From Congregibacter litoralis KT71 (lineage in GTDB: Bacteria > Pseudomonadota > Gammaproteobacteria > Pseudomonadales > Halieaceae): 64,000 nucleotides of DNA. The stretch spans positions 2,293,075 through 2,357,074 of the forward strand of contig NZ_CM002299.1 in the NCBI RefSeq assembly GCF_000153125.2. The letters are read 5' to 3'. A model generated the notes under the pieces. The model worked only from the letters and a program-made list of their open reading frames with translations, was not told where the DNA came from and ran no database searches. Both the position numbers and the translations under genes were made by a program. Positions 1-64,000 of the stretch are shown piece by piece (position 1 is the stretch's first letter; every line of letters starts with the position of its first letter).

Positions 1-1551
1 GCGCTGCCGGTTGCAGGGTTTCTGGCTTTTCCCACGCTGACAGCGCAGTTTTTCCCGGGCACCGATCGCGATCAGCTGTCTTTGAAGGTAACCTTGCCGC
101 CGGGACGCTCTATCACCGATACCTATGCCCTGGTGCAGGAACTCGATGAACGATTGCGTGACGAACCGCTCATCCGTCGCGTGGATTGGACCGTCGGCGA
201 AAGTGCCCCGCAGTTTTACTACAACCTGGTGCGTAATAAAGAAGGCATTCCCAGCTACGCCCAGGCGATGGTGCTCACCACCGACGAGAATCGCACGGAC
301 GATCTCATCCGCAGGCTCCAGACGGAGCTGGATGCAGAGTATCCCCAGGCACGTATTCTGGTTCTAGGCATCGAACAGGGACCGCCGGTGTCAGCGCCTC
401 TGGAAGTCGATCTCTTCGGTCCGGACCTCGAAACCCTCCGGCACCTGGGAGAAGAATTCCGCTTGCGCATGGAGCGAGTGCCGGATATCACTCATAGCAC
501 CACGGGGTTGATAGCGGGGGCGCCCAAGCTGGTATTCAAGCTTGATGAGCAGCGGGTTCGCATGGCGGGCCTGGATCTGGCGACCGTTGCGGACACCCTC
601 GATGCAGCGCTGCGAGGACGCATCGGTGGCGAAATTCTCGAGGGGACGCAGCGCCTGCCCGTGCGCGCCCGCCTCAACGAAAATGCCTGGTCGGACCCGG
701 AAGAGATCGCGAGTATCCGTCTACCTCTCCCCGCCTCGGACGGGGACAGCAGAACTATGCAAAGTATTAGCCTGAGCACCCTCGGACAATTCAGTCTGGA
801 ACCGTCCAACAGCCCCATTACCCGCAGGGACGGCGAGCGCATCAACACGGTGCAAGGCTATGTGACGCGGGGAGTGCTCGCCGAGGGGGCATTAAAAGAC
901 CTCCAGGCGATTCTCGCCGAGGACCCCGTCGCCCTGCCTTTCGGTTATCGCTATCAGTTTGGTGGCAACTCCGATGCCCGGGCCAGCGTCGTGCAGAACA
1001 TCATCGCTCCCATGGGGCTCATCGTCGCCGCATTGCTGGCAACTATCGTGCTGACCTTTAACTCCTGGCGCCTCTCGGCCGTGGCGTTTTCAGTGTTTGT
1101 GTTGTCTATGGGGTTAAGCCTGTTGTCCCTCGCGATCTTCCGCTATCCCTTCGGCGTGCAGGCGCTCATCGGGGTGATCGGCTCCATCGGCGTCTCGATC
1201 AATGCGGCGATCATCATTCTCACAGCGCTACAGTTAGACACCCGGGCCTCCCGCGGGGAGCCCGCTGCGGTGCGCGACGTGGTGATGGACTCCAGCCGTC
1301 ACATCGTGTCCACCACCATCACGACCTTTGGCGGTTTTCTACCGCTGATCCTTGAAGGCAGTCAGTTCTGGCCGCCCTTCGCCATGGCCATTGCCGGGGG
1401 CGTGCTCCTATCCACCGTCGTGTCATTCTTTTATATTCCCCCCATGTTCATGCTCTGTTACCGACGCAGGCACCGCCGACTTCAGGCAGAGCAGCACCCG
1501 ACACTGGTCAAGGACGACGACGGAAACCGCCTTATGGGCAACGCAGCATGA
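1..1551 (+). CDS. RND efflux permease, AcrB-type, C-terminal part (5' truncated by window)
   Basis: The reading frame is open from base 1, so this is the last 516 codons of a longer gene; a TTG at 82 lies inside the frame and is not a start. The visible protein begins in a periplasmic porter-domain segment (FFPGTDRDQL, VTLPPGRS) and ends with a block of hydrophobic helices (IIAPMGLIVAALLATIVL onward) and a basic tail, as in HAE1/AcrB-like permeases of about 1,030 residues. Such proteins form inner-membrane trimers that expel amphiphilic compounds using the proton gradient, together with a periplasmic adaptor and an outer-membrane channel. The stop overlaps the start of the downstream TetR gene (ATGA), suggesting coupled expression with its likely regulator. 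The adaptor gene would be expected upstream, outside the window. Substrate unknown. Confidence 0.9.
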   Translation, partial: ALPVAGFLAFPTLTAQFFPGTDRDQLSLKVTLPPGRSITDTYALVQELDERLRDEPLIRRVDWTVGESAPQFYYNLVRNKEGIPSYAQAMVLTTDENRTDDLIRRLQTELDAEYPQARILVLGIEQGPPVSAPLEVDLFGPDLETLRHLGEEFRLRMERVPDITHSTTGLIAGAPKLVFKLDEQRVRMAGLDLATVADTLDAALRGRIGGEILEGTQRLPVRARLNENAWSDPEEIASIRLPLPASDGDSRTMQSISLSTLGQFSLEPSNSPITRRDGERINTVQGYVTRGVLAEGALKDLQAILAEDPVALPFGYRYQFGGNSDARASVVQNIIAPMGLIVAALLATIVLTFNSWRLSAVAFSVFVLSMGLSLLSLAIFRYPFGVQALIGVIGSIGVSINAAIIILTALQLDTRASRGEPAAVRDVVMDSSRHIVSTTITTFGGFLPLILEGSQFWPPFAMAIAGGVLLSTVVSFFYIPPMFMLCYRRRHRRLQAEQHPTLVKDDDGNRLMGNAA

Positions 1552-2162
1552 CAGCAGCGGCCAAAAGCTATCATCACGGTGATTTGCGAAATACGCTTAT
1601 CCTTGCCGCCTCCCAGCTCATTGAGGACAGCGGATCCCTGAACTTTGCCATGGCGGACGCGGCGCGCCAGGCAGGGGTAAGTACCGCTGCGCCCTACCGG
1701 CATTTTCGCGATCGCGACGCCCTTCTCGAAGCCGTCAGTCAGCTCGCTTTTTTCGGACTGGGTGAACGCGTGCGGGAAGCCATCGCCAGCACGCGACAAG
1801 GCAGTATCGAAACCATCATCGCCATCGGTCAGGCGTACATCCAGTACGTCATTGAAAAGGCCGCTTTTTATGACCTTATGTGGGGTGATATCGGCGCCCG
1901 CGCCATGGACGCCGACAGTTTTGATCAAAAAGCATCAGGTTTTTACATGCTCGTCGACTCCGTGGAAGCTTATGTTGGCGAGCAGGGCCTGAGGAACGTT
2001 GACGTTCTCGACCTTGCGGTCAAACTCTGGTCGATGGTGCACGGTATGAGCGCTATCTCCATGAGCGGCAAGCTTCCCCACTTTCACCCCGACGCGGACA
2101 TACCCGAAATGCTGGATAGCAGCACCCGGACATTTATGGCCGGTCTCAAACAGGCGGAATGA
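1548..2162 (+). CDS. TetR/AcrR family transcriptional regulator
   Basis: 204 residues, the usual TetR length. The N-terminus carries the helix-turn-helix (around residues 35-53, MADAARQAGVSTAAPYRHF, ending in the typical Y-x-H-F), preceded by the YHHGDLRNTLILAA helix often seen in regulators with a WHG-type C-terminal domain. The remainder is a helical ligand-binding and dimerisation domain with no recognisable specificity. Its ATG overlaps the stop of the RND permease gene by 4 bases, so it is probably co-transcribed with and represses that pump operon, as AcrR/TtgR-type proteins do; that role is inferred from position. The ligand cannot be told from sequence. Confidence 0.93.
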   Translation: MTAAAKSYHHGDLRNTLILAASQLIEDSGSLNFAMADAARQAGVSTAAPYRHFRDRDALLEAVSQLAFFGLGERVREAIASTRQGSIETIIAIGQAYIQYVIEKAAFYDLMWGDIGARAMDADSFDQKASGFYMLVDSVEAYVGEQGLRNVDVLDLAVKLWSMVHGMSAISMSGKLPHFHPDADIPEMLDSSTRTFMAGLKQAE

Positions 2163-2166
2163 CGCG

Positions 2167-2889
2167 ATGAGTGCTTCTGACAAGAGATCCTTCGTTTTTC
2201 CTCCACCCGAGACCGTTGCTATTCCCGTTATCGGGAGTGAGGACGCTTTTCCCGTGCGACGTATTTTCTGCGTCGGACGCAATTACGCTGAGCATGCCCG
2301 GGAAATGGGGGCCGACCCCCAGAGAGAGCCCCCCTTCTTTTTTACCAAACCCGCCGATGCCATTGTTGTCGGAGGTGTCGATGTTCCCTACCCCGGCGCC
2401 ACCGCCGACCTGCATCACGAGGTGGAACTGGTGATTGCCATTGGTAGGCGCGGTAGTGATATCACCCCGGAGGATGCCCTCGATTATGTTTTTGGCTACG
2501 CCGTGGGCAACGATCTTACGCGTCGCGATCTTCAGGGAGAGGCCAAAAAAGCGGGTCGCCCCTGGGATACGGCCAAGGGCTTTGACCATTCTGCTCCGGT
2601 GTCACGGATCACACCGGCGACCCATTGCGGACACATTGATGAAGGTAAGATTTCGCTCCGTGTGAATGGCGATCTGCGTCAAAGAGGTGATTTGCGCGAC
2701 ATGATCTGGAGCACGCCGGAGATCATCAGCGCGCTATCCACGCTGTTTCTCCTTCAACCGGGGGATCTCATATTTTCGGGAACTCCCGCAGGCGTCGGGC
2801 CCTTGCTACCGGGCGACGAGGTAGACGCCACGGTTGCTGGACTCGATCCCCTGAGACACAGGGTGTCTGCGGCACGGGCTCATGCCTAG
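2167..2889 (+). CDS. Fumarylacetoacetate hydrolase (FAH) family protein
   Basis: 240 residues, a compact single-domain FAH protein. Visible motifs are RRIFCVGRNYAEHAREMG near residues 31-48 and the divalent-metal ligands in HHEVELVIAIG (Glu85, Glu87) with Asp116 in GNDLTRRDLQ. KGFDHSAP near residue 137 resembles fumarylpyruvate hydrolases of gentisate degradation. Family members cleave C-C bonds of diketo acids or decarboxylate oxaloacetate, so the exact substrate is uncertain; fumarylpyruvate or acylpyruvate hydrolysis is the best guess. It starts 4 bases after the TetR stop and is followed by a hairpin terminator, so it is the last gene of the RND-TetR-FAH transcription unit. No other aromatic degradation gene is nearby. 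Confidence 0.88.
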   Translation: MSASDKRSFVFPPPETVAIPVIGSEDAFPVRRIFCVGRNYAEHAREMGADPQREPPFFFTKPADAIVVGGVDVPYPGATADLHHEVELVIAIGRRGSDITPEDALDYVFGYAVGNDLTRRDLQGEAKKAGRPWDTAKGFDHSAPVSRITPATHCGHIDEGKISLRVNGDLRQRGDLRDMIWSTPEIISALSTLFLLQPGDLIFSGTPAGVGPLLPGDEVDATVAGLDPLRHRVSAARAHA

Positions 2890-2913
2890 CAAGGGATGAC
2901 GGTCGCTACATTG

Positions 2914-2938
2914 AAAACCGCGCCTAAAGGCGGTTTTT
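2914..2938 (+). terminator. Rho-independent terminator after the FAH gene
   Basis: AAAACCG (2914-2920) pairs with CGGTTTT (2931-2937). An inner CC/GG pair closes a TAAA loop, and the 3' arm forms a run of T. It lies 24 bases after the stop of the FAH gene and would end the RND-TetR-FAH transcript. Confidence 0.75.
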
Positions 2939-2940
2939 AG

Positions 2941-3187
2941 TCCCAAAGAATTTTAGCTTTACTGCTGCAGATTAAGTGCAAGCCCCTCGGCAGGATGTTC
3001 GCCTCCCGCCCTGCAGTGGGAAAGCTGGTATGCCGCGCGGAAACGCGGAATGGGGCTTTTCTCAGAGGCGACTTCCACCTCAAAGCGGACGGCCGCGCAG
3101 CCTAGGTTGGGCCGTCGCTATCGTTCAGGTGCAGCGATTTTACGAAGACTTCTGTATGCTCGAAGCTGTCAAATGTGGAGCCGCCCA
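2941..3187. other. Non-coding gap between terminator and DUF6090-like gene
   Basis: Roughly 250 bases. A reading frame in phase with the next gene extends upstream to 3050, but its residues (basic, no hydrophobic or family pattern) look non-coding, and the real gene has its own ribosome-binding site at 3176-3179. No convincing promoter hexamers were found; regulatory sequence for the next gene probably lies here. Confidence 0.4.
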
Positions 3188-3910
3188 ATGTTGCTACGAC
3201 GCGTTACAGAGCATGTGCGCAATCAAAACTGGTTTGCCGTCGGTATCGACTTCTGTATTGTCGTGATCGGCGTTTACATCGGTATTCAGGTCGCAAATTG
3301 GAATTCTTCAAGGCTCACGCAGCAAGAGGAGAGCGTTCTCGTTTCAAGGCTGTTGGCCGAATTCAAGGAGCTTGAAGGAAAGCTAAACCAGAACTTGCTG
3401 ACCTACAAGAAAGACAAGGAGATTCTCCAGGAACTTATCAACGAAGTAAGCGGCGGTGTTAGTGAACAGGAGGCTCTAACTGTCGCGGAGCGCTCCTTGG
3501 GGATAAGCCTGTTGTCGCCCGCCATAAGCACTCCTGCTTACAGAGAACTACTGAGCACGGGCAAGATAAACATCATCCAGTCTCAGGCACTGAAACGCGC
3601 GTTGCGCGATTGGGGGATTCAAGCGGACAGGCTGGATATAGCGACGCCGGTAATTCTGGACTATTTGTTTTTACATGGCGCACCCCTCCACGATGTAACT
3701 AACGCTGCAAGAAACGGCGGATTCGCCGAGGGCTCGCTGTTTAAGTCGCAGCTATCTAGTCAAGTTGAATCATTGGAGTTGTATCTTGGGGCGTTGAATT
3801 GTCTACGCGGCGTCGAACTGCTTCTAGATTGGCAGACAGTCACGTTAGAGCGCGCAGCGGAAGTCATCATGGCTGCGGAGCAATACTCGCGCTCAATAGA
3901 ACCTGAGTGA
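3188..3910 (+). CDS. DUF6090-like membrane-anchored protein of unknown function
   Basis: 240 residues from the ATG at 3188, chosen because GGAG sits 8 bases upstream (3176-3179). The N-terminus has a short basic stretch (MLLRRVTEHVRNQNWFA) followed by one transmembrane helix (VGIDFCIVVIGVYIGIQV) and an NWN motif. This layout matches proteins annotated DUF6090, whose function is unknown. The rest is predicted to be helical, with charged segments rich in Glu, Lys and Leu at about residues 40-90, probably exposed on one side of the membrane. Codon and base composition look less GC-rich than neighbouring core genes (AT-rich codons such as aag, ata, aac), suggesting acquisition. No operon partner. 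The function remains open. Confidence 0.75.
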   Translation: MLLRRVTEHVRNQNWFAVGIDFCIVVIGVYIGIQVANWNSSRLTQQEESVLVSRLLAEFKELEGKLNQNLLTYKKDKEILQELINEVSGGVSEQEALTVAERSLGISLLSPAISTPAYRELLSTGKINIIQSQALKRALRDWGIQADRLDIATPVILDYLFLHGAPLHDVTNAARNGGFAEGSLFKSQLSSQVESLELYLGALNCLRGVELLLDWQTVTLERAAEVIMAAEQYSRSIEPE

Positions 3911-3943
3911 TACACCAAGGGGTACGGCTGCTATCCCGATAAC

Positions 3944-3977
3944 TAACGCTCAGAACCGGCTCAAATAGCGAGCGTTA
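3944..3977. repeat. Inverted repeat downstream of DUF6090-like gene
   Basis: TAACGCTC at 3944-3951 is the exact reverse complement of GAGCGTTA at 3970-3977, with an 18-base spacer. No T-run follows, so it is not a standard terminator. Its position just after a stop codon, with TAAC/GTTA ends, superficially recalls an integron attC site, but the span (34 bases) is too short and the core-site consensus is not met. Confidence 0.5.
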
Positions 3978-4012
3978 TGGCTCGAAATCAGTGGTTGGCT
4001 CAACACTCTCCC

Positions 4013-4042
4013 AACGACTGAAAATAGGCGAAAGCGGTCGTT
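4013..4042. repeat. Second inverted repeat in the accessory gap
   Basis: AACGAC at 4013-4018 mirrors GTCGTT at 4037-4042. With the preceding repeat it makes the 198-base gap 3911-4108 rich in dyad symmetry. No coding signal was seen in the gap. Confidence 0.35.
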
Positions 4043-4108
4043 TCTGACGTTCCCCACAATCCCTGCCAATGATCTACTACCACAACGCAGCGGCGCGTGA
4101 TTGGGGCT

Positions 4109-4348
4109 CTAAACGTCGATCCCAGTGGTGGGTACTAGGATAGTAACTGGGTCAATAAATAGCTCAGCGACAGCAAAGCCAATCGCAATACCTAGTAACA
4201 AGATAGCGAGCCACCAAACCCTCTGAAGTCGTCTTGCGCGGCGTATCGCAGCCCGTTCATCCTCAAGTAGCTGCTGCGTCTTGCGAGCCTCCACCATCAT
4301 CTCATCAAGACGACCCTGGGCGGCTCTTAGTTGTTCGCGTTCGTCCAT
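4109..4348 (-). CDS. Small hypothetical protein: coiled coil plus one membrane helix
   Basis: 79 residues. The first 45 are charged and heptad-like (MDEREQLRAAQGRLDEMMVE, then EARKTQQLLEDERAAIRRAR), followed by one clear transmembrane helix (VWWLAILLLGIAIGFAVAEL) and a short tail. This order predicts a tail-anchored or bitopic inner-membrane protein with a cytoplasmic coiled coil. No ribosome-binding site is obvious upstream of the ATG at 4348, so the start is tentative. The amphipathic-then-hydrophobic pattern is unlikely by chance, which is the main reason for calling it a gene. No family recognised; function unknown. It sits in the small accessory pocket beside the tRNA genes. Confidence 0.5.
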   Translation of the reverse strand: MDEREQLRAAQGRLDEMMVEARKTQQLLEDERAAIRRARRLQRVWWLAILLLGIAIGFAVAELFIDPVTILVPTTGIDV

Positions 4349-4410
4349 CGATGAAGTTTAGCTGACTAACGGAAGCGACTAGAACCGACCTACGAAAGCA
4401 CTAAATCGTG

Positions 4411-4668
4411 TTAATTGGTGCGGAGCAACCTCGTGCTAATTTTGTGGCAATTTTTGTCGTGGAACTCGGCTTCAAGCTCGTTACGCGCTCGCCTCCATCG
4501 ATCCATCTGCGAAGCGCTGCCACCCTCCTTTCGAAGGTCATCGTAGTCCTCGATGCGCTCCTTCAGGGCTTTGCATTCTTCTATGGCTGATTGCGATTGA
4601 GAAAGGACTTTAACTGCAGGAGAAAAGGCCAGCGCCAAAAAGAGCAAAAGCGAGCTAATTCTTAACAT
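4411..4668 (-). CDS. Small secreted hypothetical protein
   Basis: 85 residues from the ATG at 4668, preferred over an in-frame GTG at 4680 because GGAG (4676-4679 on this strand) lies 7 bases ahead of it. The N-terminus is a classic signal peptide (MLRISSLLLFLALAFSPAVK) with cleavage likely after LSQS or nearby. The mature part is short, highly charged and helical (ECKALKERIEDYDDLRKEGG), with two cysteines that could form a disulfide in the periplasm. No family recognised. It is transcribed in the same direction as the preceding membrane protein gene and lies just beyond tRNA-Arg. A hydrophilic periplasmic helper or orphan accessory gene is possible; no function is assigned. Confidence 0.6.
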   Translation of the reverse strand: MLRISSLLLFLALAFSPAVKVLSQSQSAIEECKALKERIEDYDDLRKEGGSASQMDRWRRARNELEAEFHDKNCHKISTRLLRTN

Positions 4669-4791
4669 CGATCTCTCCACTTAAGTTACACGCGCAGTGA
4701 GCTCCCAATCCAAAACGTGCACGCCGCCGCACCCCATGCGCACCCCAGCTAGTAATTGTTAGCAACCGCTTACCTCGAGAGACTTTAATTT

Positions 4792-4868
4792 TGGCGCGCC
4801 CACGAGGATTCGAACCCCGGACCGTCGGCTTAGAAGGCCGATGCTCTATCCAGCTGAGCTATGAGCGC
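4792..4868 (-). tRNA. tRNA-Arg (anticodon TCT)
   Basis: 77 bases including the encoded CCA. The acceptor arms GCGCTCA and TGGGCGC pair fully. The anticodon loop CTTCTAA sits on a TCGGC/GCCGA stem, giving anticodon TCT, which reads AGA/AGG. The T-loop GGTTCGAATCC is canonical. Third tRNA of the leftward Pro-His-Arg series. Confidence 0.97.
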
Positions 4869-5026
4869 GTGAGAAGATTGTCGTGATCGAGCTGACGGGT
4901 AATTGTAGGTGTTGCGGGACGTCGATGGAACCATAGAAGCGCCGACATGCGATGCAACGCGCATCCACGTCGAACGACCGTCAGAAGTTGACTGTCAGAA
5001 CTTAAAAATAGAAGCAGAGTGAAAAA

Positions 5027-5102
5027 TGGGGTGGCCGACGGGTCTTGAACCCGCTACCTCCGGAGTCACAATCCGGTGCTCTACCCGGTGAGCTACGGCC
5101 AC
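5027..5102 (-). tRNA. tRNA-His (anticodon GTG)
   Basis: 76 bases with encoded CCA. Acceptor GTGGCCG pairs with CGGCCAC. The anticodon loop TTGTGAC gives GTG. The discriminator is C73, and a G precedes the first acceptor base (encoded by position 5103), matching the G-1:C73 identity pair of histidine tRNAs. Confidence 0.97.
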
Positions 5103-5218
5103 CACTAAACGGTTGCGAGGCACCACCAACAAACCTTTGGGGCAATCATTCTGAGCAGTGCTCATGGAATGCCGGTTTAGTGATGCTCTTTGAAGGGATG
5201 AAAAGGTCCAGCTAAAAG

Positions 5219-5295
5219 TGGTCGGGGTAGAGAGATTCGAACTCCCGACATCCTGCTCCCAAAGCAGGCGCGCTACCAGACTGCGCTATACCCCG
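5219..5295 (-). tRNA. tRNA-Pro (anticodon TGG)
   Basis: 77 bases with encoded CCA. Acceptor CGGGGTA pairs with TACCCCG. The anticodon loop TTTGGGA on a CCTGC/GCAGG stem gives TGG, the wobble-reading proline tRNA. First of the three leftward tRNAs and downstream of cysS. Confidence 0.97.
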
Positions 5296-5451
5296 ATGAA
5301 ACTTTTAAAACCTTACCCCCAACTCACTGATCACACCACACCTGTTGCGACTACCGTTGAACCGGCCGTTGCGGTTGCTGCGATCTGCGATTAAGCCCGA
5401 TTTAGGGAGCGCGAATGTTACTCATCCGCCCCACCCTCGTCAATGAAAAAC
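5296..5451. other. Gap between cysS stop and tRNA-Pro
   Basis: 156 bases between the end of cysS and the 5' end of tRNA-Pro, all leftward. No clear terminator or promoter could be picked out, so the tRNAs may be read through from cysS or have an unrecognised promoter. Confidence 0.35.
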
Positions 5452-6840
5452 CTAACTGTTTACCCTACGCCAAAGCGTGCCGCCCGCCGAATCCTCGAGC
5501 ACGATTCCCGCGGCCGTGAGCTCCTCACGAATCCCATCGGCCCGGGCGTAATTTTTGTCGGCTTTTGCAGCCGCGCGCTCTGCAATAAGCGCGTCAACGG
5601 CGTCGGCATCAAGGCTGCTGTCGGTCGACGCACTGTCCCCCTGTAACCACTCGAGGGGATCATGCTGCAAAACGCCCAGGAGATTACCCGCCGCGAGAAG
5701 ACGGGCCTTTAGCTGAGGCTTGTCATCCTCCGCTGCCTTGTTGATATCCCGGGCAAGGGCATGAAGCTCACTAATGGCAAGAGGCGTGTTCAGGTCGTCA
5801 CAGAGGGCGGAGTAAAAAGCCTCACCCTCTAAAGGAACGTCCTCGTCCAGCTCGATGTGCTGAACGCTGCGAAGGGTGTTGTAAAAATTCGTCAGAGTCT
5901 GCTCGGCCTGCGCTAGCAATGCCTCGGAGAAATTCAGCGGCGACCGATAGTGCGCCGACAGCAGCGCAAAGCGTAATACCTCACCTCGGTAACGCGTGAG
6001 CAGTTCACGAATGGTCGCAACATTACCCAGGGACTTGGACATTTTCTCACCGTCCATGTCCAGAAAGGCGTTGTGCATCCAGACCCTTACAAACTCATCG
6101 CCAAAGGCACAACAGCTCTGGGCCAGCTCATTTTCGTGGTGGGGAAAAATAAGATCCCGCCCACCCCCGTGAATGTCGATGGTCGGCCCCAGGTGCTCTC
6201 TGATCATGGCAGAACACTCGAGATGCCAACCCGGTCGCACGCGACCCCAGGGGCTGTCCCAACCGGGTTCGTCGTCGCTGGAGGGCTTCCAGAGCACAAA
6301 GTCTCCCGGATGCCGTTTGTAATCCGCCACCTCTACCCGGGCGCCGGCCAACATGTCATCGAGGGAACGACCGGAGAGCTGACCATAATTCTCCATGGAC
6401 GTTACCGCGAAAAGGACGTGACCCTCTGAGGCGTAGGCGTGCCCTTTTTCAATGAGCTTCTCCGTAAGCGCAATCATCGGTCCGATATTGTCCGTTGCAT
6501 GAGGCTCAAGGGTAGGCGGCAAGGCGTTGAGCTGCGCCGTATCCTCGCGATACTTATCCGTGAACTCCTTGGCAATCACGTCAATGGCGACGCCCTGCTC
6601 CTTTGCCGCGAGCATGATTTTATCGTCGATATCAGTGATGTTCCGCGCGTAGACCACCTCGTCGTAGCGGGTTTGCAACAGCCGAAACAGGGTGTCAAAC
6701 ACCACCACGGGGCGTGCGTTGCCGATATGCGCAAGGTTGTACACCGTCGGGCCACAGACATACATGGTCACGCGATTCGGGCTCAGGGGACGGAACACTT
6801 CCTTGGTCTTGGCGCGCGTGTTGTAAAGCTGCAGGTCCAC
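5452..6840 (-). CDS. cysS: Cysteine--tRNA ligase
   Basis: 462 residues, matching the usual 460 or so. This class I synthetase charges tRNA-Cys in the cytoplasm. It shows the HIGH-type motif HIGN at residues 38-41, the zinc-binding CGPTVYN segment around Cys29, the [14 protein letters not shown] region that supplies further zinc ligands, and KMSKSLGN near residue 265. A DALR-type helical domain and the C-terminal [19 protein letters not shown] helices complete it. It lies immediately downstream of glnS in the same direction (24 bases apart), so the two synthetases probably form an operon, followed by three tRNA genes. No anomalies seen. Confidence 0.98.
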
Positions 6841-6864
6841 CGTGGTTACTTCCTCACTCTGATA

Positions 6865-8529
6865 TCAGGATTTGCTGGCCCAGACGTCGCGCAGGCCTAT
6901 GGTCTGATTGAAAACAGGGGCTTCGGGACTGTGATCGCAGCGGTCAGCCACGAAATAACCTTCGCGCTCAAACTGGAATCGAGACTCCGGCTCCGCCGCA
7001 GCCGCGTCCGGCTCTACCAGGGCGCCCTCAATGATTTTCAGGGATTCCGGATTCAAAAAGCTCATGAAATCGGCACCACCGCGATCCGGTGCCGGGTCCG
7101 TAAACAGGCGGTCATAGAGTCGCACCGTGGCGGGTACCGCTGATGATGCCTCTACCCAGTGAATAACGCCCTTGGGCTTGATGCCATCCGCGGGATCGTT
7201 ACCGAGAGAGCCCTCAATGAGATCGGCGATAACGCCTACCACCTCCCCGTCGGCATTCTTCTCCACATCGACGGCCTCGATAACGTAGGCATTTCGAAGG
7301 CGAACGCGCTTGCCCAAAACCAGGCGCTTAAACTTTTTATTGGCCTCTTCCCGAAAGTCTTCGGCATCAATAAACAGCTCACCACTGAACGGCAGACTCC
7401 GCTGCCCCAGCTCTTCGCGGGACGGATGCGCGGCGGCGGTAATGGCCGGATGATCCTCGGGCACATTGCGCAGGGTCAATTTGAGGGGATTGAGCACACA
7501 CATGGCCCGGGGAGCGTTCTGATTAAGATCGTCGCGGATGGCATGTTCCAGCATCGCCACATCCACCACCCCATCAGAACGCGAAGTCCCCACCATCTCG
7601 CAAAAGTGTCGAATAGCCGCAGGTGTGTAACCACGACGACGCATGCCCGCTACCGTAGGCATGCGCGGGTCATCCCAGGAAGCCACGATTCCGTCATCAA
7701 TCAGTTGTTTGAGCTTGCGCTTGCTGGTGATGGTATAGCTGGTGTTAAGGCGTCCGAATTCGTATTGCCGCGGCTTGCTCTCTACGGGCAGGTTGTTAAT
7801 GAACCACTCGTAGAGAGGCCGGTGATCTTCAAACTCCAGGGTGCAAATAGAGTGCGTGACGCCCTCGATGGCATCTTCCTGACCATGGGCAAAATCGTAG
7901 GTGGGATAAATGGGCCAGGCATCACCGGTCTGATGGTGATGAGCCTTGCGGATGCGGTAAAGAATGGGATCGCGCATGTTCATATTCGGATGACTCATGT
8001 CGATTTTGGCGCGAAGCACCCGTTCACCATCGGCAAACTCGCCAGCGCGCATGCGCCGAAGCAGATCCAGGTTCTCCTCCACAGACCGCCCCCGAAAGGG
8101 ACTGTTGCGCCCGGGCTCTGTCAGAGTGCCGCGATACTCCCGGGCCTCATCAGGACTCAAGTCATCCACATAGGCCTTGCCCTGCTCTACAAGGTACTCG
8201 GCCCAGCCATAGAGCGTATCGAAGTAGCTCGAGGCAAAACGTACGGGCCCTTCCCAGCTATAGCCCAGCCACGCCACGTCGGCCTGTATGGATTCGATAA
8301 ACTCCTGGCTCTCTTTTTCGGGATTGGTGTCGTCAAAGCGCAGGCGGCAGATGCCTCCGAACTCCTCCGCGAGACCGAAGTTGACGCTGATGGATTTCGC
8401 GTGACCAATATGCAGATAGCCGTTAGGCTCCGGCGGGAACCGGGTGACGATCTGTGGCACTTTGCCTGATCGCAGATCCTCCGCGATAAGCGTGCGCAAA
8501 AAGTTGTTGCTGGTTACACCAGATTCCAC
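6865..8529 (-). CDS. glnS: Glutamine--tRNA ligase
   Basis: 554 residues from the GTG at 8529, exactly the length of E. coli GlnS. GGAGG lies 9 bases upstream of that GTG, whereas the longer in-frame extension to 8625 has no family-like sequence. Class I synthetase: [16 protein letters not shown] around residues 31-46 carries HIGH, and the signature-2 loop is TSKRKLKQL, a variant of the E. coli MSKRKL loop. Two C-terminal beta-barrel anticodon-binding domains follow (for example the [11 protein letters not shown] region). It charges tRNA-Gln directly. It is divergent from ppiB and co-directional with cysS, a Pseudomonas-like arrangement. Confidence 0.97.
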
Positions 8530-8562
8530 GATGGGGGGCCTCCGCCCTTCAAAAAGCGGCGT

Positions 8563-8592
8563 AGTATACCGGCAGGGAACGAGAGCCGTCAG
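8563..8592 (-). promoter_or_regulatory. Candidate promoter for glnS-cysS
   Basis: On the minus strand CTGACG (8587-8592) is followed after 18 bases by TATACT (8563-8568). This would start transcription near 8556 and leave a leader of about 27 bases before the glnS GTG, including its GGAGG site. Confidence 0.4.
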
Positions 8593-8625
8593 CAGGCGAT
8601 GACCGCAAAGTCTCGCGCAAAGCAA

Positions 8626-8631
8626 TATAAT
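8626..8631 (+). promoter_or_regulatory. Candidate -10 element for ppiB
   Basis: A perfect TATAAT at 8626-8631 points toward ppiB. No good -35 hexamer lies 16-18 bases upstream, and the leader would be about 115 bases, so the call is tentative. It sits in the 225-base divergent gap between glnS and ppiB. Confidence 0.3.
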
Positions 8632-8754
8632 GCTTCTGGGCGGTTTCGAAGGTTCTCACTGCCGCCCAAAACAAGTACCATCCCGCTCCGGCGAAAAGCG
8701 CATGCAGCCCCACACCGCCAAGCAACTCAACTTCGAGTAGAACAAGGATTTTCT

Positions 8755-9258
8755 ATGGTCACCCTCAACACCACCTACGGCCCAATCAAAATCGAGCTGA
8801 ACGCAGAGAAAGCGCCGGTCACCGTGGCTAACTTTCTGATGTACGCTCGCGAGGGACTATACGACGGAACGATTTTCCACCGGGTCATCGACAACTTCAT
8901 GATCCAGGGCGGCGGTTTTGACGCCGATATGCAGCAAAAAGAGACGAAAGAGCCTATCGAAAATGAGGCTGACAACGGCCTCAAGAACGACTTTGGCACC
9001 GTAGCCATGGCTCGTACCATGGATCCCCACTCGGCAACCGCGCAGTTCTTCATCAACGTAAAGGACAACGACTTTCTGAATCACAGCGGCAAAACCATGC
9101 AGGGCTGGGGCTACGCCGTTTTCGGCAAAGTGGTTGATGGCGAGGACGTACTGGACAAGATCCGCGCGGTCCCCACCACCTCACGAGGCGGTCATCAGGA
9201 CGTGCCGGCGGAAACGGTGATTATTGAATCCGTTGAGGTCGACGAAGGCGACAGCTGA
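8755..9258 (+). CDS. ppiB: Peptidyl-prolyl cis-trans isomerase B (cytoplasmic cyclophilin)
   Basis: 167 residues from the ATG at 8755, with AAGGA about 8 bases upstream; the longer frame to 8599 lacks support. Single cyclophilin domain: [17 protein letters not shown] (around residues 41-57) holds the catalytic Arg and the FMIQGGD-like loop, and [16 protein letters not shown] is the second signature. There is no signal peptide, so it acts in the cytoplasm to speed proline isomerisation during folding (E. coli PpiB is 164 residues). It is followed by lpxH in the same direction after 59 bases, the same ppiB-lpxH order found in other gammaproteobacteria. Confidence 0.97.
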
Positions 9259-9317
9259 GTAGCTGAGCAAAGGCAGCGCTTCGGCGATTTGAAGCACGGC
9301 AACGATTTTCGTCCGTC

Positions 9318-10037
9318 ATGAGCGAGCGCCATTTCTTCATTTCTGACCTGCATCTCGATGCATCCCGCCCCCACGTGACGACGGCCCTCAAGACGTTTCT
9401 TGATGAGCGCCGGGACGCGGCGGCGCTCTACATTCTCGGCGACCTCTTTGAGTTCTGGATTGGCGATGATGATGACACCGCCATTGCCGTCGATGTCGCC
9501 CGCCTCCTTCACGACTACCAGCAGGCGGGGCCTGATCTTTACTTCATGCACGGTAACCGGGATTTTTTGCTCGGCGAGAGCTTTATGGACAAGGTGGGCG
9601 GTCAGCTATTACCGGACCCCAGCGTTGTGGAGATCGATGGTCAAAAGCTGCTGTTAATGCACGGCGACAGCCTGTGTACCCGCGATGTTGACTATCAGGC
9701 CTTCCGGTCCCTTGCCCGGGACCCAAACTGGCAGGCTGAGATACTTTCCAAAAGCCTGGAAACCCGCAGGGAACTGGCACAACAGCTGCGCAAAACCAGC
9801 CGTGACGCCGGCAGCCGTAAAGCGGATGACATCATGGATGTCACGAAAGAAGAAGTGGACGCCACCATGGCGTCAACGGGGTGCGGTACCCTGATTCACG
9901 GACACACCCATCGCCCAGCGAAGCATGCAGAGACCGAGGGTAACCGGTGGGTACTCGGCGACTGGGACCACAGCGGTTGGTATCTGAAGCTGGAAAACGG
10001 CGCGATTGAGCTTATTGAATTTGATATAAATCAGTAG
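9318..10037 (+). CDS. lpxH: UDP-2,3-diacylglucosamine diphosphatase
   Basis: 239 residues (E. coli LpxH has 240). A calcineurin-like metallophosphoesterase of lipid A synthesis: it hydrolyses UDP-2,3-diacylglucosamine to lipid X and UMP at the inner face of the membrane. Metal-binding motifs appear in order: SDLHLDASRP near residue 9, GDLFEFWIGDDD near 40, HGNRDFLLG near 78, MHGDSLCTRD near 113, and GHTHRPAKH near 194. Its place after ppiB is conserved. Presence of lpxH confirms a Gram-negative envelope with standard lipid A. No terminator is visible before the converging miaE gene. Confidence 0.97.
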   Translation: MSERHFFISDLHLDASRPHVTTALKTFLDERRDAAALYILGDLFEFWIGDDDDTAIAVDVARLLHDYQQAGPDLYFMHGNRDFLLGESFMDKVGGQLLPDPSVVEIDGQKLLLMHGDSLCTRDVDYQAFRSLARDPNWQAEILSKSLETRRELAQQLRKTSRDAGSRKADDIMDVTKEEVDATMASTGCGTLIHGHTHRPAKHAETEGNRWVLGDWDHSGWYLKLENGAIELIEFDINQ

Positions 10038-10080
10038 CTTATGGGATTTGTTTAAAGTCGATTAACCCCAATAAACGCCA

Positions 10081-10716
10081 TCAAGTTCGCGGCACACCGG
10101 AGTGAAACCGAAACTCTTCGTCATCCGTCTCGATAAGCAGTCGTTCGGCGGCAAGCAGAGGCGCCAGCCGCTCCTCCACGTCTACATCCGGCGCCAGCTC
10201 CCGCGCCAGGGTCAGGTAATCCATAAAATGCCGCGACTCCGAGCGTAAAAGGCTGCCGTAAAACCGCCCCAACTCCTCGTCGACTACCGGCTGTACTGCG
10301 GCAAAGCGCTCGCAGGATCGCGCTTCGATAATAGCGCCGACCAGCAAGGTATCCACGAGTCGGTAAGGTTCGTTCTTGGCCACATGTTCCCGCAGACCCG
10401 CCGCATACCGTGCCGCACTTAGTTGGGGATAGCTCATGCCACGCTTTTCCACCAGGGCCAGCACCTGCTCGAAATGCCGAAGCTCTTCCCGCGCCAAACG
10501 GGACAGCTTGTGGAGCAAGGCAGGATGCTCTACGTAGCGATACATGAGATTGAGCGCCGTCGAGGCCGCCTTTTTTTCGCAGTTCGCGTGATCGACGAGG
10601 AGCGTATGGAGGTTCTCCGGCGAAGCCGCCGCTGCCACCCAGGCATCAGGCGTATCGCAGGGCAGAAAATCCTTGATCGGCCCCAGATCCACGCCGGCGA
10701 CCATCATGGCCGTCAT
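10081..10716 (-). CDS. miaE: tRNA-(ms2io6A37) hydroxylase
   Basis: 211 residues. A non-haem di-iron, ferritin-like helical enzyme that hydroxylates the isopentenyl group of ms2i6A at position 37 of tRNAs, using O2. Ligand motifs are visible: DHANCEKKAAS (first Glu and its helix), REELRHFEQ (E-x-x-H), and ARSCERFAAV and SESRHFMDY (second E-x-x-H pair). The ATG overlaps the TGA of the upstream DUF1289 gene (ATGA), implying translational coupling. Possession of MiaE implies the cell also has MiaA and MiaB, which lie outside the window. Confidence 0.95.
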   Translation of the reverse strand: MTAMMVAGVDLGPIKDFLPCDTPDAWVAAAASPENLHTLLVDHANCEKKAASTALNLMYRYVEHPALLHKLSRLAREELRHFEQVLALVEKRGMSYPQLSAARYAAGLREHVAKNEPYRLVDTLLVGAIIEARSCERFAAVQPVVDEELGRFYGSLLRSESRHFMDYLTLARELAPDVDVEERLAPLLAAERLLIETDDEEFRFHSGVPRT

Positions 10717-11189
10717 GACGCACGCTCCTCGGTAAACAGATCGGGAAGCAGGTGGTAGCGTTCGTAGTGGGCGCTCGACAGGGCAAAATACTCCTGATCG
10801 ATCTGCTCCCGAATCTCCAGGAGGGAGGTCTGGCGATATTTCAGATCCACCTCAAAGCCAAAAGCCCCGGGGTCAGTAATCTGCCCCGCTCCCGCTTTGA
10901 GGAGCGCGAACAACCAGCAGTGCGGGTCATGATCCGGGTTATGGCGAATTTGCTGGGTCTGAAGCTGCCACGCCAGGAGGCCGCTATCGATAACCCGGAG
11001 ACGGTTCTGCACGCACTGCGCCAGAAACTGAGCGAGGCGCGCATCGACGATGCGCTTCTGGTCCTCACTGTAAGCATTCCAATGGATGACCTCGTGGGCA
11101 AAGCGTTTGCAACCCCGGCACACGCTGTCGCCGATGCCTGTGGAACAGACACCAATGCACGGTGTTTTGACACGGGGAAGGCGATGCAT
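10713..11189 (-). CDS. DUF1289 domain protein with C-terminal extension
   Basis: 158 residues from the ATG at 11189. The N-terminal 50 residues form the DUF1289 cysteine-rich motif (TPCIGVCSTGIGDSVCRGCK, then RFAHEVIHWNAYSEDQK), probably a small metal-binding fold with four cysteines. The remaining 105 residues (from LAQFLAQCVQNRLRV) are not part of the usual short DUF1289 protein and resemble no family I know. The frame stays open upstream to 11378, but that segment lacks conserved character and no good ribosome site supports it. Co-transcribed with miaE through a 4-base overlap, hinting at a role linked to tRNA modification; that link is inference. Start moderately uncertain. Confidence 0.82.
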   Translation of the reverse strand: MHRLPRVKTPCIGVCSTGIGDSVCRGCKRFAHEVIHWNAYSEDQKRIVDARLAQFLAQCVQNRLRVIDSGLLAWQLQTQQIRHNPDHDPHCWLFALLKAGAGQITDPGAFGFEVDLKYRQTSLLEIREQIDQEYFALSSAHYERYHLLPDLFTEERAS

Positions 11190-11502
11190 CTTGGGCTTGC
11201 CGCTTACGTCGGGTGATGGGCGCAAGGATAATGACTCTTGCTGCGAGATGCACCGCCGAATCCAAATTTGTGTGGCTACGACAGGCTGACTCCCCGTCGA
11301 CGCGACACCAGGCGACCAGTAATATTCCCGCAACAGCCGTGCCGAGAGCACGTCATTTTCCGGATGAATAGCACCCATAAACCACTGATTTCTGGTGTGA
11401 TTTGCACGTCTAGTCTATAATCTGTCGCGTTAATTTAGGGCTCCGGGCGTAAGCAAAATACCCCAAAAGTCCCTTAAATCACCCAAGATCAAGGAGTTAG
11501 AC
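11190..11502. other. Intergenic region between DUF1289 gene and acnB
   Basis: 313 bases separating divergent genes. It holds the candidate acnB -10 element at 11416-11421 and must carry the promoter of the DUF1289-miaE pair. The minus-strand frame to 11378 was rejected as coding. No hairpin or known riboswitch was recognised. Confidence 0.5.
11416..11421 (+). promoter_or_regulatory. Candidate -10 element for acnB
   Basis: Perfect TATAAT at 11416-11421, in the 313-base gap upstream of acnB. The matching -35 (TGGTGT at 11393-11398, 17-base spacer) is weak, which would fit an activated promoter. The leader would be about 75 bases. GGAG at 11492-11495 (AAGGAG) serves as ribosome site 7 bases before the ATG. 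Confidence 0.45.
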
Positions 11503-14115
11503 ATGCTCGAAGCTTATCGCCAACATGAAGCAGAACGCGCTGCCCAAGGCATCCCCGCCAAACCCCTTCTAGCGGAGCAGGTGGCCGAGCTCATCGAGTT
11601 AATCAAGGCTCCCCCCGCCGGTGAAGAAGCGTTTTTGCTGTCGCTGCTCGCAGATCGCGTACCGCCGGGTGTCGATGAGGCCGCTTACGTCAAAGCCGGC
11701 TTTCTATCCGCCATCGCCAAAGGTGAGTCCGAGTGCGCGCTGATTAGTCGCGAAGAAGCCGTCAAGCTGCTGGGCAACATGCACGGTGGGTACAATATTG
11801 AGGCCCTGGTAACGCTCCTGAGTGATGATGCCCTCGCTGCCCTTGCCGCTGATGAGTTGAAGCACACCCTTCTGGTTTTTGACGCTTTTCACGATGTGGC
11901 GGAGCTTGCCAAAAATGGCAACGCCCACGCCCAGGCCGTCATGGAGAGCTGGGCCGAAGGCGAATGGTTTACCAAGCGCAAGGCAGTACCTGAGTCCATC
12001 AAGGTGGCCGTGTTCAAAGTTACCGGTGAAACCAACACCGATGACCTGTCCCCTGCTCCCGATGCCTGGAGCCGCCCGGACATCCCCCTCCACGCGCTGG
12101 CCATGTACAAGATGACCCGCGACGGACTCACTCCCGAAGAGCACGGCGTGACCGGTCCCATGGGGCAGATCAAAGAGATTCAGGACAAGGGATACCCCGT
12201 CGCGTTTGTTGGCGATGTGGTCGGTACCGGTTCATCGCGTAAGTCCGCCACCAACTCCGTGCTGTGGTTCTTTGGTGACGACGTATCGGGCGTGCCCAAC
12301 AAAAAAGCAGGCGGCATATGCATCGGTGGCAAAGTCGCGCCAATTTTTTACAACACCATGGAAGATGCCGGCGCGCTGGTCTTTGAAGCGCCCGTCGACG
12401 ACATCGGCATGGGCGACATCATCGAAATCCGCCCCTACGACGGAAAAATTCTCAGCGAGTCGGGAGATACACTCTCCGAGTTTGAACTGAAATCCCAGGT
12501 CCTTCTGGATGAAGTGCAGGCCGGCGGTCGCATCAACCTGATTATTGGTCGCGGCCTGACCACCCGGGCGCGGGAGGCTCTCGAGCTGCCCCCGTCAGAC
12601 CTGTTCCGCACGCCGGAGCAGCCTGCCGATACGGGCAAGGGTTATACCCTCGCTCAGAAGATGGTGGGCAAAGCCTGTGGCATGGAAGGTGTGCGCCCCG
12701 GCACTTACTGCGAGCCTTTGATGACTACCGTGGGCTCCCAGGATACGACGGGGCCCATGACCCGCGATGAGCTCAAGGACCTTGCATGCCTGGGCTTTTC
12801 TGCGGATCTGACCATGCAGAGCTTCTGCCACACGGCGGCGTACCCGAAGCCCGTCGATATCGACACGCAGCACTCTCTGCCGGACTTTATTATGACCCGC
12901 GGCGGTGTCTCCCTGCGTCCCGGTGACGGCATTATCCACAGCTGGCTGAATCGCATGCTCCTGCCTGACACGGTGGGCACCGGCGGTGATTCTCATACGC
13001 GCTTTCCCATGGGTATTTCCTTCCCGGCGGGCTCGGGTCTGGTGGCCTTTGCGGCAGCGACCGGCGTCATGCCACTGGATATGCCCGAGTCCGTGCTCGT
13101 GCGTTTTAAGGGCGAGATGCAGCCAGGTATCACGCTGCGTGACCTGGTCCATGCCATCCCCTACTACGCAATCCAGGAAGGGCATCTCACCGTCGACAAA
13201 AAGGGCAAGAAGAACATCTTCTCGGGCCGGATTCTGGAGATCGAAGGACTCCCGGATCTGACGCTGGAGCAGGCGTTTGAACTGTCTGACGCTTCTGCCG
13301 AGCGCTCCTGTGCAGGCTGCACTATCGAGCTTTCCGAGGACACCGTTGCTGAGTCCCTGCGCTCCAACATCACCCTCCTCCGTGCCATGATCTCCGAGGG
13401 CTACGGGGATTCCCGAACCCTGGAGCGTCGCGCTAAGAAGATGGAAGAGTGGCTGGCGAACCCCTCGCTGATGCGTGCCGACAAGGACGCGGAATACACT
13501 GCCGTTATCGAGATCGATCTGGCCGAGGTAAAAGAACCCATCGTCTGCGCACCCAACGACCCGGATGATGCACGCCTCCTCTCCGAGGTGGCCGGCGACA
13601 AGGTTGACGAAGTCTTCATCGGCTCCTGCATGACCAACATTGGCCACTTCCGTGCCGCAGGAAAACTTCTTGAGCAATACAAAGGCACCATCAACACGCG
13701 CCTGTGGGTAGTTCCCCCCACACGTATGGATGAGCACCTGCTGATGGAGGAAGGCTACTACAACATCTTTGGTGCCGCCGGTGCGCGCACCGAGATGCCG
13801 GGGTGTTCCCTGTGCATGGGTAACCAGGCACGGGTCGCTGCTAACTCTACGGTACTGAGCACCAGTACCCGTAACTTCCCCAACCGTCTGGGGGATGGCG
13901 CCAATGTCTATTTGACCTCGGCTGAGCTTGCGGCCGTGGGCTCCATCCTGGGCAGGATACCGACGCCCGAGGAGTACATGGAGTACGCGCGAAACCTGAA
14001 GGCCATGAGCGCCGAAATCTATCGCTATATGAACTTCGACCAGATTGTGGAGTTTCAGAAGCTTGCGGAAGATGGCAAGCGGATTGCTGCGTTGGAGATC
14101 AGCGAGGTCGCCTAA
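11503..14115 (+). CDS. acnB: Bifunctional aconitate hydratase 2 / 2-methylisocitrate dehydratase
   Basis: 870 residues (E. coli AcnB 865). Converts citrate to isocitrate via cis-aconitate in the TCA cycle, and 2-methyl-cis-aconitate to 2-methylisocitrate in propionate use. Domain order is that of AcnB: an N-terminal HEAT-like domain ([17 protein letters not shown] onward), the swivelling domain ([16 protein letters not shown] near residue 240), then the catalytic domains. The [4Fe-4S] ligands are visible as GSCMTNIGH (Cys709) and GCSLCMGNQ (about Cys768 and Cys771). Stand-alone gene with its own promoter candidate and a strong terminator. AcnB apo-protein is known in E. coli as an RNA-binding regulator; whether that applies here is not visible. 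Confidence 0.98.
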
Positions 14116-14153
14116 GGGGTAGGCCTGCAGGCAATCGAAGAGAGACCAGGAAA

Positions 14154-14198
14154 AGCCCGAGCCCGGTGGTTAACGCCACGGCGCTCGGGCTTTTTTTT
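14154..14198 (+). terminator. Rho-independent terminator of acnB
   Basis: AGCCCGAGC (14154-14162) pairs exactly with GCTCGGGCT (14183-14191), followed by eight T residues. It sits 38 bases after the acnB stop. Confidence 0.93.
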
Positions 14199-14316
14199 GG
14201 TTAATGATACGTGGATCTCTTATAGCCCAAAGCTCAAAGTCCACAGCGATCACCCTGTCCGGCACTGGCGTCATCCAGCACGCATCCTGCCGTGCGACCG
14301 CTGCCCTTATGTATTG

Positions 14317-16320
14317 TCAAAGAGAAAGCTGAATGCCGCGAATGCGTTTGCGCAGTTCACGACGCAGGCGAATATTGTCCTGAGATTGCGCTGCCGGCGA
14401 GTACACACAGAGCGCCAGGAGCCGATACAGGGAGCGCAATGACTCCGCCTGAGAGGGCCAGCGTCGCACGGCGCGCTCCGTAAGCTGCGCAGGAGTTTCT
14501 CCCGGTTTCTCCTCCAGCCCCCGCCGCCACAAAACGCGCTGAAAACGCGCCAATTCCTCTTCATAAACAGGCCGTGGTGCGGGCCTCGCCCCGCGAAACA
14601 AAAACAGCGACACCAGCGCCATGGTGAGTGCACCGCAGCCGAGAAGCACCCCCAGGGAGCGACTGACTGAGATTTCACCCAGCACGCCTCGCAGTAAATC
14701 GAACTGGGCCTGACCGTCAAAACCCGTGACCCAGCTTTGCCAACGGTAGGTGAGCGCGTCGTAGCGCAATCGCAGGGAGTTCACCCAGTTCACACCCCGG
14801 TACCGTAGGGGCGAGAGCGGCGAGTCCGATAGAAAGCTGCCTTCCGCCGCCACGGCGCGCTCAAGTCCGTAGAGAATACGATCGGGTGAGACCGCTGCGG
14901 TGGGATCCACGCGTACCCAGCCCTGTCCCTCAAGCCACACCTCAGTCCAGGCGTGGGCATCAAACTGATGCACGATCACCGTTCGGTTTACCGGATTCAC
15001 CTCACCGCCAAGGTAGCCGCCCACAATGCGCGACGGGATCCCTACGCTGCGCATCATCACCGCGAAAGCGTAGGCATAATGCTCACAGAATCCCCGACGA
15101 CTGCTAAACAGGAATTCATCCATGACATCCACATCGCCCAGGAGCGGTGGTTGCAGCGTGTAAAAGAAAGACTGATTACGAAAGTAAGCCAGCACCGTAT
15201 CCACGAATGCCGCCGGGGAGCCCGCCTGCGCATAAAGGGAGGCCGCCAGGGCCCGGGTTTGCGGATTGTCCTGATTCGGCAGGGATATCTCCTTATCCCG
15301 GCGCCAGTCGCTCAGGCGGGCCTCCAGGGCAGCCTCCGGCCAACTTTGCACCGAATACTGATACTCGTTTTCAATGATGACCGGCGAATACAGCCGATAG
15401 TCACTGAGCTCCATGACGCCGGGCTTTGGCGTACGCGCATAGCGCAGGGCAAACAACCAGTTCTGCTGCGTGGGAGACATGATAATGCTATAGCGCAGGG
15501 GGTTGCCCTCGGTATTCACTGATGGCGTGCGGCGCTCCTCTGCAGGAATCTCAAAATAGCGAAAACTCCGCCAGGTGCCCTCCTCCAGCACGCTGAGCAC
15601 AATACCCCGCCAGTACAGCTCTGACACCGGCGGTATCTCACCGTCGAACTTCGCTCTAAAGGCCACGGCATCGGACTGACTCAAACTGGACACATCCCCG
15701 GGCCTGAGACTGTCGCTCATACCGGTCTGGGCCGTATGGCTTTTTAAGGGCACAGACCATAGGGGGCCGATTCTTGGAAACAGAAAAAACAGCACCAGCA
15801 TCAGGGGCACGGACTGTAGCAGCATCACTCCTGCAGTCCGCAGGGGCTTAAGATCCCGGAGACGACCCGCCGGGCGATGCACACTCACCAGCGCCGTGGT
15901 CAATATCCATACCAGCACCAGGGAGTAAGCGACGATGAGCAGGTCCTGGGTAAACAGGAACTCCGTCAGACAGACGAAATACCCCAAAAAAATCACAACA
16001 TAGGCGTCCTTACGGGAACGCATCTCCGTGAGTTTTAGCGCAAACGCCGTGAGGAGGAAGGCCACCATAGGCTCCATCCCCAACAAGGAACCATAGCTGA
16101 GGACAATGCCGCCGGCGGCAGCAATAGCGAGCACGACCTTGAGCCAGCGACCCGGCAGCTCCAGGCGGCCGCGAAAGGCCTGCACCCGCCAGACAAAGGC
16201 CAGGAGATAAACCGCCGCGACCCAGATCGGCAGCCGCGGTAGATGCGGCAGGAGCAACAAGGCCTGCGCCACGATAATCCACAGCAACGCAGGACGGGGA
16301 AGCTGCTCCGCCTGCTTCAC
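14317..16320 (-). CDS. TgpA-like membrane transglutaminase (DUF3488/DUF4129)
   Basis: 667 residues, similar in size to P. aeruginosa TgpA (about 668). The N-terminal 190 residues hold several transmembrane helices (LLWIIVAQALLLLPHLPRL and others). A periplasmic part with a transglutaminase core follows: Cys in RRGFCEHYAYAF (near 409), His in FDAHAWTEVW (near 453) and Asp in VRVDPTAAV (near 468) form the papain-like triad. One more helix (VLLGCGALTMALVSLFLF) precedes a cytoplasmic DUF4129-type tail (ARFQRVLWRRGLEEKPGETP). TgpA is an essential periplasmic enzyme in P. aeruginosa whose substrate is debated. The start overlaps the stop of the DUF58 gene; the three genes form an operon. Confidence 0.93.
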   Translation of the reverse strand: MKQAEQLPRPALLWIIVAQALLLLPHLPRLPIWVAAVYLLAFVWRVQAFRGRLELPGRWLKVVLAIAAAGGIVLSYGSLLGMEPMVAFLLTAFALKLTEMRSRKDAYVVIFLGYFVCLTEFLFTQDLLIVAYSLVLVWILTTALVSVHRPAGRLRDLKPLRTAGVMLLQSVPLMLVLFFLFPRIGPLWSVPLKSHTAQTGMSDSLRPGDVSSLSQSDAVAFRAKFDGEIPPVSELYWRGIVLSVLEEGTWRSFRYFEIPAEERRTPSVNTEGNPLRYSIIMSPTQQNWLFALRYARTPKPGVMELSDYRLYSPVIIENEYQYSVQSWPEAALEARLSDWRRDKEISLPNQDNPQTRALAASLYAQAGSPAAFVDTVLAYFRNQSFFYTLQPPLLGDVDVMDEFLFSSRRGFCEHYAYAFAVMMRSVGIPSRIVGGYLGGEVNPVNRTVIVHQFDAHAWTEVWLEGQGWVRVDPTAAVSPDRILYGLERAVAAEGSFLSDSPLSPLRYRGVNWVNSLRLRYDALTYRWQSWVTGFDGQAQFDLLRGVLGEISVSRSLGVLLGCGALTMALVSLFLFRGARPAPRPVYEEELARFQRVLWRRGLEEKPGETPAQLTERAVRRWPSQAESLRSLYRLLALCVYSPAAQSQDNIRLRRELRKRIRGIQLSL

Positions 16321-17357
16321 GTACCAGGCTCCGCGTCATTAACGCCAAACAACGCCAGCGCCCGCAATGCCTGATCCCGCTGGCGATCGCCGGAGGCCGG
16401 CGCGAGTTCCATGCCGGGGATTCGCAGACCAAACTCGAACTCCCGCCGGTGATAATCCATCACCCAGTGACACAGGGCCGACAGACGCCGCTCCTGATCG
16501 AGACCAGAAAACTGCTCCCAGTCCAGCCAACGCGCATCGGCCACGGCGCTGGCATAGTCCTTGGTCTGGAGTGCCTGCCCCCGGGCCAGTCCCTTCCAGT
16601 AGACCCGCCGGGGATTATCGCCGGCGCGATAATCGCGGATACCAAAAAACTCATCATCACCCTTGCCTGACAGCCAACGCCCATCCAGGGAATCCCCCGC
16701 CGCACCCTCGGGCTCCGCTGCGGCCATCGGCGCCGGGTATACAAGGGCGCGTTGGTCGAGATCCACCCAGGTCCAGCAACGCAGAAGACCCAGGGGATAG
16801 CTGCTCTCAATACGTAAACGACCGGGCCGGTACCAGCCTCGCTTGCCCACGGGTATATGCAGCACAAGGTCACGACTGGCACCCGGTTCCACATCGATTT
16901 CTTCGACGGCGATCATGGCCGGACTCGAAAGCAGGCCGGTGAACAAGCGCCGCCGTCGACGGGCCTCACGAGCCTCGGGCCAGCCCACCAGCAGCGCATG
17001 ATGCCCCCGCTTGTTGCTCGAGGAAAAGCGCAGGTGAAAGCCGCTGCGCTGTCCCGCATAGGCATCGTCTGCACCGACCGCGGTGATGGTCAATCCCGAT
17101 AAATTGGCGTAGGTGTGCAGCACCGCAACGACAAAAAGATTGGCCAGCAAAAAGGTGAGCGCATAGCTCATGTTGTTCTGATAATTGATGGCCGCAATGA
17201 GCATGACCAGGAGGCACAGGGCAAAGAAAAACCCGGTGCGCGATGGAAAGATAAAAATCTGCCGCTGACTCAGGGTAACGGATCGCGAACGGGGAATCCG
17301 TCTATCCAGCCAGCGCGTCCACCGCTGGCTTAGGCGTTCAGACCACGTCGACGTCAC
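16317..17357 (-). CDS. DUF58 domain protein
   Basis: 346 residues from a GTG at 17357. Two transmembrane helices come first (TGFFFALCLLVMLIAAINYQ, then MSYALTFLLANLFVVAVLHT), followed by a soluble region with the DUF58 signature GIRDYRAGDNPRRVYWKGLA near residue 230. DUF58 proteins are von Willebrand A-like partners of MoxR AAA+ ATPases. The GTG lies 20 bases inside the end of the upstream moxR-like gene, and the stop overlaps the transglutaminase start, so the trio MoxR-DUF58-TgpA is tightly coupled. Function is probably in folding, assembly or regulation of envelope proteins; no direct evidence here. Confidence 0.92.
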   Translation of the reverse strand: MTSTWSERLSQRWTRWLDRRIPRSRSVTLSQRQIFIFPSRTGFFFALCLLVMLIAAINYQNNMSYALTFLLANLFVVAVLHTYANLSGLTITAVGADDAYAGQRSGFHLRFSSSNKRGHHALLVGWPEAREARRRRRLFTGLLSSPAMIAVEEIDVEPGASRDLVLHIPVGKRGWYRPGRLRIESSYPLGLLRCWTWVDLDQRALVYPAPMAAAEPEGAAGDSLDGRWLSGKGDDEFFGIRDYRAGDNPRRVYWKGLARGQALQTKDYASAVADARWLDWEQFSGLDQERRLSALCHWVMDYHRREFEFGLRIPGMELAPASGDRQRDQALRALALFGVNDAEPGT

Positions 17358-18282
17358 GCTGCAGCAGCGCTACCAGCGCCATTCCATCACCGGAAAACCC
17401 ACCACCGGGCTGTAGGCGGTGTGCCGTCACTCCCGGAAGTACCGCCTGCACATCGTCGGGAAGCACATGATCCCGACCATCCATCAGCGCCCAGGTCTTG
17501 GCAGAGCGCAGGAGCGCCAGCACACCCCGGGGCGAGAGCCCCACGGCGAACTCTCCGCCGTCCCGGGATCTGGCAGCGATGCGCTGAACATAATCCAGGA
17601 GGGAATCGGAAGCATGTACGTCGTCTACCGCTGCACGAATCGCTTCCAGAGCCTGCTCATCGATACACTGCTTGAGGACGGTTTTCTGAACGGCACCCTG
17701 CGTGGAGCGAAGCATTTCTCGCTCGGCAAGGGCGTCGGGATAGCCCAGCTCAATACGCATGAGAAAACGATCCAGCTGGGATTCGGGCAGCGGATAGGTA
17801 CCGCTCTGCTCCAGGGGATTCTGCGTCGCAATCACAAAAAAGGGCTGGGGCAATGGACGCGTGTCACCTTCGAGAGTGACCTGCCCTTCCGCCATCGCCT
17901 CCAGAAGCGCGCTTTGGGTGCGCGGCGTACTGCGGTTGATTTCGTCGGCGAGCAATACCTGGGTGAAGATCGGACCGGGATGAAATTCAAAACGCCCTTC
18001 CGCGCTGTGATAAATCGACAGGCCGAGAATATCTGCAGGCAGAAGGTCCGAAGTGAACTGCACGCGTTGGTAAGACAGACCGAGCACCTGCGCCAGGGCA
18101 TGGGATAAAGTGGTTTTACCCATGCCGGGGAGATCCTCGATGAGAAGATGCCCACTCGCCAGGAGACAGCAAATCGCTTGTCGCAGCTGCGGCTCTTTGC
18201 CGAGAAGCACCGTCGCGATTTCTTCGACGGCCGCATCCACAAGGGCTTTCGTGTCCGGCATGCTGCGTTTATCCAATGGCAT
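17338..18282 (-). CDS. MoxR family AAA+ ATPase
   Basis: 314 residues, the typical MoxR length. Walker A is LPGMGKTTL (residues 51-59), Walker B is LLADEINRSTPRTQSALLEA, and the sensor/arginine region includes GTYPLPESQLDRFLM and GLSPRGVLALL. MoxR proteins act as chaperone-like ATPases that mature or regulate partner complexes containing VWA proteins, consistent with the adjoining DUF58 gene. Two in-frame ATGs exist (18282 and 18261); the first overlaps the metZ stop by 14 bases. It is first in the MoxR-DUF58-transglutaminase operon, possibly read through from metZ. Confidence 0.95.
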   Translation of the reverse strand: MPLDKRSMPDTKALVDAAVEEIATVLLGKEPQLRQAICCLLASGHLLIEDLPGMGKTTLSHALAQVLGLSYQRVQFTSDLLPADILGLSIYHSAEGRFEFHPGPIFTQVLLADEINRSTPRTQSALLEAMAEGQVTLEGDTRPLPQPFFVIATQNPLEQSGTYPLPESQLDRFLMRIELGYPDALAEREMLRSTQGAVQKTVLKQCIDEQALEAIRAAVDDVHASDSLLDYVQRIAARSRDGGEFAVGLSPRGVLALLRSAKTWALMDGRDHVLPDDVQAVLPGVTAHRLQPGGGFSGDGMALVALLQRDVDVV

Positions 18283-19468
18283 CGAGACCGCGGGCGAGAT
18301 CTTTTTTCAGGTCATCGATATCCTCGAGGCCTACGGCAATGCGAATCAGATTATCGGTGATACCCGCCTCCTGCCGTTCCTCTGCGGAAATACGGCTGTG
18401 GGTAGTGGTCGCCGGGTGAACAATGGTTGTCTTTGCATCGCCAAGATTCGCTGTGAGGGACATGAGTCGTGTGGCATCGATCACCTCCCAGGCCTGGGCC
18501 TGACCGCCGCGCACCCGGAAGGACAGGACGCCGCCGAAGGCCGACTGCTGTTTAGCCGCCAGGGCGTGGCCCGAGTGACTTTCCAGCCCGGCGTAAAACA
18601 CGGCGTCGACCTGCGGGTGGGCCTCGAGCCAGGTCGCCAGCTCCAGCGCGGAGGCGCTGTGGGCGCGCATGCGCAAAGACAGGGTCTCCAGCCCCTTTAA
18701 AAACACCCAGGCATTGAAGGCACTCATCGTTGGACCGCAGCTGCGCAAGAAGCCCAGCACCTCATCCATGAGCGCCTGACGGCCGAGCACCGCTCCTCCC
18801 ACACAGCGTCCCTGACCATCGAGGTACTTCGTCGCCGAGTGGATGACAATATCTGCGCCAAAGGCCAGGGGCTGTTGCAGGGCCGGCGAACAAAAACAGT
18901 TATCGACGACCAGCAACGCATCCGCAGCCTGGGCCAGAGCCGCCATACGCTGGATGTCGGCGACTTCACATAGGGGGTTAGAGGGCGTTTCGAGGTACAG
19001 CAGTTTGGTGTTGTCCTGAAGCGCCGATTGCCAGCCCTCCACGGGCAGCAGGGGCACAAAGCTCACCTCAACACCAAAATTGGCGAGGTATTTGGCAAAC
19101 AGTGTCCGGGTTGTGCCAAACACATCCCGGGAACACACCACGTGATCACCGGCCTTGAGCAGCGCCATGCAGGTACTGAGAATGGCCGACATACCCGAAG
19201 CCGTGGCGACGCAGGCCTCTGCGCCCTCGAGGGCAGCAAGGCGATCCTCAAAACCTCTCACCGTGGGATTGGTGTAACGGGAGTAAACGTTACCGGGAGC
19301 GTCCCCCGCAAAACGGGCCGCCGCATGGGCCGCATCATCGAACACGTAGCTGGACGTCATGAACAGGGCTTCGCTGTGCTCGCCTTCAGGGGAGCGCCTG
19401 ATGCCGCTTCTCACCGCCAGGCTCTGCCAGTGCAGCTCGTCCATTTGGGGGTCGCTTCTCTTACTCAC
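18269..19468 (-). CDS. metZ: O-succinylhomoserine sulfhydrylase
   Basis: 399 residues. PLP enzyme of the Cys/Met-metabolism family that makes homocysteine directly from O-succinylhomoserine and sulfide, the Pseudomonas route to methionine. Visible features are the substrate/PLP loop [20 protein letters not shown], the SGMSAI segment, and the PLP lysine in [12 protein letters not shown] (near residue 213). The related paralogues MetB and MetC cannot be excluded on motif alone, but the position next to purF is the conserved metZ location in Pseudomonas. GTG start; the first bases overlap the purF stop (GTGA). No sulfide-assimilation genes are nearby. Confidence 0.92.
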
Positions 19469-20985
19469 GATACCGTCTCGTTATAGATACCCACGCCATC
19501 GCCGTCACCGGACTCCCGGGTCTTGCTCTGGGCCTCATCGTTTCGCTCTGCATCCAACATCGCAAGATAAGCGTCATCCACGTCACCGGTGACGTAGTTT
19601 CCATCGAAGACCGAACAATCAAAGGCCTCCACGAGAGGATTACCTTCACGGGAGCAGCTGATGAGTTCATCAAGATCCTGATACACAAGCCAGTCCGCAT
19701 TGATCAAAGCACTTATTTCTTCCACGGTCTTATCGTGGGCGATGAGCTCACCGGGCGATGGCATATCGATGCCATAGACATTGGGAAAGCGCACCGGGGG
19801 CGCTGCCGATGCCAGATACACGCGGGCCGCACCGGCGTCCCGGGCCATCTGAATAATCTCCCGGGAGGTTGTGCCACGGACAATGGAGTCGTCCACAAGC
19901 ATGACGTTCTTGCCCTCGAATTCCAATCGAATGGGATTGAGCTTCTGGCGCACGGACTTCCGACGCTGCTGCTGCCCCGGCATGATGAAGGTTCGGCCGA
20001 TGTAGCGGTTTTTTACAAAGGCTTCGCGGTACTTGATGCCCAGAGACTGAGCCAGAGCGAGTCCCGCGGTGCGACTGCTGTCGGGTATGGGAATCACCAC
20101 ATCGATATCATGATCCGGCTTTTCTCTGAGTACTTTTCGTGCAAGGGCCTCGCCCTGGCGCGCCCGGGTTTTGTAAACGGAAATTTCGTCAATAAGGCTA
20201 TCGGGGCGCGCAAAGTAAACGTGTTCGAAAATGCAGGGGCGCAGAAGCGGTGCCTCGGCGCACTGACGCATATGTAGCTGGCGATTCGCATCAATGTAAA
20301 CCGCCTCGCCGGGGGCCACATCGCCAAGGAGACGAAACCCCAGCACATCCAGGGCAACGCTTTCCGATGCCACCATGTATTCCCGGTCGCTGCCTTCGCC
20401 GCGATAGCCCACTACGAGGGGCCGAATGCCATAGGGGTCACGGAAGGCAATGACGCCGTAGTTTACGAGCATGGCCACCGCTGCGTAGCCCCCGCGGCAG
20501 CGACGGTGTACGGCTGATACCGCGGCGAAGAGATCATCGGGCTCCGGATGCAGCTTGGCGCGCTGTTGGAGTTCGTAGGCAAAAACGTTGAGAAGCACCT
20601 CAGAGTCTGAATCGGTGTTCAGATGGCGCATCTCGCTTTCAAAAAGCTCCTGTCGCAAGGCTCGGGAATTGGTGAGATTGCCGTTGTGCGCCAGGGCAAT
20701 GCCGTAGGGCGAGTTGACATAGAAGGGCTGGGCATTCGCCGCTCCCGCGCTCCCCGCGGTGGGATAGCGCACGTGACCGATACCAATATTCCCGTCCAGA
20801 CGCTGCATGTGATGCTGACGAAACACATCCCGCACCAGGCCCACACTCTTGCGCTGATGGAAGCGATCTTCATTGCAGGTCATGATGCCCGCGGCATCCT
20901 GCCCCCGGTGTTGCAACACCGTCAGGGCATCATAGATCTCCGGGGCAACCCTGCCTTTTCCAACAATGCCGGTTAAACCACACAC
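19465..20985 (-). CDS. purF: Amidophosphoribosyltransferase
   Basis: 506 residues (E. coli PurF 505). First committed step of purine synthesis: PRPP plus glutamine gives phosphoribosylamine. Cys2 after the initiator Met ([10 protein letters not shown]) is the N-terminal nucleophile of the class II glutaminase; [16 protein letters not shown] and [16 protein letters not shown] are further glutaminase motifs. The C-terminal phosphoribosyltransferase domain has the PRPP loop [17 protein letters not shown] near residue 362. No N-terminal propeptide, as in E. coli. It lies downstream of cvpA, the classic cvpA-purF pair, and overlaps metZ. Confidence 0.98.
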
Positions 20986-21034
20986 TAAGTCAGGTCCTCC
21001 AGATCAGCTATCAGCTCTGCGCAACACTGAGGTC

Positions 21035-21562
21035 TCATGCGTTCAGCCCCTTGATTTCCACATCTCGGAACTCATCAAAAATACGCATGCTCCACGACAG
21101 CAGAACATCGATGTGCGGCATAAGCTCTGAATCTGCCAGGAGGCTCTGCTCACTTTTAGGGACGATCTCCCGGACGACAAACACCAGAGCCATCACGATC
21201 AGGGCACCGCGGAGAACGCCAAACACCGTGCCCAGGAGCCGGTCCAGCACCCCAAGACCCGAGGCCTTGATAAGACTGGCAAAAAGTTTGGCCGACAGAG
21301 AACTCGCCACCAGGGTGAGAACAAACAGCAGGGACCAGGCGACGATATAGCGACCCGTACGATTGGCAATGAGATCACCGATCTGATCAGCCACGGTGAC
21401 GGCTAACAGGTTCGCCACAATGAAAGCGACGACCCACCCCGCCAGGGAGATGGCCTCCCGCACAAACCCTCGCCAGAGACTGAGGAGTGCCGATAGCACG
21501 ATGATGACGACAACAATCCAATCAAAGGCGTTGAAAGATCCAAGGTTCGGCCAATCAGTCAT
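21035..21562 (-). CDS. cvpA: CvpA family inner-membrane protein
   Basis: 175 residues (E. coli CvpA 162). Four hydrophobic helices are visible (FDWIVVVIIVLSALLSLWRG; REAISLAGWVVAFIVANLLA; YIVAWSLLFVLTLVASSL; LLGTVFGVLRGALIVMALVF) with the conserved RGFVREAISL segment. CvpA is named for its need in colicin V production and is linked to envelope stress and bile tolerance in enterics; its biochemical role is unknown. Between the SPOR-domain gene (start/stop overlap at 21559-21562) and purF (49-base gap), a conserved order. Confidence 0.95.
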   Translation of the reverse strand: MTDWPNLGSFNAFDWIVVVIIVLSALLSLWRGFVREAISLAGWVVAFIVANLLAVTVADQIGDLIANRTGRYIVAWSLLFVLTLVASSLSAKLFASLIKASGLGVLDRLLGTVFGVLRGALIVMALVFVVREIVPKSEQSLLADSELMPHIDVLLSWSMRIFDEFRDVEIKGLNA

Positions 21563-22161
21563 GGGAGATACCGTATGATCAGGGACTCGACGCGCCAGGA
21601 TTCATCCACCGCATCCTTTATGGGAAGTAGCTCATCCTTGCTGTAGCGCGGCCCCACCAGCACCCGGTAAAGCACCCGGTCATTGCGCCGCATACGCTTT
21701 ACGTAGCCTTTATAACCCGCAGCAACCAGCTCGTCACGAAGCTTCTCCGCCCGCGCCTTGTCACCCATGGTAGCCACCTGCAGGGAGTAGGCGACGGGTA
21801 AACCGTCTTCATCCAGAGCCGGCGCCTGAAGCGCACTCCGTGCCTCATCCAGCTCAGCAACGGGCATGGTCTCGTCCCGGGGCGGCAGACCCGCGGGCTC
21901 CAGATCGGACTCTCCGTCGCTCATGGGAAACTCCACGTCGGGGGTTTCCTGGTCCTGGGCCGCTGCCCGGGTGCCCGATCGCAATCCGAGATTGTCAGGC
22001 TCGGGAAGGGCTGTAAGGTCCACCGGCGGGGCCTGGGGCACCGCCACGCGGAGATCGGAACTCTCCTCGTTTCCCGGCACAAAGATAATCGGCCAGAAAA
22101 CAACGGCCAGGGCGACCAGAATGAGCGCGCCCACAAGGCGCTGTTTGACAAGACTATCCAC
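21559..22161 (-). CDS. SPOR domain protein (DedD-like)
   Basis: 200 residues from the GTG at 22161, which lies 5 bases after the folC stop; the longer frame to 22296 overlaps folC and has no family character. A short cytoplasmic head (VDSLVKQRLVG) precedes one membrane helix (ALILVALAVVFWPIIFVPG). A low-complexity acidic/Pro linker leads to a C-terminal SPOR domain (VAYSLQVATMGDKARAEKLR to VESLIIRYLP, about residues 125-200). SPOR domains bind denuded septal peptidoglycan, so this bitopic protein should localise to the division site, as E. coli DedD does. The folC-dedD-cvpA-purF order matches E. coli. Confidence 0.9.
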   Translation of the reverse strand: MDSLVKQRLVGALILVALAVVFWPIIFVPGNEESSDLRVAVPQAPPVDLTALPEPDNLGLRSGTRAAAQDQETPDVEFPMSDGESDLEPAGLPPRDETMPVAELDEARSALQAPALDEDGLPVAYSLQVATMGDKARAEKLRDELVAAGYKGYVKRMRRNDRVLYRVLVGPRYSKDELLPIKDAVDESWRVESLIIRYLP

Positions 22162-22166
22162 CGGTT

Positions 22167-23453
22167 CTAACTGCTCACACTGGGGGTACTGGGAAGTTCG
22201 ATATTCAACAGTTCCATTATACCCGCAACGCTGTAAAAAGAGCCGCATATCACCAGACGATCGCCGGCTGCGCTGCCATCCAGTAGTTGGCTCCACACAG
22301 CGTCGGCGGTGAACTCTCCCTGGGGAATAGCGATACCCACATCATCCAGGGCCTGCCACACGGCTTCCGGCGCGGCGGCCCGATCGATACCCGGGATTGC
22401 GAGGGCGCAGGCTCCATCCACCGCGGTGGCGAGGGAAGCGGCCATGCCCGCCAGATCCTTGTCTTTCATAAGCCCCAGGGCCGCGAAGGTTTTTCCCGGA
22501 ACCGGCCGGGCCTTCAGGTGCTCCACGAGAGCAACCATCGCCGCCGGGTTATGGGCAACATCAAGAAGGAGCGCCCGGCCTGCAAAACTGATCGTCTGGC
22601 GACGCGCCGGCACCGACAGTGTCCGAAGGGCTTCACGGCTTTTCTGTGGGTCGAAAGTTTGACCTAGAGATACAGCACTAGCCTGGAGCGCAGCCCCCAG
22701 ATTTGAGGGGCGCAGACCATCGGGGAGCGGGACCGTTATCGACTCCCGGTGATCTTTTAAGGAAAGCTGCAAATCACCCTCATAACGCCAGGACCACTCC
22801 CTCCCCGCCCGTAGCGGGACAGCACCGATGTCATCGAGGGTATGAAACAGCGTGTCGGGATAGTCCGCCTCGGCCAGAACGACGGGGCGTCCGGGGCGAG
22901 CAATGGCGGCTTTTTCCGGCGCTATCTGCTCTACGGTGTCTCCCAGCCAGTGCTGGTGATCAAGGTCAATGGCCGTGATGACGGCGATATCCGAGTCCAC
23001 CAGATTCACCGCATCCAGACGTCCGCCCAGGCCCACTTCCATCACCGCCACGTCCACGCGCAGCTCCCGAAAAATCCAGTACGCCGCAAGGGTCGCAAAC
23101 TCGAAGTAAGTCAGGGTGACGTCTCCCCTTGCCGCTTCAATCGCATCGAAGGCAGCAACGATCTGCCCGTCGCTAACCGGACAGCCATCGACGGCAATGC
23201 GCTCGTTAAAACTCAGGAGATGGGGTGAGGTGTAGCGGCCCGTGCGACGGCCGTGAGCACGGAGAATGCACTCGGTACCAAAGACCACACTTCCCTTGCC
23301 ATTGGTGCCGGCGACGGTGATGACCTCGGGCCCATAGGGAAACAGTGCAAGCTGCTCTGCAGCTTTGCGAACCCGCGCCAGGCCCAGATCGATATCGACG
23401 GGGTGGAGCTGCTCGAGGTAGCGCAGCCATTCACCCAGGGAGCGTTCAGGCAT
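22167..23453 (-). CDS. folC: Bifunctional folylpolyglutamate synthase / dihydrofolate synthase
   Basis: 428 residues from the ATG at 23453 (E. coli FolC 422). The frame runs on to 23633, but that part is antisense to the low-complexity end of accD and is not coding. Mur-ligase fold: P-loop [13 protein letters not shown] (about 47-59), the omega-loop region [17 protein letters not shown], and [16 protein letters not shown] in the C-terminal domain. It adds glutamate to dihydropteroate and to folates. Overlaps the accD stop by 8 bases and precedes the SPOR gene by 5 bases, so accD-folC-dedD form one transcript. Confidence 0.96.
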
Positions 23454-24738
23454 CCGACTTTTTGTTGCCCGACTCCTCGTTGGCAGCGGATACAGACTCG
23501 CCCGTGCTTTCGTCGCCCTCGTCGACGCCCTCATGGCTCTCGCTGCCCGCATCACCTTCATGGGCATCGGAGGCCGCGTCGACTTGCGACCCATCGAGGC
23601 TGTCGCTGCCATCATCGCTATCAGGGCTATCATCCTGCGCTGCGCTCACCGCAGGATCGTCCTCGGGGTCTGCGTCTTCGGAATCAACACCATCGGCGGA
23701 GTCCCCGTCACCGGCAGCCTCTGCATGAGCCTCGCCGGCCTCCTCGTGAGACTCCGGGTCTGCGGACGACGCTGAGTTGTCGCCCCCCTCATCATCGGCT
23801 CCCCCATTGGCCGCGGCTTCCGTACCGGGTATCGCTTCTGCTACCGCCTCAGCATCTGCCACGGTCTCCAGCGAGGCCAGCGCCGGAATATTCATGAGTT
23901 TCGCAAGGTTCCGCGCGATGGTGTCGCGCAACTCGACGCGGGGGACGATCATGTCGATGGCCCCATGCTCCAGCAAAAACTCGCTGCGCTGAAACCCCTT
24001 GGGCAGCTTTTGGCGGATCGTCTGTTCAATGATGTTAGGACCGGCGAACCCCGCCCGGGCATCGGGCTCAGCGATATTGAGATCGCCCAGCAGTGCCAGG
24101 GAGGCAGAGACACCGCCGTAGATGGGATCTGTGAGCACCGAGACATACGGCACAGATTCCGTATGCATGCGCTCGATCACCGCACTGGTTTTTGCCATCT
24201 GCATAAGGGAGATAAGGGCTTCCTGCATTCGCGCACCGCCGGAAGCGGCGAAACAGATCAGGGGCATCCGCTCTTTCAAAGCAAGCTGTGCAGCCTGGGA
24301 GAATTTCTCCCCTACGGCCTGGCCCATGGAGCCACCGTGAAAGCCAAACTCAAAAGCCACGGCAACCACGGGCATGCCATGCAAGGTGCCGCGCATAGCA
24401 ATGAGCGCGTCGCGTTCGCCGGTGGTTTTCTGCGCCGCCGACAAACGGGCAGAATACTTTTTCTTGTCGCGAAACCGAAGGCGGTCTACGGGCTCAATGT
24501 GGGTAAATACTTCTTCCCGCCCCTCTTCATCCAGAAAGATGTTCAGACGCTTGCGGGCACCCAGGCGCATGTGATGATCGCACTTCGGGCAGACATTGGC
24601 GTTGCGCTCAAGATCCGGCCGGTAAAGCACTGCCTCGCATTTAATGCACTTGGTCCAGACACCCTCGGGCACCGTTGCTCGCTTGGCACCCTCGGCCTTA
24701 CTGATACCCGAGGGCAGAATTTTATCGATCCAGCTCAT
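23446..24738 (-). CDS. accD: Acetyl-CoA carboxylase carboxyltransferase beta subunit with long acidic tail
   Basis: 430 residues against about 290-304 in most bacteria. Residues 1-290 are ordinary AccD: zinc finger [20 protein letters not shown] plus PKC (Cys31, 34, 50, 53), the [15 protein letters not shown] and [10 protein letters not shown] oxyanion segments, and [19 protein letters not shown]. Partnered with AccA it transfers CO2 from biotin to acetyl-CoA, the first step of fatty-acid synthesis. Residues 291-430 are an added, very acidic Asp/Glu/Ser/Ala/Gly-rich tail with almost no hydrophobic or basic residues (see findings). First gene of the accD-folC-SPOR set; trpA lies upstream by 51 bases. 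Confidence 0.97.
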
Positions 24739-24789
24739 AGAGCGCTCTCCAGCAGGTGACAGGTACGCATTATACGCATGGGTGGAAAC

Positions 24790-25620
24790 TTAAGTGGCGT
24801 TAGCGCCGATGCTGTCCACGTGCTCCCGAATGTCCGCGAGCATGGCTTTGGCCGCCTGAAGAATCTGTGCGCTGTCGCCCCCCGCCTCGGCCACGTCCGC
24901 GAGACGCTGCACCAACGCAGAGCCCACCACTACGCCATCAGCTACTGACGCCACTGCTGCCGCCGATGGGCCATCTTTAATGCCAAAGCCCACACAAATC
25001 GGAAGGTCGGTATGCCTGCGGATTTCTTCCAGAGAGCGCGCCACGGCCTCACGGTCCAGGTTGCCGGCACCGGTAACCCCCTTGAGGGAGACGTAATAGA
25101 TGAACCCACTGGCCTCCTCCGCGATGAGTGCCATGCGCGCACTCGGCGTCGTAGGCGCGATGAGAAAGATATTGTCCATTCCCACACGGCGCAGCTCCCG
25201 GTTGAGCATCGCGACTTCCTCGGGGGGGATATCTACACTCAGCAGGGCATCCACGCCACTCGCGGCGGCACGATCGGCAAACTGCGCATGTCCCATGTGT
25301 TCCACAGGGTTGGCGTAACCCATGAGAAGCACGGGCGTGGTCTGGTTATGCTCACGAAACTGCGTCATGAGGTCCAACACACCGCGCAGGCGCACGCCGC
25401 GATCCAGCGCGCGCTCATGGCCCCGCTGTATCACGGGGCCCTCGGACATGGGATCAGAAAAAGGCACCCCAAGCTCGATGATATCGGCACCCGCCTCTAC
25501 CAGCGCCAGCATAAGATCGACGGTAATCTCTACACCGGGATCACCGGCGACAATATAGGGAATAACGGCTTTTCGATTCCGTGCTTTAAGGTCTGCAAAA
25601 CACCCGGCTATTCGACTCAT
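24790..25620 (-). CDS. trpA: Tryptophan synthase alpha chain
   Basis: 276 residues (E. coli 268). TIM-barrel subunit that cleaves indole-3-glycerol phosphate to indole and glyceraldehyde-3-phosphate and passes indole through a tunnel to TrpB. Catalytic Glu49 sits in ADIIELGVPFSDP. The residue at the position of the catalytic Asp60 of enteric TrpA is Glu here (FSDPMSEGPVIQ). The phosphate-binding GFGIKDGPSAAAV and VVGSALVQRL strands are present near the C-terminus. Seven bases separate it from trpB; the trpF-trpB-trpA order lies between truA and accD. Confidence 0.96.
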   Translation of the reverse strand: MSRIAGCFADLKARNRKAVIPYIVAGDPGVEITVDLMLALVEAGADIIELGVPFSDPMSEGPVIQRGHERALDRGVRLRGVLDLMTQFREHNQTTPVLLMGYANPVEHMGHAQFADRAAASGVDALLSVDIPPEEVAMLNRELRRVGMDNIFLIAPTTPSARMALIAEEASGFIYYVSLKGVTGAGNLDREAVARSLEEIRRHTDLPICVGFGIKDGPSAAAVASVADGVVVGSALVQRLADVAEAGGDSAQILQAAKAMLADIREHVDSIGANAT

Positions 25621-25627
25621 ACCCGTG

Positions 25628-26848
25628 TCAGACCTCGATGCCTTCGAGACGCGCGACCGTCAGAATATCCTTATCGCCGCGCCCGGAAAGATTCACCACA
25701 ATATGCTGATCGGGCGTCATGGTTGCAGCCAGGCGCTCAGCGTAGGCCAGGGCATGAGCCGTTTCCAACGCGGGCATAATGCCCTCGACCCGGGTCGTTT
25801 TATGAAACGCTGCCAGGGCTTCTTCATCATTGGCCGAGACGTAATTCACGCGGCCGATATCCTTAAGCCAGGAATGTTCGGGACCCACACCGGGGTAATC
25901 CAGTCCCGCTGACACGGAGTGGGTATGCGTAATCTGACCGTCATCGTCCTGCATGAGGTAGGTGCGATTGCCATGGAGCACGCCCGGAGAACCGGCGGAC
26001 AAGGGTGCAGCGTGCTGCCCACTGTCGATACCGAGCCCCCCGGCCTCCACGCCGTACATGGCCACGGACTCGTCGTTCAGGAATGGATGGAACAAGCCGA
26101 TGGCATTCGATCCCCCGCCTACGCAGGCAACCAGGGCATCGGGGAGCTTGCCGTTCTGCGCCAGACACTGGGCCCGCGCCTCCCGCCCGATGACGCACTG
26201 AAAGTCACGCACCAACATGGGATAGGGATGGGGGCCCGCGACGGTGCCAATGATGTAAAAGGTATCGTCTACGTTGGTCACCCAGTCGCGCATGGCCTCG
26301 TTCATGGCGTCTTTCAGGGTTGCGGATCCGGAGGTCACGGGGACTACGGTCGCCCCGAGAAGCTTCATGCGATACACATTCAGGGACTGGCGCTGCACAT
26401 CCTCCGCACCCATAAACACGTGACAATCGAGGCCGAGACGCGCGGCAATAGTGGCCGTCGCCACGCCGTGCTGGCCGGCACCGGTCTCGGCGATCACGCG
26501 GGGCTTGCCCATGTGCTTCGCCAACAGGGCCTGCCCGACGGTGTTGTTTACCTTGTGCGCACCGGTGTGATTGAGATCCTCCCGCTTGAAGAAGATCCTC
26601 GCCCCGCCGATTTCATCGGACCAGCGCCGCGCTTCGTAGAGGGGTGAGGGACGCCCGACGTAATGCGCCAGATCATGGTCAAACTCCGCCTGGAACGCCG
26701 CGTCCTGTGACAGCTGACGATACACCGACTCCAACTCAGCGAGTGCCGACATGAGCGTCTCGGCAACGTACTTGCCACCGTAGGATCCAAAGCGGCCGTC
26801 CGCATCCGGCTGATTCGAGAAGCTCAAAGGGTTTAAATCAATAGTCAT
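25628..26848 (-). CDS. trpB: Tryptophan synthase beta chain
   Basis: 406 residues (E. coli 397). PLP enzyme joining indole and serine to give tryptophan. The PLP lysine is Lys99 in [14 protein letters not shown]; the phosphate-binding loop is [10 protein letters not shown]; the catalytic Glu lies in [13 protein letters not shown]. The substrate gate [13 protein letters not shown] is present. It contains an N-terminal extension of about 10 residues before [11 protein letters not shown]. The ATG overlaps the trpF stop (4 bases), so the three genes are coupled. No sign of a TrpI-type divergent regulator or of a leader peptide, unlike the Pseudomonas trpBA unit. Confidence 0.98.
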
Positions 26849-27486
26849 GCCGCTGCATCCTCATGCTTGCGTTTATCTGCTTCGCGCACCGCGTGAATAA
26901 ACTCACGCATGCGTGTTGGATCTTTTTTACCGGGCGCACTTTCTACACCGCCACTCACATCAACCGCCGGTGGCGCGAGCTGCGCTATCGCCGCGCCCAC
27001 GTTATCGGCGGTAAGTCCCCCTGCGAGTATCCAGGGCCGCTCCAGGGTTGGAAGACGTTCCCAGGCAAAGGTGTCTCCCGTACCTCCGGGGGCATCGGCA
27101 CGCCAGGCGTCAAACAATATCGCCCGGGCATTGCTGTGCTCCCGAAGCTCTGCCGGGATATCAACCTCGGGCCGCATGCTGATCACTTTGATATAGGGCC
27201 GGCCAAACTGCTGGCAGAATGCGGCGGACTCACCACCATGAAACTGCAGGCAGTCCAGGGGGCAGCAATCCAGTATCCGAGACACCTCATCCGCCGTCGC
27301 ATTGACAAACAAACCGACGGTAGTGACCAATGCCGGGGTTTCCCTGACAACGGCCGCGGCCTCCATAGCTGTCACCGCGCGACTACTCTTGGCATAAAAA
27401 ACAAAACCGATGGCATCGGCGCCCGCCGCGCTGGCCGCTTCGGCCATCTCAGCGCTACGCACGCCACATATTTTCACCCGGGTCAT
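26845..27486 (-). CDS. trpF: Phosphoribosylanthranilate isomerase
   Basis: 213 residues, stand-alone (not fused to TrpC as in enterics). TIM barrel carrying out the Amadori rearrangement of phosphoribosylanthranilate. The general base is Cys7 in [13 protein letters not shown]; the general acid is the Asp in AILFDAW (near 127). [11 protein letters not shown] and [16 protein letters not shown] provide the phosphate site. It starts 60 bases downstream of truA and overlaps trpB. Confidence 0.97.
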
Positions 27487-27546
27487 CGTTCGACTATGCC
27501 TTGCTGCTACCGCTGAAAAGCGCGCAATGATAGCAGAAGCGACCCC

Positions 27547-28401
27547 TTATTCCTGCGTCGCCGACGGGAAAAATGGCAGCTCGACGGAGGTGCTCAATCC
27601 CGTATCTTCGGGGTAGCGTACCCCGCTCAAATAGAGTCCATGGGAGGGTGCCGTCGCCGCGGCCCGGGTCCGATCCCCCAAGGTCAGGAGTTCCCCAAGC
27701 CAGTCTTCGGCTTTGTCACCCAGGCCGACCTGCAAGCAGGAGCCGACAATGTTGCGCACCATATGATGAAGGAAGGCATTGGCCACCACGCGAATTTGCA
27801 CGATGTCGCCGCGACGATAGGTCTCTACGGACTCCATGAACCGCATGGGCGTGGTGGACTGACAGGAAGCAGCGCGAAAGGCAGAGAAGTTCTGCTCGCC
27901 TAGGAGCGGCAGGAGGCTGCGACGCATGCGACGGTGATCAAGGGGCTGGCGCACCCATAGCAGGCGATTTGCCAGTAAGGCTGACGGTACCGGGGCGTTG
28001 GCGATGAGATAATCATACTGTCGGGCCGTAGCACTGTGGCGCGCATGAAAATCTTCGGCCACGGCGCGAGCGTCAGCGATGCGAATCGTCGCGGGAAGCT
28101 GGGCATTGCCGCCGAACACCCAGGATTTAAGGCTGCGGGCGCAGGGCGCGTCAAAGTGTACCCACTGCGCAGTTGCATGCACTCCGGTATCAGTCCGTCC
28201 CGCGCAGTAAATGCGGATTTGTGCGTTGGCAATCGTCGCCAGGGCGTTTTCGACTTCAGATTGCACCGTACGAACGTGGGGTAGATGGGGCTGAGACTGC
28301 CAGCCGCTGTAGGCGCTGCCGTCGTACTCAACCCGGATAGCAATACGCTGCCCCTGGGGCAGCGTATCCGTGGAAAATGGCCTGAGGTGAGACTCAGCCA
28401 A
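27547..28401 (-). CDS. truA: tRNA pseudouridine(38-40) synthase
   Basis: 284 residues (E. coli 270). Modifies U38-U40 in the anticodon stem of many tRNAs. The catalytic Asp71 lies in YCAGRTDTGVHATAQ; RVEYDGSAYSGWQSQ at the N-terminus and FLHHMVRNIVGSCLQVG in the second half are TruA signatures. The start overlaps the end of fimV by 8 bases, the usual fimV-truA-trpF arrangement of Pseudomonas and relatives. Confidence 0.97.
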   Translation of the reverse strand: MAESHLRPFSTDTLPQGQRIAIRVEYDGSAYSGWQSQPHLPHVRTVQSEVENALATIANAQIRIYCAGRTDTGVHATAQWVHFDAPCARSLKSWVFGGNAQLPATIRIADARAVAEDFHARHSATARQYDYLIANAPVPSALLANRLLWVRQPLDHRRMRRSLLPLLGEQNFSAFRAASCQSTTPMRFMESVETYRRGDIVQIRVVANAFLHHMVRNIVGSCLQVGLGDKAEDWLGELLTLGDRTRAAATAPSHGLYLSGVRYPEDTGLSTSVELPFFPSATQE

Positions 28402-30889
28402 TGCGTGTCAGGAGATCACGGGATTCCTGTTGCTGTTCCTCGGTGCCTTTCTCCATAACTTCTTCAAGGATACCGCGGGCACCCTCACTGTCGCCCATAT
28501 CAAGATAGGCCCGCGCCAGGTCAAGTTTGGTTGCCATCTGGTCAGCATCTTCGGCGATCAGCAGATCTTCGCTGTCAGCGGAGTCTGCTGCGCTGGCGTC
28601 AGCGACGCCCATGGACTCTTCGGCTGAGACAAGGGCATCCGATAAATCGAGTTCCTCGTCCGCAGCAGCGAAGTCGAGTTCATCGCTACCGGCTTCCAGA
28701 GGCGTGTCCTCTTCGATCTCAAGATGTTCAAACTCGATGGAGTCGAAGTCGTCGTCTTCCTGTGCCCCGGCAAGGGACGCATCGCTCGCATCCGCATCTT
28801 CGAGGCTGAGCTCCAGGGAGTCGGGAACGTCAACGGATTCCGCCTCGCCGTCCACCTCGGGCTCCAGATCCAGGTCATCCGTGAGGTCCAGTGCCGGCGC
28901 CTCATCGTCCGCAGGGGTTTCGAGATCGAAACCGGGAGCAGTTGCCGCGGCGCTGGCTCCTCCGCCCACAAGCGCCTCACCACGGGCGATGGTGTCGGGA
29001 CTGCCGTTTTCGCGCAGCGTTTCAAGCTGCTCTGCCGCTTTTTCTTCTTCGCCCATGTCGACGTAAAGCTCAATCAGCTTGACGTGGTAGAGACCATTGC
29101 CCGGATCGATACTGATTGCCGTCTCGAGAAGCTCTATCGCCTGGAGGTAGCGACCGTAGGCAATGTAAATATCCGCCTCGGCCAGGGCATCACCCGCGGC
29201 CCCCTCATCAATATAGTCGTCGTGTTTGCGTTCACCGTAACCGCGACTGCCACCGCGAGAATGCTCCTCCTCGCTCTCGATAGCCGCTTCGCTATCGTCT
29301 TCGGCAGCCGCTGCTGCGGCCATCGCCGCCGCTGCGTCATCAATCACAGGGGCATCATCGGCATCGAAGCTCTCTGACTTGAGATTAACGCCTTCGAAAA
29401 CGTCGTCATCATCAACCTGGGCCGCCACGGCGGCGCTCCCCGAAGCGTCGTCTTTGCCAGCCGCCCTTCGACGCAGCAACAGCACCACCGCTGCCGCAAT
29501 TGCCAGAAGGCCGCCCGAAATAGGCAGCCACGGAATACCACCGGAAGCGGCGGGAGACGGTGGGGCTTGGGGAGCTGTCCGGGGCGCAGCTTGCGGTGCG
29601 CTCGCGGTGGGAGGCGCTGTTACCTGGGGCGCGGGCGCGGCAGCTGCTGCGGCTGCGGCCTCCCGCGCCTCGCGCAGAGCCTGTTCCAGAGTCGCTATCT
29701 GCTCATCTTTCAGCGACACGATCTGTTCAAGAGTATCGAGGCGCGAGGCCATGGCGTCCAACTGTGCCGCCAATTCAGCAGAGCCTGCACTTTCTCCTGC
29801 GGGTGCCGCTCCCTCGGGAGTCTCAGCTAGCGCCTCCGTGGTGGACGCAGGGGCACTCGCTGGCTCACCCTGGGAGCTCGGACCAGCATCTGTGGCTAGA
29901 CTGGCGTCGCTGCTCCGCGCCGGGGTATCGACGCTGCTGTCCGCCGATACACGCAAGGTCGCTGCGGCCGTAACACCGGGAGCACCCTGCCCCTCCCGCC
30001 AGGCCTGATTCTGTTCACGCACTTCATCCAGCGCCCGGGCAAGATCGTCGGAGCTCACCTCACCGGCAGCGGGAAGATAAATAATGTACCCCGCCTTGAT
30101 GCGATTGATATTGCCGTTGATAAACGCTTCGGGGTTCAGTCGTTGAATCTCCAGCATGGCCTGTTGCACGGAGATGCCGCTGGGTTTCCCCTCGGACGCG
30201 ATCTGCCACAGGGTCTCGTCGCGCTTGACCATGTAGCGGCTACCCGAGCGCGGCGCAGTGGCCGTTTCCGCGGAAAATGCACGCTGGGGCATTTCCCCCG
30301 CAGGGAGATTGCTCTCGCGCACAGCAAGGCTGTCATCCCTGCGCTCTGTGCCCGAAGATTCCGGAGGGCGGGACTCCGGCGCGAGGGCGGGTTTTTCGAG
30401 ATTGGTATCCTCGGCGATACGTTCGGAAGCAGATACAGTTACGACGTCCTGTCGGAAGGCCGGCGGATCCACCAATACCGTGTATTCCCGAAGGAGACGA
30501 CCGTTGGGCCAACGGGCTTCGATAATGAGATCAATGAACGGCTCCAACACGGCTTCATCGGTGCTGAGCTTGATCACGCCCCGGCCGCTGCGCTCGTCAA
30601 CGACGATGTCAAACTTGATGCTGGTGAGAAAGTAACTGCGCTCGACGCCCAAACGGTCAAAGTCGTCGCCGCCCGCAAGGCGGATGCGTATGTCATCGGT
30701 AGTGAGTTGCCGGGTGTCGAGCAACTCCACCTCTGCGCGCAAAGGCTCATTAAGGAACGATTGCATCTCGATCTCGCCGAGACCCAACGCGAGCGCCGGC
30801 AACGATGCTGCCGCCCCGTACGCGATTACCGCTGCACGAACAGCAGCCCGAACCCCAGGCTTAGTCCTCGACTTAGTCACCATCGCCAC
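28394..30889 (-). CDS. fimV: FimV-type pilus assembly / polar hub protein
   Basis: 831 residues, in the size range of Pseudomonas FimV (about 920). Order of parts: signal sequence (AAVIAYGAAASLPALALGL), conserved FimV N-domain (IEMQSFLNEPLRAEVEL), periplasmic LysM module (YMVKRDETLWQIASEGK to IIYLPAAG, about 220-275), coiled coil (LDTLEQIVSLKDEQIATLEQ), one membrane helix (ISGGLLAIAAAVVLLL), then a long acidic cytoplasmic part with TPR-like repeats (YLQAIELLETAISIDPGNGL) and the terminal FimV motif (LARAYLDMGDSEGARGILEE). FimV binds peptidoglycan, helps type IV pilus secretin assembly and recruits polar signalling proteins. Pilus genes themselves are not in the window. Confidence 0.95.
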   Translation of the reverse strand: MAMVTKSRTKPGVRAAVRAAVIAYGAAASLPALALGLGEIEMQSFLNEPLRAEVELLDTRQLTTDDIRIRLAGGDDFDRLGVERSYFLTSIKFDIVVDERSGRGVIKLSTDEAVLEPFIDLIIEARWPNGRLLREYTVLVDPPAFRQDVVTVSASERIAEDTNLEKPALAPESRPPESSGTERRDDSLAVRESNLPAGEMPQRAFSAETATAPRSGSRYMVKRDETLWQIASEGKPSGISVQQAMLEIQRLNPEAFINGNINRIKAGYIIYLPAAGEVSSDDLARALDEVREQNQAWREGQGAPGVTAAATLRVSADSSVDTPARSSDASLATDAGPSSQGEPASAPASTTEALAETPEGAAPAGESAGSAELAAQLDAMASRLDTLEQIVSLKDEQIATLEQALREAREAAAAAAAAPAPQVTAPPTASAPQAAPRTAPQAPPSPAASGGIPWLPISGGLLAIAAAVVLLLRRRAAGKDDASGSAAVAAQVDDDDVFEGVNLKSESFDADDAPVIDDAAAAMAAAAAAEDDSEAAIESEEEHSRGGSRGYGERKHDDYIDEGAAGDALAEADIYIAYGRYLQAIELLETAISIDPGNGLYHVKLIELYVDMGEEEKAAEQLETLRENGSPDTIARGEALVGGGASAAATAPGFDLETPADDEAPALDLTDDLDLEPEVDGEAESVDVPDSLELSLEDADASDASLAGAQEDDDFDSIEFEHLEIEEDTPLEAGSDELDFAAADEELDLSDALVSAEESMGVADASAADSADSEDLLIAEDADQMATKLDLARAYLDMGDSEGARGILEEVMEKGTEEQQQESRDLLTRIG

Positions 30890-31118
30890 GCCTTTTTATT
30901 ACCCTGATTCGCCATTATGCCCGAAGCTCTCGGATCCCAGGCTCTTTCGTTGACCTTACCGTACTTGAAGACATAAAAGGCTTTTTACACAACAGCTTGC
31001 GTCAAATTACCTACAAAACGCTGCAACTTGTGGAAATGTAGCCTTGCGCGCGCGGCGGCGTCAAGTGCGGGGCTTATCACCTACGGGGGCGTTATGGGGA
31101 ATTCGCGGTGCTGCGGCC
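30890..31118. other. Intergenic region between asd and fimV
   Basis: 229 bases, presumably with the fimV promoter and the end of the leu-asd transcript. A TTGACG is present on the minus strand, but no -10 at proper spacing was found. No gene-like frame or strong hairpin seen. Confidence 0.35.
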
Positions 31119-32147
31119 CTAGGTGATCAGTTGGTCACGCAGGAGTAACTCGGCGATCTGCACGCTGTTCAATGCAGCGCCTTTGCGGAGATTATCGGAC
31201 ACTACCCAGAGATCCAGCCCTCTTTCATGGGAAATATCTTCCCGGATGCGGCTGACAAACACCGCATCGTTGCCGGCGCCGTCGGTGACCGGGGTCGCAT
31301 AGCCGCCATCCTCACGTTCGTCGATGACCGTGACGCCAGGTGCCGACTCCAGTAGCTGTCGCGCCTCTACTGCGCTCAGCTTGTCGCGGGTTTCGATATG
31401 CACCGCTTCGGAATGGCCGTGAAAAACCGGTACACGAACGCAGGTTGGATTAACCGCAATGCTGTCATCTTCAAAGATTTTTTGGGTCTCCCACACCATC
31501 TTCATTTCTTCCCGCGTGTAACCGTTCTCCTGAAAGCTATCGATTTGCGGGAGCGCATTAAAGGCAATCTGCCGGGGATAGACCTTGCTCTCGGCCGGCT
31601 GGCCATTCAGGAGTCGGGCAGTCTGTCCCGCCAACTCCTCGATGGCGGACTTACCGGTACCGGAGACCGCTTGATAGGTCGCGACATTGATCCGCGTAAT
31701 ACCCACGGCATCATGCAGGGGCTTTAGGGCGACGAGCATCTGTATGGTGGAGCAATTGGGGTTGGCAATAATGCCCCGCGCATGAAAGTCGACCGCCGCA
31801 TGGGGATTAACCTCGGGTACCACCAGGGGGATCTCGTGGTCCCTGCGAAAATGCGAGGTGTTATCGATGACGACGCAACCGGCTTCCGCAGCGATGGGCG
31901 CATACTCTTCAGAGATACTGCCCCCCGCAGAGAAGAGGCCAATCTGAACTTTTGAAAAATCAAAGTTCGCCAGGTCCTGCACCGCAATCTGCTTATCGCG
32001 AAAGCTTATGCGCTTGCCCGCGGAGCGCTCCGAGGCCAACAGATACAGCTCGCCCACGGGAAAGTCCCGCTGCTCCAGGATTTCGATCATGGCCTCGCCC
32101 ACGGCTCCCGTGGCGCCCACTATCGCTACATCGTACGTTTTACTCAT
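31119..32147 (-). CDS. asd: Aspartate-semialdehyde dehydrogenase
   Basis: 342 residues, the shorter form found in Pseudomonas-type and many other bacteria. NADPH-dependent reduction of aspartyl phosphate to the semialdehyde, the branch point to Lys/DAP, Met and Thr. The N-terminal dinucleotide loop is GATGAVGEAM; the active-site cysteine is Cys132 in IIANPNCSTIQM; VVPEVNPH and the HGHSEAVHIET histidine region are present. It begins 5 bases downstream of leuB, so leuC-leuD-leuB-asd are one unit, an arrangement conserved in Pseudomonas-like genomes. Confidence 0.97.
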   Translation of the reverse strand: MSKTYDVAIVGATGAVGEAMIEILEQRDFPVGELYLLASERSAGKRISFRDKQIAVQDLANFDFSKVQIGLFSAGGSISEEYAPIAAEAGCVVIDNTSHFRRDHEIPLVVPEVNPHAAVDFHARGIIANPNCSTIQMLVALKPLHDAVGITRINVATYQAVSGTGKSAIEELAGQTARLLNGQPAESKVYPRQIAFNALPQIDSFQENGYTREEMKMVWETQKIFEDDSIAVNPTCVRVPVFHGHSEAVHIETRDKLSAVEARQLLESAPGVTVIDEREDGGYATPVTDGAGNDAVFVSRIREDISHERGLDLWVVSDNLRKGAALNSVQIAELLLRDQLIT

Positions 32148-32152
32148 TTCAT

Positions 32153-33265
32153 CTATGACCTGTCTGTTATGTCTTCGGCCGATGCCGGCATGCCTAGTGC
32201 GGCAACAACTGCATCGCCCATATCCGTGGTAGTAACTATAGGGTCCCCGGCGCCGGCAATGTCGGGGGTACGAAGACCTGCGTCCAGTACCTTGCCCACC
32301 GCGGTCTCGATGGCATCCGCAGCCGCAGGACAGCCGAGGGAGTAACGCAGCATCATCGCCACGGACAAAATCGTCGCCAGGGGATTGGCTTTGCCCTGCC
32401 CCGCGATGTCGGGTGCGGAGCCATGGCAGGGTTCGTAGATACCCTGGCCACTTTCATTGAGCGATGCGGAAGGCAACATGCCTATGGAACCCGTCAGCAT
32501 GGCGGCGGCGTCCGACAGAATGTCACCGAACATATTGCCCGTGACGATGACATCAAACTGCTTGGGCGCGCGCACGAGCTGCATCGCCGCATTGTCGACG
32601 TACATATGCTCCAGCTCGACATCCGGGTATTCCACCGCCAGCGCCGTGACAACCTCACGCCACAGCACCGTGGCCTCGAGAACGTTAGCTTTATCCACGG
32701 AGCACACACGGCCGCCGCGCTTGCCCGCCAACTCAAAGGCCAGTCTCGCGATGCGGCGGATTTCACTCTCACTGTATATATAGGTGTTAAAGCCTTCGCG
32801 CTCGCCGTCTTCGCGTTCGCGAATCCCCCGGGGCTGACCAAAGTAAATCCCGCCGGTAAGCTCGCGGACAATAAGAATATCCAGCCCCGCCACCAGTTCC
32901 GGCTTCAGACTGGAGGCGTCCACAAGCTGCGGGTACATGATAGCCGGGCGGAGGTTGCCGAATAGACCGAGCTCAGAACGAATGCGCAGCAAACCCTTCT
33001 CCGGGCGCAGATCACGATCGAGAGCATCGTAGGCGGGCCCGCCTACGGCGCCCAGCAGGATTGCATCGGCGGCGCGGGCTTTTTCCAGGGTCGATGGCGG
33101 CAGCGGGTCGCCCTCGGCGTCACAGGCAGCGCCACCGATCAGAGCGGAGTCTGTGGTGATGTGCAGATCATAGAGCTGGCAGACCCGTGCGAGCACTTTT
33201 TCGGCCTCGGGCACAATTTCCTGACCGATATAGTCGCCGGGCAAAAGAAGGACGGTCTGGGTCAT
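32153..33265 (-). CDS. leuB: 3-isopropylmalate dehydrogenase
   Basis: 370 residues (E. coli 363). Oxidative decarboxylation of 3-isopropylmalate with NAD in leucine synthesis. Motifs: [19 protein letters not shown] at the start, [11 protein letters not shown], and the Arg-rich substrate region [15 protein letters not shown]. The YxxP motif is represented by MYPQLVDAS. The metal/NAD signature [20 protein letters not shown] and [18 protein letters not shown] follow. Four-base overlap with leuD upstream. Confidence 0.98.
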
Positions 33266-33915
33266 GCGTGAGCTCCCGCGCGAAACAACCAGGGCGAACG
33301 TTCCCGGAGCCGGCCTTCATAGGCCTCAATGGCTTTTGCGCTTTTCAGGGTAACCCCGATATCGTCGAGCCCCTCGAGCAAACACTGGCGACGGTAGTTT
33401 TCCACGGGAAAGGGCCAGCGTCGGCCATCCCCGAGAATGACTACCTGCTCTTCAAGATCCACCGTAAGGCGAAAGCCTTCTTCGGCATACATGAGGGTGA
33501 ACAGATCATCCACCTGCTCTGCGGGCAGCACCACGGGCAGCACACCATTTTTGAAGCAGTTGTTATAAAAGATGTCCGCGAAGCTGGGGGCGATCACACA
33601 GCGGAATCCGTAATCCTCCAATGCCCAGGGTGCGTGCTCGCGACTGGAGCCACAGCCAAAATTTTCCCGTCCAAGGAGCACCGACGCTCCCGCATAACGG
33701 GGAAAATTCAGGGGGAAGTCCGGATTAACAGGCCGCTCGCTGCAGTCCTGTCCGGGCTCACCCTCATCGAGGTAACGCAACTCATCGAAGAGGTTGGGAC
33801 CAAAACCACTGCGCTTGATGGATTTTAAAAACTGCTTGGGGATGATCAGGTCCGTGTCCACATTGGCACGATCCATGGGCGCCACTAATCCCTCGTGTAC
33901 CGTAAAAGCCTTCAT
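33262..33915 (-). CDS. leuD: 3-isopropylmalate dehydratase small subunit
   Basis: 217 residues. Small, swivelling subunit that with LeuC forms isopropylmalate isomerase. Typical features are [20 protein letters not shown] near the N-terminus and the [15 protein letters not shown] loop. [17 protein letters not shown] completes the substrate-binding side. Four-base overlaps with leuC upstream and leuB downstream indicate coupled translation and fixed subunit ratio. Confidence 0.98.
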
Positions 33916-35357
33916 GCCCGACCTCCCGTCACGCCCTCTGTAAAGTCTCTGACATCCACAAAATGCCCCGCGATCGCAGCGGCGGCTGCCATCCCCGGGC
34001 TGACCAGATGGGTGCGTCCGCCAAAACCCTGACGACCCTCAAAATTGCGGTTGGAGGTAGACGCACAATGTTCGCCCTTGCCCAGCTTGTCGGCATTCAT
34101 GGCCAGGCACATGGAGCAACCCGGCTCCCGCCATTCAAGCCCCGCATCCAGAAACACCTGGTGAAGACCCTCGGCCTCAGCCTGAGCTTTTACCTCCCCC
34201 GAACCCGGCACCACCATGGCCTGTTTCACCGACGCAGCCTTCTGACGACCGCGCACCACGGCCGCCGCTTCCCGTAAATCCTCAATGCGGGAGTTTGTGC
34301 AGGAGCCAATAAATACGCGATCTGCAGGGATGGCGGTAATGGGTATGCCGCCATCGAGACCCATGTAGCTCAGGGCTCGTTCCGTCGCCTCGCGCTTGCC
34401 CGAGTGACTGATATTCTGGGGATCCGGCACCGTCCCGTGGACCGGGGCCACCATCTCCGGCGAAGTACCCCAGGTCACCTGGGGTGCAACGCTTGCCGCA
34501 TCGAGATGAACCTCGCGATCAAACACCGCGTCAGCATCGCTGTGCAGATCCCGCCAGGCGGCCTCGGCCAATTCCCATTGCTCACCCTTGGGCGCCATGG
34601 GCCGGCCACGCACGTAATCGAGGGTGACATCATCGACAGCGATCATGCCCATACGGGCGCCCGCCTCAATGGACATATTGCAGAGCGTCATGCGCCCTTC
34701 CATGCTGAGGGCCTCTACCGCTTCGCCAGCGAACTCAATGGCGAAGCCCGTGCCCCCCGCCGTGCCGATTTCGCCGATGATCGCCAGGGCAAGGTCCTTT
34801 GCGGTTACGCCCAGGGGCAGACGTCCGTCTACGCGGATGCGTAGATTCTTCATTTTCTGCTGCACGAGACACTGGGTCGCCAGTACATGCTCCACCTCGG
34901 AGGTGCCGATACCATGGGCGAGTGCGCCCAGAGCGCCGTGGGTGCTGGTGTGGGAGTCACCACAGACCACAGTCATGCCCGGCAGGGTTGCACCCATTTC
35001 CGGACCTACAACGTGGACGATGCCCTGACGGCGGTCATTGATGGGTATTTCCTCAATACCGAAATGCTCGCAGTTATCATCCAGCGTCTGAACCTGTAAG
35101 CGCGACGTAGCGTCAATGATGCCGGCAACGCCCCCGGCGCGTTCCGCCGAATCCGTGGGAACATTGTGGTCCGGTACCGCCAGGTTGGCATCCAGACGCC
35201 AGGGCTGCCTCCCCGCCAGTCGAAGCCCTTCAAAGGCCTGGGGTGACGTCACCTCGTGAAGAAGATGTCTGTCGATGTAGATCAACGCGGAACCGTCCTC
35301 CCGCTCTTCCACGAGATGCATGTCCCAGAGTTTGTCGTACAAGGTTTTTCCCGGCAT
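33912..35357 (-). CDS. leuC: 3-isopropylmalate dehydratase large subunit
   Basis: 481 residues, the usual 466-480. Aconitase-family catalytic subunit; isomerises 2- to 3-isopropylmalate. The [4Fe-4S] cysteines are visible in [12 protein letters not shown] (near 352) and [11 protein letters not shown] (near 414 and 417). [20 protein letters not shown] at the start and [20 protein letters not shown] are family signatures. First gene of leuCDB-asd, divergent from a LysR regulator across a 107-base operator region. No leuA in the window. Confidence 0.98.
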
Positions 35358-35396
35358 GGCAGTGTGCTCACAACGCAGTTAACTGAAAACGGCGCC

Positions 35397-35425
35397 ATCC
35401 TAGGCTTGCATCAGCAATAACTCAA
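35397..35425 (-). promoter_or_regulatory. Candidate leuCDB-asd promoter
   Basis: On the minus strand TTGAGT (35420-35425) and TAGGAT (35397-35402) are separated by 17 bases. Both hexamers match the consensus at four of six positions. The TTGAGT lies inside one arm of the long inverted repeat (35417-35425), so a bound LysR-type protein would touch the -35 region. Confidence 0.4.
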
Positions 35426-35434
35426 ATCTATTAT
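35406..35434 (+). promoter_or_regulatory. Candidate promoter of the LysR gene
   Basis: TTGCAT (35406-35411) and TATTAT (35429-35434) with a 17-base spacer point toward the regulator gene. The -35 overlaps the dyad TTGC-ATCA-GCAA, compatible with autorepression. Confidence 0.4.
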
Positions 35435-35462
35435 TTTTATATACATGATTACCTTGGGTTAT
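35406..35462. promoter_or_regulatory. Candidate LysR operator region: two dyads
   Basis: A short dyad TTGC-N4-GCAA (35406-35417) is followed by a longer one: ATAACTCAA (35417-35425) against TTGGGTTAT (35454-35462), one mismatch in nine. LysR-type proteins bind such dyads between divergent genes. The arrangement supports control of leuCDB by the adjacent regulator, with isopropylmalate as a possible, unproven, effector. Confidence 0.45.
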
Positions 35463-35464
35463 CA

Positions 35465-36343
35465 ATGGACATTGCTAATCTCCGCGCTTTCGCCGCAGTC
35501 GCCGCAGGAAAATCCTTTTCCAGCGCGGCTACGCAACTGCACATTACCCAGCCCGCCGTGAGCAAACGCATCGCTGTGCTTGAGGCCGAGCTCGACGCGC
35601 CTCTTTTTGATCGCCTCGGCCGCCGTATCGAGCTGACGGAAGCCGGTCGGGCCCTGTTGCGACACCTTCCGGAGATCGAGCAAAGTCTTCGTCAGGCCGA
35701 GCGGGCCGTGCGGGATATCAACGGCGAAATCTCCGGCCCCCTGCGCATTGCCACCAGCCATCACATTGGCTTGCACCGCTTACCCCCGGTGCTCTCATCC
35801 TTCCAGCGCCGCTATCCCTCGGTAAACCTCGCCATTGAATTTCTGGATTCCGAGCAGGCCTATGAGCGCCTGCGGGTGGGTGATATCGAACTCGCCGTCG
35901 TCACCCTTGCACCGGGCGATGTATCCCAGTTGCACAGTGAAGTGATCTGGACCGATGAATTATCCGTGATGATTTGCGAGGAGCACGCCCTCGCCGGGCG
36001 TCATCGGGTTCGCATTGCGGAGCTGGCCGAACACCCCGCGGTGTTACCGGGTCTGGATACCTTTACGGGACAGATTGTGCACCAGCACTTTGATGCTGCC
36101 GGTGCATCCCTACAACTGCGCATGGCCACGAACTACCTGGAAACACTGCGCATGATGGCGGTGGTAGGTTTGGGATGGACGGTGCTGCCGGGCACCATGG
36201 CCGGTCCCGAGCTGCAAACACTCCGCGTCGAAAACACGCGACTCTCTCGATCCCTGGGTCTGGTGCATCATCAGGAACGGAGCCTCTCACGAAGTGCCTC
36301 GGCTTTTCTTACGCTGCTGCGCGAAACGGGAAAGGCCTCCTGA
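35465..36343 (+). CDS. LysR family regulator divergent from leuCDB
   Basis: 292 residues. The N-terminal winged HTH (MDIANLRAFAAVAAGKSFSS, then AATQLHITQPAVSKRIAVLE) is followed by a linker helix and a periplasmic-binding-like effector domain (GPLRIATSHHIGLHRLPPVL onward). No clear Shine-Dalgarno site precedes the ATG. Divergent placement across 107 bases from leuC suggests it activates leucine synthesis in response to an intermediate; homologues in that position exist in related genomes, but the target is inferred here. It is the only plus-strand gene in a long leftward block. Confidence 0.93.
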   Translation: MDIANLRAFAAVAAGKSFSSAATQLHITQPAVSKRIAVLEAELDAPLFDRLGRRIELTEAGRALLRHLPEIEQSLRQAERAVRDINGEISGPLRIATSHHIGLHRLPPVLSSFQRRYPSVNLAIEFLDSEQAYERLRVGDIELAVVTLAPGDVSQLHSEVIWTDELSVMICEEHALAGRHRVRIAELAEHPAVLPGLDTFTGQIVHQHFDAAGASLQLRMATNYLETLRMMAVVGLGWTVLPGTMAGPELQTLRVENTRLSRSLGLVHHQERSLSRSASAFLTLLRETGKAS

Positions 36344-36379
36344 ACACACTCGAGGCGCCCCTGAGCAATCCCGGGGCAA

Positions 36380-36886
36380 TCAATCCTCCGGGGCATCGTC
36401 ACCTAAAATGATGCGCGCTTTTTCCGCGTTCTCTTCCGTGACCACCAGCCCGCCGTGATCGGGGCAATAGAAGGTCCCGCTGTAGCGCATTATCGCTTTA
36501 TCGCCGTCGAAGATAGCGCCGCTGCAAAAGCCGAAACGACGCTTGGCCTGCACATGATCCGTGCGTGTTTCCAGCCAGTGGCCGAGGCGGCCCGGCGCCA
36601 TGAAGTCAAAGCTGAGATTGATGGTTGGGGAAGCCGCAGGCCGATCGCGCAATACCCGGATGCTATTCGCTGCGGCGATATCTGCCAGGGTCATCAGCGC
36701 ACCGCCGTGAACGATCCCCATGGGATTGAGATGCTGCTCCTCCACAAGAAGACCAAAGCTCACCTCCGTACCGACGATGCGGCGGTAAAAAGGGCGCAGG
36801 CTATCGGCGTAGCCAAGACCCGCCGGTAACAGGGAAAAGCCTTCGGGAACCGCTACCGCAGCGCTGTTTTCCTGCTTATCAGTCAT
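36380..36886 (-). CDS. PaaI-type hotdog thioesterase
   Basis: 168 residues. Single hotdog domain with the PaaI signature NPMGIVHGGALMTLADIAA (about 54-72), where the Asp acts in thioester hydrolysis, and TINLSFDFMAPGRLGHWLE. Such cytoplasmic enzymes hydrolyse aromatic or medium-chain acyl-CoA thioesters, often as housekeeping cleaners of CoA esters; substrate unknown. The C-terminal FYCPDHGGLVV strand is ordinary. Convergent with the LysR gene (36-base gap) and 39 bases downstream of the flavodoxin-like gene. Confidence 0.92.
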   Translation of the reverse strand: MTDKQENSAAVAVPEGFSLLPAGLGYADSLRPFYRRIVGTEVSFGLLVEEQHLNPMGIVHGGALMTLADIAAANSIRVLRDRPAASPTINLSFDFMAPGRLGHWLETRTDHVQAKRRFGFCSGAIFDGDKAIMRYSGTFYCPDHGGLVVTEENAEKARIILGDDAPED

Positions 36887-36925
36887 TACTTCACAATCCT
36901 TTTGAATAAAAAAATCTGCCGGACA

Positions 36926-37369
36926 TCAGAAGATGCCCATCTCCAGCCCCGCCGCAAAGCCTGCGCCGTATTCCCGGGCGTTCTGCAGGGCCTCCTCATC
37001 CGGCACTCCGCGAATGATCAGGGGTTCCAGGGCTTCCGTAAAAGGGATGCCTTTGAGAATGCGCTGTGCCTCGGCCACGGCACCACGCCCGTCATTGCCC
37101 GCGGACACCAGAAGCGCGTAGGGCAAAGTGGACTGGTGATCAATGAGTGGATAAAAGGTCCTATCGAGGAAGTCTTTCATAGCACCGGCCAGGCGCCCGG
37201 AGTTTTCGGCGCACACCAGAAGCAGTCCCGTGCTCGCCAACACCTCGGGCGTACCGGTATCCACCGCACGGCAAAAGCGTACCTTCGGGTCGTGTTCGAG
37301 GGCCCCTTCAAGGCTCGCTGCGGCGAGCCTCGCGGCACTGCCGCTTTGACTGTGATAAACGACTAGCAT
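36926..37369 (-). CDS. Flavodoxin-like / FMN-dependent reductase family protein
   Basis: 147 residues. The N-terminal strand and phosphate loop MLVVYHSQSGSAARLAAA match the FMN-binding P-loop of flavodoxin-like proteins. LLLVCAENSGRLAGAMKDFL and the LLVSAGNDGRGAVAEAQRI segment fit the second and third FMN loops. It may be a small electron carrier or NAD(P)H-quinone reductase-like protein; too diverged to name. It is the same length as E. coli MioC (147), another flavodoxin beside DnaA boxes, but sequence similarity to MioC is not evident. The gene reads out of the AT-rich, DnaA-box-containing region immediately upstream. Confidence 0.85.
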   Translation of the reverse strand: MLVVYHSQSGSAARLAAASLEGALEHDPKVRFCRAVDTGTPEVLASTGLLLVCAENSGRLAGAMKDFLDRTFYPLIDHQSTLPYALLVSAGNDGRGAVAEAQRILKGIPFTEALEPLIIRGVPDEEALQNAREYGAGFAAGLEMGIF

Positions 37370-37405
37370 GTCAACCGCTTGAAACTCCTCCCAGCTAGCT
37401 CAAGA

Positions 37406-37414
37406 TGTGGATAA
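37406..37414 (-). promoter_or_regulatory. DnaA box (TTATCCACA)
   Basis: Exact consensus 9-mer on the minus strand (TGTGGATAA on plus), 37 bases upstream of the flavodoxin-like gene start. Confidence 0.7.
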
Positions 37415-37448
37415 AGCAGTGTGCAAAAAAAATGCAAGGCCTTCATAG

Positions 37449-37457
37449 TTATTCACA
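37449..37457 (+). promoter_or_regulatory. DnaA box (TTATTCACA)
   Basis: Exact match to TTATNCACA, at the left edge of the AT-rich stretch. Confidence 0.65.
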
Positions 37458-37592
37458 GCCGAAATTACGGGATAGCAGCCTAAAACTTAAAATTATAAAA
37501 TAGTAATTAAAATCAATAAATTAAATACATAAATTAAAGCCACTTATCCGGTTATTTTCTGCTAGCACATTGTCAGATTTTTTTGCAAGCGC

Positions 37593-37601
37593 TGTGGATA
37601 A
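37593..37601 (-). promoter_or_regulatory. DnaA box (TTATCCACA)
   Basis: Exact consensus 9-mer on the minus strand, ending 2 bases from the rlmKL stop codon, at the right edge of the AT-rich stretch. Confidence 0.7.
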
Positions 37602-37603
37602 GT

Positions 37604-39832
37604 TTATTTTTTTGCGCTGTCTGCGACCCCCTGGAGCGTCTTGTGGCGCATTTCCCAGCACTGATGAGGCACGGGATTACGTTGAAAATCCGGGTCTAAA
37701 GTGGACCGGGTGATGTCTTTTACAGCGAAGCGCTCACTGACCTCGCCATCGAGACGAAACTTGCGGCGATTGTTGGAAAAATACAGTACGCCCTCGGGAG
37801 CCAGCCGCTGCATCGCGAGATTCAGTAAACCGCCGTGATCCCGCTGGACATCGAAGCTACCGGGCACTTTTCGGGAGTTAGAGAACGACGGCGGATCCAG
37901 GAGAATCAGATCGAATAGCTCGTCCCCCTCTCGCAGCCATTGCATAACATCCGCCCGCACCAGATGATGCCGCGTTTCCGCCAGGCCATTATGGGCCAGA
38001 TTTTGCCCAAGCCAGCGCAGATAACTGTTGGATAAATCCACGCTCACGGTCTCCCGGGCACCGGCAAGGGCCGCATGCACCGTGGCGGAGCCGGTGTAAC
38101 AGTAGAGATTCAGAAAACGCAGTCCCGTCGCCTCTGCCGCAATACGTAAACGCAGGGGCCGATGATCCAGAAACAGCCCCGTGTCGAGGTAATCGTGAAG
38201 ATTGACCAGGAGTCGTGCCTCGCCCTCGCGCACTGACAGCATCTCCCCTTCATCACCGCGGACCTCATACTGCGCCTTACCGCGTTGGCGTTCGCGCTGC
38301 TTGAACACAATCCTGTCAGCACTAACCCCCGTCGCCGCAGGGAGGCTTTGACGCACATCGTTCAAGCGCTGAGCAGCCGCTGCCTCGCTGACCTGCGCCG
38401 GCGCCTTGTACTCCGCCACGTGCAGATAATCGCCGTAGCGGTCCACGGCCACAGCATATTCGGGGATATCTGCGTCGTAGAGTCGATAACATTCGTTGCC
38501 GCTGCGCTTGAGCCAGGACGCAAGCTTGCGCTGATTTTTACGCAGGCGGTTGGCAAACATCTCCGCTCCGTCACTGAGCTCCGGTAATGCCTCCGCCTCG
38601 GGGATGTCGATCTCCAAGTCCTTCCTCGCGACCAGCGCGTCACCGTCGGCGAGGCGGTTCCCCTCAAGATCCAGGAGCAGCAGCGTGACGGGCAAACGGC
38701 CGTTGAACAGCTGGTACTGCTTATGGCTGCGCAGCCCCAGGGACCGACCATGCTCCCGGTCCCCGGCGAGGATAGCCGCCTGCCAACCGGCGAACTCCCG
38801 GTGAAGCAGTTCGCCAAGGTGACGATAGAGTTGCGGCAGGCTGTCTTTACGCCCGATGCGCTCACCGTAAGGGGGGTTGGTGATAAGCAGGCCTTTGGGC
38901 AGCGCCACGTGGGTCGGTTTGCGCACTTCGCCCAGGGCTTTGACGCTGACGCGCACCCACTTTGCGAGCCCTGCCGCAGCAATGTTTTCTTCCGCACGGC
39001 GAATAACTTTGGGATCGGCGTCATAGCCACGGATCTCCGGCAACCCTGCCGCGAGCCCCCGCTCTGCTCTGCCCCGGGCTTCACTGTGAACCGCCGACCA
39101 TTGCTCAGGGTCATGGCCTTGCCAGCCCATAAAATCAAAACGCGTCCGACCCAGGGCCGGCGCCTGATCCGCAGCTATCTGCGCCCCCTCCAATAACAGC
39201 GTTGCAGAACCGCACATGGGATCCACCAGGGCAGCACCCTCTCTCGCCAGCTGAGGCCAGTCCGCTCGCAACAGGAGCGCCGCGGCTAGGTTCTCCTTGA
39301 GGGGGGCATCTCCCGCGGCGCGGCGATAACCACGGCGATGGAGGCTCTCACCCACCATATCCAGGGCCACATCGATATGATCACGATGCAATCGCACAAC
39401 GATGTGGAGATCCGGTGCCTCGGGATTGACCCTTGGAGGCGCCCTGCCCGCTGCGCGATACTTATCCAGGATGGCATCCTTGCTGCGCTGGGCACCAAAG
39501 CGGGTGTTGCGAATCTCGCTGTTCGTGCCGTTAAAGTTCACCGCAATACTCGCGCCCTCGGCCAGGAGATCGGGCCAGGGTATCTCCAGGAGCGTTGCGT
39601 ACAGTGCATCCGCATCCCCGGCAGCCCCTTCGCCAACGGGTAACAGCACCCGGGTCGCAATACGCGACCAGAGACAGACCCGGTACATGACCGCACGGGT
39701 GCCCGTAAAACTCACTCCGGCCTGCTGCTCACGGATATCCGTGGCGCCCAGGGCCTCGAGCTCCGCGGCCAGAACCGGCGGTAGCGCCCGGGGGCAGGTC
39801 GCGAGCCATTGACGGGGCGTATCAGCGATCAC
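37604..39832 (-). CDS. rlmKL: Bifunctional 23S rRNA (guanine-N2/N7)-methyltransferase RlmKL
   Basis: 742 residues, close to the usual 700-730 of the fused enzyme. Methylates G2445 (RlmL half) and G2069 (RlmK half) of 23S rRNA. Order: THUMP domain (about 40-170, with RAAGRAPPRVNPEAPDLH), RlmL Rossmann domain with LVDPMCGSATLLLEGA and the catalytic NPPYGERIG, a linker (FANRLRKNQRKLASWLKRSG), then the RlmK domain with LNLYCYTGSATVHAALAGA and the catalytic LLDPPSFSNSRKV. The start overlaps the end of the XRE-like gene by 11 bases. The gene ends at the DnaA-box region. Confidence 0.97.
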   Translation of the reverse strand: MIADTPRQWLATCPRALPPVLAAELEALGATDIREQQAGVSFTGTRAVMYRVCLWSRIATRVLLPVGEGAAGDADALYATLLEIPWPDLLAEGASIAVNFNGTNSEIRNTRFGAQRSKDAILDKYRAAGRAPPRVNPEAPDLHIVVRLHRDHIDVALDMVGESLHRRGYRRAAGDAPLKENLAAALLLRADWPQLAREGAALVDPMCGSATLLLEGAQIAADQAPALGRTRFDFMGWQGHDPEQWSAVHSEARGRAERGLAAGLPEIRGYDADPKVIRRAEENIAAAGLAKWVRVSVKALGEVRKPTHVALPKGLLITNPPYGERIGRKDSLPQLYRHLGELLHREFAGWQAAILAGDREHGRSLGLRSHKQYQLFNGRLPVTLLLLDLEGNRLADGDALVARKDLEIDIPEAEALPELSDGAEMFANRLRKNQRKLASWLKRSGNECYRLYDADIPEYAVAVDRYGDYLHVAEYKAPAQVSEAAAAQRLNDVRQSLPAATGVSADRIVFKQRERQRGKAQYEVRGDEGEMLSVREGEARLLVNLHDYLDTGLFLDHRPLRLRIAAEATGLRFLNLYCYTGSATVHAALAGARETVSVDLSNSYLRWLGQNLAHNGLAETRHHLVRADVMQWLREGDELFDLILLDPPSFSNSRKVPGSFDVQRDHGGLLNLAMQRLAPEGVLYFSNNRRKFRLDGEVSERFAVKDITRSTLDPDFQRNPVPHQCWEMRHKTLQGVADSAKK

Positions 39833-40712
39833 TGTTTCGGGGCTTCACTTTACGCACTACCGGCTTTGGCTTTGGCTTTGGCTTTGGTTCTGGCTCTGGC
39901 TCTGGCTCTGGCTCACGGACTGGTTTGGCTGTCGTCGCGCTGGGAGTCATGGGGGCCGCGGTTTTTTTCGCCGTGGGACCTGACTTCGTTTTTGGGCGCC
40001 GGGATTTCGGCTTTGACGTGGTTTTTGTCCGGCCTTTAGCCGTAGCTCCCGCAGCTTTGGGCCTATTGGCTTCGGCCTCCCGCTCCATGACATCCACCAC
40101 CAGCCGGGTTGAGGAGTCCATGTATTCAATAAACCGCTGATAGCCCTCATCGCTGAGATCCCGGAGAAAATCATGCTGGCGGTACAGATTCACGAAGCGA
40201 CGCTCCCGCTCAAAGTTGCGCGGTAGTGCCATCACTCCCCACTGTTCCAGGGTCGCTTCCAGCTGCGGGTTATAACTTCGCAGGAACTTGATAAAAAAGG
40301 GGACGGGATCGTGCCGGGCGAGCAATGATGCCGTGCGCAGCATGACCTCCAGGGGCAGAATGGATTCACCACGCTCTACGTCGGCAAGAACCGCATCGTC
40401 CTTCAGATCGAGACGATCCGACAACTCGCTGATAGTGAGGCCCGCTGTCTCCCGGGCATCGCGGAGAAAGTGCCCCGCCTCCGCCATCGCCTCCAGGCGC
40501 TCGGGTGACGCCCCATTCAAGAGCAGATCCCGCACCCAGGAGTCTCCGAACATGGCGCTCATGGTGGCCACATCCACAGCAAGATCCAGGGTGCCACCGG
40601 CCACTTTACCGGCGCCTTTGATCAGCGTATCCAGGAGAGAGGATCGCGCGGATGCAAAGGTCGCCATCTTGTCGCCGGCTTCGGAGAATGCCTTTTTCGA
40701 GTCGTTTGTCAC
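39822..40712 (-). CDS. XRE-type HTH protein with repetitive Lys/Pro-Glu tail
   Basis: About 296 residues from a GTG at 40712; an ATG at 40667 is an alternative, and no strong ribosome site decides between them. The middle holds a Cro/CI-type helix-turn-helix (LRDARETAGLTISELSDRLD, then LKDDAVLADVERGESILPLE, about residues 62-105). A conserved-looking helical region follows (FVNLYRQHDFLRDLSDEGYQ). The last 90 residues are low complexity: first Lys/Thr/Ala-rich (like histone H1 tails), then EPEPEPEPEPKPKPKPKP encoded by a hexanucleotide repeat. A DNA-binding protein with a charged tail is likely; target unknown. It overlaps rlmKL and follows the lipoprotein gene by 32 bases. Confidence 0.78.
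   Translation of the reverse strand: MTNDSKKAFSEAGDKMATFASARSSLLDTLIKGAGKVAGGTLDLAVDVATMSAMFGDSWVRDLLLNGASPERLEAMAEAGHFLRDARETAGLTISELSDRLDLKDDAVLADVERGESILPLEVMLRTASLLARHDPVPFFIKFLRSYNPQLEATLEQWGVMALPRNFERERRFVNLYRQHDFLRDLSDEGYQRFIEYMDSSTRLVVDVMEREAEANRPKAAGATAKGRTKTTSKPKSRRPKTKSGPTAKKTAAPMTPSATTAKPVREPEPEPEPEPKPKPKPKPVVRKVKPRNSDR
39862..39915. repeat. Hexanucleotide tandem repeat in the XRE-type gene
   Basis: Nine consecutive 6-base units: GGCTTT four times (39862-39885), then GGTTCT, GGCTCT three times and GGCTCA to 39915. On the coding strand they give Lys-Pro and Glu-Pro dipeptides. Changes in unit number would keep the frame and only alter tail length. Confidence 0.9.
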
Positions 40713-40744
40713 GGTGAGAGCATAACGCAGGGGGACCCCACACC

Positions 40745-41872
40745 CTAGGGAGCGTTGGGGAGTTGCCCTCCCGTTTCCAGGGCATTGATGCGGGTGAGTA
40801 TCTCTCGCCACTGAAGATAGCGATCCTGCACGCTGCCACTTAAGCGAAACACCCCGTCATCAACCTCCAGCACCGTCTCCAGGGATTCACCCGAAAACCC
40901 TTTTACCAGCTCCCGAAGATCCTCTTCCTGGATTTTCACCTTGCGATAGCTGGCGTAAACCTGCTGCATCGCGGCGTAGGAGCCGCGGCGGGCGTTAAGT
41001 TTTCGTTCCGCTGCGGTGCTGCGGTAATCATCGCCAAAGCGTTGCAGCTCGAAATTGTATTCCCGCCAGAGGGCGTAGCTGTCTTCGACCTCGCCCCGCA
41101 GGTCGCTGTACTGCTCATCCACGGCATCAATGAACAGATCATCCTGGCGGCGCACACGCGCCAGGCGCTGAAGCATGGGGTCGCCATCCGCCGGAAAACT
41201 CACCAGGGCATAGCCCCCCTGCTCCGTCTGAGCGATAAAACGCTCAAAGCTTGCCGGGGATAAACCCGCAGCGAAACGCATGAGCGCCAGGCGTTGAAGC
41301 GACTGCCGCCGGCTATCGTTTAAAGACTTTCCGATGCGCAGGAGATCATTACTCATCGCCCGGTAGATATCTTCAAAGGGTTCCTTGCCCGGTTTCACGG
41401 GATAATCAGCGCTGTTCGCCTCATCGCGATAAATGCGATCGAGAAGTAGCTGGCCGTCAGCAGCCCGAAGGCGCAACTGCAGTTCCAGGACGGCGCCATC
41501 GGCCCGCAGAATCTCCCCCTCTACCAGCAGTGGCATAAACACATCGTCGGAGTGCACCACGCGCACAGCGCCCCAGGCACCGCTATCCTCGAGATAGGTC
41601 GACAGCGTTACGGGTATGAGCAGGGACTCGGCTTTTCTTACCGTCGGGAATACCCTCGCTCCGTCCTGACGGTTATCCAGACCCTGGTCGAACACCGCGA
41701 TGCCCAGATCCAGCGGCACAGATGCCATGCCCGTGGTTTCGAGGCGCACGGAACCCACGGGCGGTGCGAGGGGTTCGGGCTCCGGTGGCGCCTCGGGCAC
41801 ACCGCGATTGTTACTACAACCCTGTAAAAACATGAGCAAAAGGAGAGCCAGACCAAAGGGACGCGGCATCAT
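40745..41872 (-). CDS. Conserved hypothetical lipoprotein
   Basis: 375 residues. Lipoprotein signal peptide with lipobox LLLMFLQGC (Cys19), followed by SNNRGV and no Asp at +2, so outer-membrane sorting is expected. The mature part begins with a Pro/Glu linker. It then looks mixed alpha/beta with a long helical C-terminal region (DLRGEVEDSYALWREYNFEL, LNARRGSYAAMQQVYASYRK). No catalytic motif or family I can name. An Asp-rich central segment (EDIYRAMSNDLLRIGKSLND) gives no further clue. The ATG lies at the end of another lipoprotein gene (4-base overlap), so two unnamed lipoproteins are co-expressed, possibly as partners at the outer membrane. Confidence 0.85.
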   Translation of the reverse strand: MMPRPFGLALLLLMFLQGCSNNRGVPEAPPEPEPLAPPVGSVRLETTGMASVPLDLGIAVFDQGLDNRQDGARVFPTVRKAESLLIPVTLSTYLEDSGAWGAVRVVHSDDVFMPLLVEGEILRADGAVLELQLRLRAADGQLLLDRIYRDEANSADYPVKPGKEPFEDIYRAMSNDLLRIGKSLNDSRRQSLQRLALMRFAAGLSPASFERFIAQTEQGGYALVSFPADGDPMLQRLARVRRQDDLFIDAVDEQYSDLRGEVEDSYALWREYNFELQRFGDDYRSTAAERKLNARRGSYAAMQQVYASYRKVKIQEEDLRELVKGFSGESLETVLEVDDGVFRLSGSVQDRYLQWREILTRINALETGGQLPNAP

Positions 41873-42573
41873 GAGGCCTCCGTGGTACAGACACGACCCC
41901 GGGTCAGTGTCTCTACACAGCGGTAACCGTTACTCCCGGGAACAAACCGCCGATAGACCCGGCGTATGGAAAAGGGATCAGAAACGCCTCGGGAAAAAAG
42001 ACTGGTGACAATCGCCAGGGTGTCACCGGTGCGGGAGACAGACAGACGATGGACGATATCCAGGCCATCGGGGAGACGAATCTGAAAAACCAGTTGCTGC
42101 CCGTCCCAGAAACAACGTTCACTGCCCAGACCGTAGTCCACCTGCACGGGCGCGTCGGGCCCGTAATCACAGCTTAAAGAAAAGTTGCCCTCTCGCTCTA
42201 CGCGAATCGCAATGCGGCTCTGCTCAATTTCCAGGAGCTGAGACTCCGTGATCATCTCTGCCATGCGGGCCATCGCCAGCACTCTTTCCTGGGACGAGGT
42301 GGGAGGCGTCCCGACGGTGTTGCGGCTCCTGTCATTGGCGTTGCGCGCCGCCTGGGCCCGCAGTCCGCGCATGGTGGCGTTGAACTGCGCCTGAAGGTTG
42401 TCGCTCCTCGCGTAGTCGAGCTCCCAGTTTCCGGACATATCTACGGGATCCGCAGCCACCTCCTGCTGCACCGGCTGATCAGCACAGGCAGTGAGAAGAA
42501 GCACCAGCAGTGGCAAGGCACAGAGGCACCGCGGACGAAGACGAGTCAAAGAAAGCATGGATATCCGGAGCAT
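41869..42573 (-). CDS. Hypothetical lipoprotein
   Basis: About 234 residues from the ATG at 42573; a second ATG at 42558 is possible and neither has a strong ribosome site. The open frame reaches 42813, but the extra N-terminus is Cys/Arg-rich and non-coding in character. Lipobox LLVLLLTAC followed by ADQPVQ predicts an acylated N-terminus. The mature protein contains SGNWELDYARSDNL, a phrase typical of lipocalin-like or beta-rich small domains, and a beta-rich second half (RIAIRVEREGNFSLSCDYGP). Function unknown. Co-transcribed with the following lipoprotein; divergent from the class V aminotransferase across about 213 bases. Confidence 0.8.
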   Translation of the reverse strand: MLRISMLSLTRLRPRCLCALPLLVLLLTACADQPVQQEVAADPVDMSGNWELDYARSDNLQAQFNATMRGLRAQAARNANDRSRNTVGTPPTSSQERVLAMARMAEMITESQLLEIEQSRIAIRVEREGNFSLSCDYGPDAPVQVDYGLGSERCFWDGQQLVFQIRLPDGLDIVHRLSVSRTGDTLAIVTSLFSRGVSDPFSIRRVYRRFVPGSNGYRCVETLTRGRVCTTEAS

Positions 42574-42786
42574 CGACGGGTAACAAAGTCCCACGCATTG
42601 CGCGGGAGAGTGGGATGCTGACACAGGCACCGGCCCGCAACAAGGGTGACGGTGCCTCGGGCAGCTCGCGGCGGTATACTCCCGCGCCAAACGCGACGAC
42701 CGGCCTGCATCAAACAACAGCCGACACAGGCAAACCACGCAACGCAAGTAACACCGAGTTTCATTTCCGATAAAGGGAGTAGCACC
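42574..42786. other. Divergent intergenic region between lipoprotein and aminotransferase genes
   Basis: 213 bases. It has a TATACT at 42675-42680 toward the aminotransferase but no good -35. The aminotransferase ribosome site GGGAG is at its right end. No other gene seen. Confidence 0.35.
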
Positions 42787-43977
42787 GTGACACAGAGCTT
42801 TTTTCCACCCCAACGCACACTGATGGGACCCGGTCCGTCGGATGTGTCACCCCGCGTGCTGGCTTCCCTGGCTCGACCCACCATCGGCCACCTGGACCCC
42901 CTGTTTGTCTCTCTCATGGACGAGATCAAAGGCCTGCTTCAGTATGCTTTCCAGACCAGCAATGAGCTTACCCTGCCCATTTCTGCACCCGGCTCGGCGG
43001 GCATGGAAGCCTGCTTTGTCAACTTACTGTCCTGCGGTGATACGGCGATCGTTTGTCAGAACGGTGTATTTGGCGGGCGTATGCGCGAGAACGTCGAGCG
43101 CTGCGGGGCCACCGCGGTCATGGTTGAAGACGACTGGGGCGCGCCGGTGGATCCCCACAAGGTCGCTGAGGCCCTCAAAAATCATCCCGAGGCATCGGTG
43201 CTGGCCTTTGTTCACGCCGAGACCTCTACGGGAACACGCAGTGACGCCGAAACCCTGTGCAAACTCGCGCGGGAGCACGGGGTACTGGTGATCATGGATA
43301 CCGTGACATCCCTGGGCGGCATCGAACTAAAAGTGGATGCCTGGGGCGCGGACGCTGTCTACTCCGGGTCGCAAAAATGCCTGTCCTGCGTGCCGGGTAT
43401 TTCCCCCGTGACCTTCAGTCCCCGCGCCGTAGAGCGCATCCAGGCGCGGGCTCACAAGGTCCAGAGCTGGTTCCTGGATATGCAGCTGGTGATGGGGTAT
43501 TGGGGCGGCGACAGCAAACGTGCCTATCACCACACCGCGCCCGTCAATGCACTCTACGCGCTTCACGAAACCCTGGTGATTCTGCAGGAAGAAGGATTGG
43601 ATAACGCCATCAGCAGACACCAGCGAAACCATAAGGCGCTGGTGGCTGGGCTTGAGGCTATGGGTTTGTCCATGGCCGTGGAAGAAGCCTGGCGTCTTCC
43701 GCAACTCAACTCCGTCTGTATTCCTGATGGTGTTGATGATGCCCGTGTACGTGGCCGGCTCCTTCGCGACTTTGATCTCGAAATCGGCGCGGGTCTCGGT
43801 GCCCTGGCGGGCAAAACATGGCGCATCGGTCTCATGGGTCACGCCAGTCGGCAGCGGAACGTCATTCTCTGCCTTAATGCCCTGGAAACCGCATTAAAAG
43901 CCGAGGGCTACGCCCTGGACAGCGGCGCCGCCGTAGAGGCCGCGAGCGACTATTATCAGTCATTGACCGGTAGCTGA
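42787..43977 (+). CDS. Class V aminotransferase (alanine/serine-glyoxylate type)
   Basis: 396 residues from the GTG at 42787, chosen because GGGAG lies 8 bases upstream and the N-terminus MTQSFFPPQRTLMGPGPSDV matches the family start. PLP enzyme: LISAPGSAGMEA-type substrate loop (residues about 60-72), Asp in VIMDTVTSLGG binding the PLP nitrogen, and the PLP lysine in YSGSQKCLSCVPG (near residue 197). Family members convert glyoxylate to glycine with alanine or serine as donor, or use other omega-amino acids. Alanine-glyoxylate is the best guess because of the AGXT-like QKCLSC context. The 3' end overlaps the converging membrane protein gene by 22 bases. Confidence 0.92.
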   Translation: MTQSFFPPQRTLMGPGPSDVSPRVLASLARPTIGHLDPLFVSLMDEIKGLLQYAFQTSNELTLPISAPGSAGMEACFVNLLSCGDTAIVCQNGVFGGRMRENVERCGATAVMVEDDWGAPVDPHKVAEALKNHPEASVLAFVHAETSTGTRSDAETLCKLAREHGVLVIMDTVTSLGGIELKVDAWGADAVYSGSQKCLSCVPGISPVTFSPRAVERIQARAHKVQSWFLDMQLVMGYWGGDSKRAYHHTAPVNALYALHETLVILQEEGLDNAISRHQRNHKALVAGLEAMGLSMAVEEAWRLPQLNSVCIPDGVDDARVRGRLLRDFDLEIGAGLGALAGKTWRIGLMGHASRQRNVILCLNALETALKAEGYALDSGAAVEAASDYYQSLTGS

Positions 43978-45023
43978 GCGCCCCCGAGGCCCGCAGGAGA
44001 GTCCCCCGGAGTATCTTTTAGAGGGAGCCCTCTGATCATGCGCCACAAACGCTGAAAGGTATCGGGGCCGCGCTCGCGGCTCACCCTATAGCGCACGTGC
44101 TGGCTGCCCTGGGCCCCCTTATCCAGCTGAATACTCCAGAGGGGCAGAATTTCGTTAGGCAGCATCGAATAGCGGATGTCCATCACCTGATCAGGAAAAC
44201 GCGGATCCAGGGCCAGATAGCCCATGCTGAACCAGCGAAAGCGTTCCACGTCTCTGGCCTGGAGGGAGTTCGCCTGGAGCCAGGGCAGGTCCCTGCGCAG
44301 ATCAAGGGCGGGTACCGTAGAGCCCGGGTAAATCACCGGCTCCCGCCCCAAACGCACGGCATCGACAAAATAGTCATTCCCCTGCCGATAAATGGTTTTC
44401 CACAACAGGAGATTGGCGAAACTGGGTTTCGCTTCAACCACGAGGGGATCGTGCCCGCGACTCCTGGCAATCTTTCGCCCCACATCCTCGGCGGCGTCTC
44501 TCGCTACCACCCCAGCGGACAGGTAAGCCACCACCCAGAGCATGCCCAGGGCTGCGGGCCAGCGACGGCGCCTGAACCGGGACAGAATGATCAGCCCGAT
44601 AAGCGGCAAGGTCAGAAGCGGGTCAATGATGGACACGTTATTCCAGGCAAAGCGCTGATCCGAAAACGGCCAGAACAACAGGGTGCCGTAACTGGTGCAG
44701 GCGTCCAGGAGCGCATGGGTCGCATAGCCCAGGAGGGAAAAAACGTAGGTCTCCCTGAAGCTCCAGGCGCGTCGGCGACCGAAAACAGCCCAGAGCGTGA
44801 ACCCCACCATCAAGGCACCGACGGGAATGAACACCAGCGAATGGGTGAATTGGCGGTGATATTCCAGAAACAGCAAGGGGTCATTGCTGGAGCGGATCAG
44901 CACATCGAGATCCGGAGCCATGCCCCCCGCGATACCACAGAGCATGGCGAGTCCTGTGTGCTCAGCCCGCGCGAGGGACTGGGGCAGCGCCGCGCCTAAA
45001 GCCCCCTGACTTACGGGATCCAT
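43956..45023 (-). CDS. YdjM-like membrane-bound metal-dependent hydrolase family protein
   Basis: 355 residues. The N-terminal MDPVSQGALGAALPQSLA, the HRQFTHSLVF motif (H-R-x-x-T-H-S) and HALLDACTSYGTLLFWPF with FAWNNVSIIDPLLTLPL are signatures of the YdjM/PF04307 family, with His and Asp residues placed for metal binding at the membrane. Four to five membrane helices are visible (LVFIPVGALMVGFTLWAVF and others). The C-terminal 150 residues are soluble and probably periplasmic. E. coli YdjM is SOS-induced and the family's activity is poorly known. Stand-alone; 52 bases separate it from the tamB stop upstream. Confidence 0.9.
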   Translation of the reverse strand: MDPVSQGALGAALPQSLARAEHTGLAMLCGIAGGMAPDLDVLIRSSNDPLLFLEYHRQFTHSLVFIPVGALMVGFTLWAVFGRRRAWSFRETYVFSLLGYATHALLDACTSYGTLLFWPFSDQRFAWNNVSIIDPLLTLPLIGLIILSRFRRRRWPAALGMLWVVAYLSAGVVARDAAEDVGRKIARSRGHDPLVVEAKPSFANLLLWKTIYRQGNDYFVDAVRLGREPVIYPGSTVPALDLRRDLPWLQANSLQARDVERFRWFSMGYLALDPRFPDQVMDIRYSMLPNEILPLWSIQLDKGAQGSQHVRYRVSRERGPDTFQRLWRMIRGLPLKDTPGDSPAGLGGAQLPVND

Positions 45024-45074
45024 AGATTACTCACAGAAAACACGAGGCTGTTCTTCATGGCCTGGAGTGACTCC

Positions 45075-48000
45075 TCACTCGATATCGAAGCGATAGTAAA
45101 GATCAAAAGAGCTTTCGAGGCGGCTCACCACCTCCAGCCACAAACGCGAACGCAGATAAAGACGCGCCGTCAAGGCATTAACCGGCTCATAGATGCCCAC
45201 GCCGTAGCTCAGGTACAGGCGCTCACCCACATAGGCACTGATGGTGGCTGCCATATCATCGTCGCTACCCTCAGCCCCCAGAGACACGCCGGACAGCCCC
45301 GGAATGGAGTTCAGGGATTCCAGGGCGCCGGACTGGTTAATTGCCGATGCGCCCAGGGACAGGGCCATGGCGGTACCGTCCATGGACGCCCCCGCATCGG
45401 GCCCCCGCCCTCGCAGAAGATAGGACAGGGTGTCACGCTCGGAACGCACGGGGTCCGAGAACATCTCGAAGGTGGGCTCTTCGAGACTGCCGCGAACGTG
45501 AAAACCGACGCGGAGATCTTCAGCGCGTATACGCCGCTCGGCGCTGAGATTGAGAGCCGGATTCACAGGATCCCCCACAAAACCCACGCTGCCCTCCGTA
45601 AGGCGCAATACCTGGCCATAAGCGCGCAATTCCCCCCCCAGCACCTGCAAATCCCCATAAAGCGCCGGAGGCAGTCGCGGCTGGATATTGACCTTGAGGT
45701 CCCCGGAGAGCGTCGCCTCGAGCTCCTTGGATCGCAGGGTAAATCCCGGCTCAATGAGAGCACGAAGGTCCACCGTCACGTCAAAACGCCGGGCCGGTGC
45801 CTGGGGAATATCTATGCGATAAAAATCCTCGGATACTTCGATCGCCTCGTCCGCAGGTCCGGCATGTTCAAACACGCCGCGGTGCACCGTGACTTCCCCG
45901 CCCACGTGGACGCTTTCCCGGTTGAGCCGCAGATTCAGCTGCGGAGAGAGGAGCGCCTCGACACCCAGGGTCGGCAGCAGCAGCTCATTTTTCTCGCCCT
46001 TCAGCACCGCTTCCAAAGTACCGTCGTCACAGCAGTTGCCGGCGAGGGTTAAGGGCGCTCCTCCCAGCAGGGCACTGCCGTCGATGGAAAATGCGTCGCC
46101 ACGGGCATCCAGGGCAAGGCGCAGATCCGAGAGCGTCGTGTCGATGTCCGGATGACGGGCTGCCGCGTTCTGCAACAGCAACTTCCCAAAGAGCTGCGGA
46201 TCACCGCGGGAACCTTTAATGCTCATGTCAGCTTCGATGCTGCCGCTGCGCAGGCTCCATTCCGGGAGCAGATCATCAAGGGATGCCAGATCAAGACCCC
46301 GGGTTCGCAGGGTGCCATTCAAATCAGCCCCCGCCTCATTCAAGGTCAGATAAACCGCGCCGAGACGCGCGGACTGCAGATCAAGAGTGAGCTCGCGTAG
46401 ATCGGGTCGCAGGGTGCCGAAGGCCCGCGCCTCTTCCCACTCGATGGGATTGGCTGTTCCCTCGTACATATACGGGTCGATGGAGAGACGATCAAAAGCC
46501 AGGTCAAATACAGCCTCCTCAAGGGCACCGTCGCCCCAGACGATCTTCGTAGCGCCCGCCCCTCTCGCCTCCAGAGAAAAAGGCTTTTCGGAGATCGCTC
46601 CCTGGAGTTCTTCATCAATCTGCACCGATACGTTTAACTCCCCCTGCTGGCCCAGGGAGGCGTTCTCCGAACACGCCGTGTTAGCGCGCCACTGGAGGCA
46701 AAACGCTTCCAGGGCTATGGCGGCATCCTCCGAATGCCAGGCACCGACCAGGGGCGCATTCGCAAGGATCGCCTCATCGCGGAGGTACAGCACAAAGGGC
46801 TGGATTTCAAACTCGACTCCACTGCTGCTCCGCTGCAATGCAATATCCAGATCGCCGCGCAGGTCGCCCTCGGCATTGAGGTCCAGCTGTGCAACATCAC
46901 CGGGGGTAAGCCGTGCCTGAAGCGCCGATACGCGAAGCTCCTCGCCGGGGAGTCCCTCGGGGAGATCAAGGGTCGCTGCTGCGCCGGGACTCGCCGATCG
47001 CTCGTAGGAGAATGGCAGCTCCCCGCGACGGCCCCGGAGCTTCCCCGCAGGGAGCAGCGGAAAGTCGCTGGCCTGCAGGTCGCCAGCAACGCTCCACAGC
47101 GTCTCTCCTTCAAGAACTGTCATTGAGAGCGTGCTCAGCGCAAAACTTCCCAGGGGATCGCTCAGGGTAAATCGACCTTGCCCGGAACCGCTCAGAACAA
47201 TCCGGGGCTGATCCGGGCGCAAGGGAACGCGAAAATTGTTCGCCTCAAAACTCAGCACCGGTGAGAGGTACGAGAGTTCACCCAGGGCGCCTGCGACGCG
47301 CAGCAAAGGCTCTGGGTCATCACCCAGCACGGCCTCTTCAAGAGTCCAGAAACCGGCTGATTGCTCGAGGCTCACCCCCAGGCTTGCTGCCCGGGGTGTC
47401 AGCCCCACTACCTGCTGGCGAAACGAGGCCCGAAGATTTTGAAGATCCGCAAGCTGAGCTTCAAAAGCCAGGGGGCCCTCCAGCCCAATATCCGGATAGG
47501 CCGGGAGCTGCGGCAACAGTATGGCCGCTCCGTCGAGAGAACCGACCAGATCCACCCTGCCATCAAGCCCACGATCAAGGGCCAGCGCCAGGGACAGGGA
47601 GTCGTCCAGGGCGCTGACCGTTCCCTCGAGGGAATCGAGATCGCCAGTACCGCTGATGGCGTAATCCGTAGTGAGATTCTCGGGCCAGCCCGATAGAGCT
47701 GCGGACCTCAGGGAGACTTCCAGCGCCAGGTCCCAGGCACCCTTACGACTCAGGGTTCCGCCCCCGTCCCAGGCGACCATGGCGTGTTCGCCCGCCAGTT
47801 GCGCGACGAGGGCCTGACGCTTGCCCACTTCGCCGGACAGGGTCAGCTTTCTTACCAATTCCTCATTATCGCCCCTCACTATGCGCAACTCTTGTACTGC
47901 CAGACTGTTGATATCCAGCAAAAAGGGAAGCCAGGGCAAAGGCGCTTTGAGGGACACGGCGTCCTCGCTCTCGCGCTCCTCGATGACCAGTTTTACGCTG

Positions 48001-48293
48001 CCTGCAGATGCCTCGTCGATGCACAACGTGCTTCTTAGCATACAGAGCCAGCGGACGCGCAGATTGACATTTTTGATGGTCAGATCCAGACCATCACCCT
48101 GGTAACGCAGGGCATCGAGGGAAACACCCCGCCACAACGAGCCTTCGGGGTTTTCCGCAACAAGGGGCAGCCTCGCCTGGGCAAACTGTATCGCCTGGTT
48201 CAGACCCGAGGTAGTCGCGACAAGCCAGAGTGGTAGCAAAGGAATGAGGAGCAATACGCCGAGAGCGAGGTAACGAAGAAGACGGCGTCTCAA
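45075..48293 (-). CDS. tamB: Translocation and assembly module subunit TamB
   Basis: 1072 residues (E. coli TamB 1259). N-terminal signal anchor (LLRYLALGVLLLIPLLPLWL) followed by a very long beta-helical groove region of repeats, ending in the DUF490/TamB C-terminal domain (GDLQVLGGELRAYGQVLRLT, AMALSLGASAINQSGALESL). The last residues SFDLYYRFDIE form the usual C-terminal strand. TamB spans the periplasm from inner membrane to TamA and is thought to shuttle phospholipids and aid outer-membrane protein insertion. The start overlaps the tamA stop (4 bases). The shorter length lies within the family's range. Confidence 0.96.
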   Translation of the reverse strand: MRRRLLRYLALGVLLLIPLLPLWLVATTSGLNQAIQFAQARLPLVAENPEGSLWRGVSLDALRYQGDGLDLTIKNVNLRVRWLCMLRSTLCIDEASAGSVKLVIEERESEDAVSLKAPLPWLPFLLDINSLAVQELRIVRGDNEELVRKLTLSGEVGKRQALVAQLAGEHAMVAWDGGGTLSRKGAWDLALEVSLRSAALSGWPENLTTDYAISGTGDLDSLEGTVSALDDSLSLALALDRGLDGRVDLVGSLDGAAILLPQLPAYPDIGLEGPLAFEAQLADLQNLRASFRQQVVGLTPRAASLGVSLEQSAGFWTLEEAVLGDDPEPLLRVAGALGELSYLSPVLSFEANNFRVPLRPDQPRIVLSGSGQGRFTLSDPLGSFALSTLSMTVLEGETLWSVAGDLQASDFPLLPAGKLRGRRGELPFSYERSASPGAAATLDLPEGLPGEELRVSALQARLTPGDVAQLDLNAEGDLRGDLDIALQRSSSGVEFEIQPFVLYLRDEAILANAPLVGAWHSEDAAIALEAFCLQWRANTACSENASLGQQGELNVSVQIDEELQGAISEKPFSLEARGAGATKIVWGDGALEEAVFDLAFDRLSIDPYMYEGTANPIEWEEARAFGTLRPDLRELTLDLQSARLGAVYLTLNEAGADLNGTLRTRGLDLASLDDLLPEWSLRSGSIEADMSIKGSRGDPQLFGKLLLQNAAARHPDIDTTLSDLRLALDARGDAFSIDGSALLGGAPLTLAGNCCDDGTLEAVLKGEKNELLLPTLGVEALLSPQLNLRLNRESVHVGGEVTVHRGVFEHAGPADEAIEVSEDFYRIDIPQAPARRFDVTVDLRALIEPGFTLRSKELEATLSGDLKVNIQPRLPPALYGDLQVLGGELRAYGQVLRLTEGSVGFVGDPVNPALNLSAERRIRAEDLRVGFHVRGSLEEPTFEMFSDPVRSERDTLSYLLRGRGPDAGASMDGTAMALSLGASAINQSGALESLNSIPGLSGVSLGAEGSDDDMAATISAYVGERLYLSYGVGIYEPVNALTARLYLRSRLWLEVVSRLESSFDLYYRFDIE

Positions 48294-50044
48294 AATTCTG
48301 CTCCAATGTTGATGTGAACCCGCCAGGAGCCGTCACTGTCGGATACGGGGTTTGCCAACTCCAGACGTAGGGCACCTACGGGAGAAAGGTAATGCACGCC
48401 GATACCCAGACCCACATTAGTTTCAAAATCACCGCTATCGAAAGCATCACCTGCATCAACAAACACCGCGCCCCGCCAGCTTTGGGAGAAGTAACGCTGC
48501 AACTCGAGAGACCCCGTGAGGAGACGGGTCCCGCCCACCACCAGGCGATCCGGTTGAGGGTCGCCCTCGCGGCGAATACTCACTTCCCGGCCCAGGGACT
48601 GATAGGCGTAACCACGGATGCTGTTGTCACCGCCGGCGAAGAACGCCAGGGATGGCGGAAGGTCCTGGGGTTCCTCGGAACTGGTCCAGAGCATGCCGGC
48701 CTCCAGGCGACCCACCGCACGCCAGCGCTCATTAAAACGCCGCACCCCGTGCACACTGCCGTAGAGCCGCAACAAGTCCTCATCCGAGCCAACATCCGCC
48801 GATGCGCCCTCAAGGCTGTAAAACTGACTCACGCCGCTTCGGGGATCTACGGCATCGCCCCGTCGGTAACGGGATGAGAGACTCGCGCCCGCCAGGATAA
48901 AGCCGGCGTCAAAATTATTTTCAAAAACGCCCCAACGCTCCCTGAGGGCTCGGACTTGCACACTGCGAACCGTGCCGTCCTTGGTGCGCTCCCGGCGAAG
49001 GCGGAACTCCTGCTGCTCACTCTCAAGATCGCCAAATTCATTGTCTTCAAGACGAGCGATGAGCTGCAAAACATCGTTTGCCGGATCATCCAGGGGAATA
49101 CTGTAGGTCACGCGTGCCTGGGGATTAACGGGCGACCAGCGAAGCGCTGTCTCCTGACTATGCCCCCAGCGGTTGAGGCGTGGACTCTGCCAGACAAGGG
49201 ACAGGCGCTGCCGGGTATCCGTGCTGAAACCCACACCCACTTCATAGCTGTGGCGCGGCGCCTTTGTCAAAGCGATGTCAATGGGGACCGTTGGCAGACT
49301 GCGTTTGGGAAGGTCCGGCAGGACTGTGACACTGCCGAAGTACCCGAGACGCAAAAGACGCTGACGCAGTTCAAGAAGCAGGCGCTGCTCATAGGGCTCG
49401 CCCGTTTTGAAGGGCAGGAGGCGCTCCAGTAACCCCGGATCCATCACCGCTTCGTCCAGACTGACAGCGCCAAAACGATAGCGGGGGCCCGCATCAAAAA
49501 TCAGGGACAGCGTCGCCTGTTGCCGCGCTACATCCAGATCCACACGGTTTTCCGCAAAGGCGGCATCAAAGTAGCCCCGACGTCGGGCCACCTGCAGGAG
49601 TTCCCGCTTGAGGTCGGTGTAGCGTCCATGGTGCAAGGGGTCGCCCGGTTTTGGCGAGCGGGCATCTACAACGGCGGACAGGCTCCCATCGTCGGCGCCC
49701 TCTCCCAGCAGACGTACGGACACGGCGGTGTAACGAAGAGGCTCTCCCGGCACGACGAACAGCGTCGCCCGCCAGGGATCTCCTTCGCGATCCACCTGCA
49801 AGTCGATTTCATGCTCGTAATAGCCCAGGGCTTCCAGGGCCTTGGCTGCCAACAACGGAGCCGTGCTCAGAAACCGCTCGACAGCGCCCCGTTCACTCGG
49901 AGATTCCCCCAGATACGCACGAATATTTTCCCTGACTTCCTTATTGACGCCCTCAACCTTGTAACGCAGGCCATCAGCGGCAGCGCCATAACTCAGGAGA
50001 AGCGAAAAGACAGTGATTAGCGCTTTGCGCAGGGCAAGAATCAT
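48290..50044 (-). CDS. tamA: Translocation and assembly module subunit TamA
   Basis: 584 residues (E. coli TamA 577). Signal peptide (ALITVFSLLLSYGAAADG), three POTRA domains (about 25-265; RYTAVSVRLLGEGADD and RYRFGAVSLDEAVMDPGLLE are strands of POTRA 2 and 3), then a 16-stranded Omp85 barrel including the RLxF-like motif region SFFAGGDNSIRGYAYQS-type loop (here LAFFAGGDNSIRGYAYQSLG). The C-terminal strand ends in Phe (NIGAEF), the BAM-recognised signal. Forms the TAM complex with TamB. Nine bases from the upstream methyltransferase gene. Confidence 0.96.
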   Translation of the reverse strand: MILALRKALITVFSLLLSYGAAADGLRYKVEGVNKEVRENIRAYLGESPSERGAVERFLSTAPLLAAKALEALGYYEHEIDLQVDREGDPWRATLFVVPGEPLRYTAVSVRLLGEGADDGSLSAVVDARSPKPGDPLHHGRYTDLKRELLQVARRRGYFDAAFAENRVDLDVARQQATLSLIFDAGPRYRFGAVSLDEAVMDPGLLERLLPFKTGEPYEQRLLLELRQRLLRLGYFGSVTVLPDLPKRSLPTVPIDIALTKAPRHSYEVGVGFSTDTRQRLSLVWQSPRLNRWGHSQETALRWSPVNPQARVTYSIPLDDPANDVLQLIARLEDNEFGDLESEQQEFRLRRERTKDGTVRSVQVRALRERWGVFENNFDAGFILAGASLSSRYRRGDAVDPRSGVSQFYSLEGASADVGSDEDLLRLYGSVHGVRRFNERWRAVGRLEAGMLWTSSEEPQDLPPSLAFFAGGDNSIRGYAYQSLGREVSIRREGDPQPDRLVVGGTRLLTGSLELQRYFSQSWRGAVFVDAGDAFDSGDFETNVGLGIGVHYLSPVGALRLELANPVSDSDGSWRVHINIGAEF

Positions 50045-50053
50045 TAGCCAGGT

Positions 50054-50674
50054 TCACGCCGGCCTTGCGCTGCCCCAGACATTGAAACCGGCAAAACGGG
50101 GTGTGCTGGGCAGATACATGCTCTCCTGATCATCACTGTGAAACCCACCCTCGGACAACAGCCTCGGAATATCCCTGTTGAGATGACAGCCACCGGCAAT
50201 GAGACCCCAGGGGCGATCCAGACGGTTCTGCCAGCGACGGACGGCCTCATCGGGTGCGCGACCGTGTTCGGCAAAATGGAGGACGCCGCCGGGGCGCAGC
50301 ACACGTCCCATGCCGCGCAGTGCGGTGACGGGGTCAGGAATGGTACAGAGGCTGTAGGTCATCACAATGGTATCGACGCTGTTGTCTTCCAGGGGGATCT
50401 CCTCCCCGGGCAGACCAATAAATTCAATGGGGAAGCCGATGTTGTCGGCCCGCTCCCCCGCCAGCTCCCAGGAGGCCTCGGAGGGATCGAGGCCGATAAG
50501 TCGCTCCACGTTATCCCGGTCGTAGTAGGGAAGATTGAGCCCGGTGCCTATACCAATTTCCAGTACGACGCCCTTCGCCCGGGGCACAATCTTCTCCCTT
50601 TGCTTCATGATGGGTTTGCTGCCGCAGGCGCAGTTGATGAAGTGCGGCAGTAGGTGACGTTCATAGAAACCCAT
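50054..50674 (-). CDS. Class I SAM-dependent methyltransferase
   Basis: 206 residues from the ATG at 50674; the frame continues to 50878, but those residues overlap the promoter and start of the asparaginase gene and match nothing. SAM-binding motif I is VVLEIGIGTGLNLPYYD (about 36-52); motif II region IGLDPSEASWELAGERA; VMTYSLCTIPDP and VLRPGGVLHFAEHG complete a UbiE/COQ5-like fold. MGFYERHLLPHFINCACGSK at the N-terminus resembles a group of small phospholipid or thiol methyltransferases, but the substrate is unknown. The position directly upstream of tamA suggests co-expression, though not function. Confidence 0.88.
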   Translation of the reverse strand: MGFYERHLLPHFINCACGSKPIMKQREKIVPRAKGVVLEIGIGTGLNLPYYDRDNVERLIGLDPSEASWELAGERADNIGFPIEFIGLPGEEIPLEDNSVDTIVMTYSLCTIPDPVTALRGMGRVLRPGGVLHFAEHGRAPDEAVRRWQNRLDRPWGLIAGGCHLNRDIPRLLSEGGFHSDDQESMYLPSTPRFAGFNVWGSARPA

Positions 50675-50843
50675 AAGCTGCTGTCCTGTTGTCTCACGTC
50701 GTTGCTCGGACCGGGCATTATAAGCGGCCTGCAGCCTTGGGTGCGGAACAAAAGCAAGCCCTCGACCCATGAACCCGAGAGCCTCGACAGCGGCGCGCGC
50801 ATGTAGCAGGATTCGCTCTCTGTTCAGAAGGCTCAGGCCCACT

Positions 50844-51332
50844 ATGGATCTACACATCATCACCACCGGCGGCACCATCGATAAAATCTATTTCGACGCC
50901 AAAAGTGACTACCAGGTCGGTGAACCGGTCATCGGCGAATTACTGGAGAGTATGGGAGCGCAATTTCCCTATACCGTAGAGTCGGCCATGCGAAAGGACA
51001 GCCTGGAACTTACGGAAGAGGACCGGGCGGCGATCCGGCAAAGCACCGAGCGCTGCGTGGAACAGCAGGTACTCATCACTCATGGCACCGATGGCATGGT
51101 CCGCACGGGTCAGGCCCTCAAGGGCATTCCCGGGAAAACCATCGTTCTCACGGGCGCGCTGCAACCCGCTGCTTTCAAGGGGTCCGATGCCATTTTTAAC
51201 ATCGGCTGCGCCATCGGGGCACTGCAGGCAGCCGCTCCCGGCGTTTACATCGCCATGAACGGGCAGCTCTTCGACATCGACAACGTGCAGAAAAACCTGG
51301 AAGCCAACCGCTTCGAGGTCCTGAACGCTTAG
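50844..51332 (+). CDS. Asparaginase domain protein, N-terminal catalytic domain only
   Basis: 162 residues from the ATG at 50844, half the length of usual L-asparaginases (about 330). Both catalytic triads' visible motifs are kept: IITTGGTIDKIYF (first Thr near residue 8) and LITHGTDGMVRTGQAL (Thr/Asp near residue 77). The usual Lys is replaced or shifted in LTGALQPAAFKGSDA. The C-terminal domain, which completes the active site in the classic tetramer, is absent, and the gene ends cleanly with a stop. Proteins annotated as short asparaginase-domain proteins exist; activity unproven. The stop overlaps that of the converging MMPL gene by 2 bases. Confidence 0.87.
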   Translation: MDLHIITTGGTIDKIYFDAKSDYQVGEPVIGELLESMGAQFPYTVESAMRKDSLELTEEDRAAIRQSTERCVEQQVLITHGTDGMVRTGQALKGIPGKTIVLTGALQPAAFKGSDAIFNIGCAIGALQAAAPGVYIAMNGQLFDIDNVQKNLEANRFEVLNA

Positions 51333-53707
51333 CCGGGCTTGCCGACTGTGGGGTTACCGGACCTTTCCTCACGAGAATAAAAGAACACCGTGAGCGCTGG
51401 CAGGAAGATCAAAGCGCCGAGCATGTTCCAGAAAAACATGAAGGTGAGCATAAGCCCCATATCCGCCTGAAACTTGATAGGCGAGTAGATCCACGTGCCC
51501 ACGCCGATAGCCAGGGTTAAGCCTGTAAAGGCCACCGCCGTGCCGCTACTTTTCAGCGCCTCGAAATATGCCACGGTGAGGGGTTCGCCTCGATGGAGGT
51601 AAAACTGCAGGGCCGAGTAGATATAAATGCCGTAATCTACGCCTATGCCCACACCCAGGGCGATAACCGGCAGCGTTGCAACTTTTACACCGATCCCCAG
51701 CGCCGCCATCAGTGCCTGCGCCAGAACCGAGGTCAGCGCAAGGGGCACGATGATGCACACCGTGACCCGAACCGATCGAAAGTTAAGCAGGCAGAGCAAG
51801 ATCACCACACCGTAGACCCACAAGAGCATCTTGGCCTGGGCATCGGCAATAACGATGTTTGTAGCTGCCTCAACTCCTGCGTTACCCGCGGCCAGTTGAA
51901 ACTGCAAATCTTCCGATTCGTACCGGGGGGCTAATAACTCGGCGGCATCCACCACGGAATTCAGGGTTTCTGCCTTGTGATCATCGAGAAACAGGATCAC
52001 CGGCGCCATGGAGCAGTCAGTATTCCGCAAACTGTTGGGGGCACGACTGAGGGAATTGTTCAGCACATACTGATTACGACTGATGTCGTGCCATTTGGGA
52101 CTGCCCTCGTTCATTCCCTGAATCACGAGCTTGGACACATCGACCAGGGACAGAGCGGACTGCACTCCCGGCACGGCCTCCATCTGACGCTGGAACCGAT
52201 CCACGGCGGCAATAAAGTCATAGCTACCGCACTGCTGCTCGCGGGTTCTGGCCATCACGACAAATACATCGGTACTGGTGGAATAGTTTTCCGTGAGAAA
52301 GGCGTTATCGATGTTGTAGCGGGAATCGGCTCGCAACTCGGGGGCACCGGGGTCCAGATCGCCGATCTGCTGATCCTGCCCAAACCAGATACCCACCGCA
52401 AACAGACTCAGGCAAACCAACACAACCGCGGTCGCCGGACCACGACGCGTAACCCCACTGAGGAAACGCCAATGCCGATATTCACTGTGGTCTTTATCGG
52501 CGCGGTAGCGCACACAGCGATCACTGACACCGGTAAAGGAGAGCACCAAAGGCAGGAGAATCAGGTTCGTCAACACCAGTACCGCGATGCCCGTGCTGGC
52601 GACCACGGCCAGCTCCTGAATCACGGGAATATCGATGACCCGAAGCGTGAAGAACCCAACGCCATCGCTGACCAGGGCGATAAAACCCGGTTTTGAAAGG
52701 CGTACAAAGGTCAGACGGGCAGCATCAACGCGAGACACCCTGTGGTAGATGAAGTGACCGAAGCGGTTCACGATCTGCACGGAGTGGCTGATACCCACCG
52801 CAAACACCAGAAATGGCACGAGCATGGAATAGGGATCAAGGCCCATGCCCATCACTTTGAGAAGGCCCATTTGCCAGACCACCGCTACCGTAGAACAGAG
52901 CAGCGATGCGAAGCTCAACCAGAGACATCGCGTGTATAAAAACAAGAGTATCGCGGTAATCACAAAGGCCACGAGGAAAAACAACCCTACGAGGGCTGCA
53001 CCTTCGATGAGATCACCGATCAGCTTGGCAAAGCCGATGATCCTGATAGAAATTTCATCGGATTCATATTTTTCCCGAACCAGGGTTTCGAGGTCCCGGG
53101 AAAAGGTCGCGTAATCCAGGCGCTCGCCGGTGGAGGGATCAATCTCGACCAGGGGGACCACCACGATGGCGGAGCGAAAGTTATTCGCCACGAGGCGACC
53201 GATCTGCCCGGACTTCAGAGTGTTTTCCCGAAGCTTGCTTAGAGTACGCGGACTCCCATCATAGTCATCGGGGATCACCGATCCGCCGACGAAGCCCTCC
53301 TCCGTGACTTCCTGCCAGCGGACGTTCGGTGTCCACAGCGATTGCAAGGCGGAGCGATCCACACCATTGATGTAAAAGACTTCATCGGTAATTCGCTGGA
53401 GCAGCGTCTGAAACGACTCTGTAAAAATATCTCCGTCGCGGGTTTCTACGATGATGCGAACAGAATTACCCAAACCCTTGAGATCGTCGCGGCTCGCGAG
53501 GAAATTCTGCACGTAGGGGTGAGAGACGGGGATCATCTTCTCGAAACTTGCGTCGGCCCGGAGCTGGGTCAGCTTCCAGCCAAAGAAGCCTGTAGCAATG
53601 ACAAACAAGGCAATGAGGGGTACGCGGGCTGCGAAAATTACCCGGCCGATTGCGGGCCGTATTCGCCCGTCACTGTCGTCAAGGGTGTAACTTTCCTGGA
53701 CCGTCAC
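51329..53707 (-). CDS. RND superfamily transporter, MMPL/HAE3 type
   Basis: 792 residues. Twelve membrane helices in the 1+5+1+5 pattern: a first helix (VPLIALFVIATGFFGWKLTQ), a large periplasmic domain, five helices around residues 215-400 (VGLFFLVAFVITAILLFLYT, DPYSMLVPFLVFAVGISHSV), then the repeat with GVGIGVDYGIYIYSALQF. GISHSV and GVDYGIYIY mark the proton-relay helices. The HAE3 group is linked to hopanoid, lipid or wax export in other bacteria. The start overlaps the YCF48 gene by 4 bases; it is the last gene of the DUF1302-DUF1329-YCF48-MMPL operon. Substrate unknown; a hydrophobic lipid-like molecule is the reasonable inference. Confidence 0.93.
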   Translation of the reverse strand: MTVQESYTLDDSDGRIRPAIGRVIFAARVPLIALFVIATGFFGWKLTQLRADASFEKMIPVSHPYVQNFLASRDDLKGLGNSVRIIVETRDGDIFTESFQTLLQRITDEVFYINGVDRSALQSLWTPNVRWQEVTEEGFVGGSVIPDDYDGSPRTLSKLRENTLKSGQIGRLVANNFRSAIVVVPLVEIDPSTGERLDYATFSRDLETLVREKYESDEISIRIIGFAKLIGDLIEGAALVGLFFLVAFVITAILLFLYTRCLWLSFASLLCSTVAVVWQMGLLKVMGMGLDPYSMLVPFLVFAVGISHSVQIVNRFGHFIYHRVSRVDAARLTFVRLSKPGFIALVSDGVGFFTLRVIDIPVIQELAVVASTGIAVLVLTNLILLPLVLSFTGVSDRCVRYRADKDHSEYRHWRFLSGVTRRGPATAVVLVCLSLFAVGIWFGQDQQIGDLDPGAPELRADSRYNIDNAFLTENYSTSTDVFVVMARTREQQCGSYDFIAAVDRFQRQMEAVPGVQSALSLVDVSKLVIQGMNEGSPKWHDISRNQYVLNNSLSRAPNSLRNTDCSMAPVILFLDDHKAETLNSVVDAAELLAPRYESEDLQFQLAAGNAGVEAATNIVIADAQAKMLLWVYGVVILLCLLNFRSVRVTVCIIVPLALTSVLAQALMAALGIGVKVATLPVIALGVGIGVDYGIYIYSALQFYLHRGEPLTVAYFEALKSSGTAVAFTGLTLAIGVGTWIYSPIKFQADMGLMLTFMFFWNMLGALIFLPALTVFFYSREERSGNPTVGKPG

Positions 53708-54873
53708 TGCGCCACCGCCCGGGAAAAACGCGCGACACCACCCATGCCCACCAGCCAGATTTCACCTTCATGTCCCTCAAGCCCTGAAGAAAAAGTGCTG
53801 CGACCGGGATGTTGAAACAAGCGCGCTTCGCCATCATCGCTGAGTCGCACAAGCATTCCCCCGGCACCGAGAAGCAAAGCACCACCATCGCTTAAAGCCA
53901 CAGCCCCATACAGACTGCTTTCACTCCGGGTATGCAGTTCTCGCCACTCACCTCCGGGACGGGACTGTAAAAACACGTTACCTCGCAGTCCATAACTCAC
54001 CAGACCGGCGGCAATAGGTACCGCGCCAAACAGGCTCCCTTCATAAACATCATAAAATCGCCGGAACCGGTACCCGCGATCCCGGGACTGAAAAAGCAGA
54101 CCCGCCTCGCCGGTAATCGTTACCAGAGAATCTTCAATATGCAGGCCGTAGAGATGAAACCTTTCGATGTTATCGATGCCCTGCTGGTTCACCGCCCAAT
54201 TGGCACCGCCGTCGGTGGTGAGAAAGGACATGCCGTAGGCACCCACCGCCAGACCGCTCATCGCATCGAAAAACGCGACATCAAGGAAGGGGTCTGCGGG
54301 ACCGTTCTCCACAGCCAACAGCGCCTCTTCTTCAATGAAAAGGGCGTCATCAAGGGCGATGGCGAGTTCCTCCAGCTCCGCGCTGTTTTCAGACAGATCG
54401 CTATCGGCTTCCATTGCGTCAAGCTGGCTCTGAAGCCTGCTCCTTTGCATGCGGGCAAAGTCCAGAAACGCCTCGGCCCCCCGGTACCCATCAAATTGTT
54501 GATGCCAGGTTTCCCCAGCGTCCTCCGTCGCCAGAATCACCCCTCCGTGACCTACCGCCCAACCCCGGGTCGGCGTAGGAAATGTAACGGCGGTCAGGGT
54601 TGTGCTCACGGGAACACCGGGCACCTGTCTCCAGGAATCCCCCTCGTCATCGCTGACAACAATAAGCCCCGCTGCGCCTACGGCGAGGATTCTCTCTCCG
54701 GCCCGGGTGATATCCAGCAGTTGCTGAGATTCAGGGTTACGCACGGTAGGCGCCGGCGTAAAAACCAGCGCTTTCGACTCTCCGTCAGGATCGGCCCCAT
54801 GGAGAGTGCCCGACAGAAGCATGCAAAAAATGGCCGCCAGGCAGCGGCCAATCCATGTTTTCTCCCGGGTCAC
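53704..54873 (-). CDS. YCF48-like beta-propeller protein
   Basis: 389 residues from the GTG at 54873, 5 bases after the DUF1329 stop; the longer frame to 54981 overlaps that gene. Signal peptide (WIGRCLAAIFCMLLSGTLHG). Repeated blade motifs of the YCF48/BNR type: VSDDEGDSWRQVPG, GHGGVILATEDAGETWHQ, YGMSFLTTDGGANW, GEAGLLFQSRDRGYRF. Between blades two and three lies a helical insert of about 60 residues (FARMQRSRLQSQLDAMEADS, LEELAIALDDALFIEEEALL). The plant and cyanobacterial relative helps photosystem II assembly; in this context a periplasmic assembly or chaperone role for the pump is more likely. Fully embedded in the operon. Confidence 0.9.
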   Translation of the reverse strand: MTREKTWIGRCLAAIFCMLLSGTLHGADPDGESKALVFTPAPTVRNPESQQLLDITRAGERILAVGAAGLIVVSDDEGDSWRQVPGVPVSTTLTAVTFPTPTRGWAVGHGGVILATEDAGETWHQQFDGYRGAEAFLDFARMQRSRLQSQLDAMEADSDLSENSAELEELAIALDDALFIEEEALLAVENGPADPFLDVAFFDAMSGLAVGAYGMSFLTTDGGANWAVNQQGIDNIERFHLYGLHIEDSLVTITGEAGLLFQSRDRGYRFRRFYDVYEGSLFGAVPIAAGLVSYGLRGNVFLQSRPGGEWRELHTRSESSLYGAVALSDGGALLLGAGGMLVRLSDDGEARLFQHPGRSTFSSGLEGHEGEIWLVGMGGVARFSRAVAQ

Positions 54874-54877
54874 GGTC

Positions 54878-56242
54878 CTAGCGACGCCCAGCCCGACGCA
54901 GTGCCGAAGGCGTGAAGTCGCCAAAGCTGCCCTCGTAGCCGAAGTCGTACTGGTAACCGGACTCCTCATTGTCGAGACCAATCACCACATAGCGACCCGA
55001 CACGAGATCATGGAGGGACTCAGCAGCCAACCAGGGGACAGCGACCTGATAGTGCATCATATTGTGCCCTTCTTTCATTTTCCAAAGCTCACCACGGCCG
55101 TCGTAATGGTCAATAACAGAGATCTGCCAACTGTCCTCATCCACATAGAAGGTTCTCCGCGCATAGATGTGCCTCGCATCCTCCTTCAAGGTGGACTCGA
55201 CCACCCATACCCGGTGCAGCTCATAGCGCAGGTAATCAGGATTCATATGCCCCGCTTTGACGATGTCCTTGTAGCTTAAGTCGCCGCGACGAAGGTCATA
55301 GGCGTTGTAAGGGATATACAGCTCTTTCTTCCCTACGAGCGTCCAGTCGTAGCGATCCGGCGCGCCGTTAAACATGTCGAGATCGTCGGCTGTCCGCAGC
55401 CCGTCGGACGCCGTGCCCGGACCGTCATAGGCAATATTCGGCGCCAGACGTACCCGGCGTTGGCCGGCATTGTAGATCCAGGCCTTACGGGGCTCTTTTA
55501 CCTGATCAATATTCTCGTGTACCAGGAGCACGTCGCCCTCCAGGCGCGCGGGCGCGAGGATGCGCTGGAGAAACACGAAAAGACGATTGGGATATTCATT
55601 GTCCGGCAGGCGACTGGCCGGTATGGACTCATCCTCAAAGAGCACCGGCGCAAAGTTACCATTGGCCTGCACGGGAATCTGCGTGTACCGCCGCTTCAAG
55701 CCTCTCTCGTTGCGGTAGCGGGTGATGTGGTTCCAGATGACCTCGACACCATCCCGGGGGATAGGGAACGGCACACCCGCAGAGAAGTTCCGCAGCCCAT
55801 TGCCGCCTTCCGCGAGCTCCGTGACCACCGCAGATTTCTTGATCAGCGCGTATTCCTCTTCGGGAAGACGCGCGCTGCGACGCGTGGGAAACACGCGCAT
55901 GCGGTAACTATCAGGATAGCGCTCGAACATGGCGATCTGTCCCGGGGACAGTTTGTCCGCGTAGTCACCGACGTTCTCGGCAGTAATGGTAAACAGCGGC
56001 GCATCATCGGGATAGGGATCCACCAGGCGGTCACCCGGCGTGTAACCCTCGGGCAAGTCCGTGAGCCCCCCGCTCCAAGCCGGGATGGAGCCATCAGCAT
56101 TGCCGGCCCGCTCTGCGCCTACGGGAGTCAGCTCGGGCCCTCCCAGTCTCTGGGCATCGGCCTCGCTGATCTTGGCGGCACCGGGCAACGAGCTTATGGC
56201 CAGCGCGGCGGCAAGTAAGAGATTGAGCGGCTTCTTATTCAT
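54878..56242 (-). CDS. DUF1329 domain periplasmic protein (LolA/LolB-like annotation)
   Basis: 454 residues from the ATG at 56242; AGGGAG (56251-56256) lies 8 bases upstream, so it is preferred to the in-frame TTG at 56248. Signal peptide (PLNLLLAAALAISSLPGAAK). The DUF1329 body begins with ISEADAQRLGGPELTPVGAE, GSIPAWSGGLTDLPEGY and ends LVSGRYVVIGLDNEE. The family is often annotated as outer-membrane lipoprotein-sorting protein because of a LolA/LolB-like fold, which would provide a hydrophobic cavity; no function has been established to my knowledge. It lies 24 bases after DUF1302, the usual neighbour in marine bacteria and pseudomonads. Confidence 0.92.
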   Translation of the reverse strand: MNKKPLNLLLAAALAISSLPGAAKISEADAQRLGGPELTPVGAERAGNADGSIPAWSGGLTDLPEGYTPGDRLVDPYPDDAPLFTITAENVGDYADKLSPGQIAMFERYPDSYRMRVFPTRRSARLPEEEYALIKKSAVVTELAEGGNGLRNFSAGVPFPIPRDGVEVIWNHITRYRNERGLKRRYTQIPVQANGNFAPVLFEDESIPASRLPDNEYPNRLFVFLQRILAPARLEGDVLLVHENIDQVKEPRKAWIYNAGQRRVRLAPNIAYDGPGTASDGLRTADDLDMFNGAPDRYDWTLVGKKELYIPYNAYDLRRGDLSYKDIVKAGHMNPDYLRYELHRVWVVESTLKEDARHIYARRTFYVDEDSWQISVIDHYDGRGELWKMKEGHNMMHYQVAVPWLAAESLHDLVSGRYVVIGLDNEESGYQYDFGYEGSFGDFTPSALRRAGRR

Positions 56243-56266
56243 CTCCAAAACTCCCTGATAGTGAAT

Positions 56267-58163
56267 TCAAAAGGCAACGGAAAAACTCAGGGACACAAAA
56301 TCCCGGTCCTGCAGTTCGTTGTAGTCGGCCCCGAAAAATGACGTATAGGACAGCTCCGCCTGATAGATGTTCAGGTAATCCCCGCGGAGGCCCAGGCTCA
56401 AGGCCATGCGATCTTCTATGAAATTGGGCGCCGGAGAATAACCGGACACATCATGGGACCACGCCACACTGGGGGTTAGATTCACGCCGGCAAAAGCGTT
56501 GTTGTAATTTGCCGCAACCCGTAAGCGATAGCCCCAGGAGAAGTCCGTGGTAAAGCCCTCATCCTCGCAATACTCCGCCGTTGGGTTGGCCACGACACCC
56601 AATGGCTGATAGGGATGACTGTTGCAGCTGATCGGCGCACCGGTGATCGGTGGCAATCCGGGCAGCGGGGGTAGATTACTGGCGAAGGTGTCAAAGGTGT
56701 TGGCGCCATAAGCGGCGGAGCGTCCATAGTTGATGTCGTCGTCCATGCCCCCCAGCCAAACAGCGCCCACTTCTGCCGCAAGGGATATGCGATCCGCACC
56801 GGCAACCTGCTCGAAGAACTTGATCACCGAGGTCTGCATCTGGGTATAGGACACATCATCGTAGCCCGCGACGTAACCGCCGGGTCCGGCGGCGAGACTT
56901 CGGGGCACCATGGGTGACCACTCAGCGATAATCCCTAAAGACAGGGCCTGAAGTAACTCCGTGGTGTTGATTTGAAGAGGAAAGTCCGGCCGGTAACTCA
57001 CCTCTCCCGCCCAGGCCCAATCGCCGATATTCGTAGTAAAGCTGGCGGCAAAAACCTCGATATCCTCGGGGAACTCAAAGACGTAGCGTGGCTGCACCGC
57101 AGGGTTCAGAATCGGCTGACCCAGACCTACCTCCGTATTGATCGCACTGAAGATGGGTGTTCTGCTGTGGGTGTTCAGGTAGTAGAGACCAAATTCCGTG
57201 GAGTTCAGGGATTCGGCAAAATAGCGGGCGGAAAAACCGTACTGCCCGGAGTCGCTGGCTTCTCTAGTCGGGGGCGCGCCCTATCTCAAAAATCGTGCCC
57301 ACCTGTGCAGCGTCCGGCAGGGCAGCACTGGCGGTCAGATAATTACAACCACCTCCATAGGGGTCCGCGGAGCTCCAGTAGGTGCCGCATTCATCCAGAA
57401 TCGACCTTTGCCAGTCGTATTGATAGAAAGCTTCCACGGACAGGTTATAGGTGGCCCCGAAGTTGGCGTAAAGCATCCCCACCGGGAGCAGGGCCTCGCG
57501 AATCTCACTCCCGGGACGACGCAACGCCGTCACATCAACGGGACTTACAACGTTAACACCGTTCTGTATAAACAGGTTTTCACCCCAGTTCAGCACCATG
57601 TTGCCGGCACGGAGTTCCAGAGGCTTGTCGCCGAGATCAAATTCACCGTAGAGGTAATAATCCAGAAACTCGAAACCCTTGTCCTGGGCAAGATCCTGAA
57701 AGCCCGACAGATCGAGCTCTTCACCTGCTGCGTAATTGGTCGCCGCGTGACCGTGGCGCACCTCACCGTTCGCCTGTTCGTAGTCGTACCAGTACTTCAC
57801 ACGGGTAAACACACCCCAGCTGCCGGCGTTCAAATCGAGGTCATGGAGACCACGAAACTGCAGGGAATACATATCGCCCTTGGCGTAGTTCAGATTGCCA
57901 TCGTCCGTGGTGCCCGAAGAAGCCTGACCGCGGCCAGCGCTGTTTCCCGGTGTTATCACCCGATGGGAGGGGTCTTCCGTACGCCAGCTGGCGCCTACGG
58001 ACAGACGAGAGGTAAAAGTTGCCTCGAAAGGGCCAAGGTCAAACTTGGCCGCTGAAACAACGGGAGTGAAGGCCGCGCCTGCCAATGCCAGAGCGAACGC
58101 TAAAGCTGAGGGCTGAAATCGACGGCGGCCACCTTGAGGCAGGTGTTTACTACAGACATTCAC
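56267..58163 (-). pseudogene. DUF1302 outer-membrane protein gene, interrupted by a +1 frameshift
   Basis: The gene is split in two frames. 58163 to 57264 encodes the N-terminal 299 residues: a signal peptide (SALAFALALAGAAFTPVVSA), FDLGPFEATFTSRLSVGASW, and ends at FEIGRAPD. The rest is in another frame and reads TREASDSGQYGFSARY, GLYYLNTHSRTPIFSAI, then on to 56267, ending DRDFVSLSFSVAF with a terminal Phe as in barrels. Removing one G from the five-G run at 57270-57274 joins them into about 631 residues, a normal DUF1302 length. AAGGAG supports the start at 58163. DUF1302 proteins are predicted outer-membrane barrels. A real mutation, phase variation and a sequencing error are all possible. 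Confidence 0.85.
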
Positions 58164-58259
58164 GGCCTTCTCCTTATTGGTTTATTCAGGATCGCGAATA
58201 AGCTGTAAAAACTTTACTGTGGAATGACTTTAGCTATGTTGCGCTCGATCAAATTTTTG

Positions 58260-59783
58260 TCAGTCCGCCGCGACAAGGCGAAAGCGGTTCAAGCCATCCT
58301 CGTGCCTGACTTGCGCGAGCTGACCGACATAGTTTCCGGACACGAGCGCGTGCATCACGTCGGGATCATCGCTCACGGCTGCGCAGCGGCGTCCATCGGC
58401 GAGCTTACCCAGTGCAATGGCCCGCGTCGGCCCCTCCCTGGCATAGGTCACGGTATGCGCTTCGAGAAGGAATCCCCCCTCCCCTGCATCCACGAGTTCG
58501 ACGAGGGGTAGCGCGTCGATGGCGGCCTGAAGCATCTCATCATCACCTGGAACCCACGGGCTGTCGCCGGGCTCCCGGGCATAGACACCCACCGCGTGCT
58601 TCGTGAGGTAACCCCCATTCGCCCACACGAGACCGGCGCCTCCGGGCGTCTCCCGAAGACGGTCCGCCATAGAGGCGATGCCGTGAAGACTGTAATTGTT
58701 ACCCGGCCCTCCAAAGAGACTCAAACCCCCGGTCACGGTGACACCCCGGGGGTCGTCGGGCTGGATCCCCAGAGCGTCACAGCCCGCTTGTACCGCTGCC
58801 GGAAAACAGCTGTAAAGATCAAAGTGCGTGAGTTCCTCGACGTCCAACCCGCTTTGGGACAGGGCTCCATCGCAGGCCGCCTTCAATGCCGGAGATTCGC
58901 TGAGTTTCATCCGCTGCCCCAGATACCAGCTATCATGGGCCGACGCGGCGCCGCGTAGATAAATCCATCGCTCGGGGTCGATGTTAAGTTCCCGGGCCTT
59001 GCCCACGGTCGTAAGTACCACGGCCGCCGCCTGATCCACGGCCAACACGGCGTTCATCACCTTGGTGTAGGGATGACTGATCATGCGATTTCCACCGTCA
59101 GTGGACAGTACCGCGTCTGCAGAGAGGGCTTGATTCTTCCAGGCGTAGGGGTTCTCTGCCGCTACATGGCTCATGTCCGACACCAGCTTACCGAGCAGCG
59201 CCTGATGTTCATCGACGGAGAGACCCCGGGCATGAGCCTGGGCAGATTCAAACAGGGGATACGCATTAATGGGCTCGTAGAGGCCGTGAGCCTGCTCCGT
59301 CGGGGCGGTCATCACCGGCGTCTCACCCACCTGCAACGCCGTATCCTCCTGCCCCGTCGCCCAGTCGGGAAATCCATCACCGCCGCGAACGGCACCGAGG
59401 AACGTCGCCAGCAGTTCCACACCGCAGAGCAGGACCACGTCACCGTCACCCTGGCTCAGACGCCGTGCAAACTCATTCAGCAACTGCTGGGGGAGATTCC
59501 CACCCACATCGGAAGTGAACTGCGCAGCGCTGATGCCAAGGCGCTCGGCCAGTGCGGCGCCCGGATTCACGGGCATGGCCTCTGCAAATCCGGGCACCTG
59601 GTTCATGAGAAAGGGCACGTGCACGATACGGTCGATGGCGGCCAGCACCTGCTCTGACCCCGTGTTCGACAGTGCTTTGGTCCCTACGTCCTGCAGAGCG
59701 TCCACGGGAGTACGCGTGACGTCACGCTCGCGCCAGATCGCCTGACCAACGCCGATGATGATAGGTTGTGAGTCGCTGTTCAT
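58260..59783 (-). CDS. Thiolase-superfamily protein (acetyl-CoA acetyltransferase-like)
   Basis: 507 residues, longer than ordinary thiolases (about 390). The fold is recognisable: IIIGVGQAIWRERDVTRTP at the start, DVGGNLPQQLLNEFARRLSQ where classical thiolases have the nucleophilic Cys loop, DGGNRMISHPYTKVMNAVLA, then HFDLYSCFPAAVQAG and GGLSLFGGPGNNYSLHGIAS near the C-terminal His and Cys sites. The N-terminal catalytic Cys is not found (Gly-Gly instead), as in some thiolase-like proteins whose activity is unclear. Extra C-terminal 100 residues resemble an OB-like domain (VTYAREGPTRAIALGKLADG). It precedes DUF1302 by 96 bases in the same direction and may belong to that operon. Confidence 0.88.
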   Translation of the reverse strand: MNSDSQPIIIGVGQAIWRERDVTRTPVDALQDVGTKALSNTGSEQVLAAIDRIVHVPFLMNQVPGFAEAMPVNPGAALAERLGISAAQFTSDVGGNLPQQLLNEFARRLSQGDGDVVLLCGVELLATFLGAVRGGDGFPDWATGQEDTALQVGETPVMTAPTEQAHGLYEPINAYPLFESAQAHARGLSVDEHQALLGKLVSDMSHVAAENPYAWKNQALSADAVLSTDGGNRMISHPYTKVMNAVLAVDQAAAVVLTTVGKARELNIDPERWIYLRGAASAHDSWYLGQRMKLSESPALKAACDGALSQSGLDVEELTHFDLYSCFPAAVQAGCDALGIQPDDPRGVTVTGGLSLFGGPGNNYSLHGIASMADRLRETPGGAGLVWANGGYLTKHAVGVYAREPGDSPWVPGDDEMLQAAIDALPLVELVDAGEGGFLLEAHTVTYAREGPTRAIALGKLADGRRCAAVSDDPDVMHALVSGNYVGQLAQVRHEDGLNRFRLVAAD

Positions 59784-59876
59784 GATGTTTTTTCCAGATT
59801 GAAAGCCGCGGTTTTATATCACAGCACAGGGCGAAGCGCAGGGTCGCTCCAACGCTCTCGACCGTCGTAAACTTGC

Positions 59877-60836
59877 ATGATGAAGAATAGGAGTCGATGG
59901 GTGTTTACAGCGTTTATCCCGCCCCTCGGGGGATCGGCCCCCGGCCGATTCCTGGTGACGCTCTGTCTCCTGGGTAATACCCTGGCGTGGAGTTCGGGAG
60001 CGCGCGCCTGGGGTGCCATGGGTCATGAGCTTGCCGGCACGCTCGCAGCACCCTACCTGAGCGCAAATGCGCGGGCGCAGATCGATGCGCTTCTCAAAGA
60101 CGAGACCCTGGCATCCGCCTCAACCTGGGCCGACCGTATGCGTGGCGACCCCGATCCCTTCTGGCAGGAAGAAGCCGGCCCCTACCACTACGTCACCGTA
60201 CCGGATGGTCAGAGCTACACCCAGGTCGGTGCGCCGCCCCAGGGAGACGGCTACACGGCGTTACAACAGTTCCGTAAGGATTTGAGAGACCCGACAACCC
60301 CGACCCGACGGAAACGTCTCGCCCTGCGCTTTGCCCTGCATATTGTGCAGGACCTCCAGCAACCCCTGCATGTCGGGAATGGACGGGATCGGGGCGGCAA
60401 CCAGATCCGGGTGGCCATAAACGGGGAAACATCCAATTTGCACAGCGTCTGGGATCGCCAGCTTTTTGAAAGCACCGGGCGCAGCAAGGAGACCTGGCTC
60501 GACTATTTTCGCCGAGGCGATCTCCTGCGAGAGCCCAACCCAGCAGATAGCGACCCTCTCCTATGGATCCGGGAAAGCGCCGCCCTCCGGGAAACGCTGT
60601 ATCCCGTCCCGACTGCCATCGACAGGGCTTACATCAAACAACAGCTTCCCCGGGCGGAGCAGCGACTCGCGCTGTCTGCCGTGCGCACGGCGGCTTGGTT
60701 AAACGCGACCTTTGACGGGGTGTCCGAGGCCCACGGTTACCGCGATGCCGCGCCGGCGCCCACGGTATCCGACCCGGAAGAAGCCTCCGAGGTAAAAAGC
60801 GCCTGGCGTCGCTGGCTGGAGCGTCTCTTCCGCTGA
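59877..60836 (+). CDS. S1/P1-type zinc nuclease, secreted
   Basis: 319 residues. Signal peptide (FLVTLCLLGNTLAWSSGARA) whose cleavage before Trp gives the N-terminal WGAMGHELAG; in this family the N-terminal Trp itself ligates zinc. Other ligands appear in ASTWADRMRG, PYHYVTVPDG, FALHIVQDLQQPLHVG and NLHSVWDRQL. The enzyme would cut single-stranded DNA and RNA and release 3'-phosphate from nucleotides in the periplasm or outside, useful for phosphorus scavenging. The C-terminal tail is short and charged. Monocistronic, divergent from the thiolase-like gene (93 bases). Confidence 0.92.
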   Translation: MMKNRSRWVFTAFIPPLGGSAPGRFLVTLCLLGNTLAWSSGARAWGAMGHELAGTLAAPYLSANARAQIDALLKDETLASASTWADRMRGDPDPFWQEEAGPYHYVTVPDGQSYTQVGAPPQGDGYTALQQFRKDLRDPTTPTRRKRLALRFALHIVQDLQQPLHVGNGRDRGGNQIRVAINGETSNLHSVWDRQLFESTGRSKETWLDYFRRGDLLREPNPADSDPLLWIRESAALRETLYPVPTAIDRAYIKQQLPRAEQRLALSAVRTAAWLNATFDGVSEAHGYRDAAPAPTVSDPEEASEVKSAWRRWLERLFR

Positions 60837-60850
60837 GAGTCCGGTAGGGC

Positions 60851-61573
60851 TCAGGCGGCAAAAAGCTCCTGCAGAAAGTTAGCAATCGCCACGGTGGAAC
60901 GGGCATCCGCCAGTGGATGATAAACCGTGCCCATATCGGGATTGTTTGCCTGGGGATTGGTGAAAGCGTGAAGCGTGCCTCCATAAGCATGCACCTGCCA
61001 ATCGGCACCCGCATCGCTCAATTCTTTTGCCAACGCCAGCATACTATCCGGGTCTGCCATGGGATCGTCATAACCATGAAGGCAGAGCACCTTGGCGGAA
61101 ATGGTGACATCCCCCGTGTTCCCCGGCGGCGTGAACAGTCCGTGAATGGAAATGACGCCGGCTATGTCACTGCCTATGCGCGCAAGATCCAGGGCGCACA
61201 GACCACCAAAACAGTATCCCATGGAGGCACAGCGAGACGCGTCGACGGGGTCCAGGGATCGAAGCAGTTCAAGAGACGCTGTCATGCGTGCCTGGAGCTC
61301 CCCCCGGTCCTCGAGAAGCGGTGCCATGAGCGCACTGTTCTCTTCCGGCGATGAACCTCGGATACCCTTGCCATACATGTCGATGGCGAGACCTGCGTAC
61401 CCCTGACGAGCTAGCCAACGAGCCTTGTCTTCTTCAAATTCGCTCCGTCCGCCCCAGGCATGCCCCACCATCACGCCGGGACGCGGTCCGCTGTGATCAT
61501 CATCCCAGGCGAGAAAGGCCTCGTGGGTTTTGTCGCCCACCGAGTACTCGATGTATTTTTCCTGAATGGCCAT
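60851..61573 (-). CDS. Dienelactone hydrolase family protein
   Basis: 240 residues. Alpha/beta-hydrolase with a cysteine nucleophile in MGYCFGGLCALDLAR (Cys121), the Asp in LHGYDDPMAD (near 171) and the His in GGTLHAFTNP (near 205), the dienelactone hydrolase triad. VMVGHAWGGRSEFEEDKARW forms the oxyanion side. Although the prototype opens dienelactone in chlorocatechol degradation, many family members act on other esters or are stress-related; no aromatic pathway genes are nearby. Convergent with the nuclease gene; 44 bases downstream of the decarboxylase gene. Confidence 0.93.
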   Translation of the reverse strand: MAIQEKYIEYSVGDKTHEAFLAWDDDHSGPRPGVMVGHAWGGRSEFEEDKARWLARQGYAGLAIDMYGKGIRGSSPEENSALMAPLLEDRGELQARMTASLELLRSLDPVDASRCASMGYCFGGLCALDLARIGSDIAGVISIHGLFTPPGNTGDVTISAKVLCLHGYDDPMADPDSMLALAKELSDAGADWQVHAYGGTLHAFTNPQANNPDMGTVYHPLADARSTVAIANFLQELFAA

Positions 61574-61617
61574 ACCGATTCCTCCTGTTAATGAGCCAAA
61601 GTGCGTAGCAAGTGTTC

Positions 61618-63531
61618 TTATCCGCCTGTAGCGGAGACCCGAAGCATGGGCCTGCCATCGTGTTTCGCAAGACCGTGGAGTTCGATCCCACTGTCACCGT
61701 GATAAAGATCCAGAAGATAGTGCAGAACGTCCTCGCTGATTCGCTGCCCGGGGACAAGCACGGGGATGCCCGGGGGATAAGGCACCAATTGATCAGCGCT
61801 TACGCGCCCCACGAGAGCGCGATTGATGCCGTGACTCTCATCGTTGAGGGGCAGATCCTCGCTGCTAGCGAAATAGGCCTCCCGGGGGCTTAGCTCCATA
61901 ACACCCATGGCAGGGAGCACCCGTGGAGCCGGGGTATTCACAGATTTTGCGGGGATATCCCGGGCAAGACTGCGAAGGGCATTCAGTAATCGAAGAACCT
62001 TGCTCTGCGTCGTTCCCAGGGTGACCAGCACCGAGAGGGTATTGTGGGTAATCTTCTCCACCTGGATGGAGTATTTTTCGTAGAGCGCTTTTTGAAGCTC
62101 CCGGGCTCCGCATCCCCCCTGGCTCACGTCGATGGTGAGCTTTGTGGGATCGAGGCGCACGCCATCATCCCGCAATACCGCAGGCAACATGTCGTCAAGG
62201 CTGAGCACGCGGAATCGCCCCGTAGCCGCAATGCCGTCGCGCAACTCCCGAGCAAAGCCAATGCAGCGATCCAAACGGGAAAAGCCCTCCATGCTCATCT
62301 GTTTTCTGGCAACGTCCAGACTGGCAATAAGCCCGTACTGGGGGCTTGTGGAGGTATGCATGTTCAGGTGTTCTCGAAAGCGGGCCTCATCGAAGCGGGG
62401 ATCTGCAACATGAATCATGCTTGCCTGGGAAAAAGCCGAGAGCATCTTGTGCGTGCTTTGGGTGACGTAGTCGGCACCGCTTTCCAGGGCGCAGGGTCGC
62501 AATTTGGGATGAAAATAACCGTGGGCGTACCAGGCCTCATCCACCAATACCTTCATGCCCGCCGCATGAGCACGCCGGATAATAGGCTCCAGATCATAGT
62601 AAAAACCATCGTAGCTGCAGGACGTGAGCACCAACAAAGCGGCGTCCGGATGGGCATCGATCGCCGCTTCGATACTCGCTTTACTGACGGGGCCGTAGAG
62701 GCCGTAAGTCTCGTTTACGCTCGCCGGTAGATACACCGGATCGACGCCGGACATGATGGCTGCGTGATGCACAGACTTGTGACAGGCCTGATCCACGAGC
62801 ATCTTGCCGCCGTTTCCGAGGACGTGCTGCACGATGACTTTATTCGCCATGGAGGTGCCGTTCGTCACAAAAAAAGTGTGTTTCGCCCCAAAAGCATCCG
62901 AAGCGAGATCCTGAGCGGAGTGAATGACGTGGGAGGGCTCCAACAGGGAATCCAGTTCCTGCACCGACACGGACAGATCAGCATTAAAGACGTGCTCCCC
63001 CATCATGCGGTAGAAATCCGCCACCCAGGGACTTTCCCTCAAACCATCCCCGCTGGAATGTCCCGGTGTATGCCAGGCATCCCGGGCACCCTCCACATAG
63101 TCCCGCAGGGTATCGGCAAAGGGCGTGCTGGCCCGTTTTGCGATAGCACGGCGCAAGCGCCGCAGAAGGATTTCGGCGCGGGTATCATCGCGATCCACCA
63201 GCTCACAGCGCTCATCCGCTGATCGCTCTCCCGAGGAGACCGCTATGAAAATGTCGACTTCGCTGCGCAGACGCCGGAGCTTCGCAATAATGTTTGTGGT
63301 ATCCGGCAGGCTCGCCGCGTCTAAAACCACGCACTGCAAGCTGCCGTCCCGCTCCGCCTGCTCAAGAAGCGCCTCACAGCGGGAGAGGCCCTCCAGGCTT
63401 AACAAAAAGCGCTGAGAGTCCTCACTTCCCCGGGCTTCGAGCTCGCAAAGGCGGGAGCACAAGAGGTCCCGCCACTGCTGATCTCCACTGAGAATCAACG
63501 CCCGGCATTCGGGTAAGGGATGATCAGCCAC
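61618..63531 (-). CDS. Orn/Lys/Arg decarboxylase family protein, short form
   Basis: 637 residues, shorter than the E. coli acid-induced LdcI/AdiA (715-755). Fold type I PLP enzyme: an N-terminal wing-like domain (about 1-115), then DAWHTPGHSSGDGLRESPW, TNGTSMANKVIVQHVL and the PLP lysine in STHKMLSAFSQ (Lys362). LVDEAWYAHGYFHP includes the Asp that binds the PLP nitrogen. The C-terminal domain contains LVPYPPGIPVLVPGQRI. Polyamine or cadaverine production from lysine or ornithine is expected; specificity cannot be read. The start overlaps the upstream acyltransferase stop by 8 bases. Confidence 0.92.
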   Translation of the reverse strand: MADHPLPECRALILSGDQQWRDLLCSRLCELEARGSEDSQRFLLSLEGLSRCEALLEQAERDGSLQCVVLDAASLPDTTNIIAKLRRLRSEVDIFIAVSSGERSADERCELVDRDDTRAEILLRRLRRAIAKRASTPFADTLRDYVEGARDAWHTPGHSSGDGLRESPWVADFYRMMGEHVFNADLSVSVQELDSLLEPSHVIHSAQDLASDAFGAKHTFFVTNGTSMANKVIVQHVLGNGGKMLVDQACHKSVHHAAIMSGVDPVYLPASVNETYGLYGPVSKASIEAAIDAHPDAALLVLTSCSYDGFYYDLEPIIRRAHAAGMKVLVDEAWYAHGYFHPKLRPCALESGADYVTQSTHKMLSAFSQASMIHVADPRFDEARFREHLNMHTSTSPQYGLIASLDVARKQMSMEGFSRLDRCIGFARELRDGIAATGRFRVLSLDDMLPAVLRDDGVRLDPTKLTIDVSQGGCGARELQKALYEKYSIQVEKITHNTLSVLVTLGTTQSKVLRLLNALRSLARDIPAKSVNTPAPRVLPAMGVMELSPREAYFASSEDLPLNDESHGINRALVGRVSADQLVPYPPGIPVLVPGQRISEDVLHYLLDLYHGDSGIELHGLAKHDGRPMLRVSATGG

Positions 63532-64000
63532 CGTCTGTGCTGCTCCCGGAAGTGTCGGAGTGCTCTTGGGAATAGGCCTCGGGGTCTATGCGGCGCATCT
63601 CCCCCTCGATCCAGGTCTCAACTTGCCTCATCAGGGCTTCGGGATCGCCGCCCGAGGCCTGGATGGGGGTACCGATGGAGACATCGATTTTTCCTGGAAT
63701 AAAAGAAAAGGACCGGCGCGGCCAGCACTGGCCGGAGCTCACCGCAATGGGTATGAGCCAGGCGTCCGTCGCCACCGCCAGACGACTTGCGCCATTTTTG
63801 TAGTTGCCCTGCCCTCCCCGCGCACTGCGGGTTCCCTCGGGAAACATAATAATCCAGCGTCCCTTATCCATCAGATTGACACCGAACTGCGCCACCTTGT
63901 TCCAGGCCTCGGAGCGTTTACTGCGATCGATGGGCACCATTTCGAGACGCGCCATACACCAACCGAAAATGGGAATCCGAAGAAGCTCTCTCTTAAAAAC
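63524..64000 (-). CDS. 1-acyl-sn-glycerol-3-phosphate acyltransferase family protein (5' end outside window)
   Basis: The frame is open to base 64000, so at least 159 codons are visible and the N-terminus with the catalytic NHxxxxD motif lies beyond the window; an internal ATG at 63955 is not the start. FKRELLRIPIFGWCMARLEM, VPIDRSKRSEAW and MFPEGTRSARGG are block II-III motifs of PlsC-type acyltransferases, which add an acyl chain to lysophosphatidic acid at the inner membrane. The C-terminus GEMRRIDPEAYSQEHSDTSG is low complexity. It overlaps the decarboxylase gene by 8 bases. Confidence 0.92.
   Translation of the reverse strand, partial: VFKRELLRIPIFGWCMARLEMVPIDRSKRSEAWNKVAQFGVNLMDKGRWIIMFPEGTRSARGGQGNYKNGASRLAVATDAWLIPIAVSSGQCWPRRSFSFIPGKIDVSIGTPIQASGGDPEALMRQVETWIEGEMRRIDPEAYSQEHSDTSGSSTDGG

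Follow-up and report, generated by a model that had tools for sequence, protein, structure and literature searches.

A conserved non-coding element of DnaA boxes and an IHF-consensus site at the 3' end of rlmKL in Halieaceae

Our analysis revealed that the 234-bp intergenic region between rlmKL and a 147-aa flavodoxin-like gene of Congregibacter litoralis KT71 is, as judged by sequence comparison, a real, conserved and non-coding DnaA-box/IHF-consensus element of Halieaceae. Its boxes and its IHF-consensus site have a defined order, orientation and spacing, are conserved among relatives, and lie away from the origin marked by GC skew. As to its function, we tentatively favour a datA-like DnaA-IHF locus that would titrate or inactivate DnaA, a reading that we place slightly short of an even chance. 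Among the options of the original prediction, it is the titration or regulatory site that gained support and could be extended to the family level. In what follows the window means the whole stretch of 64,000 nucleotides analysed, of which position 1 is the first letter.

The intergenic region has a GC content of 35% in a window of 59%. Three perfect DnaA boxes had been predicted in it, and exact matches to TTATNCACA indeed stand at 37406-37414 (minus strand), 37449-37457 (plus) and 37593-37601 (minus). Read along the minus strand, the outer box TTATCCACA (37593-37601, exact) comes just 3' of the stop codon of rlmKL, a 23S rRNA methyltransferase gene (37604-39832, minus) recognised by the Pfam families RlmL_1st, THUMP, UPF0020 and Methyltrans_SAM and by synteny. 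Counted from start to start, an IHF-site candidate, TAATTTATTGATT (37511-37523, minus), is separated by 78 bp from the outer box that precedes it and by 109 bp from the inner box that follows; it matches exactly the consensus TAAnnnnTTGATW as given in an excerpt of PMC8682772. Around this candidate extends a stretch defined by composition, with no strand assigned, in which 54 of 60 bases are A or T (37481-37540). Then come the opposite-sense box TTATTCACA (37449-37457, plus, exact), a box of the wider consensus, TTTTGCACA (37420-37428, minus), in the same sense as the inner box and 14 bp upstream of it, and finally the inner box itself, again an exact TTATCCACA (37406-37414, minus). The flavodoxin-like gene beyond (36926-37369, minus) matches TIGR01753 at 25.2 bits, below the cut-off of 123, and a Pfam search of its 147-aa product gave no match. 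No Fis consensus was found in the element of the window genome. A known structured RNA at the site was rejected as well, as an Rfam search of 36900-38000 gave no family up to E = 1.

The clustering of the boxes is well beyond chance. The window holds four exact TTATNCACA sites compared with 0.82 +/- 0.89 in shuffles, and four or more occurred in 0 of 100 shuffles. The whole genome, one contig of 4,351,117 bp in which the window spans 2293075-2357074, contains 72 exact sites and 30 of the reversed pattern, and the triple in the window is the only one within 200 bp; when 72 sites are placed at random, any such triple arises in 5 of 20,000 trials. The AT-rich stretch in GC-rich surroundings is likewise borne out: the most AT-rich 60-mer of the window starts at 37481 with 90% A+T, and the next non-overlapping best reaches 73%. 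Elsewhere in the genome, four TTATACACA sites at 3379625-3382498 form two pairs of 576-base spacing that lie 2289 bases apart, which suggests a duplicated repeat.

It had been proposed that the region may be the main oriC, which is refuted by the position of the dnaA cluster, the flip of the skew and a dif-like site. The cluster occupies 203.8-217.4 kb of the chromosome, with rpmH, rnpA, yidC, mnmE and mnmG on one side and dnaN, recF and gyrB on the other (gene names were read from translations, rpmH by eye), and the one DnaA found in the genome is encoded at 211.0-212.6 kb. GC skew was sampled in twenty 20-kb stretches and the window. The samples running from 200 kb up to 2.04 Mb show positive values, and those from 2.27 up to 4.17 Mb, together with the one at 0-20 kb, show negative ones. 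The switch to positive falls within the dnaA sample, near 205 kb, and the switch to negative between 2.06 and 2.27 Mb. A skew minimum had been expected at 37.5 kb of the window if this were the origin, yet in the sampled stretches the change from negative to positive lies by dnaA, and within the window 31 of 32 bins of 2 kb are negative and the skew does not shift at the site. The dif-like site, with 2 mismatches, is found at 2,112,698, 218 kb from the element, which at 2.33 Mb has covered 97% of the distance from dnaA towards the point diametrically opposite (0.97 of the half-circle). A secondary or former origin, in which the DnaA boxes would act with an AT-rich unwinding element, draws on the adjoining 90% A+T stretch, and we found no supporting feature beyond boxes and AT content for the secondary or replicon-specific origin that had been suggested. 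We hold it to be very improbable in view of the unchanged skew, the ORF list for 33.0-42.5 kb of the window, in which we noticed no replication gene, the less extreme AT content in relatives (best 60-mers of 39-53 A/T in syntenic regions longer than 200 bp), and an oriC candidate in the rpmH-dnaA gap, where an IHF-consensus site and an AT-rich stretch lie at 210.37-210.57 kb. This likely oriC (210369-210572) has one exact TTATCCACA and one TTTTACACA, fewer exact boxes than the window site. The parallel once drawn with mioC of E. coli also fails: BLASTP to MioC gave a best E of 0.033 over 27 residues, which is no real similarity, and the arrangement is opposite, for oriC lies downstream of mioC in E. 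coli while the region here is upstream of the flavodoxin-like gene.

The comparison with related genomes, which had been recommended, showed the box/IHF-consensus element to be conserved at the 3' end of rlmKL across the family. The flavodoxin-like gene is present in 47 of the 58 genomes searched, the window genome included. Its upstream regions in syntenic relatives often hold TTATCCACA boxes and IHF-consensus sites (30 flavodoxin loci, of which 7 have no rlmKL in reach, and two, L034 and L046, are uninformative with intergenic lengths of 5 and 53). From these upstream regions we drew a pattern, TTGATT followed after 96-110 bases by TTATCCACA, which gave 49 matches in 45 of 140 family genomes and a single match when reversed. 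Thirty of the 49 loci were read: 20 lie at the 3' end of rlmKL, hereafter type A, 8 lie at queD with an esterase-like gene beyond, hereafter type B, and 2 elsewhere. The rlmKL flanks were then taken as such. From 123 rlmKL matches, four incomplete genes (G135, G133, G155 and G146) and one gene without flank (G072) were excluded, leaving 118 flanks, that of G112 being only 450 bases long. Outside the genera g13 and g24 there are 70 flanks from 25 genera, own genome included, and an exact same-sense TTATNCACA occurs in 66 of them, accompanied in 63 by a partner, either outer or head-to-head, that has the spacing expected; among 1400 Markov resamples an exact box arose in 2 and box plus partner in 0. 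The flanks of g13 and g24 have an exact box in 8 of 48 and box plus partner in 1 of 48, and the full form in none (0/44 and 0/4, respectively), so the site is dispensable. These two genera have mostly smaller genomes, and 7 of their loci that were read carry type B at queD.

In type A an outer box comes first, the IHF site lies about 80 bp on and the inner box about 110 bp beyond that, and in most cases a head-to-head box closes the series. Of the 66 flanks having the inner box, 41 show an outer box by the loose definition NNWTNCACA at a distance of 187-192 bp, and a head-to-head box follows the inner box in 50 of 70, with a gap of 8 in 45 and of 5 in the other five, which are the five genomes of genera g9 and g20. 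In the genus of the window genome, outer and inner box are 187 bp apart in all four genomes examined, none of which has the head-to-head box; the one at 37449 is private to the window genome, being absent from the three same-genus genomes examined, and TTTTGCACA at 37420 is present in G002 and not exact in G003 and G001. The IHF site keeps its position in the family alignments and is weaker (TTGAA or TTAAA) in the three other genomes of the genus. Of 51 type A elements with a head-to-head box, 49 have no Fis consensus in the 110 bp that precede the inner box. In some type A elements, such as L076 and L077, visual inspection of the alignment shows a T-run hairpin between outer box and IHF site; it could be the rlmKL terminator, and the window genome has no evident counterpart. 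When 84,980 species genomes were scanned for the form with gap 8 and a strict IHF site, 20 stretches were returned, 13 titled as Halieaceae or its genera and 7 as gammaproteobacterial assemblies, which assigns this form, head-to-head box included, to Halieaceae.

In 9 of the 13 loci checked (L056, L059-L061, L063-L065, L072 and L073) the inner box is followed after 17-36 bases by the end of a convergent reading frame, 341-460 codons long, and the element therefore lies between two 3' ends. A DnaA-regulated promoter, one of the options originally listed, is possible for the window genome, where the boxes stand 45-232 bp upstream of the flavodoxin-like start, but is disfavoured by the convergent stop codons that enclose the element in the nine relatives and by the lack of a sigma-70-like promoter in 37300-37700, a lack that says little since shuffles give only 0.8. 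More generally, DnaA and IHF could regulate the flavodoxin-like gene or block read-through from rlmKL, and box 2 of E. coli datA together with IHF is described in part of PMC10950094 as limiting read-through. Such transcription control nevertheless seems improbable to us, as the element is enclosed by convergent genes in most loci checked, the flavodoxin gene is 0.5-1.3 kb from the element in several relatives and no terminator-like site was found in 37300-37700 either, where few of either kind are expected by chance.

Type B deserves attention on its own account. The window genome carries such a DARS2-like element at 2483296-2483510 beside queD, composed of an outer box, an IHF-like site, an AT-rich palindrome, and tandem and head-to-head boxes. 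Among 105 genomes with queD, 30 queD loci were read and 29 have at least two of the three features scored; the IHF site is a strict TTGAT in 4 of 30 and TTGT in most. In the order as a whole, a strict pattern of the type B kind is found in 75 of 390 genomes (type A loci included) and the reversed pattern in 2. The 29 order-wide loci that were read (L085-L113) comprise 5 of type A and 24 type B-like (L085-L104 and L110-L113), the latter with a head-to-head gap of 5 in 24 of 24; 8 of these adjoin queD, and the other 16 adjoin none of the genes tested. The Fis consensus is exact in 7 of 29 Halieaceae type B copies and is not found in that of the window genome. A palindrome such as GGTTAAAAAATAACC occurs at most 60 bp after the type B IHF site (L086, L092, L098 and others), and in 13 of the 24 order-wide loci it fits the Fis consensus GnnYAnnnnnTRnnC; a Fis site in type B is to be taken as a lead only. 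Type B is possibly the more general discovery of the two.

The relation between the two types speaks for the chief rival, namely a DARS-like site whose boxes and IHF would make DnaA release ADP and thereby restore ATP-DnaA ahead of initiation, type A then being a second, Fis-independent relative of type B. In both types the inner box has, on its upstream side, the outer box at 187-192 bp and the IHF-like site at about 109-111 bp. An HMM built from 63 type A elements matches type B of the window genome over its length at E 3.6e-7; the same HMM gives the window's own element, a member of the training set, only E 0.0049, which marks this element as a divergent member of type A. The two types therefore probably share an origin, and the match favours common descent with a DARS-like site against the datA-like reading. 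Type B differs from type A in two traits of the DARS core, the gap of 5 and a tandem box upstream. The gap of 5 in g9 and g20 points the same way, as does a match to a loose IHF consensus, WATCARNNNNTTR, in E. coli DARS2 (3571-3583 of locus L053), at a distance of 109 bp from its strong box; the stricter consensus with one mismatch misses the site. Nevertheless the opposed box is missing in the window genome, the gap is 8 and not 5 in most flanks that have a head-to-head box, and the Fis consensus is almost always absent, for which reasons we consider a DARS-like role unlikely, if well worth keeping in sight.

The datA-like reading, in turn, is supported by the exact boxes and their clustering beyond chance, by the box and partner seen in nearly all flanks and in no Markov resample, by an order and orientation as in E. 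coli datA, and by the absence of a Fis consensus from the own element as well as from nearly all those of relatives. The partner proteins are also encoded: besides DnaA, the genome has one Fis homologue (49% identity) and four genes of the HU/IHF family, counted at the level of the family and not as IHF subunits. On the other side, the reading is weakened by a spacing unlike that of datA and the lack of a significant HMM match to it, by the gap of 5 in five relatives, by the poorer working of datA near the E. coli terminus, by the missing full form in g13 and g24, and by the degraded IHF site in the rest of the genus. If the reading holds, IHF would bind the candidate site between two same-sense high-affinity DnaA boxes and fold the DNA, and the fold would bring DnaA on the outer box to DnaA on the inner box. 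This contact might be assisted by TTTTGCACA in the window genome and by the head-to-head box in many relatives, and the resulting DnaA oligomer would hold DnaA and probably promote hydrolysis of its ATP, leaving DnaA less active. The binding of DnaA and IHF, the looping and the direction of the effect are here what we infer from the arrangement of sites.

The position on the chromosome brings in two further readings. In the four genomes with measurable contigs the element is terminus-proximal, at 0.97 (own), 0.95 (G035, from a rounded genome length and only one exact box), 0.85 (G036) and 0.84 (G070, on the largest of 4 contigs) of the half-circle. DnaA and IHF might then serve chromosome organisation or another terminus-linked role unrelated to the DnaA pool, which we think has a slim chance only, as the position may simply reflect the conserved rlmKL synteny, and dif was the sole type of terminus site searched. 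Somewhat less doubtful, and still quite unlikely, is a terminus-proximal DnaA-IHF switch of Halieaceae distinct from datA and DARS: its late duplication would change the pool of active DnaA at the end of the round and so couple completion to the next licensing in cells without SeqA. A search of the genome did not find SeqA, with a control match obtained in E. coli.

Non-coding sites that set the state of DnaA have been worked out mainly in E. coli. An element fixed by synteny in a mostly marine family of Gammaproteobacteria, together with a DARS2-like partner found order-wide, would show such control to be more widespread and varied, and the place near the terminus raises the question whether position, and not only sequence, sets the role. 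Types A and B are concrete sites for functional study. In the open-licence literature of PMC we recognised no description of such a site in Halieaceae, or of DARS or datA in Pseudomonas, where the query 'datA' also matches 'data'.

For the comparison with known systems, datA, DARS1 and DARS2 were located in MG1655 by gene neighbourhoods that we take to be theirs, and the identities of the boxes follow from our reading of order and orientation. As read, datA consists of TTATCCACA (plus), the IHF site TAACCTATTGATA (plus), TTATTCACA (plus) and TCATCCACA (minus), the same order and orientation as the outer box, IHF site, inner box and head-to-head box of type A. Both are non-coding, and in both datA and the window element two same-direction boxes of apparently high-affinity type flank one IHF-consensus site; an opposed box by the inner box is shared with many relatives and not with the own genus. 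They differ in spacing (65 + 97 bp in datA, 78 + 109 bp in the window element), in neighbourhood (tRNA-Gly/queG, rlmKL) and in position, datA being origin-proximal and the window element terminus-proximal. The type A HMM gave the datA locus E 0.76 and 3, no significant homology beyond the boxes, and over datA, DARS1 and DARS2 its E values range from 0.083 to 7.9, no better than the 0.063 that it gives to an unrelated stretch of the window; direct homology by profile was therefore set aside. In the part of PMC5742627 that deals with datA, its essential boxes have a common direction and box 4 acts as a stimulator only, which the own genus fits in lacking the opposed box, and the boxes kept within this genus share one direction too. 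We compared TTTTGCACA at 37420, of the same sense as the main boxes, with the low-affinity essential box 7 of datA, an equivalence that sequence does not establish.

As for DARS, excerpts of PMC5742627 and PMC8682772 describe a core in which box I is opposed to boxes II and III with the same spacing at both known sites. The gaps that we read in MG1655 are 5 and 3. The head-to-head gap of 5 contrasts with the 8 that prevails in type A, and beside the inner box of the window genome the opposed box is absent. DARS2 resembles the window element in being intergenic and in having DnaA boxes of which the strong one is roughly 110 bp away from an IHF-like site, and differs in its neighbours, its position and its need of a Fis site for activity, the Fis consensus being found in only 2 of 51 type A relatives. 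The spacing of DARS2 is reported in PMC5742627 to be conserved in E. coli-proximal beta- and gammaproteobacteria. Moreover, datA and DARS2 work less well in E. coli when moved near the terminus, as stated in a section of PMC5010248, so that the terminus position of our element is either a point against simple equivalence or a sign of different use. The same source reports that chromosomal DnaA-box clusters of B. subtilis titrate DnaA. These clusters and the window element are alike in lying away from oriC, whereas the IHF-consensus site, the fixed spacing and the place near the terminus belong to the window element.
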